Assembly (NCBI RefSeq): GCF_000212355.1
Contig: NC_015496.1
Span: forward strand, 558,001-622,000
Source: Dokdonia sp. 4H-3-7-5
Lineage (GTDB): Bacteria; Bacteroidota; Bacteroidia; Flavobacteriales; Flavobacteriaceae
Length of the DNA stretch: 64,000 bases
Reading direction: 5' to 3'
The notes beneath the pieces were generated by a model that saw only the letters and a program-made list of their open reading frames with translations, did not search any database and was not told where the DNA came from. Made by a program: the position numbers and the translations under genes. This document shows positions 1-64,000 of the stretch, piece by piece (the stretch's first letter is position 1; every line of letters begins with the position of its first letter).

Positions 1-524
1 ATGACATTATTATAGTTCATTAAAGGCTCTCCCATTCCCATAAAGACAATGTTAGACAACGGCTTATCGTGATATAGCCTACTTTGTCTATCTATCACAA
101 CAACTTGATCTACAATCTCATCTGGATTGAGATTACGCATACGCTTTAAACGTGCGGTAGCACAAAACTTACAGTTAAGACTGCAGCCTACTTGTGATGA
201 AACACAAGCGGTCGTTCTATTTTTTGTTGGAATCAATACAGACTCGACCATAAGACCGTCATGTAGCTCAACACCATTTTTTATAGTACCATCACTACTC
301 CGCTGCATTTGATCTACGCGTATGTGATTAATCACGAAGTTCTCATCTAGAAGTATACGAGTATCCTTAGACAAGTTTGTCATATCTATAAAGTCGTGTG
401 CGCCCTTTTGCCACAGCCATTCATATACCTGATTTCCGCGGAAGGGTTTATCTCCTTGAGATACAAAAAAATCTCTGAGTTCTTCCTTACTTAATTTACG
501 TATGTCTCTCTTATCTGTTTTCAC
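1..524 (-). CDS. rlmN: 23S rRNA (adenine2503-C2)-methyltransferase RlmN, N-terminal part, truncated by window edge
   Basis: My translation of the minus strand from a GTG at 522-524 reads MKTDKRDIRKLSKEELRDFF and stays open to base 1, giving about 174 residues. It contains the radical-SAM cluster motif CSLNCKFC (CxxxCxxC, near residue 116) inside the context SSQVGCSLNCKFCATARLKR, followed by VFMGMGEPLMN, the GEP motif of the SAM-binding site. This combination is specific for RlmN, which methylates C2 of A2503 in 23S rRNA and A37 of some tRNAs. The C-terminal half, including the catalytic Cys pair partner, lies outside the window. GTG is chosen because it is followed directly by a typical RlmN N-terminus; no upstream ATG in frame is closer. 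The gene is transcribed alone, leaving the window to the left. Confidence 0.93.
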   Translation of the reverse strand, partial: MKTDKRDIRKLSKEELRDFFVSQGDKPFRGNQVYEWLWQKGAHDFIDMTNLSKDTRILLDENFVINHIRVDQMQRSSDGTIKNGVELHDGLMVESVLIPTKNRTTACVSSQVGCSLNCKFCATARLKRMRNLNPDEIVDQVVVIDRQSRLYHDKPLSNIVFMGMGEPLMNYNNV

Positions 525-692
525 AATGCAAAGGTACGTAGTTGTTTGTTGGTTTTCACATTGAATACAAGCTTGCTATTAAAAGCTTTTCAATACTATC
601 AAAACAATTATTTATACGTATTCCATAAAAATAAAAACGCCAGACTTCTTAGGGAGAAACTAGCGCTATAAACTCATAAAATAATTACACTT

Positions 693-1856
693 TTAATCCA
701 AGCGATCTTGGAAAACTTTTAAGCTCACCCCAGATTCAAAAGAATAATTTAAGGCAGATAGCGAGCGCTCTAATGCACCTAGAACACAAAGCAAATCATT
801 TGCCGACACAGATCCCATGTGCCCAACCCTAAAGTAATTGGCTTTGATTTCTGAAAGCAAGCCTCCAGCCACAATCACATCATCTTGCGTCATGTTTGCC
901 CTTAAAACAGCTCCGTCTATACCTTTTGGATAGTACACTGCAGTAAGCGTACTCGCAGCAATCTCCTCTGTTTTTGGTAATATATCTAAATTCAAAGAGC
1001 GGATTGCAGCCCTAAAAGCACTAGCAAGGCGTTCATGCCTATGTACTCTTGCGACTATTCCTTCACTACAAATTAGTTGCAGACTTTTTTCAAGTGCTAG
1101 AATTAAGTTAACAGGTGGGGTGCCAAAATAAGATGGACGTCTTTCCTCATATGCTGTCATGATGGGCAACCAGTTATTCCATGATGCATAATAATTTTGA
1201 ACAGGTGTTTTTCGGTTTTTCCACACTTCTATTGCTTTTTGCGATGCTACTAGCAATGCTAATCCTGGCGGCACACCTATTGCCTTTTGAGACCCAGTAA
1301 GAACAACATCTACACCCCAGGCATCTTGTAAAATTTCTTGACCAGCTACAGAGCACACTCCATCAAGTATGGTGAGTACATTATATTTCTTTGCAAGTTT
1401 ACACAGAGGCTCTGGTTCAACCATTACACCTGTAGATGTATCTACATGCGTGAAGGTAACTACCTTATATTCTTTTGCTTTAAAAGCCGCTTCTATCTCT
1501 CTCAAAGGCACAACCTGGCCTATAGGCGCGCTTAATATAGTAGTATCTGCGCCATAAGTTTCTAGTATATCCTTAAAGCGTTCTCCAAAATAACCAGAAG
1601 AAACAACTAGCGCAGCATCTCCTTTTTCTAGTAGATTTGCGGCTGCCATATCCATCGCAAGTGTACCGCTTCCTGCCACTACAAATGGCTGTCCATTTGG
1701 AGCATTCCACACTTCACGCATCATATCTAGACTATTCCCAAAAATCTCTATAAAATTTGGTGCAACATGACTCGCAGTAGGAACTGCCATCGCTTGCAAC
1801 ACATCTGGCTCAAATTCTATAGGACCAGGAATCATCAGTAATTTTCTACTTTTCAT
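693..1856 (-). CDS. class V aminotransferase, alanine/serine-glyoxylate type
   Basis: 387 residues, full length for the alanine-glyoxylate/serine-pyruvate aminotransferase family (PLP fold type I, class V). Visible landmarks are the N-terminal IPGPIEFEPDVL substrate-site motif, GSGTLAMDMAAANL (PLP phosphate region, ~62-75), LDGVCSVAG with the ring-contacting Asp at 165, and TGSQKAIGVPPGL with the probable PLP-binding Lys191. The family transfers an amino group to glyoxylate, making glycine; paralogues act on phosphoserine or ureidoglycine (PucG), so the exact substrate cannot be fixed from sequence. It sits directly downstream of isocitrate lyase, which produces glyoxylate, on the same strand but beyond a terminator. 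That neighbourhood supports a glyoxylate substrate as an inference. Confidence 0.85.
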   Translation of the reverse strand: MKSRKLLMIPGPIEFEPDVLQAMAVPTASHVAPNFIEIFGNSLDMMREVWNAPNGQPFVVAGSGTLAMDMAAANLLEKGDAALVVSSGYFGERFKDILETYGADTTILSAPIGQVVPLREIEAAFKAKEYKVVTFTHVDTSTGVMVEPEPLCKLAKKYNVLTILDGVCSVAGQEILQDAWGVDVVLTGSQKAIGVPPGLALLVASQKAIEVWKNRKTPVQNYYASWNNWLPIMTAYEERRPSYFGTPPVNLILALEKSLQLICSEGIVARVHRHERLASAFRAAIRSLNLDILPKTEEIAASTLTAVYYPKGIDGAVLRANMTQDDVIVAGGLLSEIKANYFRVGHMGSVSANDLLCVLGALERSLSALNYSFESGVSLKVFQDRLD

Positions 1857-1931
1857 ATTTTTCCTAAGATTTTTAATGATATTTTTTTGCCTTCCTTTTC
1901 ATATTTCCTTGTGAAATGTTTGTTTTAATAA

Positions 1932-1947
1932 CGCTTTCGCGAAAGCG
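1932..1947. repeat. 16-bp palindrome CGCTTTCGCGAAAGCG (intergenic copy)
   Basis: Perfect copy between the aceA terminator and the class V aminotransferase gene. Confidence 0.9.
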
Positions 1948-2063
1948 CAACTCAATAAACATCATCCACTATAAGTATATATGAGAAAAGCAATCTAGTA
2001 AAATGTAAGGATAAAAAAACCCTAACCTAGACACTATTATCACCGAAATTATTATTGCTGAAC

Positions 2064-2092
2064 AAAAAAGGCGGCGTACAGAACACCGCCTT
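2064..2092 (-). terminator. Rho-independent terminator of aceA
   Basis: Read on the minus strand: AAGGCGG, an 11-nt loop, CCGCCTT, then a run of six T. It starts 26 bases past the aceA stop codon and has no equivalent T run on the plus strand. Confidence 0.85.
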
Positions 2093-2118
2093 CTAAATAA
2101 TTAACAATGAGTTTGAGG

Positions 2119-3729
2119 CTACGCCGTCAAAACAGGTTTATTATTTAATACCGTTTTCTTCTCTTGAAATTGATTACTAGTATTATTTGCTCCTCCAGCC
2201 TTTAGAGCTTTATCTCCCGCATAAAACGTTTTGTGATCATCTCCTAGATCAGAACCCGCCATTCTCTGGTGTTTTACACAAGATACTCCATTGCGTATCT
2301 CTTGTCTTTGCACATCTTTCACATAAGCCAGCATACCTTGCTCTCCAAAATAACCTTCTGTAAGATTATTCATATGAAGTGCAGTAGTATGATAGGTAGG
2401 CAATGTAATGAGATGGTGGAATATTCCTGCTTCAAGTGCCCCGTCTCTTTGGAATGTTTTAATTTTTTCATCTGCTCTATGAGACAATTCCGTCTGATCA
2501 TAAGCTACATCCATTAAATTATTACGATCATACGCAGTCATATTTTCACCCTCCTCTACCATCTCATCATACGCTTGATTTCTAAAATTAAGTGTCCAGT
2601 TAAAAGAAGGAGAGTTATTATATACCAGCTTAGCACTTGGCTCAACCGCTCTCACTCTATTTACCATATGAGCGATTTGCTTCACATTAGGCGTAGGCGT
2701 TTCTATCCATAAAAGGTCTGCGCCGTTTTGCAAACTTGTAATACAATCAAGCACTACCCTATCTATGTTTGATCCGTTCTTAAACTTGTAAAGACCATTA
2801 GGTAATCGCACTGGGCGCACCAGTTTTCCATCTCTTTTAAGAAGTACGTCATCTTCATTTGCGCTATTAATATCTACTTCCTCTGCCTCTACAAAAGCGA
2901 GGTATTGAGAAGCGAGATCTCCAGGCTCTTGACTTACAGGCAACTTCTGAGTAAGACCTGCACCCTCAGAATCTGTTCTTGCCACAATAATTCCTTCATC
3001 TACGCCTAGCTCTAAAAAGGCATAACGTAGTGCGTTAAGTTTTGCAATAAAATCTTCATGAGGAACTGTCACCTTTCCATCCTGGTGACCGCACTGCTTT
3101 GCATCAGATACTTGATTTTCTATCTGCAGTGCGCATGCTCCAGCTTCTATCATTTTCTTTGCTAGTAAATAAGTAGCCTCTTCATTTCCAAAACCTGCGT
3201 CTATATCTGCGATAATTGGAACTATATGCGTTTCATAATTATCAATTTGATCTTGCACATCCTCACCTGCATCAAGACGACGAAACAAATCATTAAGTTC
3301 TACGGCATCTGCCTGACGTAAGAATGTATAAATTTCTTCAATTAATTTTGGCACAGCAGTCTTTTCATGCATAGATTGATCTGGCAAAGGACCTAGCTCT
3401 GAACGTAAAGCGGCAACCATCCATCCAGAAAGGTATAAGTACTTTTTATTTGTAGTACCATGATGTTTCTTTACTGCAATCATTTTTTGCTGTGCCACAA
3501 AACCGTGCCAGCAACCTAGCGACTGAGTATAACTCATAGGGTTTGCATCGTATTCTTCCATATCCTTGCGCATAATACTAGCAGTATATGTTGCAATATC
3601 AAGGCCCGTTTTAAATCTATTTTGAACAGCCATACGAGCTGTGTTTTCTGGACTTATGGCACTCCAAGAGTTTCCATGCTTTGCTTTAAGTGATCTAACA
3701 ACTTCAAGAGCCGAATTGTAGTTTGACAT
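2119..3729 (-). CDS. aceA: isocitrate lyase
   Basis: 536 residues; cleaves isocitrate into glyoxylate and succinate, the first step of the glyoxylate shunt that lets cells grow on acetate or fatty acids. The Mg-binding stretch PIIADIDAGFGNEEATYLLAKK is at 171-192, and the catalytic signature is KQCGH at 211-215 (Cys213 and His215 in place) where E. coli-type enzymes read KKCGH. The SPSFNW substrate-binding segment follows. Its length and the Lys-to-Gln change match the long ICL subgroup seen in Bacteroidota, to my knowledge. It lies 93 bp downstream of aceB on the same strand, so the two are probably one transcript, ended by the hairpin at 2064-2092. The divergent RamB-like regulator upstream of aceB is the likely controller. 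Confidence 0.96.
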   Translation of the reverse strand: MSNYNSALEVVRSLKAKHGNSWSAISPENTARMAVQNRFKTGLDIATYTASIMRKDMEEYDANPMSYTQSLGCWHGFVAQQKMIAVKKHHGTTNKKYLYLSGWMVAALRSELGPLPDQSMHEKTAVPKLIEEIYTFLRQADAVELNDLFRRLDAGEDVQDQIDNYETHIVPIIADIDAGFGNEEATYLLAKKMIEAGACALQIENQVSDAKQCGHQDGKVTVPHEDFIAKLNALRYAFLELGVDEGIIVARTDSEGAGLTQKLPVSQEPGDLASQYLAFVEAEEVDINSANEDDVLLKRDGKLVRPVRLPNGLYKFKNGSNIDRVVLDCITSLQNGADLLWIETPTPNVKQIAHMVNRVRAVEPSAKLVYNNSPSFNWTLNFRNQAYDEMVEEGENMTAYDRNNLMDVAYDQTELSHRADEKIKTFQRDGALEAGIFHHLITLPTYHTTALHMNNLTEGYFGEQGMLAYVKDVQRQEIRNGVSCVKHQRMAGSDLGDDHKTFYAGDKALKAGGANNTSNQFQEKKTVLNNKPVLTA

Positions 3730-3822
3730 AATACTAAGTTTTAAAGATTTATTTAATGTGTACCTGAAAAGGCGGTGATAGTTTTGTTATACTTATTTGA
3801 GAAATAGCTTATGGATATTTAT

Positions 3823-5418
3823 CTAAAGAAATTTATAAGCTGGGGTGGTTAAAAACTCCTCAAAGTCTTCTGCTAAGACCAGTTCTTTAAAGAGGTTAAA
3901 TGCATTCTCAAACTGAGTTTCTTTTATTTCATAAGAGCCCACTTCAGTAATGATTTTTTCAACTTCTTCATCAAAAAGCTCATTGAAGTATTCTTTTGTA
4001 AATGCTTTTCCATCTTCCAGCACTGCTTTGTTTTTTATCCAATGCCAGATTTGTGTTCTTGATATTTCGGCAGTAGCAGCGTCTTCCATTAAGTGATAAA
4101 GAGCTACCGCACCTTGACCACTTAACCATGCGTTGAGATAGAGTATTCCTACATTAATATTTTTACGCACTCCAGCTTCGGTAACTGTCCCCGCAGGAAT
4201 TGCAACTAGATCATCTGCTGTTACCACAACATCATCTCTTGTAATGTGCTGTTGATTTGCTGTAGGCATATGTTTATCAAACTCATCCATCGCAATTTGA
4301 ACAAGTGCTGGATGAGCAACCCATGTACCATCGTGTCCATTTATTACCTCGCGTTCTTTATCTTTTCTTACTTTTTCTAAAGCCGCTTGATTTGCCGAAG
4401 GATCATTTTTAATAGGCACTTGCGCTGCCATACCTCCTATTGCGAGGATCCCGCGTTTGTGACACCTTTGTATTACCAACTTAGAATATGCGTCCATAAA
4501 AGGCGCCGTCATTCCTACTTGATCCCTGTTAGGAACTAAGAAATCAGGATCATTTCTAAACTTCTTGATATACGAGAATATATAATCCCAGCGACCGCAA
4601 TTAAGACCTACGATATAATCCTTTAACTCATAAATAATTTCATCCAACTGATGGCTTGCCGTTATCGTCTCAATTAGTACGGTACATTTAATAGTTCCCT
4701 CAGGAATATTTAAGTAATCTTGAGAAAATTTAAAAACCTCATACCATAGTCTCGCTTCCTTGTAATGCTCAAGTTTTGCTATGTAGAAATAGGGTGCTGT
4801 ACCATTTTCTAATAACTGACGTACGTTTGTAAAGAAATACAATCCGAAATCTAACAAAGACCCAGACACTTCTACGCCGTCAACAAGAACATGTTTTTCA
4901 TTAAGGTGCCACCCTCTTGGCCTTACCAGTAATGTAGCAACAGCATCATTGAGTGTATATTTTTTATCCTTAGTAGGGTGATGATATGATATCGTTTTAT
5001 TTACAGCATCTCGCAAGTTAATCTGACCTTCCATCACATTTCTCCATGTAGGCGCAGTACTGTCTTCTAGGTCTGCCATAAAGGTTTTTGCACCAGAGTT
5101 AAGTGCGTTAATAACCATCTTACGATCTGTAGGTCCCGTGATTTCCACCCTTCTATCTTGCAAGTCTTGAGGAATCTCTCCCGCAGTCCACTCGCCTTCT
5201 CTTATTTCTTGTGTTTCAAAAGGAAAGACAGGCTTATGACCTTGATCAAATAGTAACTGTTGTTGCTCTCTAGCACGTAATAATTCTAAACGTTTGGCAT
5301 TAAAATTTTCATGAAGTGCCTTAATGAAGTCTAATGCATCATCAGTTAGTATTTCTGAATAATAGCTATTTACTTGGTTGCTAAAGCTTAGTGCATGTTG
5401 GTTTATTTCAGGAGCCAT
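3823..5418 (-). CDS. aceB: malate synthase A
   Basis: 531 residues, the usual length of the A isoform. Condenses glyoxylate with acetyl-CoA to malate, the second glyoxylate-shunt step. The malate synthase signature is visible: TFMADLEDSTAPTW (112-125), RPRGWHLNEKH (166-176, catalytic Arg), TVLIETITAS (246-255, metal-binding Glu) and GLNCGRWDYIFSYIKKF (271-287). The C-terminal helical region with LYHLMEDAATAEISRTQIW, typical of this family, is intact. It is the first gene of the aceB-aceA unit and shares a 119-125-bp intergenic region with the divergent regulator. A 14-bp perfect palindrome in that region is the obvious operator candidate. Confidence 0.96.
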   Translation of the reverse strand: MAPEINQHALSFSNQVNSYYSEILTDDALDFIKALHENFNAKRLELLRAREQQQLLFDQGHKPVFPFETQEIREGEWTAGEIPQDLQDRRVEITGPTDRKMVINALNSGAKTFMADLEDSTAPTWRNVMEGQINLRDAVNKTISYHHPTKDKKYTLNDAVATLLVRPRGWHLNEKHVLVDGVEVSGSLLDFGLYFFTNVRQLLENGTAPYFYIAKLEHYKEARLWYEVFKFSQDYLNIPEGTIKCTVLIETITASHQLDEIIYELKDYIVGLNCGRWDYIFSYIKKFRNDPDFLVPNRDQVGMTAPFMDAYSKLVIQRCHKRGILAIGGMAAQVPIKNDPSANQAALEKVRKDKEREVINGHDGTWVAHPALVQIAMDEFDKHMPTANQQHITRDDVVVTADDLVAIPAGTVTEAGVRKNINVGILYLNAWLSGQGAVALYHLMEDAATAEISRTQIWHWIKNKAVLEDGKAFTKEYFNELFDEEVEKIITEVGSYEIKETQFENAFNLFKELVLAEDFEEFLTTPAYKFL

Positions 5419-5474
5419 AATTATCTTTTTAAAATTCTATGGCACAATGTTAAAAAAAATACTTTGATTAAAAA

Positions 5475-5488
5475 AGCGAACGTTCGCT
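5475..5488. promoter_or_regulatory. palindromic operator candidate between aceB and the divergent RamB-like regulator
   Basis: AGCGAACGTTCGCT is a perfect 14-bp palindrome in the only intergenic space shared by aceB (minus) and the regulator (plus). A second TTCGC lies at 5516-5520, 27 bp after the first, just before a TATATTTG (-7 box match) at 5531-5538. Position and symmetry suggest a regulator binding site; the identity of the bound protein is an inference. Confidence 0.5.
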
Positions 5489-5543
5489 AAATATTAATTT
5501 TCACTAAAATAGACTATTCGCAGAAAGTGGTATATTTGTGTAT

Positions 5544-7016
5544 ATGGAAGAAGAAGATATCAAACTTATATTTGGCTTAAAGCTAAGGCAGATAAGGACT
5601 GAGAAGAATTTATCCCTATTTGGATTATCAAAACTCACAGGCCTTTCAAAATCATATTTAAATGAAATTGAAAATGGAAAAAAATATCCAAAACCAGATA
5701 AGATTGTCACACTTTCGGAAAAATTAGACATTCCATACGATCAAATGGTCTCTTTGAAACTTGATAAAAATCTTGCTCCTATAGGTGAAATTTTAAAATC
5801 AAAGATTCTTAAAGAAATACCTCTTGAGCTTTTTGGGATTAAGGAAAGTGACCTGATAGATATTGTATCTAATGCACCAGCTAAAGTCAACGCTTTCATA
5901 AGCACGATTATAGAGATTGCGCAACACTATAACTTTAGCAGAGAAAGCTTTTTTCTAGCCTCTGTGCGATCATTTCAAGAGGCAAACAACAACTACTTTG
6001 ACAACATAGAGCAAAAAGTGCTCGACTTTGTAAAGTCTTATCAAATAAATCAAGGACAGGGTATCTCATCAAATGAGCTAGAAGAAATTCTCATAGAAGA
6101 GTATAACTACACTATAAAAAATGATGAACTAGATAAACATGAGGATTTAGATAACCTACGATCTGTTTTTATCCCAAAGTCACGCTCCCTACTAGTTGCA
6201 AGTGATGTAGATGAGTCACAACGCACATTTATCTACGCAAAAGAAATAGCCTATAATTATCTGGAAATTACAGAAAGGCTATACACCTTCCCATGGATTC
6301 TTTTTGAAACTTTTGACCAAGTGCTTAATAATTTTTATGCCTCTTACTTTGCAGGAGCATTGATCATTCCTAGTAAAAATCTGACGACGAAAATTAAAGA
6401 TATTTTTAAGGAGCGTACATTTCAAAAAAATACTTTTGAGCACATTACAAATGAGTTCAATGCATCGCCTGAGTCTTTCTATCAGCGACTTACAAATATC
6501 TTACCTAAAGAATTCAACATTAAAAACTTGTTTTTCTTACGGTTTACACATAAGCTTAACGACACTAAATTTCACCTCACAAAGGAGCTACACCTAGCAC
6601 ACCAGCATGCTCCACGAGCAAATGAGAGTGATGAACACTACTGCAGAAGGTGGGTGTCATTACAAGTGCTTAAAGATCTACCTAAGAGTAGCGAGAATAG
6701 TAAGTTTGACTTGCAAATTTCTAATTATGAAAATGAAGGTGTACGATACTTGGTACTATCCACCGCTACAAAAGACCCCTTTAAAGAAAACAAGTTTAGA
6801 AGCATAAGCATAGGTCTACTTATTAATAAACAACTAGAACGTAAAATAAAATTCCTTAAGGATCCAAATATCCCTACTCGTAACGTAGGAGTTACTTGCG
6901 AGCGCTGTGCTATTATAGATTGCGAAGTGCGACAAGCTCCACCTAAGGTTTTAGATCGAACTTCAAAAAACAAAAAAATTGCAGCCATTGTGAAGCAACT
7001 TAATGATGAGCATTAA
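5544..7016 (+). CDS. RamB/ScfR-like transcriptional regulator (HTH + ImmA/IrrE-like + short-chain acyl regulator domain)
   Basis: About 490 residues. An XRE-type helix-turn-helix occupies roughly residues 7-65 (LRQIRTEKNLSLFGLSKLTG, then SYLNEIENGKKYP). A long middle region resembles the IrrE/ImmA-type domain of this family, with a weakly conserved HxxxH-like stretch (LHLAHQHAPRANESDEHYCRRW). The C-terminus carries the Cys-containing tail CERCAIIDCEVRQAPP typical of short-chain fatty acyl regulators. RamB of Corynebacterium, which controls aceA and aceB, has the same layout. Here the gene is divergent from aceB, so control of the glyoxylate shunt is a well-grounded inference. A GTG at 5538 could be the start, but it overlaps the -7 box TATATTTG (5531-5538); the ATG at 5544 would then be nearly leaderless. 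Confidence 0.85.
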   Translation: MEEEDIKLIFGLKLRQIRTEKNLSLFGLSKLTGLSKSYLNEIENGKKYPKPDKIVTLSEKLDIPYDQMVSLKLDKNLAPIGEILKSKILKEIPLELFGIKESDLIDIVSNAPAKVNAFISTIIEIAQHYNFSRESFFLASVRSFQEANNNYFDNIEQKVLDFVKSYQINQGQGISSNELEEILIEEYNYTIKNDELDKHEDLDNLRSVFIPKSRSLLVASDVDESQRTFIYAKEIAYNYLEITERLYTFPWILFETFDQVLNNFYASYFAGALIIPSKNLTTKIKDIFKERTFQKNTFEHITNEFNASPESFYQRLTNILPKEFNIKNLFFLRFTHKLNDTKFHLTKELHLAHQHAPRANESDEHYCRRWVSLQVLKDLPKSSENSKFDLQISNYENEGVRYLVLSTATKDPFKENKFRSISIGLLINKQLERKIKFLKDPNIPTRNVGVTCERCAIIDCEVRQAPPKVLDRTSKNKKIAAIVKQLNDEH

Positions 7017-7048
7017 GAACACTAGCATACGCAAACGAGCTTAACTCT

Positions 7049-7127
7049 CTAGCCCCGATTGTAATGAAAATCCCACAGCTGCCTGGCGAAGCCGGCGCGA
7101 GGAATTGTAATGAAAGCGGGAAACTAG
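7049..7127. ncRNA. structured flavobacterial intergenic repeat (Flavo-1-like)
   Basis: GC-rich island in AT-rich sequence: TCTAGCCCCG at the left and GCGGGAAACTAGA at the right can pair (CTAG with CTAG, CCCG with CGGG). Inside, ATTGTAATGAAA occurs twice (7059 and 7104) around a central GCCTGGC-GAA-GCCGGC hairpin. The layout matches, from memory, a repeat widespread in Flavobacteriia and similar to the Rfam Flavo-1 motif. It lies between the regulator stop and the terminator, so it is transcribed with the regulator or alone. I could not run a covariance search. Confidence 0.45.
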
Positions 7128-7163
7128 ATACAACAAATACCACAAGGTGATGCTCCTAAAACA

Positions 7164-7194
7164 AAAAACCCAAACATTGCTGTCTGGGTTTTTA
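7164..7194. terminator. bidirectional terminator between the regulator and queA
   Basis: AAAAACCCA, 12-nt loop, TGGGTTTTT: A-tract and T-tract on either side allow it to end both converging transcripts. Confidence 0.8.
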
Positions 7195-7212
7195 TAATTA
7201 TATCTGCTGAAA

Positions 7213-8262
7213 TTAGATAATCAACATTGCGTCTCCGTAAGAGTAGAATTTATATTTCTCTTTTACTGCTTCTTCATAAGCTCTCTTCATAAAATCGTGA
7301 CCTGCAAATGCAGAAACCATCATTAACAAAGTAGACTTAGGTGTATGAAAGTTTGTAATCATACAGTTTGCGATACTAAAGTCGTATGGAGGGAAGATGA
7401 ATTTGTTAGTCCATCCACCAAACTCATTAAGTGTATGGTTACTAGAAACAGCACTTTCCATCACTCTCATCGAGGTTGTACCTACGGCACAAATACGACG
7501 TTTTTCCTTTAGCGCTTTATTGATAATTTCTGTTGCTGGCTTATGTATATATGCCTCTTCACTATCCATTTTATGCTTAGATAGATCTTCTACCTCAACT
7601 GCGCTGAAAGTTCCTAGACCTACGTGTAGTGTAACCTCAGCAAAGTCTACTCCTTTAATCTCAAGACGCTTAAGCAAGTGCTTTGAGAAGTGTAAACCTG
7701 CAGTAGGCGCGGCTACAGCTCCTTCTTCTGTTGCATAAATAGTCTGGTAGCGATCTTCATCTTCTGGCTCTACCTCTCTATTAATATATTTAGGTAATGG
7801 CGTCTCTCCTAGTGAAGTTAGCTTTTTTCTAAACTCCTCGTAAGATCCATCATATAAGAAACGAAGTGTACGTCCTCTTGATGTTGTGTTATCAATTACT
7901 TCTGCTACTAGACTCTCATCGTCACCAAAGTACAACTTGTTACCTATACGTATTTTACGTGCTGGATCTACAAGAACATCCCATAGGCGTGTTTCTGAGT
8001 TAAGTTCTCTAAGCAAGAATACCTCGATACGTGCTCCAGTTTTTTCTTTATTACCGTATAAACGTGCTGGAAAAACCTTGGTATTATTAAGCACCATCAC
8101 ATCTTCCGGCTCAAAATAATCAATAATGTCTTTAAACATTTTGTGCTCTATAGTCTGCTCTTTTCGGTTAAGTACCATAAGGCGTGACTCGTCGCGATTT
8201 TCGGCTGGGCGATCTGCTAGTAATTCATCTGGCAAATCAAAGTTAAAATGTGATAACTTCAT
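7213..8262 (-). CDS. queA: S-adenosylmethionine:tRNA ribosyltransferase-isomerase QueA
   Basis: 349 residues, normal length. Transfers and isomerises the ribosyl part of SAM onto 7-aminomethyl-7-deazaguanine in tRNA, forming epoxyqueuosine. Typical stretches: [30 protein letters not shown] at the start (positions 1-30), [16 protein letters not shown] (55-70), [10 protein letters not shown] and HVGLGTF (central), [13 protein letters not shown], and [18 protein letters not shown] near the C-terminus. The ATG at 8260-8262 matches the conserved N-terminus. It is the last gene of a minus-strand run that also includes aroA and mazG; 100 bp separate it from aroA, so it may have its own promoter. Confidence 0.96.
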
Positions 8263-8362
8263 AAAGGGTTTTTATTTTAGTTTTTGTGCTCACAAAAGCA
8301 GTATGAACCGCTCATTTGCAAGATCGCAAAGATACAATCTTGAGATAGGCGTTGTCAAGTGT

Positions 8363-9610
8363 TTAGCCAATTATCTCTTGACCAAAGCCTAAAGTTTCTA
8401 AATCTTTCCAAAAATCTGGATATGACTTAGACACCACACCCGCATCATCTATCAACAATGGAACCGATAGCGCTAGTGGCGCAAAAGCCATTGCCATACG
8501 ATGATCATGATATGTCGCAATCGTAATATTCTCGTTAAGCGCTGCTTCTTGTGGCAGTAACGTAAGGTCTGTATCTGTTATCATAATCCCACCGCCTAGC
8601 TTTGTAATCTCTTCTCGTAGTGCTTCTAGCCTGTCTGTTTCTTTTATTTTGAGGGTATGCAATCCCGTAAGATGACATCCTACACCAAGTCCTAAACAGG
8701 TAACTGCTATAGTCTGCGCAATGTCTGGCGCATTTGCAAGATCCAAAGTGATTGTTTCAGGAAGTTCAAAATCTTTGGCTAGTGACAAGGTAAGTTTATC
8801 TCCACTAAATTCAGAAACTACACCTAGCTGCTTGTAAATATCTTGCAATACTGCATCACCCTGCAAGCTATCCTCTTTATAACTACTTATGGTGATAGAA
8901 GTATCTAAAGTACGCTTTCGCGAAAGCGCAACAATACTATAAAAGTACGAAGCACTACTCCAGTCTGACTCTACTGTGATTTCTCTATGCGCTCTACTCG
9001 TTCTTCCTGGTTTGATAGTTATAATCTGACCTACAAATGTAGCCTCAATGTCTAGCTGGTGTAATAGTGCTAGCGTCATGTTTATATATGGCACCGAAGT
9101 GATTTTACCATCGAGATGAATGGTAAGTCCATTTTCTAGCGCTGCTCCCATCATCATAAGTGCAGAGATATACTGGCTGCTCACATTTGCCTTGAGCGTA
9201 ACCTCACTTTTTGTGAGTTTGCTTCCTTTAATATGAAGCGGCGGATACCCATCATTTTTTACATAAGAAACCTGAGCACCTAACTGCTGCAATGCTTCTA
9301 CCAATATTGCCATAGGGCGTTGCTGCATGCGCTCGCTACCCGTGAGCAACGTCTCTCTACCTTCTTGTATAGAAAAATAAGCGGTAAGAAAACGCATTGC
9401 CGTACCTGCATGGTAAATATCTACCTCACTTTCTGTAGACGCTAGTGCCTTTTGCATCACCGCAGCATCATCACTATTTGAAATATTCTTTACTACAATA
9501 CCATCAAAGAGCGCTTGTAAAATAAGCAGTCTGTTAGTCTCACTTTTTGACCCTGTGATTTGTATCTCACCACTAGTGCTGGCTGCAGTATGTTGTACTT
9601 TTAAGAGCAT
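8363..9610 (-). CDS. aroA: 3-phosphoshikimate 1-carboxyvinyltransferase (EPSP synthase)
   Basis: 415 residues. Joins phosphoenolpyruvate to shikimate-3-phosphate, the sixth step of the chorismate pathway. Active-site landmarks: GSKSETNRLLIL (20-31; Lys and Ser that bind substrate), AGTAMRFLTAYF (PEP loop), KETDRLEALREEI and DHRMAMAFAPLAL near the C-terminus. The 16-bp palindrome falls in frame inside the gene and encodes LSRKRT in a loop between strands (after SYFYSIVA). The stop of the upstream mazG-like gene is 6 bp before the ATG, so the two are co-transcribed. Confidence 0.95.
   Translation of the reverse strand: MLLKVQHTAASTSGEIQITGSKSETNRLLILQALFDGIVVKNISNSDDAAVMQKALASTESEVDIYHAGTAMRFLTAYFSIQEGRETLLTGSERMQQRPMAILVEALQQLGAQVSYVKNDGYPPLHIKGSKLTKSEVTLKANVSSQYISALMMMGAALENGLTIHLDGKITSVPYINMTLALLHQLDIEATFVGQIITIKPGRTSRAHREITVESDWSSASYFYSIVALSRKRTLDTSITISSYKEDSLQGDAVLQDIYKQLGVVSEFSGDKLTLSLAKDFELPETITLDLANAPDIAQTIAVTCLGLGVGCHLTGLHTLKIKETDRLEALREEITKLGGGIMITDTDLTLLPQEAALNENITIATYHDHRMAMAFAPLALSVPLLIDDAGVVSKSYPDFWKDLETLGFGQEIIG
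8913..8928. repeat. 16-bp palindrome inside aroA
   Basis: Perfect copy; on the aroA strand it is read in the frame CTT TCG CGA AAG CG, giving LSRKR. Confidence 0.9.
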
Positions 9611-9616
9611 AGGCTA

Positions 9617-9943
9617 TTATTTCAATTTCTCATTATTGTGATGACGATCGTGATCACGCTTAGTCTTTATATCAAGCTTTTTATCAAAGGCTTCCTGAAG
9701 ATTAACTCCAGTCTGATTTGCCAGGCATAATACTACAAACATGACATCTGCAAGTTCCTCACCTAGATCTTTACCTTTATCACTTTCTTTCTCACTCTGC
9801 TCCCCATAGCGACGTGCGATGATGCGCGCCACTTCTCCTACCTCTTCAGTAAGCTGAGCCATATTAGTAAGTTCATTAAAATAGCGCACTCCGTGAGCTT
9901 TTATCCAATCGTCTACTGCTTGTTGTGAGTCTGAAATGTTCAT
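9617..9943 (-). CDS. MazG-like nucleotide pyrophosphohydrolase
   Basis: 108 residues, a single MazG-type helical domain. The Mg-binding EExxE...ExxD pattern is visible: TEEVGE at 32-37 and EELADVMFVVLCLANQTG at 62-79. Enzymes of this group hydrolyse (d)NTPs to monophosphates and act as house-cleaning or pool-control enzymes; the substrate is not predictable. The His-rich C-terminus (DHDRHHNNEK) is probably disordered. It sits between a DUF3857 gene and aroA, six bases before aroA. A decayed second copy lies at about 12200-12455, next to a second DUF3857 gene, so mazG and its upstream neighbour were once duplicated together. Confidence 0.88.
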   Translation of the reverse strand: MNISDSQQAVDDWIKAHGVRYFNELTNMAQLTEEVGEVARIIARRYGEQSEKESDKGKDLGEELADVMFVVLCLANQTGVNLQEAFDKKLDIKTKRDHDRHHNNEKLK

Positions 9944-9994
9944 TTAATTCATTTTATTAGTACATAGTGCAATCTATTTAAAAATATGCAGTCT

Positions 9995-11998
9995 CTAGGC
10001 TTTCTTGAAGACAACTTTCTCACTTTCTTTCTTAATAATCATCTCAAAAAAAGCTTTTAAAGATTTATAATAATCTACTGCTACTAATGGTGTATCTATA
10101 GTTCGTTGCACTGAAATAGACAAACCTGCCGTAGCGTTCGAGATATTATATTTATAAGAAGCTATACCATCCACCATAGAAACCACTAATGGTTCTGGCA
10201 GAGACTCTACAACGTAGTCCTCAGGAATACTTATATTGATGGTTATTCGATCCGAACGAGAATAATCAAAATCTACAGGTAGTGTTCTTTCATCAGACTT
10301 GAATAAATTTTCGTCTGTACTATAAAAAAAAAGTGGGTTCAAATAAATTTTATCACCTATAGTCTCAAAATAACTAGCAACATCTGCATCAAAAGATACA
10401 CTTAATGGCTTGTATGTATTTAATAAGTCAGAAACATTCAGATTTTCTATTTCTGTATCATTAAATTCTGCAGAGACTGCTGTATTAAGTTCAGTCTCTT
10501 CTTTACCATATAAAGACTTTCGCATTTCAGACGCATAATTATTTGCAAATCTATTTTTTACTGATGCACTGGCAATTCCCGTATCATCTAAATTTACATT
10601 AGCAAGGGCATAGTGTATTGCTGTTGCATTTTTTAAGCTTATTGCCTTAGATGTACCATCATCTTCAACCATTCTTCCTCCAAACCAATTGAGTAATTGA
10701 CTTTTCAATACATTAGGACTACCTAATTTATCTGAAGCATCTAACAATACTAATTCCCCTTCTATCTCTACTCCCGCTATAACAGCATTAAATCCAGTTC
10801 TCGTAGGAAAAAGGTAAATTCCATGAGATTTTGTACCTAACAAAACAGGATCTGCCTTGATTCCTGCATACTTCAACATCGACACCAGCAACAGATTAAT
10901 ATCTGCTATGTTTCCAGATTTGTTTTTGAAGGTACTAGCTGTTCCATTCTCTACAAAAATCCCGTAATTGCCATTCCACGTTATTTTATTCCTGACATAA
11001 TCATAAATCTTTATTGCCTTTTCCTTTTCGGACATTCCAGCAATTAATTTATCAACCTCATCCTTGAAAAAACTCTGTCTATTAAGTTGAGATCCAAAAT
11101 CTGAAGATTTATAAATAGTACTCGCAACCTCATCCCAGCTTGTTGTAAAAAATTCTGGTGAATCGTTAGGGAAACGAGTCATTTCTAATTCAAACTGTAA
11201 AGTAGTACGGTAATTATTTATATTACCCGCATAAGGCTCTAATTTAAGAGATGGTACATTTTTTAAATTTACTTCAGAAACATCTTCTCTATACTTTATA
11301 TTTCGAGTTCTATTTTCTGGTTGTTTAATTTTAGAAGTTGATTTTTCCTTGTAACTTATTTGAAGATTACCCTCTCGTGAACTTTTGGCAATAGAAAAAG
11401 GTACCCAACCATTACGATGAGTTTTATAAACAAGATACTCAGGGGCAGCTACAGTCATTTCTACTACATCAACAGGTATTGATTCTTGAAAGTAATACTT
11501 ATCAAAAGTGGTTAAATACGGCGACCTTATACTATATTCATATTCTATAATCGATCCGCTTTTTATATTGGGCATCGAAAAAGTTACCTTAGTATAATTC
11601 TCATTAACCTCGTCTTCGAAAATATTCTTTCTGTCTAATTTAGTTTTCTCTATTTTTCCATCAAGATTATACGTGTACGCTTTGAGACCACTTATACTTT
11701 CCGCACCTCCTGAGCCAGTATAAAGGAATATGCTAACTGATGCCCAATCATTACCTTTCTCGTTATAAATTTTTATACGATCTTGAAAATTTGTGGTTGC
11801 TGTGAAGCCCTCGTCATTAGTGTAATTGAATTTTGTTCTAAATAATCTATATAAAATTGCAGCATCAGCTTCCGGCTCATTAGGGTGCACATCTTGCATC
11901 AGTTCCTCTTTAGAGACTTTTCCAAATTTATAATTTTGTGCTAAGCAAGTTGTTGCAGATAAACTTGTAATAAAAATGAGAAGTATTAATTTATTCAT
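9995..11998 (-). CDS. exported DUF3857/transglutaminase-like protein, catalytic residues lost (copy A)
   Basis: About 667 residues from MNKLILLIFITSLSATTCLA, a clean signal peptide; an upstream ATG at 12037 would add 13 residues before the signal and is less likely. DUF3857 fills the N-terminal ~280 residues, a transglutaminase-like core the middle, and a DUF3858-type beta domain the C-terminus. The core retains the Asp segment LVLLDASDKL, but where an active enzyme reads GDCK it has SGNIADINLLLVSML, and the His position is FNAVIA. It is therefore probably a non-enzymatic scaffold or binding protein. It is the paralogue of 12468-14474; both are followed by a mazG gene, functional here. The role of this family is unknown. 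Confidence 0.85.
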   Translation of the reverse strand: MNKLILLIFITSLSATTCLAQNYKFGKVSKEELMQDVHPNEPEADAAILYRLFRTKFNYTNDEGFTATTNFQDRIKIYNEKGNDWASVSIFLYTGSGGAESISGLKAYTYNLDGKIEKTKLDRKNIFEDEVNENYTKVTFSMPNIKSGSIIEYEYSIRSPYLTTFDKYYFQESIPVDVVEMTVAAPEYLVYKTHRNGWVPFSIAKSSREGNLQISYKEKSTSKIKQPENRTRNIKYREDVSEVNLKNVPSLKLEPYAGNINNYRTTLQFELEMTRFPNDSPEFFTTSWDEVASTIYKSSDFGSQLNRQSFFKDEVDKLIAGMSEKEKAIKIYDYVRNKITWNGNYGIFVENGTASTFKNKSGNIADINLLLVSMLKYAGIKADPVLLGTKSHGIYLFPTRTGFNAVIAGVEIEGELVLLDASDKLGSPNVLKSQLLNWFGGRMVEDDGTSKAISLKNATAIHYALANVNLDDTGIASASVKNRFANNYASEMRKSLYGKEETELNTAVSAEFNDTEIENLNVSDLLNTYKPLSVSFDADVASYFETIGDKIYLNPLFFYSTDENLFKSDERTLPVDFDYSRSDRITINISIPEDYVVESLPEPLVVSMVDGIASYKYNISNATAGLSISVQRTIDTPLVAVDYYKSLKAFFEMIIKKESEKVVFKKA

Positions 11999-12199
11999 AT
12001 TGGTAATGTTTTTTTGAGCAAGGTTTTGAGTTGTCAAGCTGTGATTTTTTTATTTAAAATTTCGTGTTTTATAATAGTGGTTTTCACATAACCACTAATA
12101 TTAATAGCCATATGTGGTTATTTAAAGGCTTAGGATATCACTTTAATATCTTGATATTGTAGCAAAAATGATAATCAATCTTATTATTTATATTAAGTT

Positions 12200-12455
12200 A
12201 TACCAAAAGCCATTTGACAATTCACTCCATTTTGATTAGCCAAAAATAACACTACAATCTCCAGCTTGGCGAGCTCTTCTCCTAGACCTTTTAGTACTCT
12301 CTTTCTCACTTTTAGCCAATATCGGCAGGAATTGACCCTAGTCACCACCCTGAATTTCTCCCTTACTCAGTGAGCTGAGACACATTAGTTAGTTGATTAA
12401 AATAGCGCACTCGGTGAGCATAAATCATATCGCCTACAACTTGTTACAATTCTAA
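12200..12455 (-). pseudogene. decayed mazG-like pyrophosphohydrolase (second copy)
   Basis: No ORF, but the DNA aligns by eye over its whole length with the intact mazG at 9617-9943. The best segment, ATTAAAATAGCGCACTC (12396 region), is identical in both, followed by nearly identical GTGAGC; further matches are CAGTGAGCTGAG/CAGTAAGCTGAG, CTCCTAGACCTTT/CACCTAGATCTTT and the TTTGATTAGCCA/CTGATTTGCCA stretch. Deletions and frameshifts remove the reading frame, and the start codon region is lost. It occupies the same relative place (just downstream in reading order of nothing, just after the other DUF3857 copy A promoter region) as a remnant of a mazG-DUF3857 tandem duplication. Upstream to 12038 I see nothing else. 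Confidence 0.75.
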
Positions 12456-12467
12456 ATTATCCAGAAC

Positions 12468-14474
12468 TTATTTTTTAATAAGTACAATTTTTTGATTTTC
12501 GGCATTCATTTTACCCTCAAAAAACTTTTTAATATTTGAAAATGATGGTGGACGCATTAAAGCTGTATTAATTGTTTCTTCTAATATTATTTGTACATTT
12601 CCATTTTGAACATTAACATTTAATATATAAGATAATTCTCCTTCCTTCAAAGTAAGATTAACGGGTTTTGGCAAAGACTCAACCTTATAACCCTCTGGTA
12701 TATTTAATATAACAGACTTTCTATGCACTTTAGGGTATTCAAAATCTATTGGATACAGTCTATCTTCGCTCAAAAGTATTTTAGATTTTTCTTTTAAAAA
12801 TAATGTACTTGATACATACAATTTACTTCCAATTTTTTCAACGAATGCGTCACTCGTAAAATCAAAACCTATTGTAAATGGTCTATCTAATGATGTATTA
12901 TCGATCTTAAAATTAGAGATGTCAGCAAGCTGATACTCTGTAAATTTTCTTTCCGCAAGGTTACTTTTATCTATTAAGAGCATATCGTTTCGCATTTCCA
13001 ATGCTTCATTTAATGTCCCTCTTTGTTTATACTTTCCTTTTATGACACCATCTGCTCCCAAGGTTGCGTCTACTAAAATATCATTACGACTCTTTATTGT
13101 CGGAAATAAATTGATTTTCTTAGGAGTTGAATTTTTTCGTAGAATCAATCCCTCCCAATTTATTACACGATTAGGCAAAACACCTGGCGGCGCTAACTTT
13201 TCTGATGCATCTAGAAGTATATATTCATCATCAAGAAAAACTACTGCAAGGACATAATTAAAGCCCTCTAATGTAGGATATGACGGAACACCGTGGGCCT
13301 TTGTACTTGCAAGTACCGGATAAGCGATAAACCCCGCTTGTCGTAATAATGCGACTAAATTAAGGTTGATTTCTGCAATATTTCCACTGCCAATTTCAAA
13401 TGCTTCTTTGAGTGATTTTTCTGCAAATTTGCCGTTTTTTCCATTCCAAGCCATGGACTTCTTTATGTACTCAAAAACCTTAGAAATGGATTCTGATTTA
13501 CTTGTTCCGATCTGACGAAATCGATTCGCTTCTGCATTAAGAAATTTTCTATCACTTATTGCTTTTCCAAAATGATTATTATCAAAAATTTGTTGAGAAA
13601 CATTTTCCCAATCCGTTGAAATTTGAACTTTGTTTCCTGGTTCAATTTCATAGGAAGCTAATTCGTAAATAAGACTACCTCTATAATTCTCAATATTATT
13701 TGTAAAGTCTTCTTTTCTAAGGGCTGGCACATCAGTAAGGTCCAATGTACTTTCTAGCTGGTCAAAACTTAAGTTTGCTAAACCAGACCTATGACTAACT
13801 GAACCATATCCTCCATCAGAAGAAGTGGAGATATTTACTGATTTCCAATGATATTGATCGTTTGACTGAGAAGGTAGATAGCCTTTTTTAAATCTATTAA
13901 ATGTAAAGAAACTTGGTAAAAAAACTTCGGAATGATACTTAAGTACTGGAACATTTTCTTGGTAGACTAAATCATCAATTTTCCAAAAAGGAGAATAAAC
14001 CTCATAGCTTAACTCAAAGATACTTCCTACCTTAACATCAGGTATTGCAAAACTTACTTCATTCCAGTTGTTATTTATCTCATTAACATATATGTCCTTT
14101 TTATTTAGTTTTGTTTTTTTCAAAATCCCCTCGGTAAAAGTGTAAGTGTTTGCTTTTATATCAAAAACTCGTTCTTCTTTACCATCATTTTTATAAATTC
14201 TCACACTAATATCACCTTCATTTAAACCATCATTATTGAGAACTTTAATAACCTTATAATGTGTTGAAGCAACAAACCATCCTTCACGATCATCTTCAAT
14301 AGTAAACTTGGATGTACGGTTCTTAAAAAGAATAGCTGCAGAAGCCTTCTTTTGTAGATCTGTTAAATTAACTTCAAAATGACGTTCATTTAATTTACCA
14401 AAATTATAATTTTGAGAAATAGTTTTCTGCGCTAAAAAGCTTAGAAGGAGCAAAACTAATTGTTGTTTATTCAT
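12468..14474 (-). CDS. exported DUF3857/transglutaminase-like protein, catalytic residues lost (copy B)
   Basis: 668 residues with a signal peptide (MNKQQLVLLLLSFLAQKTIS). Same domain order as copy A: DUF3857, degenerate transglutaminase core, DUF3858-like C-terminus. Shared phrases such as NYNFGK, KTKLNKKDIY/KTKLDRKNIF, VKVGSIFELSYE/IKSGSIIEYEYS and GSGNIAEINLNLVALL/KSGNIADINLLLVSML show that the two are paralogues. The catalytic Cys position is again occupied by GNIAEI and the His position by FNYVLA, while LLDASEKL keeps the Asp. The mazG copy that should follow it is a pseudogene. Probably periplasmic or surface-attached; function unknown. Confidence 0.85.
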   Translation of the reverse strand: MNKQQLVLLLLSFLAQKTISQNYNFGKLNERHFEVNLTDLQKKASAAILFKNRTSKFTIEDDREGWFVASTHYKVIKVLNNDGLNEGDISVRIYKNDGKEERVFDIKANTYTFTEGILKKTKLNKKDIYVNEINNNWNEVSFAIPDVKVGSIFELSYEVYSPFWKIDDLVYQENVPVLKYHSEVFLPSFFTFNRFKKGYLPSQSNDQYHWKSVNISTSSDGGYGSVSHRSGLANLSFDQLESTLDLTDVPALRKEDFTNNIENYRGSLIYELASYEIEPGNKVQISTDWENVSQQIFDNNHFGKAISDRKFLNAEANRFRQIGTSKSESISKVFEYIKKSMAWNGKNGKFAEKSLKEAFEIGSGNIAEINLNLVALLRQAGFIAYPVLASTKAHGVPSYPTLEGFNYVLAVVFLDDEYILLDASEKLAPPGVLPNRVINWEGLILRKNSTPKKINLFPTIKSRNDILVDATLGADGVIKGKYKQRGTLNEALEMRNDMLLIDKSNLAERKFTEYQLADISNFKIDNTSLDRPFTIGFDFTSDAFVEKIGSKLYVSSTLFLKEKSKILLSEDRLYPIDFEYPKVHRKSVILNIPEGYKVESLPKPVNLTLKEGELSYILNVNVQNGNVQIILEETINTALMRPPSFSNIKKFFEGKMNAENQKIVLIKK

Positions 14475-14570
14475 AAAATTATGTAGGTAAATTTTTAATA
14501 TAATATGTGCCAGTGTACTCTTTCACGAAAGTGCCACAAATGCGAAATTTAATTTATAGAGACTATTTAA

Positions 14571-16472
14571 TCATTTGCTCACTAAAATCATCTTCTGCTT
14601 ATCATTGATTGCCACCTTACGTAAAAATGATCGAAATTCTTTATAATTAGATTTATCATAAGCTCCCTCGTTAAGGATTAACGATCGCTTGTAGCTTAGT
14701 GTATTTTCTGAAATCTTTTCAAACGCAATGGCATACCTCCCAAATTCTGTATCCAATGTGACATTCTCTGGTATGTATTGAACGATATAATTAGACGGAA
14801 TAACAATCTCTGTACTATCTGTATCACTAAATCCCCTGGCAACAGAGACGTCCTGTGTACGCTCAATTGCCCCTGCTGGAAAAGCAGAAAATCTATTAAA
14901 TGCATTTATAGGCACTATCATTTCTTGACCTGCTAAAGTGGCATAGTTGCGAGCCGTAAATGAAATTTTCTCAACAAAAATAGCATCGATTTTATTGTTC
15001 TTAAAGGTAAAATCCCCTAACTGTAGGTTATTTATATAATTCCAAAAATCATAGTAATACTTTTTTCTTTCATCATCGTTGTCTTTATCTAGTTTGCTCC
15101 TAACTTTATATTGGATACCGCCAGATGACATACGTACTTCTGCCATAATATCACCACTATTATTTAGTGTATATGTTCCTTTTAAATATTGAAAATTATC
15201 TTGAGCCGTATATTTTTTAGTATGAATGATCTCACCACCTTCTGGGGTGACTATTAGCACATCTCTATCATCTGTAAATCCCGCAATAAAGCCAAAAGGC
15301 ACTTGTTGATCTGTACACTCTAACCACACATAACTATTGTCTTCTTGAGGTAGTGTTAGTATAACGTGATTGCCTTGCACACTAGCAAAATCTGGGCGTA
15401 TATCTCTTTTATCTGAATCGCCATATACCACTGTATAATAGGATGGGACATTTGCAACCTCTAGCAGTGCTTTAGTATACATTGACAAAGCTTTACAATC
15501 ACCATATCCCACTTCATCTACCTTAGATGACAACATTGGTTTCCAGCCACCTATCCCTATTTGTATACTCACGTATCTCACTTTGTTTTGTACAAAATTA
15601 TACACTTTCCGAGCTCTAATAATAGGATCATCAATTCCAACTACTAATTCTTTTATAGTCTTTATTGTGTCTTCTGGCAGATCCTGAGTTCCATTCAATA
15701 GGTTATCATCCATCCATTTCCCAAATACTAACCAATCATCTGCCTTCCCATTTACACCTTCTAAATTAAATCTATCTAGGCCAAAAATGATGTGCTCAAC
15801 TATGGTATTAAAACTTGGCGCAAATGCTTCGGGAGAGACGGCCATAATATTTCTTGCCTCGATGTGTAGTGCTCCACTTTCTTCTCTTATAAAAAAATCC
15901 TTACGATCGCCTTCATGTATATATCGTAATCCAAGAGATGGATTGTAGGAAATATCGTACTCAATCTTTTGTGTGCTGCTATAATAATTAGTGTTACTAT
16001 ACACTGGCGGTATAAATGCAGTAGTTTTAGATATTTTCTCACTCTCCACAACAATTGTATAAGGATAAGAACTGGGTGTATAATTTAAATATAAAACTCT
16101 TGCATCTGAATGTAAGCTAAAACCGTCTGTAGCACTCGCATCGTTAAAATCACGCTGCTTATACTTTTTAACCTCATTACCAAGAGCATCATAAACTGTT
16201 GCCTTTATACTCTTGACCCGAGAAGAATTATCATAATAGATTGACGAACCAACATCGTTATTACCAAGTTTATTAAGCACTGTAACGATACGCTTATGAG
16301 TAGTAGCAATACGCGCTATATCTGGAATATCTATAAAATATTGATCTAATCGTACTACACTATTTGCATTGTTTGTTAACTCCTCAGGAATATCAGTTAT
16401 AGCATAGTTAAAATCTTGGCTATACATCACAGAAGTAAAGCCTAAGAGGGCAAGAAAGTAAAGAAAACGCAT
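14571..16472 (-). CDS. exported DUF3857/transglutaminase domain protein with intact catalytic triad
   Basis: About 633 residues from MRFLYFLALLGFTSVMYSQ (signal peptide); a longer start at 16505 would put 11 residues ahead of the signal. N-terminal DUF3857, then a transglutaminase-like core in which Cys (GYGDCKALSMYTKALLEV), His (GNHVILTLP) and Asp (WLECTDQQVPFG) are all present, unlike its two downstream neighbours. The C-terminal third is a DUF3858-type beta region. Members are common, often in multiple copies, in Bacteroidota; substrates are unknown, and protease or cross-linking roles are only assumed from the fold. The gene follows dtd by 63 bp. A degenerate copy of the 16-bp palindrome (CTCTTTCACGAAAGTG, ~14518-14533) lies just past its stop. 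Confidence 0.87.
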   Translation of the reverse strand: MRFLYFLALLGFTSVMYSQDFNYAITDIPEELTNNANSVVRLDQYFIDIPDIARIATTHKRIVTVLNKLGNNDVGSSIYYDNSSRVKSIKATVYDALGNEVKKYKQRDFNDASATDGFSLHSDARVLYLNYTPSSYPYTIVVESEKISKTTAFIPPVYSNTNYYSSTQKIEYDISYNPSLGLRYIHEGDRKDFFIREESGALHIEARNIMAVSPEAFAPSFNTIVEHIIFGLDRFNLEGVNGKADDWLVFGKWMDDNLLNGTQDLPEDTIKTIKELVVGIDDPIIRARKVYNFVQNKVRYVSIQIGIGGWKPMLSSKVDEVGYGDCKALSMYTKALLEVANVPSYYTVVYGDSDKRDIRPDFASVQGNHVILTLPQEDNSYVWLECTDQQVPFGFIAGFTDDRDVLIVTPEGGEIIHTKKYTAQDNFQYLKGTYTLNNSGDIMAEVRMSSGGIQYKVRSKLDKDNDDERKKYYYDFWNYINNLQLGDFTFKNNKIDAIFVEKISFTARNYATLAGQEMIVPINAFNRFSAFPAGAIERTQDVSVARGFSDTDSTEIVIPSNYIVQYIPENVTLDTEFGRYAIAFEKISENTLSYKRSLILNEGAYDKSNYKEFRSFLRKVAINDKQKMILVSK

Positions 16473-16535
16473 TAATTGATTGATGATTGATGAATTATGC
16501 GCCAAAGTAGGACTTAAAGAATTATCCTACAAGAA

Positions 16536-16988
16536 TTAAATACGGTTTTTTGTATCAATCACAATCGTAACAGGCCCATCATTAAGCAATTGAACCTTCA
16601 TATCTGCACCAAACTCTCCTGTATACGTAGGTTTAGTACGCTTTCGCGAAAGCGTACTTACAAACTCCTCATACATAGGGATTGCCTTATCTGGTCGTGC
16701 TGCTTCTAAAAATGAAGGACGGTTGCCCTTCTTGGTACTCGCATATAACGTAAACTGGCTAATCACCAAAATGTCTCCATCTACATCACCTACAGAAAGG
16801 TTCATTGCGCCATCATTATCACTAAAAATTCGTAGGCCAATTATTTTATTTGTGAGCCACTCAATATCATTTATCGTGTCATCATGAGTAACACCTAGCA
16901 GCACAAGTAACCCTTGGTTTATCTCAGATTTTACAATTCCGTCTATAGTGACAGAGGCTTCTGTTACTCGCTGAATTACTGCCTTCAT
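16536..16988 (-). CDS. dtd: D-aminoacyl-tRNA deacylase
   Basis: 150 residues (E. coli 145). Hydrolyses D-amino acids, and misacylated Gly, from tRNA. Diagnostic motifs: [17 protein letters not shown] at the start, [18 protein letters not shown] (the SQxT active-site loop, ~77-94) and [10 protein letters not shown] at the C-terminus (GPVT cross-subunit motif). The segment [10 protein letters not shown] is encoded by the 16-bp palindrome and lies in the loop before TGEFGADM, where E. coli has a sequence of nearly the same length. Start is two bases after the rsgA stop, so rsgA and dtd are co-transcribed. Confidence 0.95.
16639..16654. repeat. 16-bp palindrome inside dtd (part of a 24-bp perfect palindrome)
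   Basis: Symmetry extends to 16635-16658 (AGTA and TACT flanks). Encodes LSRKR in the dtd frame, the same frame as in aroA. Confidence 0.9.
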
Positions 16989-16990
16989 TA

Positions 16991-17947
16991 TTATTGCTCT
17001 TCTGGGTAGTGATCTTTTCTGTAATGCTGTTCGTCATCCCCTTCTAGCATTTGGGTATAACTTTTATAACGCGACCAGTGGAGTTCATCATTATCTAGCG
17101 CTTCTTTTACAGCACATTTAGGTTCTTCGAGGTGTAAACAATTATTGAATTTACACTCGCTTTTTAAAGCGAAAAACTCAGGAAAATAGTCTCCTATTTC
17201 TTCACGTTCCATATCTACAATTCCAAAACCTTTAATTCCAGGAGTATCTATAATTCGTGCGTCAAAATGTAGATCAAACATCTCTGCAAAAGTTGTCGTG
17301 TGTTGTCCTTGACTGTGCTGTACGCTAATTTGCTTTGTTTTGAGATCTAAGGTAGGTTCGATAGCATTTACCAGCGTAGATTTTCCTACTCCAGAATGAC
17401 CTGTAAACATACACGTCTTACCCATCATCATCTCCTTTACAGTATCGATATTCTTTCCTGTAATTGCCGAAATGCCTACACACTCATACCCTATCTCACG
17501 ATACATTGCCGCAAGATATTTTATCTCCATGATTTCCTCTTCGTTATACGTATCAATCTTATTAAAAAGTAAAACCGCTTTAATATGATAAGCCTCTGCA
17601 GTTACCAGAAAACGATCTATAAAAGCCGTAAAAGTAGGCGGATTATTGAGTGTCACTAGTAAGAACACGGTGTCTACGTTACTTGCAATGATATGAGTTT
17701 GTTTAGAGAGGTTTACAGACTTACGTACAATGTAGTTATCTCTATCGTGTATTTTTGTAATCACGCCTGTCTCTACATCACTTTTGGTGTCAAGATCAAA
17801 ATCTACAACATCACCTACCGAAACTGGGTTTGTACTCTTAATTCCTTGAATACGGAATTTTCCTTTTATTCTACATTCAAACCACTGGCCGTCATCCGCT
17901 TTTACGGTGTACCAACTTCCAGTAGATTTATATACAGTTCCTGTCAT
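16991..17947 (-). CDS. rsgA: ribosome small-subunit-dependent GTPase RsgA
   Basis: 318 residues. A circularly permuted GTPase that assists 30S maturation: an OB-fold N-terminus (1-70), then the GTPase motifs in permuted order G4 (NKID, 129-132), G1 (GHSGVGKST, 183-191), G3 (DTPGIKGFG), and a C-terminal zinc finger with CKFNNCLH and the following Cys. All motifs are intact. The ATG at 17945-17947 gives the usual [13 protein letters not shown] start. First gene of the rsgA-dtd pair, possibly extending to the DUF3857 gene downstream. Confidence 0.96.
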
Positions 17948-18093
17948 ACGTTTGTGTCAGGTACAAAAATACCTTCTTTTTAGTTACTCACTAGAATTAT
18001 TAGAAAAACTACTTGCCATAATTTTAAGAATTGTAGGAATTTACAGCAAGATTTTAATATTTTAGCGCAATAAATCAATCAAAAATTATATTA

Positions 18094-18747
18094 ATGAAAA
18101 AATCAATTCTTTTTATTGCAGCATTTATTTTGATGTCTCCATTCCTTGTAGCTCAAACAAGCCTGTATGAAAACCCAGCGTTTGATGAAATTGCTAAGGA
18201 GCATAAAATTATCGCTATCGTACCATTTAAAACTCAGGTAAAGCTTAGACCTAGGCAAATGAAAGATATGACAGATGAGCAACTAAGCCGTCTTGAAAAA
18301 GCTGAAGGAGAGGGATTACAAACTGGTATGTTTTCTTGGTTTTTAAAGAGAAAAAAGAGAGGTAAACTCACAACATTAGAAATACAGCAACCTTCTAGAA
18401 CAAATGCTCTACTCAAAAAGGAAGGTATTGACTATGACAACATGTATGAATATACTACTGACGAACTTGCAAAAATTCTTGAAGTAGATGCAATCATATC
18501 TGGAGATTATGAAACTAACAAACCTATGAGCGAAGGAGCAAGCGTTGCACTTTCTTTACTAATAGGCTTTGGTGGTTCTACAAATAGTGCTATTGTAAAC
18601 ATGAACGTAAATAATGGAGCAGATGGCCAACTTTTATGGAACTACAACAAAAAAGTACGTGGTGGACTAGGTAGCTCTCCTGAAGACTTGGTAAATGTCT
18701 TAATGAGAAAAGCTTCAAGAAGACTTGCTTACACTAAGAAAGATTAA
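18094..18747 (+). CDS. exported protein of unknown function
   Basis: 217 residues with a signal peptide ending about residue 20 (MSPFLVAQ). A basic middle (LKRKKRGKLTTLEIQ) is followed by a region with ILEVDAIISGDYETNKPMSEG and ADGQLLWNYNKKVRGGLGS. The alternation of short strands and the 'sub-unit decides whether the gene product is already represented' style fold recall CsgG/TolB-N or GNA1162-like periplasmic lipoprotein components, but there is no lipobox and the similarity is weak. No neighbour suggests a role; it is flanked by oppositely oriented genes and ends at a shared terminator. Confidence 0.7.
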   Translation: MKKSILFIAAFILMSPFLVAQTSLYENPAFDEIAKEHKIIAIVPFKTQVKLRPRQMKDMTDEQLSRLEKAEGEGLQTGMFSWFLKRKKRGKLTTLEIQQPSRTNALLKKEGIDYDNMYEYTTDELAKILEVDAIISGDYETNKPMSEGASVALSLLIGFGGSTNSAIVNMNVNNGADGQLLWNYNKKVRGGLGSSPEDLVNVLMRKASRRLAYTKKD

Positions 18748-18770
18748 TCATTTCACTTTCCAAAAAGCAA

Positions 18771-18803
18771 AAAAAGGCTCAACATCATGTTGAGCCTTTT
18801 TTT
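18771..18803. terminator. bidirectional terminator at the end of the Phe/Tyr operon
   Basis: AAAAGGCTCAACA, TCA loop, TGTTGAGCCTTTTTTTT: ends both the plus-strand exported-protein gene and the minus-strand aromatic operon. Confidence 0.88.
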
Positions 18804-18824
18804 TATAAGTAACTATCTAAAATC

Positions 18825-19907
18825 TTACGACTTCGCCACTTTCTTCTGGTGATTTATAGACTCTTGGTGTACTGCTTTAAACACACGTAGTATAAACTCT
18901 TCACTTAGATTGTTTTGCTCTCCTTCTAGAATCATCTTACCTAGAATTTCATTCCACCTTTTAGTTTGTAAGATAGACACATTATTTTCTGCTTTAAGCT
19001 CTCCTATACTATCAGAGATTTTCATGCGCTTTCCTAAGCTTTCAATAAGCTGGTGATCTATCACGTCAATCTTAGTACGTAATGTGTTCAATTTATTATT
19101 GTACTCTACCTCTGTACCTTCTTCTTTACGGATTTTTAAATCCTTCATCATTTGTACGAGCGTAGCTGGTGTGATTTGCTGCGCAGCATCACTCCATGCA
19201 TTATCTGGATCATAATGCGTCTCTACCATGATACCATCATAGTTGAGATCAAGACCTGTCTGGCATAAATCATGAATAATATCACGACGTCCAGCAATGT
19301 GTGACGGATCAAGAATTAGAGGAAGATCTGGAAATTTATTTTGAAGATCAATCGCTATCTGCCATTCTGGATTATTTCTGTAACGTGTCTTTTCATACGT
19401 AGAGAAACCTCTGTGTATTACTCCTAGATTTTTAATATCCTGAGTATAAAAACGCTCTACCGCTCCTAACCATAGGGCTAGATCTGGATTTACTGGGTTT
19501 TTAATAAGTACCGTTTTATCCGTTCCTTTAAGAGCTTCTGCAATTTCTTGAACGATAAATGGAGATACTGTTGTACGAGCACCTATCCATAAGATATCGA
19601 TATCTGCTTCAAGAGCTAGATCTACGTGATTTGCATTTGCAACCTCTGTCGTAGTAAGCATTCCTGTTTCTTCTTTGGCTTTTTGTAACCATTTAAGTCC
19701 AAGTGCTCCTACTCCTTCAAAGTTTCCTGGACGCGTTCTAGGCTTCCAGATCCCTGCACGTAGTACTGTAGCATCTGTGTCTTTAAGTTGGTGAGCAATT
19801 TTAAGCACCTGCGCTTCCGTCTCTGCACTACAAGGTCCTGCAATTACAAGAGGGTGATCAAGGCCAAAAGCGTCTAACCAATTTCTAAGTTCTTTCTTAT
19901 TTTCCAT
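18825..19907 (-). CDS. bifunctional DAHP synthase / chorismate mutase (type II)
   Basis: About 360 residues from MENKKELRNWLDAFG; an in-frame ATG at 19964 would add 19 residues read partly from the palindrome and is unlikely. Residues 1-260 are a 3-deoxy-7-phosphoheptulonate synthase barrel: VIAGPCSAET, RAGIWKPRTRPGNFEG, KNPVNPDLALWLGA, DPSHIAGRRD. The last ~90 residues are an AroQ chorismate mutase (LNTLRTKIDVIDHQLIESLG, KMISDSIGELKAEN with catalytic Arg/Lys helices). It starts the shikimate pathway and also makes prephenate, so it belongs with pheA and tyrA. It is the last gene of the operon and ends at 18771-18803. Confidence 0.94.
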   Translation of the reverse strand: MENKKELRNWLDAFGLDHPLVIAGPCSAETEAQVLKIAHQLKDTDATVLRAGIWKPRTRPGNFEGVGALGLKWLQKAKEETGMLTTTEVANANHVDLALEADIDILWIGARTTVSPFIVQEIAEALKGTDKTVLIKNPVNPDLALWLGAVERFYTQDIKNLGVIHRGFSTYEKTRYRNNPEWQIAIDLQNKFPDLPLILDPSHIAGRRDIIHDLCQTGLDLNYDGIMVETHYDPDNAWSDAAQQITPATLVQMMKDLKIRKEEGTEVEYNNKLNTLRTKIDVIDHQLIESLGKRMKISDSIGELKAENNVSILQTKRWNEILGKMILEGEQNNLSEEFILRVFKAVHQESINHQKKVAKS

Positions 19908-19945
19908 AACATTTAATTTGTGCCGCTTCGGGCTTTTGATATTTA

Positions 19946-19961
19946 CGCTTTCGCGAAAGCG
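19946..19961. repeat. 16-bp palindrome between tyrA and the DAHP synthase gene
   Basis: Perfect copy starting 6 bp beyond the tyrA stop codon; inside the operon, so it is transcribed and can fold as a hairpin. Confidence 0.9.
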
Positions 19962-19966
19962 CAAAA

Positions 19967-20818
19967 CTATTTAATTCCGTTTAATATTTCCTTAATGTGG
20001 TTCGTGTTTTCCATCTCATCATGTACTCCTTGAAAATCGTCATTTTCTAAAAGCATTTTAAAATCGCTGAGATTTGCAATATATTCAGTTAACGTCTCTA
20101 AGACATTCTCTTTATTCTGTTTAAAAATTGAGGTCCATGTTACTGGGTTACTTTTTGCCAAACGTACGGTAGATGCAAATCCGCTGCCCGCCATGTCAAA
20201 AATATCACGCTCATTTTTCTCTTTTTGTATGACCGTCTTACCTAGCATAAATGCACTTATGTGTGAGAGGTGACTCACATATGCAATATGCTTATCATGA
20301 GACACCGGATCCATGTAGCGTATGCGCATGCCCATATTCTTAAATAGGTCGAGCACCTTTTCTTGCAGCTTAAAAGCTGTTTTCTCTACCTCGCATATAA
20401 TATTAGTCTTCCCATTATACAAGCCTGTAATCGCTGCACTAGGTCCAGAAAACTCGGTTCCTGCTATTGGGTGACATGCAAGAAAGTTGCGACGCCTAGG
20501 GTGTGATGCTACTACTTCACAAATTGCTTGCTTAGTAGAACCCATATCTACCACAATCGTATCTTCTCCTATATGATTAAGAACGTCTGGTAGTACATGA
20601 ATAGCAACATCTACTGGGATTGCTAGCACTACGAGGTCTGCTGTTTTAATATCTTCTAGTACGGCGCCTTTATCTATAAAACCTAATGACAATGCTTCGG
20701 CTACGTGGGCTTCACTTGCATCTATACCATAAATAGTTGCCGCAGGTTCTTGCTCGCGCAAATCTCGCGCAAATGATCCTCCTATAAGCCCCAACCCTAT
20801 GATGTAAATATCTTTCAT
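19967..20818 (-). CDS. tyrA: prephenate dehydrogenase
   Basis: 283 residues, monofunctional. Oxidatively decarboxylates prephenate to 4-hydroxyphenylpyruvate. The dinucleotide-binding motif GLGLIGGSFARD is at 8-19, and the catalytic segment around HPIAGTEFSGP (116-126) with its His is present, as is VSHLSHISAFMLG. No ACT domain, so feedback control, if any, is elsewhere. Third gene of the Phe/Tyr operon, 78 bp after the aminotransferase. Confidence 0.94.
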   Translation of the reverse strand: MKDIYIIGLGLIGGSFARDLREQEPAATIYGIDASEAHVAEALSLGFIDKGAVLEDIKTADLVVLAIPVDVAIHVLPDVLNHIGEDTIVVDMGSTKQAICEVVASHPRRRNFLACHPIAGTEFSGPSAAITGLYNGKTNIICEVEKTAFKLQEKVLDLFKNMGMRIRYMDPVSHDKHIAYVSHLSHISAFMLGKTVIQKEKNERDIFDMAGSGFASTVRLAKSNPVTWTSIFKQNKENVLETLTEYIANLSDFKMLLENDDFQGVHDEMENTNHIKEILNGIK

Positions 20819-20896
20819 TATCTAAATATTACTCTCTAATTACTCAAATTCAATGTCTTACCAACAAAAACACCTCATATCCAGCTATTAATTATC

Positions 20897-22039
20897 TTAA
20901 AATCTACGTATTGCTTCTTTAATTTCTTCTTCTTTTACACAAAGACTAAACCTGATGTATCCTTTCCCCATCGTTCCAAAAATGGTTCCTGGTGTGATAA
21001 AAATGAATTTCTCCAGTAAGATGTTATCTATAAAGGCTTCGGCATCGATTCCTTCTGGCAGTTTTGCCCAGACAAATAATCCTACAGCATCTCTGTCGTA
21101 TGTACAACCTAACCTTTCGGCAAGCTCATAAACTAGTTTACGGCGGCGTCCATAAATGGTATTGATATGCTCAAACCAGTCATCTCCTAAGCCTAAGGCT
21201 GCTACAGCTCCTTTCTGTATGCCGTAAAACATACCGCTATCCATATTAGATTTTACACGCAATACGTGTCCTATATTTTCGGCGCTTCCTAGTACCATTC
21301 CCACACGCCATCCGGACATATTGAAAGTCTTACTAAGACTGTTAAGTTCTAGGGCTACTTCAGACGCTCCTGGAACTGCTAGCAGTGATTGCGGATTGTC
21401 ATTAAGTACAAAACTATATGGGTTGTCGTTAATTACTAGTATGTGTTGCGCTTTCGCGAAAGCGATCAATTCTTCAAAAAAACCATCTGGCACCTTAGTC
21501 CCAGTAGGCATGTGAGGATAATTTACCCACATTATCTTTACACCTGAAAGATCTTGAGCAGCCAGTGCTTTTAAGTCTGGCAACCATCCGTTCTCCTCAT
21601 TAAGATCGTATGTAATTGCTTCTGCCTCCACAAGTCTCGTTACCGCAGCATAACTAGGGTATCCAGGATTAGGAAAAAGGACTTTATCACCAGGATTTAA
21701 AAATGCCATCGAGATGTGCATAATCCCTTCCTTAGAACCCATAAGTGGCAATATCTCAGTGTCTGGATTTGCGATTACTCCATATTGCTTTTTGTAGAAA
21801 TCTGCCATGGCTCCTCGCAACTCAGGAATACCAGTATAACTCTGGTACTGGTGAGCCACACTATCATGTAATCCTTTGAGCATAGCTGCAACGGCTGCCG
21901 GAGGCGCCGGCATATCTGGACTTCCTATTCCCATATTGATCACAGGATGACCGTCTGCAATGAGTGCGCGAACTTCCTTTAGCTTTCGCGAAAAGTAGTA
22001 TTCCTTGGTTTCCTGTAACCTATTTGCTGGTTGCATCAT
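20897..22039 (-). CDS. class I/II aminotransferase of the aromatic operon
   Basis: 380 residues. PLP fold-I enzyme with NMGIGSPDMPAPP at the start, Tyr/Asn/Asp ligands around NYPHMPTG and NDNPYSF, and the Schiff-base Lys237 in LNSLSKTFNMSGWRVG. Placed between prephenate dehydratase and prephenate dehydrogenase, it most likely makes Phe and Tyr from their keto acids; sequence resembles the LL-DAP/aspartate aminotransferase-like subgroup, so this is inference from context. Its start overlaps the pheA 3' end by 20 bp. The 16-bp palindrome encodes AFAKA (193-197) inside the gene, a segment that is AFAK-like in many relatives. Confidence 0.86.
   Translation of the reverse strand: MMQPANRLQETKEYYFSRKLKEVRALIADGHPVINMGIGSPDMPAPPAAVAAMLKGLHDSVAHQYQSYTGIPELRGAMADFYKKQYGVIANPDTEILPLMGSKEGIMHISMAFLNPGDKVLFPNPGYPSYAAVTRLVEAEAITYDLNEENGWLPDLKALAAQDLSGVKIMWVNYPHMPTGTKVPDGFFEELIAFAKAQHILVINDNPYSFVLNDNPQSLLAVPGASEVALELNSLSKTFNMSGWRVGMVLGSAENIGHVLRVKSNMDSGMFYGIQKGAVAALGLGDDWFEHINTIYGRRRKLVYELAERLGCTYDRDAVGLFVWAKLPEGIDAEAFIDNILLEKFIFITPGTIFGTMGKGYIRFSLCVKEEEIKEAIRRF
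21449..21464. repeat. 16-bp palindrome inside the aromatic aminotransferase gene
   Basis: Perfect copy read as GCT TTC GCG AAA GCG (AFAKA); a degenerate copy, CTTTCGCGAAAAG, lies at 21983-21995 in the same gene. Confidence 0.9.
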
Positions 22040-22853
22040 GCTTTCTGTTTTTGTAGGCTCCTAGTACTTTAAAGTCATTTGCCATGATCTCTAGTAATTG
22101 TACTGCCTTATTAAAGCTTTCTATTTTTTCAAAAGTTACATCTACAAAAAATGCATATTTCCACGGCTTCTCGATAATAGGCATGGACTGAATTTTTGTG
22201 AGATTCATCTTGCAATCACTCAGCACATTTAATATTGCCGCAAGACTACCACGCTTATGATCTGCCGAAAATCTTAGAGATGCCTTATCGATTACACCTT
22301 CTACTTGTTTTTTATCCTTATTTAAAATAAAGAATCGGGTTGCATTCTCATTAATAGTCTGGATAGACGCTTGTAAAATATTTAGTTTATAAATACTAGC
22401 TGCAACTGTACTTGCTATAGCTCCTATTCCTTGTAATTGCTTTTCTTGTATCTCTCTGGCTACGCCTGCGGTATCTGTATCTTCTACAAGCTTGATGTCT
22501 GGGTAGTTTCTAAAAAACTCACGACATTGTAAGATTGCCATAGGGTGTGACCACACTTCTTTTATATCTTCTATTCCTTGACCTGGTAGCGCCATTAACT
22601 GGTGCTGGATGTCAAGGTAAAACTCTCCTTCTATGTGCAAATCATGTTTATCTAGTAATGCGTAGTTAGGGAGTATTGACCCTGCGATACTATTTTCTAT
22701 AGCCATTACAGCATCTTGTACTTCACCTTCTACTAGTGCGTCTACTAGTCTAGGAAAAGACATGCACTCCACCACAGCAACGTCTGTCCCAAAAAATTCT
22801 TGAGCTACCTTGTGATGAAATGATCCTTGTACGCCTTGTATTGCTACTTTCAT
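22020..22853 (-). CDS. pheA: prephenate dehydratase
   Basis: 277 residues. Converts prephenate to phenylpyruvate. Periplasmic-binding-like catalytic domain (1-180) with VQGVQGSFHHKVAQEFF and the NATRFFIL (TRF) motif; C-terminal ACT domain (~195-277) with GSLAAILNVLSDCKMNLTKIQSMP, the Phe-binding region, so feedback inhibition by Phe is expected. No fused chorismate mutase; that activity is on the DAHP synthase at the operon's end. First structural gene of the operon; the transcription attenuator ends only 8 nt upstream of its ATG. Confidence 0.95.
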   Translation of the reverse strand: MKVAIQGVQGSFHHKVAQEFFGTDVAVVECMSFPRLVDALVEGEVQDAVMAIENSIAGSILPNYALLDKHDLHIEGEFYLDIQHQLMALPGQGIEDIKEVWSHPMAILQCREFFRNYPDIKLVEDTDTAGVAREIQEKQLQGIGAIASTVAASIYKLNILQASIQTINENATRFFILNKDKKQVEGVIDKASLRFSADHKRGSLAAILNVLSDCKMNLTKIQSMPIIEKPWKYAFFVDVTFEKIESFNKAVQLLEIMANDFKVLGAYKNRKHDATSK

Positions 22854-22861
22854 AATTGTGC

Positions 22862-22895
22862 AAAAAAAAAGCCCTGATAAAATTTATCAGGACTT
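22862..22895 (-). terminator. attenuator terminator of the Phe/Tyr operon leader
   Basis: Read on the minus strand: AAGTCCTGATAA, ATT loop, TTATCAGGGCTT, then a T tract (12-bp stem with one G-U pair, T tract 22862-22872). It lies between the leader peptide and pheA, so transcription through it decides expression of the four structural genes. Its left arm is also part of the antiterminator. Confidence 0.9.
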
Positions 22896-22941
22896 ATTGA
22901 AATATTGAGTGTTATTAAATTAGCACAATATCAATCCTGAT
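22886..22941 (-). promoter_or_regulatory. antiterminator hairpin of the Phe/Tyr attenuator
   Basis: ATCAGGA-TTGA-TATTG (22941-22926) pairs with CAATA-TCAA-TCCTGAT (22907-22886), 16 bp in three blocks with small bulges. The left arm is the end of the leader peptide coding region; the right arm overlaps the terminator's left arm, so the two folds exclude each other. Confidence 0.85.
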
Positions 22942-23000
22942 CTCTTCCCATAAAAGAAGAAATAGAAAAAATTGTTCCAATAATAAACGTTTGATAACAT
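22920..23000 (-). CDS. Phe/Tyr leader peptide (attenuator control)
   Basis: A 26-codon ORF, ATG at 22998-23000, stop TAA at 22920-22922, whose middle reads YYWNNFFYFFFY: five Phe, four Tyr and one Trp, mostly consecutive. It precedes antiterminator and terminator structures directly upstream of pheA. The design is the classical one: when charged tRNA-Phe or tRNA-Tyr is short the ribosome stalls on the run, leaving the antiterminator arm (22926-22941, coding the last six codons) free to pair; when both are plentiful the ribosome reaches the stop, covers that arm and the terminator forms. The peptide has no other recognisable role and was not among the long ORFs. Confidence 0.88.
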   Translation of the reverse strand: MLSNVYYWNNFFYFFFYGKRSGLILC

Positions 23001-23017
23001 GTTGAATTATTTGACTG

Positions 23018-23047
23018 CTAAAGTAGAAAAAATATCTAATGAGCCAA
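23018..23047 (-). promoter_or_regulatory. promoter of the Phe/Tyr operon leader
   Basis: On the minus strand, TTG (23045-23047), 19-nt spacer, TACTTTAG (23018-23025), one mismatch to TAnnTTTG. Transcription would start near 23012, giving about 12 nt before the leader peptide ATG. Confidence 0.6.
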
Positions 23048-23247
23048 TTTATTTATATCCTTTTATGAAATATTTTTTATTAAGCGTACATTTTGAGGAA
23101 TTATCAATGAAAGACTTATAAACTAATGAAAATGAGAATATGGTGTAGACCTATATCTAAAAATCTCTCTAGCTTAAATGATCATCACACTTTTAAATAT
23201 TTCCTCCCGTTATCAATTCTTACATTTACAGTATAAAATACTCCTTT

Positions 23248-24141
23248 ATGTCCATTATAGTAACAGACATCACAAAAATATATGGTAAGCAAAAAGCGCT
23301 TGATGATATTTCTTTTTCCTTACAAAAAGGTGAGATCGTTGGCTTTTTGGGTCCTAACGGTGCTGGCAAGAGTACATTGATGAAAATACTCACCACCTAC
23401 CTTGCTCCTACGGCTGGGACGGCAACAGTGCATAACCACGACACAAAAAGTAATGTGCAAGAAGTGCGTCGTGCTGTGGGATACTTACCAGAACATAACC
23501 CACTATATGTGGAAATGTATGTGCGAGAATACCTTGCCTTTAATGCAGGAATTTATAAAGTTTCTAAAGAACGTATAGAAGAAGTAATTACCCTCACAGG
23601 ACTCATCTCTGAGGCGCATAAGAAAATAAGCCAACTATCAAAAGGCTATAGGCAACGTGTAGGTCTTGCTACAGCTTTATTACACGACCCAGAAGTTTTG
23701 ATACTAGATGAGCCCACTACGGGACTAGATCCTAATCAATTATTAGACATTAGGAATCTCATTAAAGATATAGGCAAGAAAAAGACGATATTGATGAGTA
23801 CGCACATCATGCAAGAGGTAGAAGCCATTTGTGATCGTGTGATTATTATAAATAAGGGAACTATTGTAGCCGACAAAAAAATGACAGAGCTACGTGATGG
23901 ACAGAAACAAATAGTCATTGCCGAATTTGATTATCGCGTAGAAGAAATAGCATTGAGCAGACTAGATAAAGTAGCCACTGTAAAAAACACTACAGGATTT
24001 GTTTATGAAATCACCTTTAATGCTCAAGAAGATATGAGAGCAAAGGTTTTTGACTTTGCTCATGATAATGACCTTAAAATTTTACAACTCAATCAAAAGA
24101 ATGTAAGTCTAGAAGATTTATTTACAGAGCTCACTTCTTGA
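23248..24141 (+). CDS. gldA: gliding motility ABC transporter ATP-binding subunit GldA
   Basis: 297 residues, the GldA length. Walker A GPNGAGKST (35-43), Q-loop region RRAVGYLPEHNPLY, signature LSKGYRQR, Walker B VLILDEPTTGLD and the H-loop STHIMQEVE are all intact. GldA is the ATPase that with GldF and GldG forms a transporter needed for gliding in Flavobacterium johnsoniae; the permease genes are not in this window, so the annotation rests on similarity to GldA and the taxon. A plain ABC-2 ATPase remains possible. Confidence 0.85.
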   Translation: MSIIVTDITKIYGKQKALDDISFSLQKGEIVGFLGPNGAGKSTLMKILTTYLAPTAGTATVHNHDTKSNVQEVRRAVGYLPEHNPLYVEMYVREYLAFNAGIYKVSKERIEEVITLTGLISEAHKKISQLSKGYRQRVGLATALLHDPEVLILDEPTTGLDPNQLLDIRNLIKDIGKKKTILMSTHIMQEVEAICDRVIIINKGTIVADKKMTELRDGQKQIVIAEFDYRVEEIALSRLDKVATVKNTTGFVYEITFNAQEDMRAKVFDFAHDNDLKILQLNQKNVSLEDLFTELTS

Positions 24142-24285
24142 TTAAAGAGTCCAATAAGCTGTTTATAACCCCATTAATCTTATTGTTTTCTTAATTTTGT
24201 TTAATTAATTATTAAATAAATTAAACAAACATATCTTAAGATGTAACTTTACGGTTATAGGAAAAAAACCAAAAAATAATCAGCT

Positions 24286-25128
24286 ATGACACAAGAACTA
24301 GGGAATGCCAATTTCGAAAATTTCATTGGAGCTACAGAAGGATTTTCTGAAATTGCTTATCAATTTACATCACATATTCTTACGTTAGGGTACGCAGTGA
24401 TGCTTGCAGGATTACTATACTTTATTCTTACTATCAAAAACGTAGATAAAAAATTCCAAATGTCGAACATATTATCGGCTGTGGTAATGGTATCGGCATT
24501 TTTGCTATTATATGCTCAGGCACAAAACTGGACATCAAGTTTTACCTTTAATGAAGAAGTAGGAAGATATTTTTTAGATCCGAGTGGTGATCTATTTAAT
24601 AACGGATATCGCTATCTCAACTGGCTCATCGATGTACCTATGCTTCTCTTTCAAATTCTATTTGTAGTAAGTTTAACTACTTCAAAATTTAGCTCTGTAC
24701 GTAACCAATTCTGGTTTTCTGGTGCGATGATGATTATTACTGGGTACATTGGACAGTTTTATGAGGTAAGTAACTTGACTGCCTTTTTAGTATGGGGAGC
24801 TATTTCATCTGCTTTTTTCTTTCATATTTTATGGGTTATGAAGAAGGTAATTAATGAAGGAAAAGAGGGAATTTCCCCAGCAGGACAAAAAATACTTTCT
24901 AACATCTGGATCTTATTTTTAATCTCATGGTTCTTATATCCAGGAGCTTATTTAATGCCATACTTAACAGGAGTAGATGGATTTTTATACAGTGAAGACG
25001 GTGTGATGGCACGACAACTCGTATATACAATTGCAGATGTATGTTCTAAAGTAATATACGGTGTACTATTAGGTAACCTTGCAATTACACTAAGTAAAAA
25101 CAAAGAGTTGGTTGAAGCAAATAGCTAA
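24286..25128 (+). CDS. light-driven sodium-pumping rhodopsin (NDQ type, KR2-like)
   Basis: 280 residues, seven membrane helices. The helix-C motif is N112, D116, Q123 (RYLNWLIDVPMLLFQ, with R109), the NDQ signature of Na+-pumping rhodopsins rather than the DTE/DTD of proton pumps. His30 and Asp251, important for KR2 oligomer contacts and Na+ release/uptake, and Lys255 in DVCSKVIYG, which binds retinal, are in place. Numbering coincides with KR2, and I recall the sequence as nearly identical to it. Exports Na+ (H+ when Na+ is absent) upon illumination, adding to the sodium gradient of a marine bacterium. It has its own terminator downstream; retinal-synthesis genes are not in the window. Upstream sequence 24180-24240 is extremely AT rich. 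Confidence 0.97.
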   Translation: MTQELGNANFENFIGATEGFSEIAYQFTSHILTLGYAVMLAGLLYFILTIKNVDKKFQMSNILSAVVMVSAFLLLYAQAQNWTSSFTFNEEVGRYFLDPSGDLFNNGYRYLNWLIDVPMLLFQILFVVSLTTSKFSSVRNQFWFSGAMMIITGYIGQFYEVSNLTAFLVWGAISSAFFFHILWVMKKVINEGKEGISPAGQKILSNIWILFLISWFLYPGAYLMPYLTGVDGFLYSEDGVMARQLVYTIADVCSKVIYGVLLGNLAITLSKNKELVEANS

Positions 25129-25161
25129 TTATAAAGAGTAACTCAAAACATCAACAACATT

Positions 25162-25209
25162 AAAATCACGCTAATCGGTATTACCCATACCCTTTAACGT
25201 GATTTTTTT
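25162..25209 (+). terminator. terminator after the sodium-pump rhodopsin gene
   Basis: AAATCACGCTAA and TTAACGTGATTT, with one G-U pair, form an 11-12-bp stem around a 19-nt loop, followed by a T run. Confidence 0.75.
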
Positions 25210-25305
25210 GATATACAAACACTTGATAATTCTATAATTGCAATTAAAAAACTAACACTAAAAGGTCTTATTTACAGAAATGGCTGTAAATTAAGCGTCA
25301 ACTGT

Positions 25306-25334
25306 TTGATAATACAAAGAATAATGTATCTTTG
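25306..25334 (+). promoter_or_regulatory. promoter of rpsO
   Basis: TTG (25306-25308, within TTTG), 18-nt spacer, TATCTTTG (25327-25334): an exact match to the Bacteroidota -33/-7 consensus. The short leader then holds a TGATAG-AGACG-CTATCA hairpin (~25340-25356), a possible S15 autoregulation element. Confidence 0.8.
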
Positions 25335-25387
25335 CACGCTGATAGAGACGCTATCAATACATGAATTTCATTTAAAATAATACTGGA

Positions 25388-25657
25388 ATGTATTTAACAA
25401 AAGAACAAAAGCAAGAGCTTTTTGCAAAACACGGTAAAGGAAAGCACGATACAGGATCTGCTGAAGGTCAAATCGCAATCTTTACACAACGTATCTCACA
25501 CTTATCAAACCACCTGAAAACAAATCGTAAAGATTATGTTACAGAGCGTTCACTAGTAATGCTAGTAGGTAAGCGTCGTTCATTACTTGATTACTTAATC
25601 AAGAAAGACATTTTACGTTACAGAGCTATTATTAAGGAACTAGGTATCCGTAAATAA
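25388..25657 (+). CDS. rpsO: 30S ribosomal protein S15
   Basis: 89 residues, normal size. Conserved features: GKGKHDTGSAEGQIAIFTQRI, HLKTNRKDY and LVGKRRSLLDYL, which contact 16S rRNA helix 22 and the central domain. Placed before pnp, as in many bacteria, though a terminator and ~430 bp separate them here. Confidence 0.97.
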   Translation: MYLTKEQKQELFAKHGKGKHDTGSAEGQIAIFTQRISHLSNHLKTNRKDYVTERSLVMLVGKRRSLLDYLIKKDILRYRAIIKELGIRK

Positions 25658-25666
25658 CAATTTTTT

Positions 25667-25694
25667 AAAAAGGGAGCCTCACGGCTCCCTTTTT
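25667..25694 (+). terminator. terminator after rpsO
   Basis: AAAAAGGGAGCC, TCAC loop, GGCTCCCTTTTT; 12-bp perfect stem. Confidence 0.9.
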
Positions 25695-25755
25695 CTATAT
25701 ATTGAATACCGATGTTTTGAGAGATACGCTTTCGCGAAATTTCAAAACGGATCAC

Positions 25756-25816
25756 ATTCTGAAAATACAGTACTACTAAACTGTAATGGTTAGTTACTAA
25801 AATTTTCAGATTTTTG
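25756..25816 (+). other. multi-stem structure in the rpsO-pnp intergenic region
   Basis: TCTGAAAAT (25758) and ATTTTCAGA (25802) form an outer stem; inside are TACAGT/ACTGTA (25766-25785) and TTAGT-T-ACTAA, giving a three-way-junction-like layout followed by TTTTT. Two incomplete palindrome copies flank the area (TACGCTTTCGCGAAAT at 25725, TTTTCGCGAAAGCG at 26027). Nothing coding is seen in 25695-26104. Confidence 0.4.
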
Positions 25817-26104
25817 CCTCAAGGTAAAACATATTACATAAGTCCTTTTGTATGATTACACATCATAACAAAACGGCAGAGAAAGCTTTCACAGCTAGTT
25901 TTTCATTGGTGTCAGATTTTTGGGAAGTAACTACCCTTTAATCATCCCGTATCTTTTTGCAGATACATCAACTACACAACGCAACGACACATGGAATACC
26001 CACGAAGGGTATTCTACCATTAACAATTTTCGCGAAAGCGGGATTACAATAATCCTTTGCACGTGGGAATATCTCGACATAGATCGAGGTGAAAAACAAA
26101 TTTT

Positions 26105-28330
26105 ATGATTCCAAAGGTTTACAAAGAGGTCATTGACCTTGGTGATGGAAGAGAAATCTCTATCGAAACAGGAAAACTTGCAAAGCAAGCACACGGATCT
26201 GTAGTAGTACAGTCTGGAAAGTGTATGTTGCTTTGTACTGTAGTATCAAACTACGAAGCAAAAGATCTTGACTTCTTACCACTTACGGTAGATTACCGTG
26301 AGAAGTTTGCAGCAGCAGGTCGTTACCCAGGTGGTTTCTTTAAAAGAGAAGCTCGTCCATCTGACGGTGAAGTATTAACAATGCGTCTTGTGGATCGTGT
26401 ACTACGTCCATTATTCCCAAAAGATTACCACTCTGAAACTCAGGTGATGATCCAGTTAATGTCTCATGATGATGACGTTATGCCAGATGCAATGGCAGGT
26501 CTTGCAGCAAGTGCTGCTATCCAATTATCTGACTTCCCATTTGAGTGTGCTATCTCTGAGGCTAGAGTAGGACGTGTAAACGGTGAGTTTATCATTAACC
26601 CTACAAGAGCTCAGCTAGAAGAGTCTGACATCGATATGATGATTGGAGCATCGGCAGATTCTGTAATGATGGTAGAAGGTGAGATGGATGAAATTTCTGA
26701 AGAAGAAATGGCAGACGCAATTAAATTTGCTCACGATCACATTAAAGTACAGTGTGCTGCACAGCTTCGTCTTGCAGAAGCTTTTGGTAAAAAAGAAGTA
26801 CGTGAGTACCCAGCCGAAAGAAAAGATGCAGACCTTAAGCAAAAGGTACACGACATGGCGTATGATAAGGTATATGCAATCGCACAAGCCGGATCTGCAA
26901 AACATGAGCGTAGCGCTGCTTTTAAAGAAATTAAAGAAGAAATCAAAGCAAGTTTTTCTGAGGAAGAACTTGAAGACTTTGGTGATCTTGTATCTAAGTA
27001 TTACCGTGCTGCCGAAAAGGCTGCAATACGTGATCTTACACTTAATGAAGGACTTCGTCTTGATGGTCGTAAGACTACAGAGATACGCCCTATCTGGAGT
27101 GAGGTAGATTACTTACCATCTGTACACGGATCTGCAATCTTCACACGTGGAGAAACTCAGGCACTTGCTACCGTAACACTAGGTACGTCTAGAGATGCAA
27201 ATAAAATAGATATGCCATCACATGAAGGAGAAGAAAACTTCTACCTTCACTATAACTTCCCTCCTTTCTGTACAGGTGAGGCAAGACCTATACGTGGTAC
27301 TTCACGTCGTGAGGTAGGTCACGGTAACCTTGCACAACGCGGTCTTAAAGGAATGATCCCAGCAGATTGTCCTTATACAGTACGTGTAGTGTCTGAGGTG
27401 TTAGAATCAAACGGTTCTTCATCTATGGCAACTGTTTGTGCAGGTACTATGGCAATGATGGATGCAGGTATCCAGATGACGAAGCCAGTTTCTGGTATCG
27501 CAATGGGTCTTATATCTGATGGTGCTTCTGGAAAGTATGCAGTACTTTCTGATATCCTTGGAGATGAAGATCACTTAGGAGACATGGACTTTAAAGTAAC
27601 AGGAACGGCAGACGGTATTACGGCTTGCCAGATGGACATTAAAGTAAAAGGATTGTCATACGAAATTCTTGTAAATGCATTACAACAAGCACGTGCAGGT
27701 CGTTTACATATCCTTGATAAGATTACAGAAACAATTGCAGCTCCACGTGAGGACGTAAAAGAATACGCTCCTAAAATGGTAGGTGTACGTATTCCTAACG
27801 AATTCATTGGTGCGTTAATAGGCCCAGGAGGAAAAGTAATACAAGAACTTCAAAAAGAAACTGGAACTACCATCGTGATAAACGAAGATCCTGTAACAGA
27901 AGAAGGTATCGTAGAAATCTTAGGAACAGGACAAGAAGGTATCAACGCCGTACTTGCAAAGATAGACTCTATTACATTTAAGCCAGTCGTAGGTAATACG
28001 TACAAGGTGAAGGTAATCAAGATGCTAGACTTTGGTGCCGTAGTAGAATATCTTGACGCTCCAGGTAACGAAGTACTTCTTCACGTATCTGAGCTTGCTT
28101 GGGAACGTACAGAAAATGCGTCTGACGTAGTTTCTATGGGTGACGAGCTTGACGTAAAATACTTCGGTATAGACAAGCGCACACGTAAGGAGAAAGTATC
28201 TCGCAAGGCGTTATTAGACAAGCCAGAGGGTTACACTCCACCAGCTCCTAGAGAGCGCAGCAATGATCGTGGTGGTCGTGACAACCGTGGTGGTCGCGAT
28301 AACAGACGTGATGATCGTAAGAGAGATTAA
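26105..28330 (+). CDS. pnp: polyribonucleotide nucleotidyltransferase (PNPase)
   Basis: 741 residues. Phosphorolytic 3'-to-5' exoribonuclease of the RNA degradosome. Two RNase PH domains: the first around [12 protein letters not shown] and [11 protein letters not shown] (1-140), the second around [49 protein letters not shown] (~330-470) with catalytic Asp in [20 protein letters not shown] domain near [20 protein letters not shown] (~575-595), S1 domain around [22 protein letters not shown], and a basic RGG-like tail ([16 protein letters not shown]). No SD site; likely its own promoter in 25816-26104. Confidence 0.97.
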
Positions 28331-28380
28331 TTCTCATATAGCTGTAAGTCTTTAAACACTTACACTAATCAATAATAGAA

Positions 28381-28416
28381 AATCGGTTATCCTTCACAGG
28401 GTAGCCGATTTTTTTG
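28381..28416 (+). terminator. terminator after pnp
   Basis: AATCGGTTATCC, TTCACA loop, GGGTAGCCGATT with two G-U pairs, then TTTTTT. Confidence 0.82.
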
Positions 28417-28698
28417 TGCTACGCTTTCGCGAAAATGTGAGCAAACACAACACTTCCCAAGGCATCATTAAAAATAACTTGTAAAAATATAGTCATAATG
28501 AGGAAATACGTAAAGGAGATTGGTTCTAGTAGTGTATTTTAGTAGGCTGATGATTTGAGGTGCTGTGGTTTAGTTGTTTTTATGGCTAAATGTTAGATGT
28601 AGTGCTTTGAGCAGAATTTATTATCGCTATCCCTATTTTGTAGGAATGGAGCAGCCTGAATAGCTTATATACAAGTTGCCAATAATTAATCGAAACAA
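28417..28698. other. intergenic stretch before the accessory island
   Basis: Holds one incomplete palindrome (ACGCTTTCGCGAAAA, 28421-28435). At 28665-28689, just before the GIY-YIG gene, is the boundary-like TATATACAAGTTGCCAATAA, which resembles motifs at 29795-29820 and 31601-31626. No ORF or other structure seen. Confidence 0.5.
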
Positions 28699-29613
28699 AT
28701 GACATTAGGAAAAAGCATTAGAATTTATTTAAAGGAGGGCAGCGTTACCGGAATCAAATTTGCTGAAGTTGTTAATCAGACAATTCAAGCACTTTCTTGT
28801 CCGAGAACGAAAATATCAGACTTGAATAAACACTTTTCTAAAGAGATAAATACGCAAGGTGTTTATTTCTTAATTGGATATGAACAAGATACTTCTAAAC
28901 AAATAGTTTATGTCGGAGAAGCTGAGAATGTTTGGGATAGATTAAAAAATCACGATTCTAAAAAAGATTTTTGGAATGAAGTAATTCTATTTACCAGTAA
29001 AGATGATAACCTCACAAAGTCCCATATAAAATATCTTGAGAGTAGAATTGTTCAAATAGCGAACGAAACAAAAAGATATGGACTAAAAAACGGCAATAAC
29101 CCAACATTAAGCTCCCTTCCTCTTCCTGACAGAGATGCTATGGAAGAGTTTTTATCCAATATTAGAGTTCTTACAGGAACCCTAGGTCATAAGTTTTTGG
29201 AAAACCCTATTGCATTCAGAAATATACCTGATACTAGTAATACACAAAAAACAACTAAGGACAACAATCTAGTGGCAAATCCATCTGAAGATTTAGAATT
29301 AAATTTAGTAGTAAGCGGAATTGAAGCTAATGCAATACAAACAAACGAAGGACTTGTAGTTTTTGAAAATTCAAATGTTTCTAAAAATCCAACAAAAAAT
29401 TATGGATATGGAAACCTAAGGGACTCTCTAATTGCAGAAAACGTAATTCAATCAAAAACAAACGGAGATTTATATTTTGCAAGAAATTATCTGTTTTCAA
29501 GTGCTTCAGCTGCAGCTGCAGTAATACTTGGATATTCTGTGAATGGAAGAAATGTTTGGAAAAATGACGAAGGACTATCTATAAAGGAAATAGAAAAAAG
29601 TGAGCTAAACTAA
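28699..29613 (+). CDS. GIY-YIG nuclease family protein with C-terminal DUF4357
   Basis: 304 residues, no signal or membrane segment. GIY-YIG fold at about 52-125: GVYFLIG (54-60), IVYVGEAENVWDRLKNHD (69-86, with Arg81) and the catalytic-type Glu114 in IKYLESRI. The C-terminal 65 residues, with LRDSLIAENVI and FSSASAAAAVILGYSVNGRNVWK, match the DUF4357 pattern, a small domain often attached to nucleases or methyltransferases. Members occur as stand-alone genes in accessory regions; some belong to restriction or defence loci. First gene of the AT-rich island; not obviously in operon with its neighbours, which are 245 bp away. Confidence 0.85.
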   Translation: MTLGKSIRIYLKEGSVTGIKFAEVVNQTIQALSCPRTKISDLNKHFSKEINTQGVYFLIGYEQDTSKQIVYVGEAENVWDRLKNHDSKKDFWNEVILFTSKDDNLTKSHIKYLESRIVQIANETKRYGLKNGNNPTLSSLPLPDRDAMEEFLSNIRVLTGTLGHKFLENPIAFRNIPDTSNTQKTTKDNNLVANPSEDLELNLVVSGIEANAIQTNEGLVVFENSNVSKNPTKNYGYGNLRDSLIAENVIQSKTNGDLYFARNYLFSSASAAAAVILGYSVNGRNVWKNDEGLSIKEIEKSELN

Positions 29614-29639
29614 TCACTGCAATAATACATATAAAAAAT

Positions 29640-29820
29640 AGCGCAAGTCGTTGATAATATTAACAATTGGACATTTTTGGGAAATCACCAGATTTATAGT
29701 TTTGACGACTTTTCAATAAAAAAGATGAATAACAAATTTAAAAATATGGCTTGCGCTTAATCTTAAAATAATCGCTAATATTCACGCTACGAGCCATATA
29801 AACAACCGTTGTGGTTAATA
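29640..29820. other. structured cassette-like intergenic element I
   Basis: Nested inverted repeats: AGCGCAAG (29640-29647) with CTTGCGCT (29750-29757), and AAGTCGT (29645-29651) with ACGACTT (29705-29711). The right end is CATATAAACAACCGTTGTGG followed by TTAATA (29795-29820), close to the next gene. I recall elements of this type, about 200 bp and ending in a CGTTG-type core, between unrelated accessory genes of Flavobacteriaceae. Confidence 0.5.
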
Positions 29821-29858
29821 TGATAACCGACCAAGAAATTAACTAACATTAAACAAAT

Positions 29859-30443
29859 ATGATTGAATTTTTGAAAAGTAATTACGAATGGCTATTCGGA
29901 GGAATTGGAGTGACTGCACTATTTTTTATACTGGATAAGTTTGTTTTTAAAAATAAAGAGTCTAAACCTAAAGAAGAAAATAAAAACGTAAACAAAAATT
30001 CAATAACGATACATAATAATCTTGTAAGCAATGGGACAGAAGAAAAACAAGAAAATGGAAATAATGAATCGAAGAATAAGATTAGAATTTTGTTTGTAGA
30101 TGACGAACACACAAAATTCAAGATGGTTTCTATTTTAAAAAAAGCAGGTTGGAGAAACACTAAATCAATTAAAGATATTACAGATTTAGATGATTATAAA
30201 GCCAAAGAAGCAGATATAATATTCGTTGACATAAATGGTGTAGGAAGGACATTATTCGAAGACCAAGGTCTGGGATTAGCTTCTGCATTGAAGAAAAAAT
30301 ATCCACAAAAGAAAATTGTTATTTACTCTTCAGAAACAAAAGGAGACAGATTTCATAAAGCATTGCGCGAGGTAGATGATTGTTTGTCAAAAGACGCAGA
30401 ACCTTATCAATTTGTTAATTTAATCGAAACCTTATGTCAATAA
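29859..30443 (+). CDS. membrane-anchored response-regulator receiver protein
   Basis: 194 residues. One N-terminal membrane helix (WLFGGIGVTALFFILDKFVF, 11-30), a charged Asn/Lys/Glu-rich linker (31-73), then a receiver domain (76-192). All phosphorylation-site residues are there: Asp81/Asp82 acidic pair, phospho-acceptor Asp124 in IIFVDINGVG, Ser157/158 in IVIYSSE, Lys178 in LSKDAEP. No output domain follows, so phosphorylation must act through partner binding or through the membrane segment. It overlaps the kinase gene by 10 bp, so the two form a translationally coupled pair. Confidence 0.82.
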   Translation: MIEFLKSNYEWLFGGIGVTALFFILDKFVFKNKESKPKEENKNVNKNSITIHNNLVSNGTEEKQENGNNESKNKIRILFVDDEHTKFKMVSILKKAGWRNTKSIKDITDLDDYKAKEADIIFVDINGVGRTLFEDQGLGLASALKKKYPQKKIVIYSSETKGDRFHKALREVDDCLSKDAEPYQFVNLIETLCQ

Positions 30444-31471
30444 AACATTTTTCTGTTAACGATATCAAAGAAAAAAATATAGCTTCAAACTTAACAGATG
30501 AATGCCAGAACTGTTATTCTAAAACTGACCACGAAGGAAGGTTAATGGAATGTCCCTTATACAAAACCAAAAGACGTAATGGGAAAATCTCTAACAAAAA
30601 CGGAACTACTTTTCTTTGTTGTGCAAGTACAAAAACCACAAAATTGTTTAAAGGGAAATTAGAAGCTTTGTCATATGCTTATTATGATTTAATTCTACCC
30701 ATTGAGACCATACAAACAAACTTAAAACTCAAGGAACAAAAGCGAGTAAATCGTTTAGTACACAACTTAACTACAATTAACGCAAAAAATATTCAAGAAA
30801 TCTACGATTTAGTACCACAAGAAATACTTACTTCTGACTTTAATACACAAATACCTAAGATATCTGAAATAGTTAAAAGTAATCCAAAAGACACCGCTTT
30901 AATGTTTTTGAGGTTAGCTAAACATAATATTCATATGAAATCTGAATTTTCTATTTACAGAAAACTTGATAGAGCAAATCCTACTTTAGAGAAAAGAAAA
31001 CATCCAATTCACAAAGTACTAATGAATGTTTTGCATTCATTTTTTATAGATTTTTCAGACAAAGAAGTTTACGTTAATGTTGGCGAATGCAGAAGTTCAA
31101 TTAATTGTGATTATGAATCATTACAGGTCGCTCTTTATCATTTAATTGAAAATGCTTCAAAATACGTTAGACCAAAATCTACGATTGAAATAGTCTTTAA
31201 TGAAATTCAAGAAAACATTTTTGTCCATTTTAAAATGTCAAGTTTATTCATTGAAGAAAGTGAATATGACAAACTTTTTATTGAAGGATTCTCTGGTATT
31301 GAAGCAAAAAAGACATCAAAAGATGGAGAAGGAATTGGAATGTGGAGAATTAAGCAAATGCTAGAATTAAATGACTTTTCCATTGAAGTAAAAGCTGGAA
31401 AGCAAATAGAAAACTTGAATGGTTTCAAATTCGCAAGTAATGAATTCATAATTAGACTAAAAAAATACTAA
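30434..31471 (+). CDS. cytosolic histidine kinase with N-terminal cysteine cluster
   Basis: 345 residues, no membrane helix. N-terminal cysteines at 24, 27, 40, 62 and 63 (CQNC, CPLY, LCCAS) suggest metal, Fe-S or redox sensing. A DHp-like helix follows with probable phospho-acceptor His110 (RLVHNLTTINAKN). The HATPase domain (~195-345) has the N-box LIENASKY (Asn240) and a G2-type loop DGEGIGMWRIKQML (297-310); the usual DxGxG segment (G1) is replaced by FKMSSLFIEES, so ATP binding may be unusual. Partner of the overlapping membrane receiver. Function unknown; the surrounding nucleases make a stress or phage-sensing role a guess only. Confidence 0.8.
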   Translation: MSIKHFSVNDIKEKNIASNLTDECQNCYSKTDHEGRLMECPLYKTKRRNGKISNKNGTTFLCCASTKTTKLFKGKLEALSYAYYDLILPIETIQTNLKLKEQKRVNRLVHNLTTINAKNIQEIYDLVPQEILTSDFNTQIPKISEIVKSNPKDTALMFLRLAKHNIHMKSEFSIYRKLDRANPTLEKRKHPIHKVLMNVLHSFFIDFSDKEVYVNVGECRSSINCDYESLQVALYHLIENASKYVRPKSTIEIVFNEIQENIFVHFKMSSLFIEESEYDKLFIEGFSGIEAKKTSKDGEGIGMWRIKQMLELNDFSIEVKAGKQIENLNGFKFASNEFIIRLKKY

Positions 31472-31492
31472 CCATAACAAAGAACTAAGTTT

Positions 31493-31626
31493 AAAACAAG
31501 CCTCTTTAAGCTACTCCTGATCTATAGTTTTCATCATAAGGTCTTCCTGATGCTATGATGGAAAAGGATTGTTCTAAGATCTTGTTTTTAGCGCTACTTT
31601 TTATATAAGAGACGTTGGCTTCAATG
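31493..31626. other. structured cassette-like intergenic element II
   Basis: AAAACAAG (31493-31500) pairs with CTTGTTTT (31581-31588), the same layout as element I (xxxxCAAG...CTTGxxxx). An inner hairpin CATCATA/TATGATG lies at 31532-31560. The right end TATATAAGAGACGTTGGC (31602-31619) plus TTCAAT resembles the ends of the other two boundaries. Confidence 0.45.
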
Positions 31627-31667
31627 CAAGAGTAAATTTTCGGAATCAAAAAAAATAAACAAAAAAT

Positions 31668-32297
31668 ATGGCTGAGTGTATAACTTGTGGAGAATACACA
31701 AAATTTAATGGTGGACTATGTTTTTCGTGCTACAAAAAAGACGGGAAATCAAAAGAATTATTAGTTGAAGAAAAAGAACCAAAAAAAGAGAAAATTAAAA
31801 CATCAGAAAATAAATCAAAGGAAAATCCTTGGATTTCAGGAGTTATAAAAGGTCGAATTGCGGAAACTATTGTTGAAGAATTATTTCGCTCACTTGGATT
31901 TCAAGTATTTAGTTATGGAATGGAAAATTCGATTCCAGGAATTAAAGACCTATTAAAAGGTGTTAGAGGAGATGTGTCGAAAAACATAAGACAAATGCCT
32001 GATTTTGTAGTGTTCAAAGATAATCAAGCTCATTTTATTGAAGTTAAATATCGAGCTAGTGGAGAACTAAGATTAAAGGATATTGCTAAATATGGAGATT
32101 ATCCATTTGAGAATGCACTTTTTGTCCTTGTTACTAAAAAACATATTAAGTGTATTTCATACAAAGAATTGAGTGATGGAAAAGAAATCACTTCGACTTC
32201 TCATAATTATTTAGGGAAACGAAAGGAGTTCGATACTGATAAGGAATTGATTATAGAATACTGTAAGTATGCTGTAAAATTTTTTGAAAATGTATAG
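31668..32297 (+). CDS. PD-(D/E)XK nuclease-like protein with N-terminal zinc ribbon
   Basis: 209 residues. Zinc ribbon with Cys4, Cys7, Cys18, Cys21 (CITC, CFSC), a Lys/Glu-rich linker, then a restriction-endonuclease-like core: helix with Glu66 (GRIAETIVEELFRSLGF), Asp112 in MPDFVVFKD and Glu125-x-Lys127 in FIEVKYR, the PD...ExK active-site layout. Substrate unknown; such proteins are found in restriction, repair and mobile loci. No methyltransferase accompanies it, so it is not a classical R-M system. Confidence 0.78.
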   Translation: MAECITCGEYTKFNGGLCFSCYKKDGKSKELLVEEKEPKKEKIKTSENKSKENPWISGVIKGRIAETIVEELFRSLGFQVFSYGMENSIPGIKDLLKGVRGDVSKNIRQMPDFVVFKDNQAHFIEVKYRASGELRLKDIAKYGDYPFENALFVLVTKKHIKCISYKELSDGKEITSTSHNYLGKRKEFDTDKELIIEYCKYAVKFFENV

Positions 32298-32376
32298 ATA
32301 GAATTACATAGTAGAGAAAAAATTAAAAACTGAGTTAAAACAAACCCTCCTAAACAAAACCCAAACCCACCACCAC

Positions 32377-33027
32377 ATGTTTGAAAAATCAAAATCCTTC
32401 TTATACAGAATCGTGTTTATGATTTTGTTTGTTGTACTCGCCAAGACCTGCGTCACAGACTATATACATGGTGGTGATGAGTATAAAATAAGCGAACTAG
32501 AACAAATGATTAGTGAGAACACTGTGGTCACTGCAAGCTTATCAAATGAGTACACAGAGTCCACAGTGGCAAGTGTGGTTAAACTGTATAAGTTTGACTA
32601 TAGATTTGATCTTAATGGTCAATCTTACACTGGTAAAATCACGCTCAACGCTATACCTAACACTAATCAACTCAACATCTACTACCTAAGCGATGACCCT
32701 AGCATTATCGCTGCAGATCCTTATGAAGCCATCGCAAGAGAAAAGGAAAAAGGAAGCTCCATTTCTGAGCTACTCATAGGGATTGTTTGGGGAGTGCTCG
32801 CCATCATATTATTAATCTCCTTAATAGCTACCATAAAAAGTACAAAGACACCAAAAGACCCTAATAGCGAAACTAAAACAGCTGCTCAAAGCATTAAAAC
32901 TCGCACAAAGAAAACAGCAGCAGCGCCAGTTCCAGAAATCTCACCAGAAGAAGAACGCCTACGCGCCCTTGAGAAAGAACGTATCCGTAAAGAAAAGGAG
33001 GATCCATCTAGGTTTATGCCTAAGTAG
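32377..33027 (+). CDS. DUF3592-like membrane protein
   Basis: 216 residues. Two membrane helices (~10-24 and ~130-152) surround an extracytoplasmic beta domain (KLYKFDYRFDLNGQSYTGKITL; NIYYLSDDPS), the arrangement of DUF3592 proteins. The C-terminal tail is charged and probably cytoplasmic (KTRTKKTAAAPVPEISPEEE). Codon use is less AT rich than the genes before it, so it may mark the return to core sequence. Its stop codon is the first base triplet of the heptamer repeat. Confidence 0.65.
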   Translation: MFEKSKSFLYRIVFMILFVVLAKTCVTDYIHGGDEYKISELEQMISENTVVTASLSNEYTESTVASVVKLYKFDYRFDLNGQSYTGKITLNAIPNTNQLNIYYLSDDPSIIAADPYEAIAREKEKGSSISELLIGIVWGVLAIILLISLIATIKSTKTPKDPNSETKTAAQSIKTRTKKTAAAPVPEISPEEERLRALEKERIRKEKEDPSRFMPK

Positions 33028-33080
33028 TTGGTAGTTGGTAGTTGGTAGTTGGTAGTTGGTAGTTGGTAGTTGGTAGTTGA
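33025..33080 (+). repeat. tandem heptamer repeat (TAGTTGG)7 plus one variant copy
   Basis: Seven perfect TAGTTGG units from 33025 to 33073, then TAGTTGA. A 7-bp period means copy number changes would shift frame, but it lies just outside both neighbouring genes except for the stop codon it supplies. Confidence 0.95.
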
Positions 33081-33125
33081 AGGAGTTAATTTTTTGTTTC
33101 AAATAAGTCAGCTCACAAAAAACAT

Positions 33126-33677
33126 ATGAGACTATTTTCAAGATTCAAAAACAAAGGGAATTTTAAGTTATCTATAGAAGATTTCACCACAGAGAAAGAC
33201 GAGTACGAAGTTGAGTCTGTAAGTTTTAGCGGTGACTTTTTTGATAAGTTTCCTCAGGTAGATAAAGAAGAATCACGTCTTAGAAAAGCAGTTTTAATTA
33301 CTAAAACAGCCATTGTTGCAATATTTGGAAAGGATGTAGAAATACGTTTTGACCCAACAGAAATTACAATTAGTGAAGAAAAATTTGTCAATCAAATAAA
33401 CTCAAAGCTACAATGGATTGCACAAAACGAACACAAAATAAATAGTCGCATTGCGAAAAAACTACTTGATTTAAAAAACGATAGTTGGTTAGAAGAAAAC
33501 CAAGCTAAACTAACCAAAGAACAATTTATCACAGCAATAACGCTCAAATCAATTTCCTTTTTTGAAGATATAAGTTGTGAGCTTATATTTGATGATGGAG
33601 ATTTATTTTGGCAACATGAAATTATAGCAAATTTAAGTAGTAAAAATAAATTAACAGATGCATCCATACGTGGTTAG
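33126..33677 (+). CDS. DUF2262-like protein
   Basis: 183 residues, soluble. The C-terminal part (about 100-183), with helices LQWIAQNEHKINSRIAKKL, then FEDISCELIFDDGDLFWQHEIIANLS and ASIRG, matches my memory of DUF2262, where the signature is FxDGDLFWGH. DUF2262 proteins occur among immunity-type orphan genes; no toxin gene is seen beside it. AT rich, hence likely part of the island. Confidence 0.6.
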   Translation: MRLFSRFKNKGNFKLSIEDFTTEKDEYEVESVSFSGDFFDKFPQVDKEESRLRKAVLITKTAIVAIFGKDVEIRFDPTEITISEEKFVNQINSKLQWIAQNEHKINSRIAKKLLDLKNDSWLEENQAKLTKEQFITAITLKSISFFEDISCELIFDDGDLFWQHEIIANLSSKNKLTDASIRG

Positions 33678-33764
33678 CGTATGAGATGGTCAGGATTAAC
33701 TTAAAACTTTAGTTAATTATTTTCAACTTCACTAAAAAAAAACAAACGCAAAAGAATATTATCA

Positions 33765-34619
33765 ATGGGTAAATTTATCACTGGCAAAGAATTAGAAGAA
33801 GCCATTTACAATACTATATGGGAAACCGAAAGTGAATTACTTATTGTTTCCCCATTTATAAAACTTGATGATTATTTTAAAGAACTTTTTGATAAACACG
33901 AAAACAATCCAAAAATACATTTGACTTTAGTTTTTGGAAAGAATGAAAAAGCAGTACGAAAAAGTATGAGTAAAGCTGATTTCGACTATTTCAAAAAGTT
34001 TTTAAATGTTAGTATAATCTACGTTCCGAACTTACACGCTAAATATTACGGAAACGAGCATCAAGGAGTAATTACCTCTATTAATCTTTATGATTATTCA
34101 TTTAAGAATAATATTGAATTTGGAGTTTACTCACAACAAAGCCTCTTGGACAGATTTAAAACCTCTGCTGATAATGATGCTTGGGAAGAGTGTATGAATA
34201 TCGCTGAAAGCGGAGAGGTGGTATTTATTAAAAGACCTGTTTTTGAGACTAAAAAAATAATTATAAGTTTAGGAAAAAACTATATAAAATCAGATGTCTT
34301 ATTTGACTCAACTGAAAAGTTTTATGGTTTTTTCAAAAATCAAAAGTTCGAATATAAAAAATTAACAGATTTTCCTGAAGAACTAGAATTAGGTTCAAAA
34401 ACATATGTAAGACCAGAAAGAGAAATACAACAAAGTGATGAATATGGTTTTTGCATTAGATCTGGTAAAAGAATAAAATTCAACCCAAAACAGCCGATGA
34501 ATAAAGACTCATGGAAAATTTGGAACGAGTATGGCAATAAAGATTTTCCAGAAAAATATTGTCATAAAACAGGGAGAAAATCTAATGGAAATACATCAAT
34601 GCGCAAACCAATATTGTAA
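33765..34619 (+). CDS. phospholipase D-like (single HKD) protein with C-terminal zinc-ribbon remnant
   Basis: 284 residues. The N-terminal half is a PLD-like nuclease fold with ELLIVSPFIKLDDYF and a single HxK motif (His91, Lys93 in NLHAKYYGNEHQGVITSINL), so a dimer would be needed for activity. The C-terminus follows a zinc-ribbon layout known from related proteins (GYCIRCGKxIPFNPxxP...KYCHxCG), but here reads GFCIRSGKRIKFNPKQP and KYCHKTGR: only two of the expected Cys remain, so zinc binding is probably lost. Similar proteins are found in defence and restriction loci. Confidence 0.75.
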   Translation: MGKFITGKELEEAIYNTIWETESELLIVSPFIKLDDYFKELFDKHENNPKIHLTLVFGKNEKAVRKSMSKADFDYFKKFLNVSIIYVPNLHAKYYGNEHQGVITSINLYDYSFKNNIEFGVYSQQSLLDRFKTSADNDAWEECMNIAESGEVVFIKRPVFETKKIIISLGKNYIKSDVLFDSTEKFYGFFKNQKFEYKKLTDFPEELELGSKTYVRPEREIQQSDEYGFCIRSGKRIKFNPKQPMNKDSWKIWNEYGNKDFPEKYCHKTGRKSNGNTSMRKPIL

Positions 34620-34646
34620 AATAATAAGCATTTAAAAAACTATCAA

Positions 34647-35183
34647 TTGAAAAAACATCTCCTTATCATATTCACTTTACTTGTAAGCCTTCAAAGCTTC
34701 TCTCAAAGAAAATATCAAAAGAGTGAATATTCGAAATACCTAGAACAACATCCTTTCGGCTCAATATCTGATAATTATGTATTAATTCTTTCTGGTTATT
34801 TTGATGATTGTGGAGAATTTGGTGGACACGAAGAAACTATCGAACTTACACGAATTGACAAAAAACTAACGGCCATCATCACCGTTTTTGATAATAATTG
34901 TAGTGGAAATACCGCAGCAAAATTAGATGCACAGTCCTACTTAGTTAAAGAAGCTACTGTACCTCTTTTTCAAGATTATTTAAATCAATTATTGACAAAG
35001 AGCTTTGCTTATTATATTCCTTATCATGCAGGAAACACCTATAAAGCAACTCTAGATTTCAAGAAAACCAACGATAACAAAGAGGACGATGATACATTTA
35101 AAAGAGTACACCTTGTATATCCCAGTGTAGGCTCAAAATGGCCTGCATTCGAGAAACTAAAGCACAACATCATCAATCAATAA
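34647..35183 (+). CDS. exported protein of unknown function
   Basis: 178 residues with a signal peptide (KKHLLIIFTLLVSLQSFSQ). TTG start at 34647-34649; no in-frame ATG before the signal. Two Cys (GYFDDCGEFGGHEE and DNNCSGN) could form a disulfide. AT rich like the preceding genes. I do not recognise the family. Confidence 0.65.
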   Translation: MKKHLLIIFTLLVSLQSFSQRKYQKSEYSKYLEQHPFGSISDNYVLILSGYFDDCGEFGGHEETIELTRIDKKLTAIITVFDNNCSGNTAAKLDAQSYLVKEATVPLFQDYLNQLLTKSFAYYIPYHAGNTYKATLDFKKTNDNKEDDDTFKRVHLVYPSVGSKWPAFEKLKHNIINQ

Positions 35184-35187
35184 CTAA

Positions 35188-36063
35188 ATGCCTCAAAACA
35201 CCACACCTCAACCACCCATAAACAAGCACGAAGGCTGGATACGGGTACTTGCCATTATCCTTCCTTACCTATTTATTGTTGGTATATTTCAGCTTATAGG
35301 CTACTATGTTATTGGCATAGATTATAATGAGCTTCCTACACAGAAGTCTCCTTTCCAGTTATTTGTAGGCACCATATTCTCCTTAATAGGAACACTTACT
35401 GTGATATGGATTTTTATAAAATTTGTGGATAGAAAACCATTTATTGAGTTAGGTTTTGCGCTAAAAAATAGGAAGAAAGACATTATCGCTGGTCTACTCA
35501 TAGGTGCGGTAATCATGGCGCTGGGTTGTCTTATCATGTTATCACTAAGCGAAATTCAATTTAAGGGCTTCCATTGGGATGCTACACAGCTACTGTATGC
35601 CATCCTCACGTTTGTAAATATTGCGATATTGGAAGAGGCACTGCTGCGCGGTTACGTACTACGCAACCTGATGATTTCTTTTAATAAGTACATCGCTCTT
35701 ATTGTATCGGCGCTGCTGTTTTCACTGCTTCACGCAGCAAATCCCAATGTAGATATGTTTGCGCTAGCCAACTTATTCCTTGCCGGCATTTTGCTAGGAA
35801 TCTCTTATGTGTACACAAAGAATTTATGGTTCCCTATTGCGCTGCATTTGAGCTGGAACCTTTTTCAGACCTTGTTTGGTTTCAACGTGAGCGGCATTGA
35901 TTCGTATCATCTTATTGAAATTAGCATCACAGAAAATAACCTACTTAATGGCGGCCTTTTCGGTTTTGAGGGCTCCATATTTTCTATCATTTTTCAGGTG
36001 ATTACTATTATACTCATCGTGTGGTACTACCAAAAAAATAAGGACTCTTCAGTGCTAGAATAA
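35188..36063 (+). CDS. CPBP-family intramembrane glutamic endopeptidase
   Basis: 291 residues, about seven to eight membrane helices. The three conserved motifs are present: EExxxR (ILEEALLRGYVLRNL, Glu149/Glu150/Arg154), FxxxH (FSLLHAANP, His182) and HLSWNLFQ near 220. Members cleave prenylated or other membrane substrates (Rce1 type) and in bacteria often serve in peptide maturation or self-immunity. Start is 4 bp after the previous stop, so it may be co-transcribed with that exported protein. Confidence 0.9.
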   Translation: MPQNTTPQPPINKHEGWIRVLAIILPYLFIVGIFQLIGYYVIGIDYNELPTQKSPFQLFVGTIFSLIGTLTVIWIFIKFVDRKPFIELGFALKNRKKDIIAGLLIGAVIMALGCLIMLSLSEIQFKGFHWDATQLLYAILTFVNIAILEEALLRGYVLRNLMISFNKYIALIVSALLFSLLHAANPNVDMFALANLFLAGILLGISYVYTKNLWFPIALHLSWNLFQTLFGFNVSGIDSYHLIEISITENNLLNGGLFGFEGSIFSIIFQVITIILIVWYYQKNKDSSVLE

Positions 36064-36119
36064 TAAACTGTTTTCTACTATTACATATCGATTTCATAAG
36101 AGCTTATGGGGAATGAGTA

Positions 36120-36135
36120 CGCTTTCGCGAAAGCG
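36120..36135. repeat. 16-bp palindrome (intergenic copy)
   Basis: Perfect copy between the CPBP protease and the FAD monooxygenase; with its flanks it reads TACGCTTTCGCGAAAGCGTG. Confidence 0.9.
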
Positions 36136-36192
36136 TGATTACCCACATCAAACCTCTTTCACCGTCATACAAATTAGAAATTAAGCGGCTCG

Positions 36193-37728
36193 GTGCGCTC
36201 TAAAAATGCCACCTTACCAACTAAAATAAGTACCTTATCCAACAAAAGAATAAGCAAACAGTACCTCAAACGAGTGAACACCTCATCACATACAAACCAA
36301 AGTTGGGCCGCCTGTACCGCATGTAATGGGCAGGGAAGTAAAAGTCAGCGACTTCGTAAGAAAGTGCGCTTAGCTTACCAGCGAGCGGTTGCGGCTTATG
36401 AGGAATCAGATAAAAAGGGTACCGCTCCTACTCGACCAAAAAGGCACCAAAGCAAATGCACTGAATGCAACGGCTCTGGTATCATCCCAGCACCATCTCC
36501 ACCTACGCCAGATACAGATCACTATCCTCATGTGGCAATTATAGGTGCTGGTATAGGTGGTGTGGCGCTAGCGGTGGCTTGCTTGCATCGTGGGATTCCG
36601 TTTACACTATATGAACGTGATAAAAGTTTTGACGCACGTTCACAAGGCTACGGTCTCACCTTGCAACAAGCGAGCAAGGCAATCGAAGGTTTTGGATTCA
36701 CTCAGTTAGATGAGGGAATTGTGTCTACTAGGCATCTCGTTCATACTCCAGAAGGAACCGTCGTAGGGGAATGGGGCATGAGAAAATGGATGGAAGAAGA
36801 TGATGATGCAAGCCCGAAGCGCACAAATATTCACATAGCCAGGCAGTCATTGCGACTTGCGTTGTTAGAACAACTGGGCGACTCACCACATATACAATGG
36901 GGACATCAATATATGGGGCATACCAGCGCTCAAGATGGAACTGTAGCTGTAGCATTTCAAGTAGATGGACATATTAAAACTACAAAAGCCCATCTCATTG
37001 TAGGCGCAGACGGCATACGCAGCGCAGTTCGTAACACAATCATAGAGGAGAAAACGTCGCCATTACAATACCTGGATTGCATGGTGATTTTAGGTATTTG
37101 TTCACTAGATGAACTAAATGATGTGAAAAGTACGCTACTAGATCAAGCAACGGTTTTTCAAACAGCAAATGGTCACGAGCGCATATACATGATGCCTTAC
37201 GATAAGGATGCTATCATGTGGCAGCTTAGCTTTCCCATATCAGAGCAAGAAGCAATGGCGTTAAATACTGCCGGTCCCGCAGCACTTAAAAAAGAGGCTA
37301 TCAAGAGAACGCAATGGCATGACCCTATCCCACAAATCATGGCAATGACTCCAGAAGCCTTAATTTCTGGTTACCCTGCTTACGACAGAGTACTATTAGA
37401 ACCCGAAACTTTGCAAAATGCTGGAGCAATCACCTTGCTAGGCGATGCTGCGCACCCTATGAGCCCTTTTAAAGGACAAGGAGCAAATCAGGCACTTCTT
37501 GATGCGCTGGCGCTAGCCAGAGCAATCTCGGCAGGCTGTAAACAGGGATCAAACTGGCAAGAAAGAGGATTAAGAGAAAGCGTACTCAACACTTTTGAAA
37601 AAAGCATGCTAGAACGCACCGCCTCAAAAGTAACCGACTCCTCAAAGGCAGCTGCTTTTTTACACTCTCCTGTGGTACTTGAAAAAAACAATGCCCCTCG
37701 CGGAAAATCCTTTAGAAACAAGGATTAA
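36193..37728 (+). CDS. FAD-dependent monooxygenase with N-terminal DnaJ-like zinc motif
   Basis: 511 residues, GTG start. Residues ~35-97 hold two CxxCxGxG motifs (CTACNGQGSKSQRLRKK and CTECNGSGI), the metal-binding pattern of DnaJ zinc fingers, joined by a basic helical spacer. From ~112 on it is a PF01494-type monooxygenase: Rossmann motif VAIIGAGIGGVALAVACLHRG, ERDKSFDARSQGYGL, the DG motif (VGADGIRSAVR) and the second FAD motif LLGDAAHPMSPFKGQGANQALLDAL. Probably hydroxylates a small aromatic or inactivates an antibiotic (TetX-like relatives), but the substrate is not predictable. Its stop overlaps by 4 bp the end of the opposing methyltransferase gene. Confidence 0.85.
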   Translation: MRSKNATLPTKISTLSNKRISKQYLKRVNTSSHTNQSWAACTACNGQGSKSQRLRKKVRLAYQRAVAAYEESDKKGTAPTRPKRHQSKCTECNGSGIIPAPSPPTPDTDHYPHVAIIGAGIGGVALAVACLHRGIPFTLYERDKSFDARSQGYGLTLQQASKAIEGFGFTQLDEGIVSTRHLVHTPEGTVVGEWGMRKWMEEDDDASPKRTNIHIARQSLRLALLEQLGDSPHIQWGHQYMGHTSAQDGTVAVAFQVDGHIKTTKAHLIVGADGIRSAVRNTIIEEKTSPLQYLDCMVILGICSLDELNDVKSTLLDQATVFQTANGHERIYMMPYDKDAIMWQLSFPISEQEAMALNTAGPAALKKEAIKRTQWHDPIPQIMAMTPEALISGYPAYDRVLLEPETLQNAGAITLLGDAAHPMSPFKGQGANQALLDALALARAISAGCKQGSNWQERGLRESVLNTFEKSMLERTASKVTDSSKAAAFLHSPVVLEKNNAPRGKSFRNKD

Positions 37729-38399
37729 AACATTGTATAAAGAGTAGTAACAATTCGCCCTTTGCCATCACTTGGATAGGTGACACTCAGCTCTCGTTCT
37801 TCCAACACCTTCATATTAAAAGGCTGCATTAGCAGTTGGACACCGCTATTCTTTTTTAGTCTAGTTCCCTGGCCAGAAATGATATCTTGATTGGGTTCAA
37901 AATCACCATCAGGCAGATGTTCTGTGAGAATTACATATTTAAAGGATGCCAACTTACCCACAACACACGCTATTTCACGATTTGATAGATGTTGTAATAC
38001 CTGTCTTAATAATGCGCAATCGCCCTTAGGAAGTACTTCAGTAGCAATGTCTATACATTCAAAATTGAGTCGTTCATTTTTAAACGTAGCTTTATTGTGC
38101 TCAATGAGCGACGCAACAATATCTACACCAGTATATTTCTCCGTGTATGGAACAAGCTTGCTACCTATATTAAAATCCCCACAGCCTAGATCACATACTA
38201 CAAGTGGCTCTTTAAAAGAGCTAAGAAATTCCGTGACTGCCTCCACATATGGAACAACAATCTCAGGGTGGTGGGACCCTTCTCCAGAGTAAAAAGCAGA
38301 AACACCAGCTCCCCAAAGGTTCAAATCATACACCTGCTCCATCGCCTTTTTAGTAGGCCATGGTTTTTTTGATTTTACCGAGAGATTATCTTTTGACAT
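37725..38399 (-). CDS. SAM-dependent methyltransferase
   Basis: 224 residues, class I fold: motif I VCDLGCGDFNIGSKL, motif II with YTGVDIVASLIEHNK, then FECIDIATEVLPKGDCALLRQVLQHLSNREI. Small-molecule type; substrate unknown. Converges on the FAD monooxygenase with a 4-bp overlap, so the pair cannot be one transcript and shared function is not implied. Confidence 0.8.
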   Translation of the reverse strand: MSKDNLSVKSKKPWPTKKAMEQVYDLNLWGAGVSAFYSGEGSHHPEIVVPYVEAVTEFLSSFKEPLVVCDLGCGDFNIGSKLVPYTEKYTGVDIVASLIEHNKATFKNERLNFECIDIATEVLPKGDCALLRQVLQHLSNREIACVVGKLASFKYVILTEHLPDGDFEPNQDIISGQGTRLKKNSGVQLLMQPFNMKVLEERELSVTYPSDGKGRIVTTLYTMF

Positions 38400-38512
38400 T
38401 TAAAACGCTTATAAAGCTCAAAGTACTAACATCTATCCTTCACCTGCAACCCATCAGATACGTTGGATTAAAATATCGCTATGGTAAATGGTACTCAAGC
38501 ATTGGTGTATCA

Positions 38513-38528
38513 CGCTTTCGCGAAAGCG
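38513..38528. repeat. 16-bp palindrome upstream of the tandem hairpin repeats
   Basis: Perfect copy, 38 bp before the first hairpin unit; intergenic. Confidence 0.9.
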
Positions 38529-38566
38529 TAACCTCTAAAATTACTACTCATAAGAAAACAAATAAA

Positions 38567-38905
38567 AGTCCCTCTTTGAAGAGGGATTTAGGAAGATGTC
38601 CGTAAAGAGAAACTTAATAACAACTTACCACAAATAAAAACAAAGAACCCTTGCTCTGTCAAGAGCAAAATGCAACCCATACAAGAAAAAAAGTCCCTCT
38701 TTGAAGAGGGATTTAGGGAGATGTTCGCAAAGAGAACCTCAATAACAACTTAACACGAATAAAAACAAAGACCCCTTGCTCTGTCAAAAGCAAAGAGCAA
38801 CCCACAAAACAAATAAGAAGTCCCTCTTCGAAGAGGGATTTAGAGAAATGTCCGCAAAGAGAATCTAAACAACATTTATCTATACTTGGATAAATGGAGA
38901 TGTCC
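38567..38905. repeat. tandem array of ~125-bp units, each starting with a hairpin
   Basis: AAGTCCCTCTTTGAAGAGGG begins at 38567 and 38691, and a one-base variant (TTCGAA centre) at 38818: units of 124 and 127 bp. Each hairpin (CCCTCTT/AAGAGGG) is followed by ATTTAGGGAGATGTCCGCAA-like sequence and a spacer with CCTTGCTCTGTCAAGAGCAA, a second small hairpin. A fourth, headless piece (GGAGATGTCCGCAAG) ends near 38910. This fills the gap before arsR; no ORF is seen. Confidence 0.88.
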
Positions 38906-38953
38906 GCAAGAAACAACTAAAAAATTAACACACAATCAGATAACACCTCATCT

Positions 38954-38973
38954 ATTAATCGTAATATTGCAAT
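38954..38973 (+). promoter_or_regulatory. ArsR operator candidate upstream of arsR
   Basis: ATTAATCGTAATATTGCAAT, imperfect dyad (ATCG...GCAAT), 17 bp before the arsR ATG; repeated at 39339-39358 with two differences in the spacer. Confidence 0.6.
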
Positions 38974-38990
38974 CAACAATTAAGTCAATC

Positions 38991-39323
38991 ATGGGATTAG
39001 CAAAAACTGAGATGTTTACAGATGAGCAAAATGAGATTTCTCTTTTTGCCAAAGCTTTTGGTCATCCAGCTAGGGTATCCATACTACAGCATTTATTTAA
39101 AATAGATTCTTGTGTATGCGGAGACCTTGTTGCCGAAATAGGACTTGCGCAACCTACCATCTCACAACACTTAAAGGAACTCAAACATTTAGGTCTCATT
39201 AAGGGAAATGTAGAAGGTACAAGTGTGTGCTACTGTATCGACAAAGAAAACTGGACCGCCATGAAAAATGTAATGGCAGCTTTTCTTGACCAAGACCTTA
39301 CGAGTAGCGGAGAGTGCTGCTAA
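38991..39323 (+). CDS. arsR: ArsR-family arsenic-responsive repressor
   Basis: 110 residues from MGLAKTEMFTDEQ; an ATG at 38886 would add 35 residues read from the end of the repeat array and is rejected. Winged HTH with AQPTISQHLKELKHLGLIKG; the metal-sensing CxC is Cys41/Cys43 in DSCVCGDLV, and a CC pair ends the protein (SSGECC). Heads the arsR-DUF6428-arsC-acr3 operon and has its own operator-like site, so it should repress the operon in the absence of arsenite. Confidence 0.92.
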   Translation: MGLAKTEMFTDEQNEISLFAKAFGHPARVSILQHLFKIDSCVCGDLVAEIGLAQPTISQHLKELKHLGLIKGNVEGTSVCYCIDKENWTAMKNVMAAFLDQDLTSSGECC

Positions 39324-39338
39324 AAAAAAATTACTCTT

Positions 39339-39358
39339 ATTAATCGTATTATCGCAAT
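39339..39358 (+). promoter_or_regulatory. second ArsR operator candidate, upstream of the DUF6428 gene
   Basis: ATTAATCGTATTATCGCAAT, 15 bp after the arsR stop and 14 bp before the next ATG; nearly identical to the site at 38954-38973. Confidence 0.55.
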
Positions 39359-39372
39359 AAACAAATAGCATT

Positions 39373-39840
39373 ATGAAACTATCACAAATTAAAACAGCTT
39401 TACAAGAGTTAAAAACAATTTCTTTCCAGTTGCCAGATGGCTCTTTAGTTCCTAATCACTTTCACGTGACAGAAGTGGGAAAAGTCACTAAGAATTTTAT
39501 TGACTGCGGAGGTACGGTACGTTATGAGAAGGTGGCAAATTTCCAACTTTGGAATGCAGATGATTATGATCACAGACTTCACCCAGAAAAGTTATTAGAT
39601 ATCATCCAACTTTCTGAAAAGATCCTACATATGGGAGATCTTGAGATTGAGGTAGAGTACCAAGCAGAAACGATAGGGAAATTTGGGCTTGACTTTGATG
39701 GCACTTCTTTTTTACTAACTAGCAAGCAAACAGATTGCCTTGCAAAAGATAACTGCGGTATTCCTGAGGAAAAGACCAAGCTACAATTTGCTGATATACC
39801 AGCAGGAAGTTCTTGCGAACCAGGTAGCGGATGTTGCTAA
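39373..39840 (+). CDS. DUF6428-type protein of the arsenic operon
   Basis: 155 residues. An N-terminal alpha/beta region (LPDGSLVPNHFHVTEVGKVTK; ADDYDHRLHPEKLLDIIQLS) and a C-terminal Cys-rich tail (DCLAKDNCGIPEE ... SSCEPGSGCC). Located between arsR and arsC in flavobacterial arsenic operons as I recall; the Cys pairs suggest arsenite or metal binding. Biochemical role unknown. Confidence 0.75.
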   Translation: MKLSQIKTALQELKTISFQLPDGSLVPNHFHVTEVGKVTKNFIDCGGTVRYEKVANFQLWNADDYDHRLHPEKLLDIIQLSEKILHMGDLEIEVEYQAETIGKFGLDFDGTSFLLTSKQTDCLAKDNCGIPEEKTKLQFADIPAGSSCEPGSGCC

Positions 39841-39865
39841 TTAAATTCATATAAATATTTCCATC

Positions 39866-40498
39866 ATGGCTATAAATAGAGCGGCACTATTTCCAGAAAT
39901 AGTAACAACAATAGAAGGATTATCAACAACCTCGATATCTGAGGAACGTAAAGCAGCTTTGCAACCACTAGCAGATTATATTCAGGCTAAGACTTCTAAC
40001 AAAGAAGCCATTAGATTAAATTTTATATGTACCCACAACTCACGTAGAAGTCATCTATCACAAGTGTGGGCGCAGGCAATGGCAAGCTACTTTCATATAA
40101 CAAATGTTTCCTGCTATTCTGGAGGCACAGAAGCCACAGCACTTTTCCCTATGGCAGCACAAACACTTGTGGGTGCCGGTTTTCAAATAGCTGTTATATC
40201 ACCATCTGATAACCCAGTGTACAGCATCAAATATGGAAGCAATGAGCAACCAGTAATCGGATTTTCAAAAACAATGGATCATGATTTTAACCCTAGTAGT
40301 AAGTTTGGAGCAATCATGACTTGCTCCCAAGCAGATGAAGGTTGTCCTTTTGTACCAGGTGCAGAAAAACGTTTTCCTATTACTTATGATGACCCAAAAG
40401 CGTTTGATAATACTCCGCAACAAGCAGAAAAATACCAAGAACGAAGCCTACAAATCGCAACCGAATTACTATTTGTATTCGCTCAAATAAAAGCATAA
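39866..40498 (+). CDS. arsC: arsenate reductase of the low-molecular-weight phosphatase type
   Basis: 210 residues. P-loop CTHNSRRS (Cys55 to Arg61, CX5R) in the LMW-PTP/ArsC arrangement, and two further Cys in [22 protein letters not shown] that fit the resolving Cys pair of thioredoxin-coupled ArsC. Reduces arsenate to arsenite, which the next gene exports. The extra ~50 N-terminal residues precede the P-loop; this longer form is common in Bacteroidota, where it is often called protein-tyrosine phosphatase. Confidence 0.88.
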
Positions 40499-40499
40499 C

Positions 40500-41546
40500 A
40501 TGGCACCAAAGAAATTAAATTTTTTAGACAGAAATCTTACGTTATGGATTTTTGTGGCGATGGCTGTGGGCGTTGGCTTGGGGTATTTTATTCCATCTTT
40601 TCCAGATGTCATAAACTCATTTAATAGCGGGACTACAAATATCCCCATTGCGATAGGATTAATATTAATGATGTATCCGCCGCTTGCCAAAGTGAATTAT
40701 GCCTTGTTACCAAAGGTGTTTAAAAACACTAAGATATTGTCTATTTCGCTATTACTTAACTGGATTGTAGGTCCAATATTGATGTTTGTGCTAGCGATTA
40801 CATTCCTGAGAGACTATCCTGAATATATGGTAGGGCTTATTTTAATAGGTCTTGCAAGATGCATCGCGATGGTATTAGTATGGAATGACCTCGCCGAAGG
40901 AAGTAGCGAGTATGGTGCGGGACTTGTCGCTCTTAACAGCGTGTTCCAAGTATTTGCATATAGTTTTTATGCTTGGCTTTTTATAACGGTGCTTCCACCC
41001 TATTTTGGTTTTGAAGGTGCAATCATAGATATCTCTATTGCAACCATAGCAGAGAGTGTAGCCATTTATTTAGGGCTACCCTTTTTATTAGGTATCGCAA
41101 GCCGACTTATCTTAGTTAAACTAAAAGGAGAACATTGGTACACAAATACCTTTATTCCTACCATATCACCATTGACCTTAATTGCATTGCTTTTTACCAT
41201 CATTGTGATGTTCTCACTTAAAGGCGAACTCATTGTTCAAATACCGATGGATGTTGTTATTATCGCTATTCCAATGCTCATATACTTCACATTGATGTTT
41301 ATTATAGGATTCTTTGTGACCAAAGCAACTGGAGCAGATTATGACAAAACAACAGCTGTTGCTTTTACAGCAGCAGGAAATAACTTTGAACTTGCGATTG
41401 CCGTAGCAATTGCCGTATTTGGACTTAATTCTGGACAAGCATTTACGGGCGTTATTGGTCCGCTAGTAGAGGTGCCTGCATTGATACTACTGGTGCGTGT
41501 ATCTTTCTGGTTACGTAAAAAGTATTATAAGAAAGCGGCGATGTAG
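40500..41546 (+). CDS. acr3: arsenite efflux transporter ACR3
   Basis: 348 residues, ten membrane helices. ACR3 hallmarks: Cys121 in [16 protein letters not shown] and Glu in [15 protein letters not shown] near the C-terminus, with the [18 protein letters not shown] segment. Exports arsenite using the proton motive force. ATG begins one base after the arsC stop (40498), so translation is coupled. Last gene of the operon, ended by the hairpin at 41571-41607. Confidence 0.95.
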
Positions 41547-41570
41547 TGCAAACCTATTAATGTTAAGAAG

Positions 41571-41607
41571 GAGAGGTTTACTTATCATTAAGTAAGCCTC
41601 TCTTTTT
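41571..41607 (+). terminator. terminator of the arsenic operon
   Basis: GAGAGGTTTACTTA, TCAT loop, TAAGTAAGCCTCTC (one G-U pair), then TTTTT. Confidence 0.88.
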
Positions 41608-41738
41608 ATTTGAAGTTAATAATAGCGGCTGCAATCTTATACCTCACAAACTCTCTAGCGTTAAGTTATTTTACTTCTTAAAAGCTCCATTGCATCGGAT
41701 TCAGTTCTTATTTTTGCAAGTTCATTGAGATCCCTTTT

Positions 41739-42290
41739 GTGCGACACTTAAAAACCCATTTTCATCCTGATATCACCACGCTAGATAATAAAACGATTAT
41801 ACAGCGATTGAGCACTAGAAGTATTACAACACAAGGTAACCGAATCTTGCTCATGTACACAGAGCGATATGAGGATTACAGCCTACCCGGTGGTGGTCTT
41901 GATGAAGGAGAAGATATGATTGTTGGAATGATGAGAGAACTCAACGAAGAGACTGGAGCTACGGGAATACAAAACATAAAACCTTTTGGGATTTATGAAG
42001 AATATAGACCTTGGTATAAGCCCGATTATGATGTGCAGCACATGATCTCTTATTGTTACACCTGCGACGTTAATGGGGTATTAGGAGATTCCAGCCTTGA
42101 AGACTACGAGAAACGAAATGGCATGATAGCAGTATGGATAGACATAAAAAAAGCGATTGCTTTTAACAAACATACTATAGCTACTAGCGACAAACAAGGC
42201 ATGTCTATCGTAAGAGAAACCTATTTACTCACTCTTATCGCTGCACAACTTAACAACAATAACTACTTACAAAAGACAACATGGAAATAA
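41739..42290 (+). CDS. Nudix hydrolase
   Basis: 183 residues, GTG start. Complete Nudix box: GGGLDEGEDMIVGMMRELNEETGATG (about 71-96; the REx2EE core is RELNEE). Hydrolyses nucleoside diphosphate-linked compounds; substrate unknown. A conserved Trp-rich stretch (IYEEYRPWYKPDYD) follows the box. Overlaps the Imm53-like gene by 10 bp, so the two are coupled. Confidence 0.9.
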   Translation: MRHLKTHFHPDITTLDNKTIIQRLSTRSITTQGNRILLMYTERYEDYSLPGGGLDEGEDMIVGMMRELNEETGATGIQNIKPFGIYEEYRPWYKPDYDVQHMISYCYTCDVNGVLGDSSLEDYEKRNGMIAVWIDIKKAIAFNKHTIATSDKQGMSIVRETYLLTLIAAQLNNNNYLQKTTWK

Positions 42291-42586
42291 TAGATTGGAT
42301 ACAAGATTGGTTTAAAGGAAATTGCGATGGTGAATGGGAACAAAGAGAGGCTATCCAGATCACAACATCAGATAATCCTGGATGGGAGCTAGAGATAGAT
42401 GTATCAAATACTTCACTAGCCATGATTACCATTCCGTGGATTCTTAATGAAAATAGTAAAGATGATTGGTACGGTGTGAAAATTGAAAACCAAAGATTCA
42501 GTGCTTCAGGAGATGCTGGAAAATTGAAATTTCTTCTAGGTCTCTTTAGAGAAACTGTAGAAAAGATTGAAGGAATGGATGCCTAA
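42281..42586 (+). CDS. immunity protein 53 (Imm53)-like
   Basis: 101 residues. DWIQDWFKGNCDGEWEQREAIQI, then TTSDNPGWELEIDV and DDWYGVKIENQRFSASGDAGKL, follow the pattern I associate with Imm53, an immunity family of polymorphic toxin systems. No toxin gene is visible nearby; orphan Imm53 genes are common. Overlap with the Nudix gene is unusual for an immunity gene. Confidence 0.75.
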   Translation: MEIIDWIQDWFKGNCDGEWEQREAIQITTSDNPGWELEIDVSNTSLAMITIPWILNENSKDDWYGVKIENQRFSASGDAGKLKFLLGLFRETVEKIEGMDA

Positions 42587-42665
42587 GATCTTTTTAATAC
42601 CAGCCAATTTTAATTAACTATAATATTTTCACATGTATTATGACTACTTGTGCTTTTTATAGTTA

Positions 42666-42681
42666 CGCTTTCGCGAAAGCG
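42666..42681. repeat. 16-bp palindrome (intergenic copy)
   Basis: Perfect copy between the convergent Imm53-like gene and the outer-membrane protein gene. Confidence 0.9.
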
Positions 42682-42785
42682 TGATTTCAAGTAGCAAAAT
42701 CAGAAATGATAAGGCTTAGTAAATCGGGAACATTAAATTCCAACTCTAGTATCTATTTACGACATCAAAAAAGTTCTCATAAAAC

Positions 42786-43424
42786 TTATAATCCATATGT
42801 AATTCCAATACTTATAGCTTGGTTACCAAAAGAACTGTTGAAGTTTTGAGAAAATAAATTATAAGGAGTAAAGTAATAATTCATCGTTAGGCCCACGTAG
42901 CTTTGCTCAAAGGCAAAAACTGTAACTCCCAATCCTGCATTTAAAAATACTGTCTCACTTCCATAATAGTTATCGTTACTATCTTCTGACACATCTTGTT
43001 TCTTAGTATCCGTTTGCAAAAAACTAAAACCAGCTCCTACTCGTGCTTCTATAAATGTACGCCTACCTACTTTTTCCACGCGGTTTATAGAGCCTCCTAG
43101 ATGACCACTTAAAGTATTTACTCGCCCCAACACGAGACTATCACTCGCAATAATAAAAACACGTTCATTAGATTGAGGAAAAAACAAAGTGAGTGATGGG
43201 TCTAAACGCCACTTATCATCAAGCTTTATCCCTCCTACAATACCTAAATAAGGACTCGTATTAAATGCTGTCTTAAGATTTGATAAAGGAACATATTTAC
43301 CTACCGAGAGGCTTATGTGAGCACCTAAACTTCCCGCTTCTGGTAAAGAAGCTTGCGCAATACTTTTACCCATGACAAAGAAAAAAACTACCAATATTGT
43401 ATATATAATCTTCAGATTACTCAT
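42786..43424 (-). CDS. outer-membrane beta-barrel protein
   Basis: 212 residues with a signal peptide (IIYTILVVFFFVMGKSIAQA). Alternating strands such as GAHISLSVGKYVPLSNL, YLGIVGGIKLDDKWRLDPSLTLFF, TFIEARVGAGFSFL and FGNQAISIGITYGL end in an aromatic-free beta strand near the C-terminus; fits an eight-strand OmpA/OmpX-like barrel. Starts 9 bp after the lipoprotein gene stop, in one transcript with it. Function unknown. Confidence 0.75.
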   Translation of the reverse strand: MSNLKIIYTILVVFFFVMGKSIAQASLPEAGSLGAHISLSVGKYVPLSNLKTAFNTSPYLGIVGGIKLDDKWRLDPSLTLFFPQSNERVFIIASDSLVLGRVNTLSGHLGGSINRVEKVGRRTFIEARVGAGFSFLQTDTKKQDVSEDSNDNYYGSETVFLNAGLGVTVFAFEQSYVGLTMNYYFTPYNLFSQNFNSSFGNQAISIGITYGL

Positions 43425-43433
43425 ACCTATATA

Positions 43434-44012
43434 TTATTTGATTCTAGAAAAGCTATGTACCGTGTTATATGTCATGCCTGCCCCAAAAATCAACAACAAT
43501 GCACCTTCTGAAGAATACGCATAATTCACAAGAAGATGACCGTCTTTAGTCAGTCCTATTCGTGTTTTACTAGCCGTACATCCACCCAATATATATGGAA
43601 TTCCAGTGCACTCTAGGTTTTCCCCTTTAAAGTGAAATAAGCCATTTCCTTTTAATCTACCCACGATTTCTGTAGTGTCCACTGGATTGCCTTCTTTTAA
43701 AAGAATTGCCTTTAAGGTCTTATTATTTACTAGTTTTAAGGTAATCGCATAATTAGATAAACTGTCATATTCCTTATCATCTACATCCAGCTGTCTAAAA
43801 GCTTTATAATAGCCGCTTTCATAAGGTTCTTGAGCGTAACCCTTACGATTATATCGCTGTAAGATGTCCATATCATAAGTGCCATTTAATGAAGAAATAG
43901 ATGCTGCATCTATCTTATGCCTTGCCTTATTAATCATTCTTGGAGTGTATGATGCACAACTTATCATCATGGATAATAAAACAATAATGCTTCCCTTTAC
44001 AAATATTCTCAT
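43434..44012 (-). CDS. putative lipoprotein of unknown function
   Basis: 192 residues. Signal with lipobox-type MMISC (Cys19), so probably a lipoprotein. No recognised domain; TKDGHLLVNYAYSSEGALLLIFGAGM near the C-terminus is hydrophobic. Paired with the downstream beta-barrel gene; divergent from the HTH regulator at 44115, which may control the pair. Confidence 0.68.
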   Translation of the reverse strand: MRIFVKGSIIVLLSMMISCASYTPRMINKARHKIDAASISSLNGTYDMDILQRYNRKGYAQEPYESGYYKAFRQLDVDDKEYDSLSNYAITLKLVNNKTLKAILLKEGNPVDTTEIVGRLKGNGLFHFKGENLECTGIPYILGGCTASKTRIGLTKDGHLLVNYAYSSEGALLLIFGAGMTYNTVHSFSRIK

Positions 44013-44091
44013 AGTAGTATGTTTTGATTACTACTGTAAAATTATTGTACTTTTCACATCATTAATGGTGGCTATTACATAATAATCATTA

Positions 44092-44113
44092 TATTTTTGT
44101 GAAAATCACAAAA
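44092..44113. promoter_or_regulatory. dyad operator overlapping the promoter/start of the HTH gene
   Basis: TTTTGTGA-AAA-TCACAAAA (44095-44113), a perfect 8-bp inverted repeat ending one base before the ATG of the HTH regulator and overlapping TATTTTTG (44092-44099, exact TAnnTTTG). A protein bound here would block its own transcription start. Confidence 0.55.
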
Positions 44114-44114
44114 T

Positions 44115-45080
44115 ATGCAGGCTAGACTCATTCATCTTATCACTTCGTCACTTCCTACTGGGAGTTCTATAAATGATGCAATTGCAACTGCGCTCGATAT
44201 AAGTTATGACGCTGCACATAGAAGAACCAGTGGTAAAAGCAAGCTCTCTCTGGAGGAGAGTGTACAACTTGCTTCTTACTTTAATTGCTCGCTAGATGTT
44301 CTTAAAGAGGATGGACTTAACAATATTGTTGCTATGAGAAAAACGCAACAAATAAAAACACCGGCAGATTTAGAAGACTATTTTAATACTTCTTCCATTT
44401 CTGTGGCTTCTTTAACTAGCTTGAAGGATGTTACTCTTTATTATTCGGCGAAGGATATTCCTATTTTTCATACCCTTGCGGGAAATTTACTCACGCGTTT
44501 TAAAATATATGTCTGGCTTCGTTTGCTATCGTCTTCAGAAAAACGCATTTCCTTTGAGGCTTATAAAATTCCATTATCTGTAATTGAAGCTGCAAAAAAA
44601 CTCGGGAATTTATATACCGGTATCCCCAAGACAGAAATATGGGATACAACTACTTTTAATAGCACACTTAAACAGATATTATTCTATTACCAAGCAGGCA
44701 TGCTAACACCAGAAACAGCCTCTTCACTATGTAAACATCTATCTGACTTACTCCAAAACATTGCTACAGATGTAAATGACAAAAATGGTGACCTTAGTAT
44801 CTATCACAACGAACTGTTATTGATGAATAATACAGTATTAATAGACACTCCCCACAAGAAGGCTTTTTACGTTCCCTTTACTTTCTTGAGCTATTTTGAA
44901 ACTTCTGACGTTCAAACTTGTGATCAAGCGCATGCTTACATTACCGAGCAATTACAACAGAGTAAATTTTTAAATACTGCAGGAGAGCGAGAGCAGCATA
45001 TATTCTTTAAAAAAATACAAGACAAAATTGATGCGTTAGCGCAATTAATTTCGGCAAGTGATACGCTTGGTTTTGAGTAA
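44115..45080 (+). CDS. helix-turn-helix transcriptional regulator
   Basis: 321 residues. HTH near 12-58 (SINDAIATALDISYDAAHRRTSGKSKLSLEESVQLASYF), with an Arg-rich recognition helix. The remaining ~260 residues are helical, with no recognised ligand domain; family common in Flavobacteriia and uncharacterised to my knowledge. The dyad at 44095-44113 suggests autoregulation and perhaps control of the divergent lipoprotein/barrel pair. Confidence 0.72.
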   Translation: MQARLIHLITSSLPTGSSINDAIATALDISYDAAHRRTSGKSKLSLEESVQLASYFNCSLDVLKEDGLNNIVAMRKTQQIKTPADLEDYFNTSSISVASLTSLKDVTLYYSAKDIPIFHTLAGNLLTRFKIYVWLRLLSSSEKRISFEAYKIPLSVIEAAKKLGNLYTGIPKTEIWDTTTFNSTLKQILFYYQAGMLTPETASSLCKHLSDLLQNIATDVNDKNGDLSIYHNELLLMNNTVLIDTPHKKAFYVPFTFLSYFETSDVQTCDQAHAYITEQLQQSKFLNTAGEREQHIFFKKIQDKIDALAQLISASDTLGFE

Positions 45081-45120
45081 TTCAAGTTTCATTATTTCCA
45101 ATCAATAAAATAAAAGCAAA

Positions 45121-45153
45121 AAAAAACTGCTTCTCGATAGAGAAGCAGTTTTT
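45121..45153. terminator. bidirectional terminator between the HTH gene and the M1 peptidase gene
   Basis: AAAAACTGCTTCTC, GATA loop, GAGAAGCAGTTTTT. An incomplete palindrome copy, TTTTTCGCGAAAGCG, follows at 45158-45172. Confidence 0.88.
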
Positions 45154-45180
45154 CACTTTTTCGCGAAAGCGAAACTAGTA

Positions 45181-47484
45181 TTATCCTTTATTCTGATTTT
45201 TGAACTTATCAAACTCACCTTGCTTTTCAGCTTTTGGCCAGCTATTGTTATCAGTATCAATATCTGCTGTTTCAAGATCTGGATCTACGGTAATCTTTAC
45301 GATTTCCTTATCTGATGCGATTGCCTTACTTACTTCTGCATCATTCTTTCTCCATACTTGCGCTGGATAAGTCACTTTTTTCTTAGTTCCATCTGCATAC
45401 TCATATTCTACGATGATAGGCATTGGGATTCCTCCTGGCTTTTCAAAAACAACTTTGTATAAGAACTTAGGTGTATTGATTTTTGCACGCTCTTCTGGAG
45501 TAAAGTTATCCATAAGATACTCTTTAAGAGTTGATGAAGATTCAAGGATATCTCTACCTCTCATATCTTCTGTAAACTCTGGGCTATCCTCATCTACTAC
45601 ATAGATTGCGTCAATAGCGCTAGGATCTGTAACACCGTAACGAGCAAGTAATTCTTTACCAGCTGCAGTTACATTATCTGTAATAAAATATTGCTTTACT
45701 TCTTTAAGACCTATATCTACAGCTTCTGTGCTATAAAACCATCCTCTCCAGAACCAATCAAGATCTACTGCAGATGCATCTTCCATAGTACGGAAGAAAT
45801 CTTCTGGGCTTGGGTGTTTAAACATCCATCTCTGAGCATATGTTTTAAACGCATGATCAAAAAGCTCATGACCCATTACTGTCTCACGAAGTATGTTTAA
45901 TGCTGTTGCTGGCTTACCATATGCATTTGCACCAAGGTTAAACGCATTTTCTGGATTAGACATGATAGGTGCAATGTATTCTTGATTTCCTTTCATGTAT
46001 CCTACAATCTTAGATGGCGCTCCACGTCTAGATGGGTATGCGTCATTTCCTTTAATTGCTTCTGGGAAATTCTGTCCAAATTCTTGCTCTGTAAGAAATT
46101 GCATAAAGGTATCAAGACCTTCATCCATCCATCCCCACTGGCGCTCATCACTGTTTACAATCATAGGGAAGTAGTTGTGACCTACCTCGTGTATGATTAC
46201 AGAAATCATCCCAAATTTTGTTCTGTCACTATATGTTCCATCCTCGTTAGGACGTCCATAGTTCCAGCAAATCATAGGGTACTCCATTCCTTGTCCTTTT
46301 GCGTGTACTGAGATCGCTTTAGGGTAAGGGTAGTTAAAGGTATATTTTGAGTATGTATCAAGTGTTTGTACAATCGCTTTAGTAGAGTACTCTTCCCATA
46401 ATGGGTTTCCTTCTGGAGGGTAGATAGAAATTGCCATCACATCACGCTCTGGAAATTTTACTGCCTGTGCATCCATAATATAACGACGAGATGATGTAAA
46501 TGCAAAATCACGTACGTTTTCTGCTTTAAGCTTCCAAGTTTGTGTTGCTTTTACATTTCCTGCAGCAAGCTTCTCTGCCTCTGCTTGTGTACGGATAATT
46601 ACGGGCTTGTCGTAAGACTTCTTTGCCTGCTCCCAGCGCTTCATTTCTTCTTTGCTGTAAACGTCTTTTAAGTTTGTGATCTCACCTGTACCGTCAAGTA
46701 AGTGATCTTTAGGAACTGTAATATCTACTTCATAATTACCAAAAGGTAATGCAAATTCTCCATTACCCCAGAACTGGTAGTTCTGCCACCCTTCTACATC
46801 ATTATAAACCGCCATTCTTGGAAAGAACTGAGCGATAATGTAACCTTTGTTACCATCTGCATAAGTTTCATAACCAGATCGAGCACGATCTACTGTGTGC
46901 TCAGGAACTAAGTAATTCCATTTGATTGAAAATGTGTAAGTATCTCCAGCCTTAAGTGGTTGTGGCATATCGATACGCATCATTGTCCAGTTAATAGTGT
47001 GCTTTAAGTCACGACCATTTGCTTTTACTTCTTGAATTTTAAAACCTCCATCAAAAGGCTCACTTTTCATAAAAGAACCAACAAAAGAACCTGGCTGAGA
47101 TACAGCTCCTACTCCTTCACCGTTTTTCTCCTTTGCTGGAGAGTCTTTTTCTCTTACGTTCTGATCAAGCTGTACCCATAAGTACTCAAGATCGTCTGGT
47201 GAGTTGTTTGTGTAAGTAATAGTTTCAGAACCTTGGATAATCTGTGTGTCATCATTAAGGTTGATAGACATTTTATAGTCTGCAGTATTCTGGTAGTACG
47301 CATGACCAGGTGCACCAGAAGCAGTTCTATACTCATTAGGAGTAGACATCTCATTGTAAAGTTGTCTAAACCTGTTTGTGTTTTCGTGTCCCATAGGACG
47401 CTCTTGTGTTTGTTCTTCTTGAGCAAAAGCGCTTGTCCCTAGAAGTAAAAATGCCGCGAGCAGCATATACGTGTAACGAATCAT
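45181..47484 (-). CDS. M1-family metallopeptidase
   Basis: 767 residues with a signal peptide (YTYMLLAAFLLLGTSAFAQ). Gluzincin motif HEVGH (His432, Glu433, His436) with the third zinc ligand Glu455 in WGWMDEGLDTF; the substrate-binding GxMEN is GMEYP here. Exported aminopeptidase with an N-terminal beta domain and a C-terminal helical part; likely digests peptides in the periplasm or outside, as expected for a protein-degrading marine bacterium. Lies 59 bp downstream of the DUF6702 gene. Confidence 0.92.
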   Translation of the reverse strand: MIRYTYMLLAAFLLLGTSAFAQEEQTQERPMGHENTNRFRQLYNEMSTPNEYRTASGAPGHAYYQNTADYKMSINLNDDTQIIQGSETITYTNNSPDDLEYLWVQLDQNVREKDSPAKEKNGEGVGAVSQPGSFVGSFMKSEPFDGGFKIQEVKANGRDLKHTINWTMMRIDMPQPLKAGDTYTFSIKWNYLVPEHTVDRARSGYETYADGNKGYIIAQFFPRMAVYNDVEGWQNYQFWGNGEFALPFGNYEVDITVPKDHLLDGTGEITNLKDVYSKEEMKRWEQAKKSYDKPVIIRTQAEAEKLAAGNVKATQTWKLKAENVRDFAFTSSRRYIMDAQAVKFPERDVMAISIYPPEGNPLWEEYSTKAIVQTLDTYSKYTFNYPYPKAISVHAKGQGMEYPMICWNYGRPNEDGTYSDRTKFGMISVIIHEVGHNYFPMIVNSDERQWGWMDEGLDTFMQFLTEQEFGQNFPEAIKGNDAYPSRRGAPSKIVGYMKGNQEYIAPIMSNPENAFNLGANAYGKPATALNILRETVMGHELFDHAFKTYAQRWMFKHPSPEDFFRTMEDASAVDLDWFWRGWFYSTEAVDIGLKEVKQYFITDNVTAAGKELLARYGVTDPSAIDAIYVVDEDSPEFTEDMRGRDILESSSTLKEYLMDNFTPEERAKINTPKFLYKVVFEKPGGIPMPIIVEYEYADGTKKKVTYPAQVWRKNDAEVSKAIASDKEIVKITVDPDLETADIDTDNNSWPKAEKQGEFDKFKNQNKG

Positions 47485-47543
47485 AAGTTTGTTGAATTTG
47501 TTTTATCGCTTAAAAATAGCCAAACAATAAAGGGCTTAAGGCT

Positions 47544-48044
47544 TTATTTGGTAAATTTTAACAAGCCTTTAGCATTTGCCGCAGTAAGTAGAAAGCTTTT
47601 CTTTTTTCCAGCTATGGTAGTATGAACCATATTTTTCTGATCTGGAAATACATCCATAAGTAATGTACTTTCTATTTCAAATGTATTTATTGACGTGACA
47701 TCGAGCACTTCTAGATAGCAAACCACGTAATCATCTTCATATTTTTTACCTACAAAACTTACCTCGCGTTGCTCGCCATTTACAGTAATAAGCATCTTTT
47801 TTTGAAAATATTTTACGAGATACTTATCAAGCTCTTCTTGATCTGATGCCGCATCTACAACAACATCAGTATCATAACGCTCTTGGATTACCGCTTCTAG
47901 ATCGTCATAAAACAGTCGAGTAATTATCTGTATTGATTGTGCTTCCTTATTATAATTAAGGTCTGTAACACTTAGATAGTACTTATGTATTGATGCTGCC
48001 ATAATTAAAGGTGCAACAACTAGAAGTAGAATGATTTTTTTCAT
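47544..48044 (-). CDS. DUF6702 family protein
   Basis: 166 residues with a signal peptide or N-terminal anchor (KKIILLLVVAPLIMAASIHKYY). The start of the mature part, KYYLSVTDLNYNKEAQSIQIITRLFYDDLE, matches the conserved block of DUF6702, whose members neighbour M1 peptidase genes in Flavobacteriaceae, as here. Function unknown. Confidence 0.8.
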   Translation of the reverse strand: MKKIILLLVVAPLIMAASIHKYYLSVTDLNYNKEAQSIQIITRLFYDDLEAVIQERYDTDVVVDAASDQEELDKYLVKYFQKKMLITVNGEQREVSFVGKKYEDDYVVCYLEVLDVTSINTFEIESTLLMDVFPDQKNMVHTTIAGKKKSFLLTAANAKGLLKFTK

Positions 48045-48066
48045 AGTGGAGTTAATGGATGTGCTA

Positions 48067-48082
48067 CGCTTTCGCGAAAGCG
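48067..48082. repeat. 16-bp palindrome (intergenic copy)
   Basis: Perfect copy, symmetric for 20 bp (TACGCTTTCGCGAAAGCGTA), between DUF6702 and the first CarboxypepD-like gene. Confidence 0.9.
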
Positions 48083-48114
48083 TACGTATTCGTTGGCAAC
48101 AAATATGCCACAGC

Positions 48115-48888
48115 TTAATCTTTTTTCATCAAGGCTTTATATGCAGCAGATTTCTTTATCATAAAATCAAGTAAACCTAAGGCGTTATTTGCGTCTACAA
48201 GTTCCTTTGCTTTTGGATCTTCAAAGGTGTAGTACACAAAGTCCTCTATATATTCTTTCTCAATATCAAGCTCGTTCATATAAATACTATCTGAAAATGT
48301 GTACCTACTTTCTTGAACTAATTTTTCAAATCGAGAAACTTCTATATGCTTTTTAAGCATTTTTAATCTACCAGTAATAGAATTTATGAGTCCATCTAGA
48401 GGTATACCTCCACCACTGGTTACCGCAGTATAATAGCGTCTTTCTTCTACCGTACGCGGTGGTGCCGTATTTTCTGGAATACCTAAATCTGTAGGTGTAA
48501 TTTTACGCTCATAAGTTGTACTTCCTATGTCTTTTGTAATATCTCCTGTGAGGTCGGTATTACTTATGTTTACCTGATCTAACTCTGTGACTTTCGGGAT
48601 AAGATATAAGGTGATTTTACCTCGACTATACATCGTCTCATTTACAACAAATTGCCTTGGCTCATATTGCACAGCGCTAATATTGATTGTGTCATTAACA
48701 TGAGCTTCTATACTAAACTGTCCATTGCTAGAGGTTATAGTACCGCGTCGCATATTGAGGTTTACAATAGTAAGATTTGCCTTATCTATGGTGTCATTAA
48801 GAACCTGTCCTTCTAGCATTATGGTATCTTGACTCACAGCAGTAAGCGCACTCATAAATAATAGTGCTAGTAGTAGATATTTATTCAT
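48115..48888 (-). CDS. CarboxypepD_reg-like exported protein, paralogue 3
   Basis: 257 residues from MNKYLLLALLFMSALTAVSQ; an ATG at 48900 would add four residues. N-terminal beta-sandwich (LEGQVLNDTIDKANLTIVNL ... GTITSSNGQFSI) of the carboxypeptidase regulatory-like type (~25-100), which in TonB-dependent receptors forms the N-terminal extension; here it stands without a receptor. C-terminal helices (RLKMLKKHIEVSRFEKLV; YIEDFVYYTFEDPKAKEL) are shared with the two upstream paralogues. Its start overlaps the previous stop. Confidence 0.8.
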   Translation of the reverse strand: MNKYLLLALLFMSALTAVSQDTIMLEGQVLNDTIDKANLTIVNLNMRRGTITSSNGQFSIEAHVNDTINISAVQYEPRQFVVNETMYSRGKITLYLIPKVTELDQVNISNTDLTGDITKDIGSTTYERKITPTDLGIPENTAPPRTVEERRYYTAVTSGGGIPLDGLINSITGRLKMLKKHIEVSRFEKLVQESRYTFSDSIYMNELDIEKEYIEDFVYYTFEDPKAKELVDANNALGLLDFMIKKSAAYKALMKKD

Positions 48889-49678
48889 TGTTCTTATCAT
48901 TTTTAGGTAAAATGCCTTCGGCGGCTTTTAGTTTCAAATATACGGGAGATTTTGTGAGCATAAAGTCTAGCAAACCCAAAGTATAACCTTCATTTACTAT
49001 TGCCTCTGCTCGCTCATCTTCAAAAACATAATAAACAAAATCTAAAATAAGCTCATCAGGAATATTGAGCGACTTTATATAAATACTGTCATTAAAGCTG
49101 TTTCTATTGCTCTCTACCAACGCTCTAAATTTTGAAATCTCGAGCTGCTTTTTGAGCATTTTGGTGCGACCACTTATTGCATTGATAAGCGACCCTAGTG
49201 GGCCTGCACCTCCCGTTGCTCCATAAAACCTGCGTTCTTCGGCAGTCATGGTAGGTCTAGCATTTACTGGGATACCTAAGTCCCGAGGATCAATAAAAAT
49301 ATGCAAAGGAACTTCACTCAAATCTTTAGACAAATTACCAGTAAGATTTATATTGCTCACTAAAACCTCGTCAAGTTCATTGACCTTAGGTTCCAGGTAA
49401 AAAGAAATTTTCTCTCTACCATAGATTACTGGAGTAACAATAATCTGTCTGCTCTCATATTGCACCGCACTAATATTGAGCGTATCATGAACTCTTACAG
49501 GAATTTGAAAAACTCCATTTACATTAGTTATCGTTCCTCTTCTAAGCGAGAGATTGACAATATTAAGTTGGCTTACGCCTATAGTATCGTTAAGAACGGT
49601 ACCGGTAAGGGTTGTTACTTCTTGACCTAATCCCGAAAAGGCACTAGCAAACACTAGATATAGCAACAGTCTTTTCAT
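48881..49678 (-). CDS. CarboxypepD_reg-like exported protein, paralogue 2
   Basis: 265 residues with a signal peptide (RLLLYLVFASAFSGLGQE). Same layout as its neighbours: LTGTVLNDTIGVSQLNIVNL, GTITNVNGVFQI, ISAVQYESRQI in the beta domain, then GRTKMLKKQLEISKFRALV and LILDFVYYVFEDERAEAI. About half of the residues coincide by eye with paralogue 3. Its ATG overlaps the stop of paralogue 1 (49678), so all three are translated in a coupled way. Confidence 0.8.
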   Translation of the reverse strand: MKRLLLYLVFASAFSGLGQEVTTLTGTVLNDTIGVSQLNIVNLSLRRGTITNVNGVFQIPVRVHDTLNISAVQYESRQIIVTPVIYGREKISFYLEPKVNELDEVLVSNINLTGNLSKDLSEVPLHIFIDPRDLGIPVNARPTMTAEERRFYGATGGAGPLGSLINAISGRTKMLKKQLEISKFRALVESNRNSFNDSIYIKSLNIPDELILDFVYYVFEDERAEAIVNEGYTLGLLDFMLTKSPVYLKLKAAEGILPKNDKNNE

Positions 49679-50481
49679 TAATTTCTTTTGAGTTGTGCAT
49701 CTTGTGTTAACAGTAGGTTCTTATATTCCTTTTGCTTAGACAATAAATACTCAAGTGTACTGAGTTTATTTTTTAAATCAACATCTCTTAGCTGCTCGTC
49801 ATCTTTAAGTACCCAAAAAGTAAAATCATCAATATATTCTTCTGGTATACGTAGCGAACTAGTAAAAACAGCGTCTGCATAATAGTTTCTCAGTTGATCA
49901 ACCTTTTTTTGATATTCCATAATCTCAACCGCTTTTTTAAGACGTTTAGTCTTTCCAGAAATCTTATTGAGAATTCCATCTAAAGAAACATCTAACCTAA
50001 GATTTTGCCTACCCACTTGATCCGCAGGTCTTGATGTTGCTGTATGTAATCGGCGATATTCCACTGCAATTGGAGTTATCTTAGGTCCCAGAGCCTTAGG
50101 TCTAACAGCAAGTTTCACTTCCTCTGCATCTTTATTGATATCACCAGATAGTCCATTATTTGATAATTGCACCGTTTCTAGTTCGCTCACGTCAGGAGTC
50201 ATAAACACTTCAATTAATCCACTATCATATATTTTTTGAGTAACCGTAAGTTGTTCTGTTTTAAACTGCAACGCTTTAATCATAAGTGTATCTCCCTCAC
50301 TCACCACAATTTCAAATGTGCCATTAGCACTAGTGATGGTTGCTTTTTTTGTTGTAACATTAGCTACTGTCACTTGTCCTACGTCATTGTTTACATTGAG
50401 CAGTCTCCCATTAATTTTACGAGATTCTTGACCATTTAAAACAGTACTGCACATCAACATTAAAGTAAAAAGGAATCTCAT
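49678..50481 (-). CDS. CarboxypepD_reg-like exported protein, paralogue 1
   Basis: 267 residues with a signal peptide (FLFTLMLMCSTVLNGQE). Most divergent of the three: INGRLLNVNNDVGQVTVANV, ATITSANGTFEI, then GKTKRLKKAVEIMEYQKKV and YIDDFTFWVLKDDEQL. First gene of the trio; no recognisable promoter before it. Function unknown; a structural or anchoring role on the cell surface is a guess. Confidence 0.78.
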   Translation of the reverse strand: MRFLFTLMLMCSTVLNGQESRKINGRLLNVNNDVGQVTVANVTTKKATITSANGTFEIVVSEGDTLMIKALQFKTEQLTVTQKIYDSGLIEVFMTPDVSELETVQLSNNGLSGDINKDAEEVKLAVRPKALGPKITPIAVEYRRLHTATSRPADQVGRQNLRLDVSLDGILNKISGKTKRLKKAVEIMEYQKKVDQLRNYYADAVFTSSLRIPEEYIDDFTFWVLKDDEQLRDVDLKNKLSTLEYLLSKQKEYKNLLLTQDAQLKRN

Positions 50482-50606
50482 TTACAACACTTTAGTTCTT
50501 TCAAAGAAAACTGTAACTACCCCAAAAAACAATCAATACAGCTCTAAAATTTTGTTAATTGGCAATCACATGATTACTAGTTTGTATTTTTACCCAAAGC
50601 TTTACA

Positions 50607-51311
50607 ATGTCTAAAAACCTTATCATAGCGAGCACCTCCACTATTCATAGCAGTGCTTATCTAGAATACTTACTCCCTACCCTTGAAAAACTATATATTG
50701 GTGTCGATGAGATACTATTTATCCCATACGCACGACCAGGAGGTATCACTCATGATGCTTATACAGCAATCGCTCAGCAAGCATTTTCAAAAATTAATAA
50801 GAAGATAATAGGTATTCATACTTATAAAGACGCTGCAGAAGCTGTAAAGGTTGCCCAAGGGATTTTTACAGGTGGCGGGAATACATTCGTATTAGTAAAC
50901 CAGCTATATAAAAACGGGGTCATGCAACCACTCAGAGAGGTATTACTTAATGGCACTCCATATTTGGGAACAAGTGCTGGCAGTAACATCTGCGGTCTTA
51001 CCATGCAAACTACAAATGATATGCCCATAAGTTACCCACCTAGCTTTAAAACATTAGGAATGGTTCCTTTTAATATCAATCCGCATTATTTAGATCCAGA
51101 CACAAACTCTACCCACATGGGAGAGACTAGAGAAACTAGAATAAAAGAATACCACGCTTATAATACAGTACCCGTAATAGGAATAAGAGAAGGAAGCTGG
51201 ATTCGAGTAGATGGAAAAAAAATTACTTTAGAAGGAACTCTTTCGGCAAGAGTATTTGAACAAGATAAAACTCCTTACGAAATAAGTACAAATACACTTC
51301 TCACATTATAA
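50607..51311 (+). CDS. pepE: dipeptidase E (alpha-aspartyl dipeptidase, peptidase S51)
   Basis: 234 residues, normal length. Ser nucleophile Ser123 in YLGTSAGSNICG, the oxyanion region FTGGGNTFVL (87-96) and the catalytic His in FNINPHYLDPD (~158). Cleaves N-terminal Asp from dipeptides. Followed by an incomplete palindrome (TTACGCTTTCGCGAAAAC at 51316) and a terminator. Confidence 0.92.
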   Translation: MSKNLIIASTSTIHSSAYLEYLLPTLEKLYIGVDEILFIPYARPGGITHDAYTAIAQQAFSKINKKIIGIHTYKDAAEAVKVAQGIFTGGGNTFVLVNQLYKNGVMQPLREVLLNGTPYLGTSAGSNICGLTMQTTNDMPISYPPSFKTLGMVPFNINPHYLDPDTNSTHMGETRETRIKEYHAYNTVPVIGIREGSWIRVDGKKITLEGTLSARVFEQDKTPYEISTNTLLTL

Positions 51312-51403
51312 CGATTACGCTTTCGCGAAAACCTCTTTTACCAACTACAAATCCCTATACATTTAAATCTCGTATATACGATTGTAAGGGACTTAATTCA
51401 AAT

Positions 51404-51440
51404 AAAAAAGGCTCTACATAACTGTAGAGCCTTTTTTTTT
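51404..51440. terminator. bidirectional terminator between pepE and tRNA-Gly
   Basis: AAAAAAGGCTCTACA, TAAC loop, TGTAGAGCC, then nine or more T. Ends pepE on the plus strand and the tRNA on the minus strand. Confidence 0.9.
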
Positions 51441-51444
51441 GTAG

Positions 51445-51517
51445 AGCGGGAGACCAGGTTCGAACTGGCGACATTCAGCTTGGAAGGCTGACGCTCTACC
51501 AACTGAGCTACTCCCGC
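51445..51517 (-). tRNA. tRNA-Gly (anticodon TCC)
   Basis: Minus strand reads GCGGGAGTAGCTCAGTTGG, then the anticodon arm CAGCCTTCCAAGCTG with loop CTTCCAA (anticodon TCC), then a T arm with GTTCGAA and CTCCCGC, which closes the acceptor stem with GCGGGAG. 73 nt, cloverleaf complete, CCA not encoded. Confidence 0.96.
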
Positions 51518-51578
51518 ATTTATTGAAGTTAAACTTCAAAAGGTATTAACATCAATTATGTTTGATATTAAAGCGATG

Positions 51579-51608
51579 CAAAAATAGTTTTTTTTTGAAT
51601 ATCTACAA
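51579..51608 (-). promoter_or_regulatory. promoter of tRNA-Gly
   Basis: On the minus strand: TTG (51606-51608), 19-nt spacer, TATTTTTG (51579-51586), a full match to TAnnTTTG; start expected about 55 nt before the tRNA. Confidence 0.72.
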
Positions 51609-51851
51609 GAAAAATATAAATAATATTTACTAATCAACATTTTTTTAAAAATTGCATTTCAACGACACAACAGCACTCTTCATCTAAAATAATCTGATTC
51701 CCAGTATGCATAATCTACCTTAGCAATCAAACATAAAAAAAAGTTTATTTTAGAACTAGTTAGACAGCGCTTACATAAATATTTTTAACAAAAATAACAG
51801 ATCAACGCACCCCAACTGAAAATATAATTACCCTATTTAATTACACCTCAA
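51609..51851 (+). other. AT-rich stretch upstream of the giant repeat gene
   Basis: I see no ORF, hairpin or convincing TTG/TAnnTTTG pair on the plus strand; it must nonetheless hold the promoter of the surface-protein operon. Confidence 0.4.
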
Positions 51852-54800
51852 ATGAAAAAATTACTAATCCTTTCAAGCTTTTTACTATTATCTATATCTG
51901 CACTTGGTCAGGTAAAGATAGGTGACAATCCAAATACAATTGATGGCTCTTCTTTGTTAGAACTTGAGAGCACCAGCAGAGTACTTGTTGCCACTAGAGT
52001 AAGCACAAGTCAAATGAACGCAATTATTCCACTTCCTGGAGGTTTAGTATTCAATACTGATGAAAATTGTTTTTTTCAATACACAGGATCAAACTGGCAA
52101 AGCTTGTGCCAGATAGCTTCAATGATAGTTAATAACAATGATGGCACATATACTTATACAGATGCTAATGGAAACTCTCAAATAATTGACACCCAAGCTT
52201 CTTCAAATCCTTATGACAATTCAAATTCTGGACTTGTAGGAACAAACGTACAAGATGCTATAGATGAGGTTAATAGAGCATTAGAAAACGTTGCAATTGT
52301 AAACAATGGGGACGGAACATACGTTTTTACAGACGCAACAGGAATATCAACTACAATTACAGATACTTCTATCTCTACTCTTGTAGATAATGGAGATGGA
52401 ACATACACCTACACTGATGAAACAGGAGCGACACAAGTAATCGACACTACTGCATCTGGTAATACTTTTGAGAGTAACGGAACGAGCCTTTCTTCTGACA
52501 CAGTACAAGAAGCAATCGAAGAAATAAATGAAGCAACCGAGACCATAGCACTTGTAGATAATGGAGACGGAACATATAACTTTACAGACTCAAGCGGAAC
52601 AACTACGACTATTACAGATACCTCTATCTCTACACTTGTTAACAACGCAGACGGAACATATACTTATACAGACGAAACTGGAGCAACACAAATAATAGAC
52701 ACAAACGCTTTTACTAATCCGTACAATAACATAACCTCAGGGTTAGAAGCAACGAATGTTCAGGATGCTATCGATGAAATCACAGGAGCTTTAAATGCTG
52801 TAAACGTAACTTTAGTTGACAACGGAGATGGAACTTATACTTTTACGGACGTATTTGGTAACGAAACTACGATTGCTGATACATCTGTATCAACGCTCAT
52901 AGACAACGCCGACGGAACATACACGTATACTGATGAAACTGGAGCAACACAAGTAATAGATACAAACGCTTCAGCAAATCCATATGACAATGCAACTTCA
53001 GGATTAGTTGCTACAAACGTGCAAGATGCCATTGATGAAATAAACGCAGCAACGGGAACAGTAGCACTAGTAGATAACGGTGATGGAACTTATGATTTCA
53101 CAGACGCAAGCGGAACAACGACTACCATTGCAGATACCTCTATCTCTACACTAGTTGACAACGCAGACGGAACATATACGTATACAGACGAGACCGGAGC
53201 AACGCAAGTAATCAACACAAACGCTTCTGCAAATCCATATGACAATGCAACTTCAGGATTAGTTGCTACAAACGTGCAAGATGCCATTGACGAAATCAAC
53301 GCAGCAGCTGGAACAGTAGCACTAGTAGATAACGGTGATGGAACTTATGATTTCACAGACGCAAGCGGAACAACGACTACCATTGCAGATACCTCTATCT
53401 CTACACTAGTTGACAACGCAGACGGAACTTATACGTATACTGATGAAACTGGAGCAACACAAGTAATCGACACAAACGCTTCAGCAAATCCATATGACAA
53501 TGCAACTTCAGGATTAGTTGCTACAAACGTGCAAGATGCAATTGACGAAATAAACGCAGCAGCTGGAACAGTAGCACTAGTAGATAACGGTGATGGAACC
53601 TACGACTTTACAGATGCAAGCGGAACAACAACTACTATTGCAGATACCTCTATCTCTACACTAGTTGACAACACAGATGGAACATATACGTATACAGATG
53701 AGACGGGAGCAACGCAAGTAATGGACACTAACGCTTCAGCAAATCCGTATGACAATGCAACTTCAGGATTAGTTGCTACAAACGTGCAAGATGCAATTGA
53801 TGAAATTAATGCAGCAGCAGGAACAGTAGCATTAGTAGATAATGGCGATGGAACATACGACTTCACAGACGCAAGCGGGACAACAACGACTATTGCAGAT
53901 ACTTCTGTATCAACGCTTGTTGATAATGGTAATGGAACCTATGGTTATACCGATGAAACTGGAATAACTACAGTAATTGACACCAACGGCTTTAATATCA
54001 CAAATACTGTAGCAGGTAATACTATTGCAACCGTAACAGACGCTGCTGGCACTGCAACAGATATTAATGAAACGGTCACTACTATATCAGATGCAGCAGA
54101 CGGTAACGTAACCTTCACCAACGAGGCTGGAGCAACAATCACAGTAGCTAAAGCAGACATCACAGATAACGCAGACGGAACATATACGTTCACAAACAAT
54201 GATGGGTCTGATGTAATTATTGACACTAACGGTGTAGCTATCACAGATGTTATTGCAGGTAACCTTATCGCAACAGTAACTAACGCTGATGGAACAGCAG
54301 TTGAAATTGATGAAACAATCACAGATGTTACAGACTTGAATGCAGCGGCAGTTACAAATACCATTGCTACCTATAATTCAGAAGACGCTACAGCATTTAC
54401 AATCGCAGAAACGGTTACCACTATCTCAGATGCAGCAGACGGAAACGTAACCTTCACCAACGAGGCTGGAGCAACAATCACAGTAGCTAAAGCAGACATC
54501 ACAGATAACGCAGACGGAACCTACACATTCACAAACAATGATGGGTCTGATGTAATTATTGACACTAACGGTGTAGCTATTACAGATGTTATTGCAGGTA
54601 ACCTTATCGCAACAGTAACAAATGCAGATGGAACAGCAGTTGAAATTGATGAAACAATCACAGACGTAACAGACTTAAACGCAGCGGCAGTTACAAACAC
54701 CATTGCTACCTATAACTCAGAAGACGCTACAGCTTTTACAATTGCAGAAACAGTTACAACAATCTCAGATGAAACTGACGGAAATGTAACCTTTACCAAT

Positions 54801-57800
54801 GAAGCAGGTGCAACAATTACCGTAGCTAAAGCAGACATCACAGATAACGCAGACGGAACATACACATTCACAAACAATGATGGGTCTGATGTAATTATTG
54901 ACACTAACGGTGTAGCTATTACAGATGTTATTGCAGGTAACCTGATCGCAACAGTAACAAACGCAGATGGAACAGCAGTTGAAATTGATGAAACTATTAC
55001 AACCGCTACGCAAAACGTAGTAGATGCTGATGGTAATGCAATCGCAGTATACAACAACGAAAATGGAGATGCAGTAAACATCAATGAAACCATTACAACC
55101 GCTACGCAAAATGTAGTAGATGCTGATGGAAATGCAATCGCAGTCTACAACAACGAAAATGGAGATGCAGTAAACATTAATGAAACCATCACTACAGCTA
55201 CGCAAAACGTAGTAGATGCTGATGGTAATGCAATCGCTGTCTACAACAACGAAAATGGAGATGCAGTAAACATCAATGAAACCATCACTACCGCTACTCA
55301 AAATGTATTAGATGCTGATGGGAATGCAATCGCTGTATACAACAACGAAAATGGAGATGCAGTAAACATTAATGAGACAATCACAACCGCTACGCAAAAT
55401 GTATTAGATGCAGATGGAAATGCAATCGCTGTCTACAACAACGAAAATGGAGACGCTGTAAACATTAATGAAACCATCACAACCGCTACGCAAAACGTAG
55501 TAGATGCTGATGGAAATGCAATCGCTGTCTACAACAACGAAAATGGAGATGCTGTAAACATTAATGAAACCATCACTACAGCTACGCAAAATGTAGTAGA
55601 TGCGGATGGTAATGCAATCGCTGTCTACAACAACGAAAATGGAGACGCAGTAAACATTAATGAAACCATCACTACAGCTACTCAAAATGTAGTAGATGCT
55701 GATGGGAATGCAATCGCAGTATACAACAACGAAAATGGAGATGCAGTAAACATTAATGAAACCATCACTACAGCTACTCAAAATGTATTAGATGCTGATG
55801 GAAATGCAATCGCAGTATACAACAACGAAAATGGAGATGCAGTAAATATTAATGAAACCATTACAACTGCTACGCAAAATGTATTAGATGCGGATGGAAA
55901 TGCAATCGCTGTCTACAACAACGAAAATGGAGACGCTGTAAACATTAATGAAACCATCACTACAGCTACGCAAAACGTAGTAGATGCTGATGGTAATGCA
56001 ATCGCTGTCTACAACAACGAAAATGGAGATGCAGTAAACATTAATGAAACCATCACTACAGCTACTCAAAATGTAGTAGATGCTGATGGAAATGCAATCG
56101 CAGTATACAACAACGAAAATGGAGATGCAGTAAATATTAATGAAACCATTACAACTGCTACGCAAAATGTATTAGATGCGGATGGAAATGCAATCGCTGT
56201 CTACAACAACGAAAATGGAGACGCTGTAAACATTAATGAAACCATCACTACAGCTACTCAAAACGTAGTAGATGCTGATGGTAATGCAATCGCTGTCTAC
56301 AACAACGAAAATGGAGATGCAGTAAACATTAATGAAACTATCACTACCGCTACGCAAAATGTATTAGATGCTGATGGGAATGCAATCGCAGTATACAATA
56401 ATGAAAACGGAGATGCAGTAAACATTAATGAAACCATTACAACCGCTACTCAAAATGTAGTAGATGCAGATGGGAATGCAATCGCAGTATACAACAACGA
56501 AAATGGAGATGCAGTAAACATCAATGAAACCATTACAACCGCTACTCAAAATGTATTAGATGCTGATGGTAATGCAATCGCTGTCTACAACAATGAAAAT
56601 GGAGATGCAGTAAACATTAATGAAACTATCACTACAGCTACTCAAAATGTATTAGATGCAGATGGTAATGCAATCGCTGTCTACAACAATGAAAACGGAG
56701 ATGCAGTAAACATTAATGAAACCATTACAACCGCTACTCAAAATGTATTAGATGCAGATGGTAATGCAATCGCAGTATACAACAATGAAAACGGAGATGC
56801 AGTAAATATTAATGAAACCATCACTACCGCTACTCAAAACGTAGTAGATGCGGATGGGAATGCAATCGCTGTCTACAACAACGAAAATGGAGATGCAGTA
56901 AACATTAATGAGACAATCACTACAGCTACGCAAAATGTAGTAGATGCGGATGGAAATGCAATCGCAGTATACAACAACGAAAATGGAGATGCTGTAAACA
57001 TTAATGAAACCATCACTACAGCTACTCAAAATGTATTAGATGCAGATGGTAATGCAATCGCTGTCTACAACAATGAAAACGGAGATGCAGTAAACATTAA
57101 TGAGACCATTACAACCGCTACGCAAAATGTATTAGATGCGGATGGTAATGCAATCGCTGTCTACAACAACGAAAACGGAGATGCAGTAAACATTAATGAA
57201 ACAATTACAACTGCTACTCAAAATGTAGTAGATGCGGATGGTAATGCAATCGCTGTCTACAACAACGAAAATGGAGACGCTGTAAACATTAATGAAACCA
57301 TCACTACCGCTACTCAAAACGTAGTAGATGCTGATGGTAATGCAATCGCTGTCTACAACAACGAAAATGGAGATGCAGTAAACATCAATGAAACCATTAC
57401 AACCGCTACGCAAAATGTAGTAGATGCTGATGGAAATGCAATCGCAGTCTACAACAACGAAAATGGAGATGCAGTAAACATTAATGAAACCATCACTACA
57501 GCTACGCAAAACGTAGTAGATGCTGATGGTAATGCAATCGCTGTCTACAACAACGAAAATGGAGATGCAGTAAACATCAATGAAACCATCACTACCGCTA
57601 CTCAAAATGTATTAGATGCTGATGGGAATGCAATCGCTGTATACAACAACGAAAATGGAGATGCAGTAAACATTAATGAGACAATCACAACCGCTACGCA
57701 AAATGTATTAGATGCGGATGGGAATGCAATCGCTGTCTACAACAACGAAAATGGAGACGCTGTAAACATTAATGAAACCATCACAACCGCTACGCAAAAC

Positions 57801-60689
57801 GTAGTAGATGCTGATGGAAATGCAATCGCTGTCTACAACAACGAAAACGGAGATGCAGTAAACATTAATGAGACAATCACAACAGCTACGCAAAATGTAG
57901 TAGATGCGGATGGTAATGCAATCGCTGTCTACAACAACGAAAATGGAGACGCTGTAAACATTAATGAAACCATCACTACAGCTACTCAAAATGTAGTAGA
58001 TGCTGATGGGAATGCAATCGCAGTATACAACAACGAAAATGGAGATGCAGTAAACATTAATGAAACCATCACTACAGCTACGCAAAATGTATTAGATGCT
58101 GATGGAAATGCAATCGCAGTATACAACAACGAAAATGGAGATGCAGTAAATATTAATGAAACCATCACTACAGCTACGCAAAATGTATTAGATGCGGATG
58201 GAAATGCAATCGCTGTCTACAACAATGAAAACGGAGATGCAGTAAATATTAATGAAACCATCACTACAGCTACTCAAAACGTAGTAGATGCTGATGGTAA
58301 TGCAATCGCTGTCTACAACAACGAAAATGGAGATGCAGTAAACATTAATGAAACTATCACTACCGCTACGCAAAATGTATTAGATGCTGATGGGAATGCA
58401 ATCGCAGTATACAATAATGAAAACGGAGATGCAGTAAACATTAATGAAACCATTACAACCGCTACTCAAAATGTATCAGATGCAGATGGTAATGCAATCG
58501 CAGTATACAACAACGAAAATGGAGATGCAGTAAACATCAATGAAACCATTACAACCGCTACTCAAAATGTATTAGATGCAGATGGTAATGCAATCGCTGT
58601 CTACAACAATGAAAACGGAGATGCAGTAAATATTAATGAAACCATCACTACAGCTACTCAAAACGTAGTAGATGCTGATGGTAATGCAATCGCTGTCTAC
58701 AACAACGAAAATGGAGATGCTGTAAACATTAATGAAACCATTACAACCGCTACTCAAAATGTATTAGATGCAGATGGTAATGCAATCGCTGTCTACAACA
58801 ATGAAAACGGAGATGCAGTAAACATTAATGAAACCATTACAACCGCTACTCAAAACGTAGTAGATGCTGATGGTAATGCAATTGCTGTTTACAACAATGA
58901 AAACGGAGATGCAGTAAACATTAATGAAACCATTACAACCGCTACTCAAAATGTATCAGATGCAGATGGTAATGCAATCGCAGTATACAATAATGAAAAC
59001 GGAGATGCAGTAAACATCAATGAAACCATCACTACCGCTACTCAAAATGTATTAGATGCTGATGGGAATGTAATCGCAGTATACAACAACGAAAATGGAG
59101 ATGCAGTAAACATTAATGAGACAATCACTACAGCTACGCAAAATGTAGTAGATGCGGATGGTAATGCAATCGCAGTATACAACAACGAAAATGGAGATGC
59201 AGTAAACATTAATGAAACCATCACTACAGCTACTCAAAATGTATTAGATGCGGATGGTAATGCAATCGCTGTCTACAACAATGAAAACGGAGATGCAGTA
59301 AACATTAATGAGACCATTACAACCGCTACGCAAAATGTATTAGATGCGGATGGTAATGCAATCGCTGTCTACAACAACGAAAACGGAGATGCAGTAAACA
59401 TTAATGAAACCATCACTACAGCTACTCAAAATGTATTAGATGCGGATGGTAATGCAATCGCTGTCTACAACAATGAAAACGGAGATGCAGTAAACATTAA
59501 TGAGACCATTACAACCGCTACGCAAAATGTATTAGATGCGGATGGTAATGCAATCGCTGTCTACAACAACGAAAACGGAGATGCAGTAAACATTAATGAA
59601 ACAATTACAACTGCTACTCAAAATGTAGTAGATGCGGATGGTAATGCAATCGCTGTCTACAACAACGAAAATGGAGACGCTGTAAACATTAATGAAACCA
59701 TCACTACAGCTACGCAAAACGTAGTAGATGCTGATGGTAATGCAATCGCTGTCTACAACAATGAAAACGGAGATGCAGTAAATATTAATGAAACCATCAC
59801 TACAGCTACGCAAAACGTAGTAGATGCTGATGGTAATGCAATCGCAGTATACAACAACGAAAATGGAGATGCAGTAAACATCAATGAAACCATTACAACC
59901 GCTACTCAAAATGTATTAGATGCGGATGGTAATGCAATCGCTGTCTACAACAACGAAAATGGAGATGCAGTAAACATTAATGAAACTATCACTACAGCTA
60001 CTCAAAATATATTAGATGCTGATGGTAATGCAATTGCTGTTTACAACAATGAAAATGGAGATGCAGTAAATATCAACGAGACCATTACTACTGCTACACA
60101 GAATGTATTAGATGCGGATGGAAATGCTATCGCTGTCTACAACAACGAAAATGGAGACGCTGTAAACATTAATGAATCAGTAACCACATTTACACAAAAT
60201 GATACTCCTACAGCAACAGCCCCGACTGCAACTGGAGAAATTACTTATACTGATGAAGCCGGTAATCCTTTTACCGCTCAGATTGTAAGTGCAGATGCAA
60301 ATAATGCTCTTTCAGTAGGAACAGACGGCGGTGCATATTTAGCTGTTGCGCCAACTATATACGCTACTGGTAAAGTTGCCCCAGCTGGTGGAGGCGCAAT
60401 CTTTAACGCTACAGCAGTAAAGGTTACTACAAACAACACTAGTGGAGGAAATACAAATGGAGATTATAGAATAACATTCACAACACCACTACCAAGTGCT
60501 AATTATGTGATTCAACTTACGGTCCTAGATCGCAACGGTGCTGGTAATGACGATCCTGATTCAAGCTATTACAATCAAACAGCTGATGGATTTACTGTTA
60601 ACATTGGAGACAATGATAATGGCGGAACTGATAGAGCAGATTTTGACTCAGAATTTATGTTTACTGTAATTACCATCCCTGGATTTTAA
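51852..60689 (+). CDS. giant exported repeat protein (2,945 residues)
   Basis: Signal peptide (KLLILSSFLLLSISALGQ) then an N-terminal region ending in GGLVFNTDENCFFQYTGSNW, shared in form with the smaller proteins downstream. Three successive repeat types: seven ~85-residue units (~120-710), a 113-residue unit twice plus part of a third (740-1046), and exactly 54 copies of a 32-residue unit (1047-2774) with consensus ETITTATQNVVDADGNAIAV plus YNNENGDAVNIN. The C-terminal ~170 residues (IYATGKVAPAGGGAIF ... FDSEFMFTVITIPGF) form a beta-rich cap. Very acidic, rich in Asn/Asp/Thr, DxDG motifs suggest Ca2+ binding. No T9SS or sortase signal seen. Likely a fibrous surface or adhesion protein; function is inference. 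Confidence 0.85.
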   Translation: MKKLLILSSFLLLSISALGQVKIGDNPNTIDGSSLLELESTSRVLVATRVSTSQMNAIIPLPGGLVFNTDENCFFQYTGSNWQSLCQIASMIVNNNDGTYTYTDANGNSQIIDTQASSNPYDNSNSGLVGTNVQDAIDEVNRALENVAIVNNGDGTYVFTDATGISTTITDTSISTLVDNGDGTYTYTDETGATQVIDTTASGNTFESNGTSLSSDTVQEAIEEINEATETIALVDNGDGTYNFTDSSGTTTTITDTSISTLVNNADGTYTYTDETGATQIIDTNAFTNPYNNITSGLEATNVQDAIDEITGALNAVNVTLVDNGDGTYTFTDVFGNETTIADTSVSTLIDNADGTYTYTDETGATQVIDTNASANPYDNATSGLVATNVQDAIDEINAATGTVALVDNGDGTYDFTDASGTTTTIADTSISTLVDNADGTYTYTDETGATQVINTNASANPYDNATSGLVATNVQDAIDEINAAAGTVALVDNGDGTYDFTDASGTTTTIADTSISTLVDNADGTYTYTDETGATQVIDTNASANPYDNATSGLVATNVQDAIDEINAAAGTVALVDNGDGTYDFTDASGTTTTIADTSISTLVDNTDGTYTYTDETGATQVMDTNASANPYDNATSGLVATNVQDAIDEINAAAGTVALVDNGDGTYDFTDASGTTTTIADTSVSTLVDNGNGTYGYTDETGITTVIDTNGFNITNTVAGNTIATVTDAAGTATDINETVTTISDAADGNVTFTNEAGATITVAKADITDNADGTYTFTNNDGSDVIIDTNGVAITDVIAGNLIATVTNADGTAVEIDETITDVTDLNAAAVTNTIATYNSEDATAFTIAETVTTISDAADGNVTFTNEAGATITVAKADITDNADGTYTFTNNDGSDVIIDTNGVAITDVIAGNLIATVTNADGTAVEIDETITDVTDLNAAAVTNTIATYNSEDATAFTIAETVTTISDETDGNVTFTNEAGATITVAKADITDNADGTYTFTNNDGSDVIIDTNGVAITDVIAGNLIATVTNADGTAVEIDETITTATQNVVDADGNAIAVYNNENGDAVNINETITTATQNVVDADGNAIAVYNNENGDAVNINETITTATQNVVDADGNAIAVYNNENGDAVNINETITTATQNVLDADGNAIAVYNNENGDAVNINETITTATQNVLDADGNAIAVYNNENGDAVNINETITTATQNVVDADGNAIAVYNNENGDAVNINETITTATQNVVDADGNAIAVYNNENGDAVNINETITTATQNVVDADGNAIAVYNNENGDAVNINETITTATQNVLDADGNAIAVYNNENGDAVNINETITTATQNVLDADGNAIAVYNNENGDAVNINETITTATQNVVDADGNAIAVYNNENGDAVNINETITTATQNVVDADGNAIAVYNNENGDAVNINETITTATQNVLDADGNAIAVYNNENGDAVNINETITTATQNVVDADGNAIAVYNNENGDAVNINETITTATQNVLDADGNAIAVYNNENGDAVNINETITTATQNVVDADGNAIAVYNNENGDAVNINETITTATQNVLDADGNAIAVYNNENGDAVNINETITTATQNVLDADGNAIAVYNNENGDAVNINETITTATQNVLDADGNAIAVYNNENGDAVNINETITTATQNVVDADGNAIAVYNNENGDAVNINETITTATQNVVDADGNAIAVYNNENGDAVNINETITTATQNVLDADGNAIAVYNNENGDAVNINETITTATQNVLDADGNAIAVYNNENGDAVNINETITTATQNVVDADGNAIAVYNNENGDAVNINETITTATQNVVDADGNAIAVYNNENGDAVNINETITTATQNVVDADGNAIAVYNNENGDAVNINETITTATQNVVDADGNAIAVYNNENGDAVNINETITTATQNVLDADGNAIAVYNNENGDAVNINETITTATQNVLDADGNAIAVYNNENGDAVNINETITTATQNVVDADGNAIAVYNNENGDAVNINETITTATQNVVDADGNAIAVYNNENGDAVNINETITTATQNVVDADGNAIAVYNNENGDAVNINETITTATQNVLDADGNAIAVYNNENGDAVNINETITTATQNVLDADGNAIAVYNNENGDAVNINETITTATQNVVDADGNAIAVYNNENGDAVNINETITTATQNVLDADGNAIAVYNNENGDAVNINETITTATQNVSDADGNAIAVYNNENGDAVNINETITTATQNVLDADGNAIAVYNNENGDAVNINETITTATQNVVDADGNAIAVYNNENGDAVNINETITTATQNVLDADGNAIAVYNNENGDAVNINETITTATQNVVDADGNAIAVYNNENGDAVNINETITTATQNVSDADGNAIAVYNNENGDAVNINETITTATQNVLDADGNVIAVYNNENGDAVNINETITTATQNVVDADGNAIAVYNNENGDAVNINETITTATQNVLDADGNAIAVYNNENGDAVNINETITTATQNVLDADGNAIAVYNNENGDAVNINETITTATQNVLDADGNAIAVYNNENGDAVNINETITTATQNVLDADGNAIAVYNNENGDAVNINETITTATQNVVDADGNAIAVYNNENGDAVNINETITTATQNVVDADGNAIAVYNNENGDAVNINETITTATQNVVDADGNAIAVYNNENGDAVNINETITTATQNVLDADGNAIAVYNNENGDAVNINETITTATQNILDADGNAIAVYNNENGDAVNINETITTATQNVLDADGNAIAVYNNENGDAVNINESVTTFTQNDTPTATAPTATGEITYTDEAGNPFTAQIVSADANNALSVGTDGGAYLAVAPTIYATGKVAPAGGGAIFNATAVKVTTNNTSGGNTNGDYRITFTTPLPSANYVIQLTVLDRNGAGNDDPDSSYYNQTADGFTVNIGDNDNGGTDRADFDSEFMFTVITIPGF
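52205..53980 (+). repeat. seven ~255-bp repeats in the giant gene
   Basis: The phrase NPYDNATSGLVATNVQDAID recurs; the last four units begin at 52977, 53232, 53487 and 53742, each exactly 255 bp after the previous. The first three are more divergent and include short length changes. Confidence 0.9.
54069..54989 (+). repeat. 339-bp repeats in the giant gene
   Basis: ETVTTISDAADGNVTFTNEA starts at 54069, 54408 and 54747: two full 113-residue units and 81 residues of a third, which runs directly into the 32-residue array. Confidence 0.92.
54990..60173 (+). repeat. 54 exact-length 96-bp repeats in the giant gene
   Basis: GAA of the first unit at 54990 and of the sequence after the last unit at 60174: 5,184 bp = 54 x 96, without a single insertion or deletion. 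Protein variation is almost confined to one residue (NVV, NVL, twice NVS, once NIL) plus one DGNVIAV. DNA differs mainly at synonymous sites. Confidence 0.97.
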
Positions 60690-60698
60690 AACAACACA

Positions 60699-62063
60699 AT
60701 GAAAAAGTTTTTATTTATTATTCTATTATGTAGCTACGCTTTCGCGAAAGCGCAAACCACAGACCCTGCCCTATTAGTAAACATCCAAAAGGCATCTCAA
60801 GCAGAAATTGATGCTTTTAACATAGCTAATCTAGAAATAGGTATGCTAGTATACAATACAGATGTAAATAGAATATTTGAATATACAACATCAGGATTTT
60901 TAGTAATACTAACAGATGCCGATGTATCAGAAACAGTAACCACTTTTGTAGATAATGGAAATGGTACGGCTACGTATACAAACGAAAACAACACTGCTGT
61001 CACCGTAGGCATTGTAGGTCCACAAGGACCAGCAGGGGCAGACGGAGCAACAGGTGCAACTGGACCGCAAGGACCAGCAGGTGCAGACGGAGCAACAGGC
61101 GCAACTGGACCACAAGGACCAGCAGGGGCAGATGGAGCAACAGGCGCAACTGGACCGCAAGGACCGGCAGGTGCAGATGGAGCAACAGGCGCAACTGGAC
61201 CGCAAGGACCAGCAGGTGCAGACGGAGCAACTGGAGCAACTGGAGCGATTGGACCGCAAGGACCAGCAGGCGCAGACGGAGCAACAGGCGCAACTGGGCC
61301 ACAGGGACCAATAGGTCCAAAAGGAACTGACGGTGCGACTGGCGCTACAGGACCGCAAGGACCGGCTGGTGCAGACGGAGCGACAGGTGCCACTGGCCCA
61401 CAAGGAGATACTGGACCGCAGGGACCTACTGGTGCAACCGGAGCAGATGGCGCAACTGGACCAGCTGGACCTACTGGAGCACAAGGCCCTGTAGGACCTC
61501 AAGGACCAGCTGGACCCACAGGCGCTCAAGGAGTAGAAGGACCACAGGGACCCGTAGGACCATCAGGAACATACACCGGATTTTTTATTATAGACAACAG
61601 CACATTAAACACCACTGGAACATATAGCCAGAGTATATCAGGTATCCCTTTTGAGCCATCACAAGTTACTTTTAAGGCGCATCCGAATATAGGATCGTTT
61701 AACATTAATGATGATAATGCGCTAGGAGCAAATAATACTGGATTGCTTGAAAACACCTTTGGCGCAATGAATGGGTTTGCTCGAGCAGGCAGTCCTATTG
61801 CACAGGCGGTTATATTTTCTGGCGGAAGTGGTAGCTCTATTAATAACATATCTAGATATGCAAATAACACGCAATGCATAGGCTTAAGATATACTAACAA
61901 TAACGGAAGTAATCTAGGTGTTATCTCTGCATCTCTGGCAAGCTTTACTGCTACAGGTTTTAATCTTAATGTAACATACACACTAGGTACGACAGGTTCG
62001 GCAGAAGTACAAAATGACATACTAGATGAATCTGTAATTGTTCTATTTACAGCATACGAGTAA
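60699..62063 (+). CDS. exported collagen-like protein
   Basis: 454 residues. Signal peptide ending CSYAFAKA, the last part encoded by the 16-bp palindrome; cleavage before QTTDPALL. A short N-terminal block ([20 protein letters not shown]) shared with the next gene, then 61 uninterrupted Gly-X-Y triplets (107-289), mostly in 15-residue units [15 protein letters not shown], so a collagen triple helix is likely. C-terminal ~165-residue beta-rich head ([20 protein letters not shown] ... [12 protein letters not shown]) resembles that of the next protein. Nine bases after the giant gene, hence same operon. Probably a trimeric surface fibre. Confidence 0.87.
60737..60752. repeat. 16-bp palindrome as signal-peptide codons (collagen-like gene)
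   Basis: Read as AFAKA, directly followed by the Gln codon that starts the mature protein. Confidence 0.92.
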
Positions 62064-62070
62064 AATTACT

Positions 62071-62799
62071 ATGAAACGTAACACCTTATATATAACTATA
62101 CTTCTTGTTTTTGTTTACGCTTTCGCGAAAGCGCAAACCACAGACCCTGCATATTTAGTTAATGTACAGAAGGCATCACAGTTAGAAATTGACGCATACG
62201 ATCCGGCAGATCTCGAAATAGGTATGCTAGTATATAATACAGATGAAAATAGGATTTTTGAATATACAAATAATGGGTTTTTAGAACTTCTTACAGAGAA
62301 GAATATATACACTGGATGGTTTATCATTTCTGGCGAAGGAGTGGTCACAGTAAGCGACATTCCGTTTACACCATCACAGGTAACCTTCTCGGCTGCAGCA
62401 AATGTAGAGAGTCGCGATATTGATTCAGATAACGGTACTGGAAATAATGATAGAGGAATTAATAATTCATACGGAACTATGAATGGCTTTGCAAATGATA
62501 CTGGCGCCACTCTGGTACAGCAAGTAACATTTGTAGGTGGTCATGGGAACTCCATAAACGATATTTCGCGTTATGCGAGTAGCAGCAATTGCATTGGTGT
62601 ACGCTATGGAGATCAAAATGGAAGCAGTCTAGGTAAAATAGAAGCAGCATTTGGAGCGTTTACAGCTGATGGATTTACTGTAAATGTAAATTATACAGAC
62701 GGTGTAATTACAGTAAATAGTACTAATGCGCTAGTTGATATTCAACCTGATGATGTTAATAATGAAGCACTTCTAGTGATTTTTACGGCCTATAAATAA
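62071..62799 (+). CDS. exported protein, head-domain paralogue without collagen repeat
   Basis: 242 residues from MKRNTLYITILLVFVYAFAKA; an in-frame ATG at 62038 lies inside the previous gene and is rejected. Mature part [44 protein letters not shown] is close to that of the collagen-like protein, and the C-terminal head (PFTPSQVTFSAAANVESRDI, GTMNGFANDTG, ISRYASSSNCIGVRYG, LLVIFTAYK) matches its head too, but the Gly-X-Y stalk is missing. The pair thus differ by insertion or loss of the collagen segment. Seven bases after the previous stop. Confidence 0.85.
   Translation: MKRNTLYITILLVFVYAFAKAQTTDPAYLVNVQKASQLEIDAYDPADLEIGMLVYNTDENRIFEYTNNGFLELLTEKNIYTGWFIISGEGVVTVSDIPFTPSQVTFSAAANVESRDIDSDNGTGNNDRGINNSYGTMNGFANDTGATLVQQVTFVGGHGNSINDISRYASSSNCIGVRYGDQNGSSLGKIEAAFGAFTADGFTVNVNYTDGVITVNSTNALVDIQPDDVNNEALLVIFTAYK
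62118..62133. repeat. 16-bp palindrome as signal-peptide codons (head-domain gene)
   Basis: Read as AFAKA before QTTDPAY. Confidence 0.92.
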
Positions 62800-62802
62800 A
62801 GT

Positions 62803-63456
62803 ATGAAACAAACATCCCTATATATTACCGCTTGTTTTCTTTTAGCTGTCGCTTTCGCGAAAGCGCAAACGTTAAATCCTCAGTTGCTATTGAAATTGAA
62901 TGATGGCACAACAGCAGAAATAAACAATACGACTGGCGCTGAAGCCGGTGTTATGGCTTATGACAGTGACCAAAAGGTTGCAAAAATTTATGATGGCACT
63001 ACATGGCAAGCAATGAGTACACCATCTAGGGGAAGTATAATCCTCAATAGAAATGGAGGGTCTGGAATACTTACCACTGCTAATAACACTTATTTTGACA
63101 TGCCTATTAATGCATCTCACATACAAGCAAACGAAGGAGGTTTATTTACTGTAATAGGTACTGGAGAGATTGAAGTTGCTCAAGATGGTCTTTACGCAAT
63201 ATCTGCCTCTTTATCTACGAGTAATATGCCCGCAGGAAACACAAAGTATATTTTGGCAGCAAGACGTAATGGGTCACTTATTGGATATTTATCACGTGGT
63301 TCTGTATCATTACCTAACCGAGATTATTGGGGGACTTCTGGAACTCTATCATACACACTTAACGCTGGTGATGTTATCAATTTTCAATATGTGATTAATG
63401 CCGGAGGATCAAACCTCAACGCAGTATTTAGCAATGCGTCTATAACAAAATTATAA
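62803..63456 (+). CDS. exported C1q/TNF-like beta protein
   Basis: 217 residues. Signal peptide MKQTSLYITACFLLAVAFAKA. Short N-terminal block with GAEAGVMAYDSDQKVAKIYDGTTW, then a jelly-roll-like domain (YFDMPINASHI, GEIEVAQDGLYAISASLSTSN, YILAARRNGSLIGYLSRGS, LNAGDVINFQYVINAGGSN), with the rhythm of C1q-like domains. Three bases after the previous stop. Likely a small head protein of the same surface assembly. Confidence 0.8.
   Translation: MKQTSLYITACFLLAVAFAKAQTLNPQLLLKLNDGTTAEINNTTGAEAGVMAYDSDQKVAKIYDGTTWQAMSTPSRGSIILNRNGGSGILTTANNTYFDMPINASHIQANEGGLFTVIGTGEIEVAQDGLYAISASLSTSNMPAGNTKYILAARRNGSLIGYLSRGSVSLPNRDYWGTSGTLSYTLNAGDVINFQYVINAGGSNLNAVFSNASITKL
62850..62865. repeat. 16-bp palindrome as signal-peptide codons (C1q-like gene)
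   Basis: Read as AFAKA before QTLNPQLL. Confidence 0.92.
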
Positions 63457-63460
63457 TACC

Positions 63461-64000
63461 ATGAAAAATATATTAATTATTGTCTTGATATGCTGTGGAT
63501 ACGCTTTCGCGAAAGCGCAAGAGACCGCACATAATTTTGGTAATATTCAAATTCATCACAATGGGGCTATAGGCTTTCATGGTGATCTTGTGAATGACGG
63601 AGATTTTGATAATAATTTAGGTCTAGCGGGTTTTTACAATCAAGAAGAAGAACTATTTATTATAGGAAACAACAAACCCGTCTTCTTTAATATGGAAGTC
63701 GATGTTCCAGAAGACCTAAACTTTGAAGTATCTGTAGGCGTTACTAATTTTTTAGATTTTATAAACGGGAGAATCACAACCCCAAGAGAAGACTTAGGAA
63801 TTAATCTTGATTTTACTGATGATGCAATTTACTTAGGAGAAAGTGATGATAATCATGTGGACGGTTATGTCACAAATCAAGGAAATCTAGAATTTGACTT
63901 CCCTATAGGTGATGATTTTAAAATACGCCAACTTACAGTAGTCCCTCTAGACCCTGCTGGTGATGTGTATCAAGCAGCATATTTTTTTGAAGATCCTAAT
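63461..64000 (+). CDS. exported protein, truncated by window edge
   Basis: 180 codons open from ATG 63461 to the window end. Signal peptide NILIIVLICCGYAFAKA, mature start QETAHNFGNIQIHHNGAIGF. Then beta-rich sequence (GDLVNDGDFDNNLGLAGFYN, NFEVSVGVTNFLDFINGRI, FPIGDDFKIRQLTVVP) typical of large flavobacterial surface or gliding-associated proteins that may carry a T9SS C-terminal domain, which would be outside the window. Four bases after the previous stop; fifth gene of the operon. Confidence 0.8.
   Translation, partial: MKNILIIVLICCGYAFAKAQETAHNFGNIQIHHNGAIGFHGDLVNDGDFDNNLGLAGFYNQEEELFIIGNNKPVFFNMEVDVPEDLNFEVSVGVTNFLDFINGRITTPREDLGINLDFTDDAIYLGESDDNHVDGYVTNQGNLEFDFPIGDDFKIRQLTVVPLDPAGDVYQAAYFFEDPN
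63502..63517. repeat. 16-bp palindrome as signal-peptide codons (last gene)
   Basis: Read as AFAKA before QETAHN. Confidence 0.92.

Follow-up and report, generated by a model that had tools for sequence, protein, structure and literature searches.

The textbook account of leader-peptide attenuation comes from Proteobacteria, and the pheA and trp leaders of E. coli are ribosome-mediated attenuators of enterobacterial amino-acid operons. Attenuators have reportedly been predicted in some Bacteroidetes, in a 2004 comparative survey by Vitreschak and colleagues and perhaps in a 2010 survey by Lopatovskaya and colleagues. Closer to the present case, the Flavobacterium psychrophilum transcriptome of 2021 offered strong clues of leader-peptide attenuation before amino-acid operons, and the structured 5' elements of pheA and hisG were conserved in other Flavobacteriaceae without Rfam hits (PMC9723704). 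That pheA element stands before the same gene in the same bacterial family as the leader examined here. In contrast, the parts of that report on which we draw give no leader peptide, alternative stems, Phe/Tyr mix or occurrence outside the family. Short ORFs reminiscent of attenuation leader peptides have also been described in Bacteroides thetaiotaomicron (PMC7366714). Full-text literature searches, whose coverage leaves out most subscription journals, returned nothing closer to the pheA leader.

Thus, the mechanism considered below is classical, and the existence of the element in the family has already been reported in outline. The original prediction, which held control of a joint Phe and Tyr operon by a mixed Phe/Tyr run to be little described in Bacteroidota, has to be narrowed to this extent; its claim of novelty holds in part, and neither the anatomy nor the Phe/Tyr mix appears in the consulted parts of the F. 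psychrophilum account. What is added here is an explicit anatomy, covariation, a control for codon specificity and the range of the element across Bacteroidia. The phylum differs from the Proteobacteria models in its promoters and translation start signals, and its amino-acid regulation is little studied.

The window is a 64,000-nt stretch of the genome of Dokdonia sp. 4H-3-7-5. It carries an aromatic amino-acid operon and a divergent neighbor:

22020-22853, minus strand: pheA, prephenate dehydratase, with a PDT domain (PF00800)
20897-22039, minus strand: second operon gene, encoding a PLP-dependent aminotransferase and overlapping pheA
19967-20818, minus strand: tyrA, prephenate dehydrogenase (NF006307, above cut-off)
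18825-19964, minus strand: DAHP synthase-chorismate mutase fusion, the sole DAHP synthase found in the genome
23248-24141, plus strand: gldA, gene for a gliding-motility ABC transporter, oriented divergently to the pheA operon

The best NCBIfam match of pheA is to prephenate dehydratase, at a score under that model's cut-off. DAHP synthase is the entry step for all three aromatic amino acids. A second DAHP synthase was sought and rejected: the genome's remaining PF00793 protein is a KDO8P synthase, and a search of this genome for PF01474 proteins found none, so the operon appears to hold the genome's only copy. The order pheA, aminotransferase, tyrA, DAHP synthase-chorismate mutase was kept in all 66 relatives with enough flanking sequence, and a gldA-like gene lay divergently upstream in 44 of these 66. 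Since gldA is divergent, the terminator described below does not belong to the 3' end of an upstream gene. Two further RNA elements were detected elsewhere in the window on the plus strand: an S15-Flavobacteria ribosomal protein leader (RF03161, 25327-25390) just 5' of an rpsO-like ORF at 25388, and a Flavo-1 RNA (RF01705, 7047-7127), which at 42.1 bits was barely above threshold.

Upstream of pheA, the leader contains the following elements in order of transcription, all on the minus strand:

23018-23047, minus strand: promoter-like site, TTG (23047-23045), a 19-nt gap and TACTTTAG (23025-23018)
23000-22920, minus strand: leader peptide ORF of 26 codons plus stop, product MLSNVYYWNNFFYFFFYGKRSGLILC
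22970-22950, minus strand: control codons F11-Y17, the Phe/Tyr run (segment 1), which can pair with segment 2 as an anti-antiterminator
22941-22926, minus strand: segment 2, the antiterminator's left arm, ATCAGGATTGATATTG
22907-22886, minus strand: antiterminator right arm, which contains segment 3 (TCCTGAT, 22892-22886)
22869-22895, minus strand: intrinsic terminator hairpin of 12 bp, AAGTCCTGATAA (22895-22884) paired with TTATCAGGGCTT (22880-22869)
22862-22870, minus strand: terminator T tract, 8 nt from the pheA ATG at 22853

The promoter-like site, the 26-residue Phe/Tyr-rich peptide, the 16-bp antiterminator and the 12-bp terminator with its T tract all lie where the original prediction had placed them. 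The TACTTTAG box is not an exact copy of the Bacteroidota -7 box TAnnTTTG, from which it differs by 1 mismatch. The 16 bp of the antiterminator, with every pair checked, fall into three blocks (7+4+5): ATCAGGA (22941-22935) with TCCTGAT (22892-22886), TTGA (22934-22931) with TCAA (22900-22897), and TATTG (22930-22926) with CAATA (22907-22903). The terminator stem includes one G-U pair. TCCTGAT is common to both helices, which verifies the arm through which terminator and antiterminator had been proposed to exclude each other. The folding energy of the 149-nt leader is -33.6 kcal/mol, which gives a z of -4.8 relative to dinucleotide shuffles; for its 84-nt 3' part, the fold z is -3.6. In the minimum free energy fold, the Phe/Tyr codons pair with the left antiterminator arm to form a 1:2 hairpin, a structure absent from the earlier description. 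A short stretch in or beside the antiterminator loop, ACACTCAA at 22905-22912 on the minus strand, is kept in most Dokdonia leaders and has no role in the model.

This arrangement resembles the enterobacterial attenuators in its leader peptide rich in the regulated amino acids, in its 1:2, 2:3 and 3:4 segments, and in an intrinsic terminator ahead of the first structural gene. Unlike them, the Dokdonia control run mixes Phe and Tyr before an operon that makes both, the operon includes the genome's only DAHP synthase, and the promoter-like site is a -7 box of the TAnnTTTG type near the start codon.

The locus very probably controls the Phe/Tyr operon by ribosome-mediated transcription attenuation. 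The transcript would begin just 5' of the leader ORF, and a ribosome would translate the ORF close behind RNA polymerase. If charged Phe- or Tyr-tRNA were scarce, the ribosome would stall within F11-Y17 and leave segment 2 free to pair with segment 3; the terminator would not form, and the pheA, aminotransferase, tyrA and DAHP synthase genes would be transcribed. If both Phe and Tyr were plentiful, the ribosome would reach the stop codon and cover segment 2, whereupon segments 3 and 4 would form the terminator and transcription would halt before pheA. When the leader is not translated, the run may pair with segment 2, so that termination would also be favored. This reading is built on the ORF, the alternative stems, their conservation and covariation, codon specificity and geometry, all of which were observed; from them we infer promoter use, translation of the ORF, stalling and a change in read-through.

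Conservation of the ORF was scored among 99 distinct Flavobacteriaceae pheA loci including the window, the closest named relatives in this comparison being Dokdonia; two loci had too little upstream DNA, leaving 97. A short ATG ORF rich in Phe/Tyr, with at least 6 such residues in 10 codons, was present upstream of pheA in 96 of the 97 (the exception being L022). Of 485 dinucleotide shuffles of these regions, 20 reached the same density, as did 3 of the 97 reverse complements. The sequence of the leader peptides is not conserved; their Phe/Tyr density is. Within the run, leaders differ mostly by swapping TTT with TTC, TAT with TAC, or Phe with Tyr. When whole peptides are considered, the third position of the codon is the most variable in three of four sets, though not in the full Dokdonia set, and by a modest excess; this pattern supports translation of the putative leader, short of proof. 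Exact TAnnTTTG boxes within 80 nt upstream of the leader ATG were found in 48 of 110 loci, against 7.6 expected from mononucleotide shuffles.

The competing helices were examined in 110 loci, 96 from Flavobacteriaceae and 14 from further relatives. A terminator was called in each; two calls (L073 and L123) were wrong picks, and these loci were excluded from the spacing, hairpin and helix counts. We took the best duplex that the left arm of the terminator forms with the sequence following the Phe/Tyr run and compared it with dinucleotide shuffles; the antiterminator reached p <=0.05 in 103 of 110 loci (mean z -3.8), a count that overstates the number of events because related loci are not independent. 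The stronger argument is that the predicted helix is rebuilt in 53 different sequences: segments 2 and 3 pair as 53 distinct helices, the terminators likewise come in 53 distinct forms, and segments 2, 3 and 4 change jointly between genera. Thus, Dokdonia has TCAGGA/TCCTGA; Algibacter, Flavivirga and relatives have CGAGAC/GTCTCG; Polaribacter and Tenacibaculum have GAGACTTT/AAAGTCTC; and Flavobacterium has GGGATTGT/ACAATCCC, with GCGGGAC/GTCCCGC as a further pair among the relatives. Within Dokdonia, one locus (L014) has CAGAAC/GTTCTG where its congeners have CAGGAC/GTCCTG; covariation was judged across genera, because an alignment of Dokdonia alone varies too little for a formal pair count. 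The 1:2 pairing, taken as at least 3 core nucleotides of segment 2 paired with the run, was seen in 107 of 108 loci when the stretch was folded alone and without a shuffle control. Consistent with what had been proposed, the relatives retain the small ORF together with competing, mutually exclusive stems, and they show compensatory changes.

If the leader codons sense the product of the operon, other biosynthetic operons should carry other codons. Among the hisG loci (L185-L213, and L134 of the window's genome), all 29 that were readable have a His-rich upstream ORF, with 3 or more His in 10 codons, and 0 of these 29 a Phe/Tyr-rich one; a thirtieth, incomplete locus was skipped. In the window's genome, hisG (L134) is preceded by MNNNNTHHHHTSIIAQAR (HHHH) and a trpE-like gene (L136) by MKNNTVHTWWWITQQSLS (WWW), each followed by a terminator and a competing helix, the competing duplex having p of about 0.007 at each by mononucleotide shuffle. 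These leaders share with that of pheA a short ORF with control codons followed by a terminator and a competing helix; the pheA leader differs from them in its control codons and in stem sequences unrelated to theirs. With Phe/Tyr at pheA, His at hisG and Trp at the trpE-like gene, the leader codons follow the pathway product, which upholds the interpretation of the pheA leader as an attenuator. No attenuator was seen by eye in the DNA upstream of the leuA, ilvD and homoserine dehydrogenase genes of the same genome; at one of these loci (L143), the DNA examined lay inside an open frame. Attenuation appears to be standard for the control of aromatic and histidine synthesis in this phylum.

These observations bear on the idea that the leader is a riboswitch-like RNA, sensing a protein or metabolite, in which the short ORF is incidental and untranslated. 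Alternative stems by themselves suit any terminator/antiterminator switch, and the conserved ACACTCAA stretch of the Dokdonia leaders is left unexplained by the attenuator model. However, an incidental ORF would not be expected to recur rich in Phe/Tyr in 96 of 97 loci, with run changes that are mostly synonymous or Phe/Tyr exchanges and with codon identity tracking the operon product; the helices are rebuilt from unrelated sequence, unlike a ligand pocket; and the region has no Rfam match. We therefore consider a riboswitch-like RNA very improbable. In the leader region, no Rfam family reached its gathering score, and Phe_leader was not among the weak matches up to E = 5; weak matches such as MicC and VrrA, far under their thresholds, were rejected. 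The leader family is now missed by Rfam, and hence by routine annotation.

Attenuation also demands a particular geometry. Among relatives, 7-17 nt (median 11) separate the last Phe/Tyr codon from segment 2. We modeled a ribosome on the nascent RNA of the window, transcribed as far as segment 3, with an assumed footprint reaching from 14 nt upstream to 13 nt downstream of the first P-site nucleotide. With the A site anywhere from F11 to Y17, the antiterminator core had a probability of 0.98; this fell to 0.54 at G18 and was 0.00 from K19 through the stop codon, so the boundary of masking falls at the end of the Phe/Tyr run. In this model, a stall in the run would expose segment 2 and a ribosome at the stop codon would hide it, as the original prediction had supposed for the left arm. 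Some relatives have their stop codon ahead of segment 2 or right where it begins, and a ribosome there would still cover the segment. For the full-length RNA at equilibrium, the terminator was favored at every ribosome position (0.93-0.94); therefore, switching must be kinetic and decided during transcription. In nascent RNA free of a ribosome, the antiterminator core still had a probability of 0.90, so the 1:2 hairpin could exert its effect only if it formed first. The other two blocks of the antiterminator, middle and distal, were only half formed, with a mean of about 0.53.

This preference for the terminator at equilibrium, whatever the position of the ribosome, is also what one would see if the terminator merely lowered basal transcription without amino-acid switching, as a constitutive or decayed attenuator. 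Against this, the competing helix is upheld by coordinated changes across genera, and the masking boundary meets the end of the Phe/Tyr run; we give this explanation hardly any credence. Least credible of all is that the ORF encodes a functional small aromatic, perhaps membrane, peptide and that the terminator ends a separate small-gene transcript: the peptides have a hydrophobic mid-section and the ORF has its own promoter-like site, but the run varies freely in its length, its ends and what surrounds it, whereas its Phe/Tyr content is kept, the coding end doubles as segment 2, and the site directly before pheA is maintained.

We return to the attenuator and its range. Of 29 further loci from class Bacteroidia, two of them from the window's family, 22 had a Phe/Tyr-rich leader ORF (>=6 in 10), as did 0 of 11 loci from other classes of the phylum; this class-level scan admitted GTG and TTG starts, which sets its chance level somewhat above that of the ATG-only scan of Flavobacteriaceae. 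In the set that had supplied the 14 further relatives for the helix comparison, a leader ORF was found in 14 of 20 loci, one of them (L115) with only 5 in 10; those lacking it were three loci of family f5, L122 and two of family f22, the upstream sequence of the two f22 loci resembling the end of another gene. At class level, the antiterminator reached p <=0.05 in 14 of 20 loci by mononucleotide shuffles, while 3 failed and 3 had no terminator call; terminators were called under strict perfect-stem rules, and the call at L150 was poor. The comparisons indicate that the predicted Phe/Tyr switch is real and widespread in most of the Bacteroidia relatives examined, and in a sample taken without a tree, the putative element looks older than the family Flavobacteriaceae. 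The conserved set of leaders provides ready reporters for transcription-translation coupling in Bacteroidota.

Trp is also present in 68 of 96 leader peptides. The 70 Trp residues make up ~3.4% of residues after the start, compared with 0.8% in the long ORFs of the window, a comparison that ignores kinship among the leaders; their positions vary by lineage. We hypothesize that the pheA leader may sense Trp as well, since the one DAHP synthase of the genome is encoded in this operon. A broader reading, to which we hold only tentatively and which is on balance doubtful, is that the element may be an ancestral Bacteroidia sensor of Phe, Tyr and Trp, of which some lineages would carry two or three complete attenuators in series. 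To our knowledge, no tandem attenuators before a pheA-type operon are known. Tandem attenuators have been described for Salmonella mgtCBR (PMC3641672). Before pheA, we found three tandem units of a Phe/Tyr-rich leader ORF plus terminator at one locus (L126, genome G058) and two each at two others (L160, genome G094; L161, genome G129).
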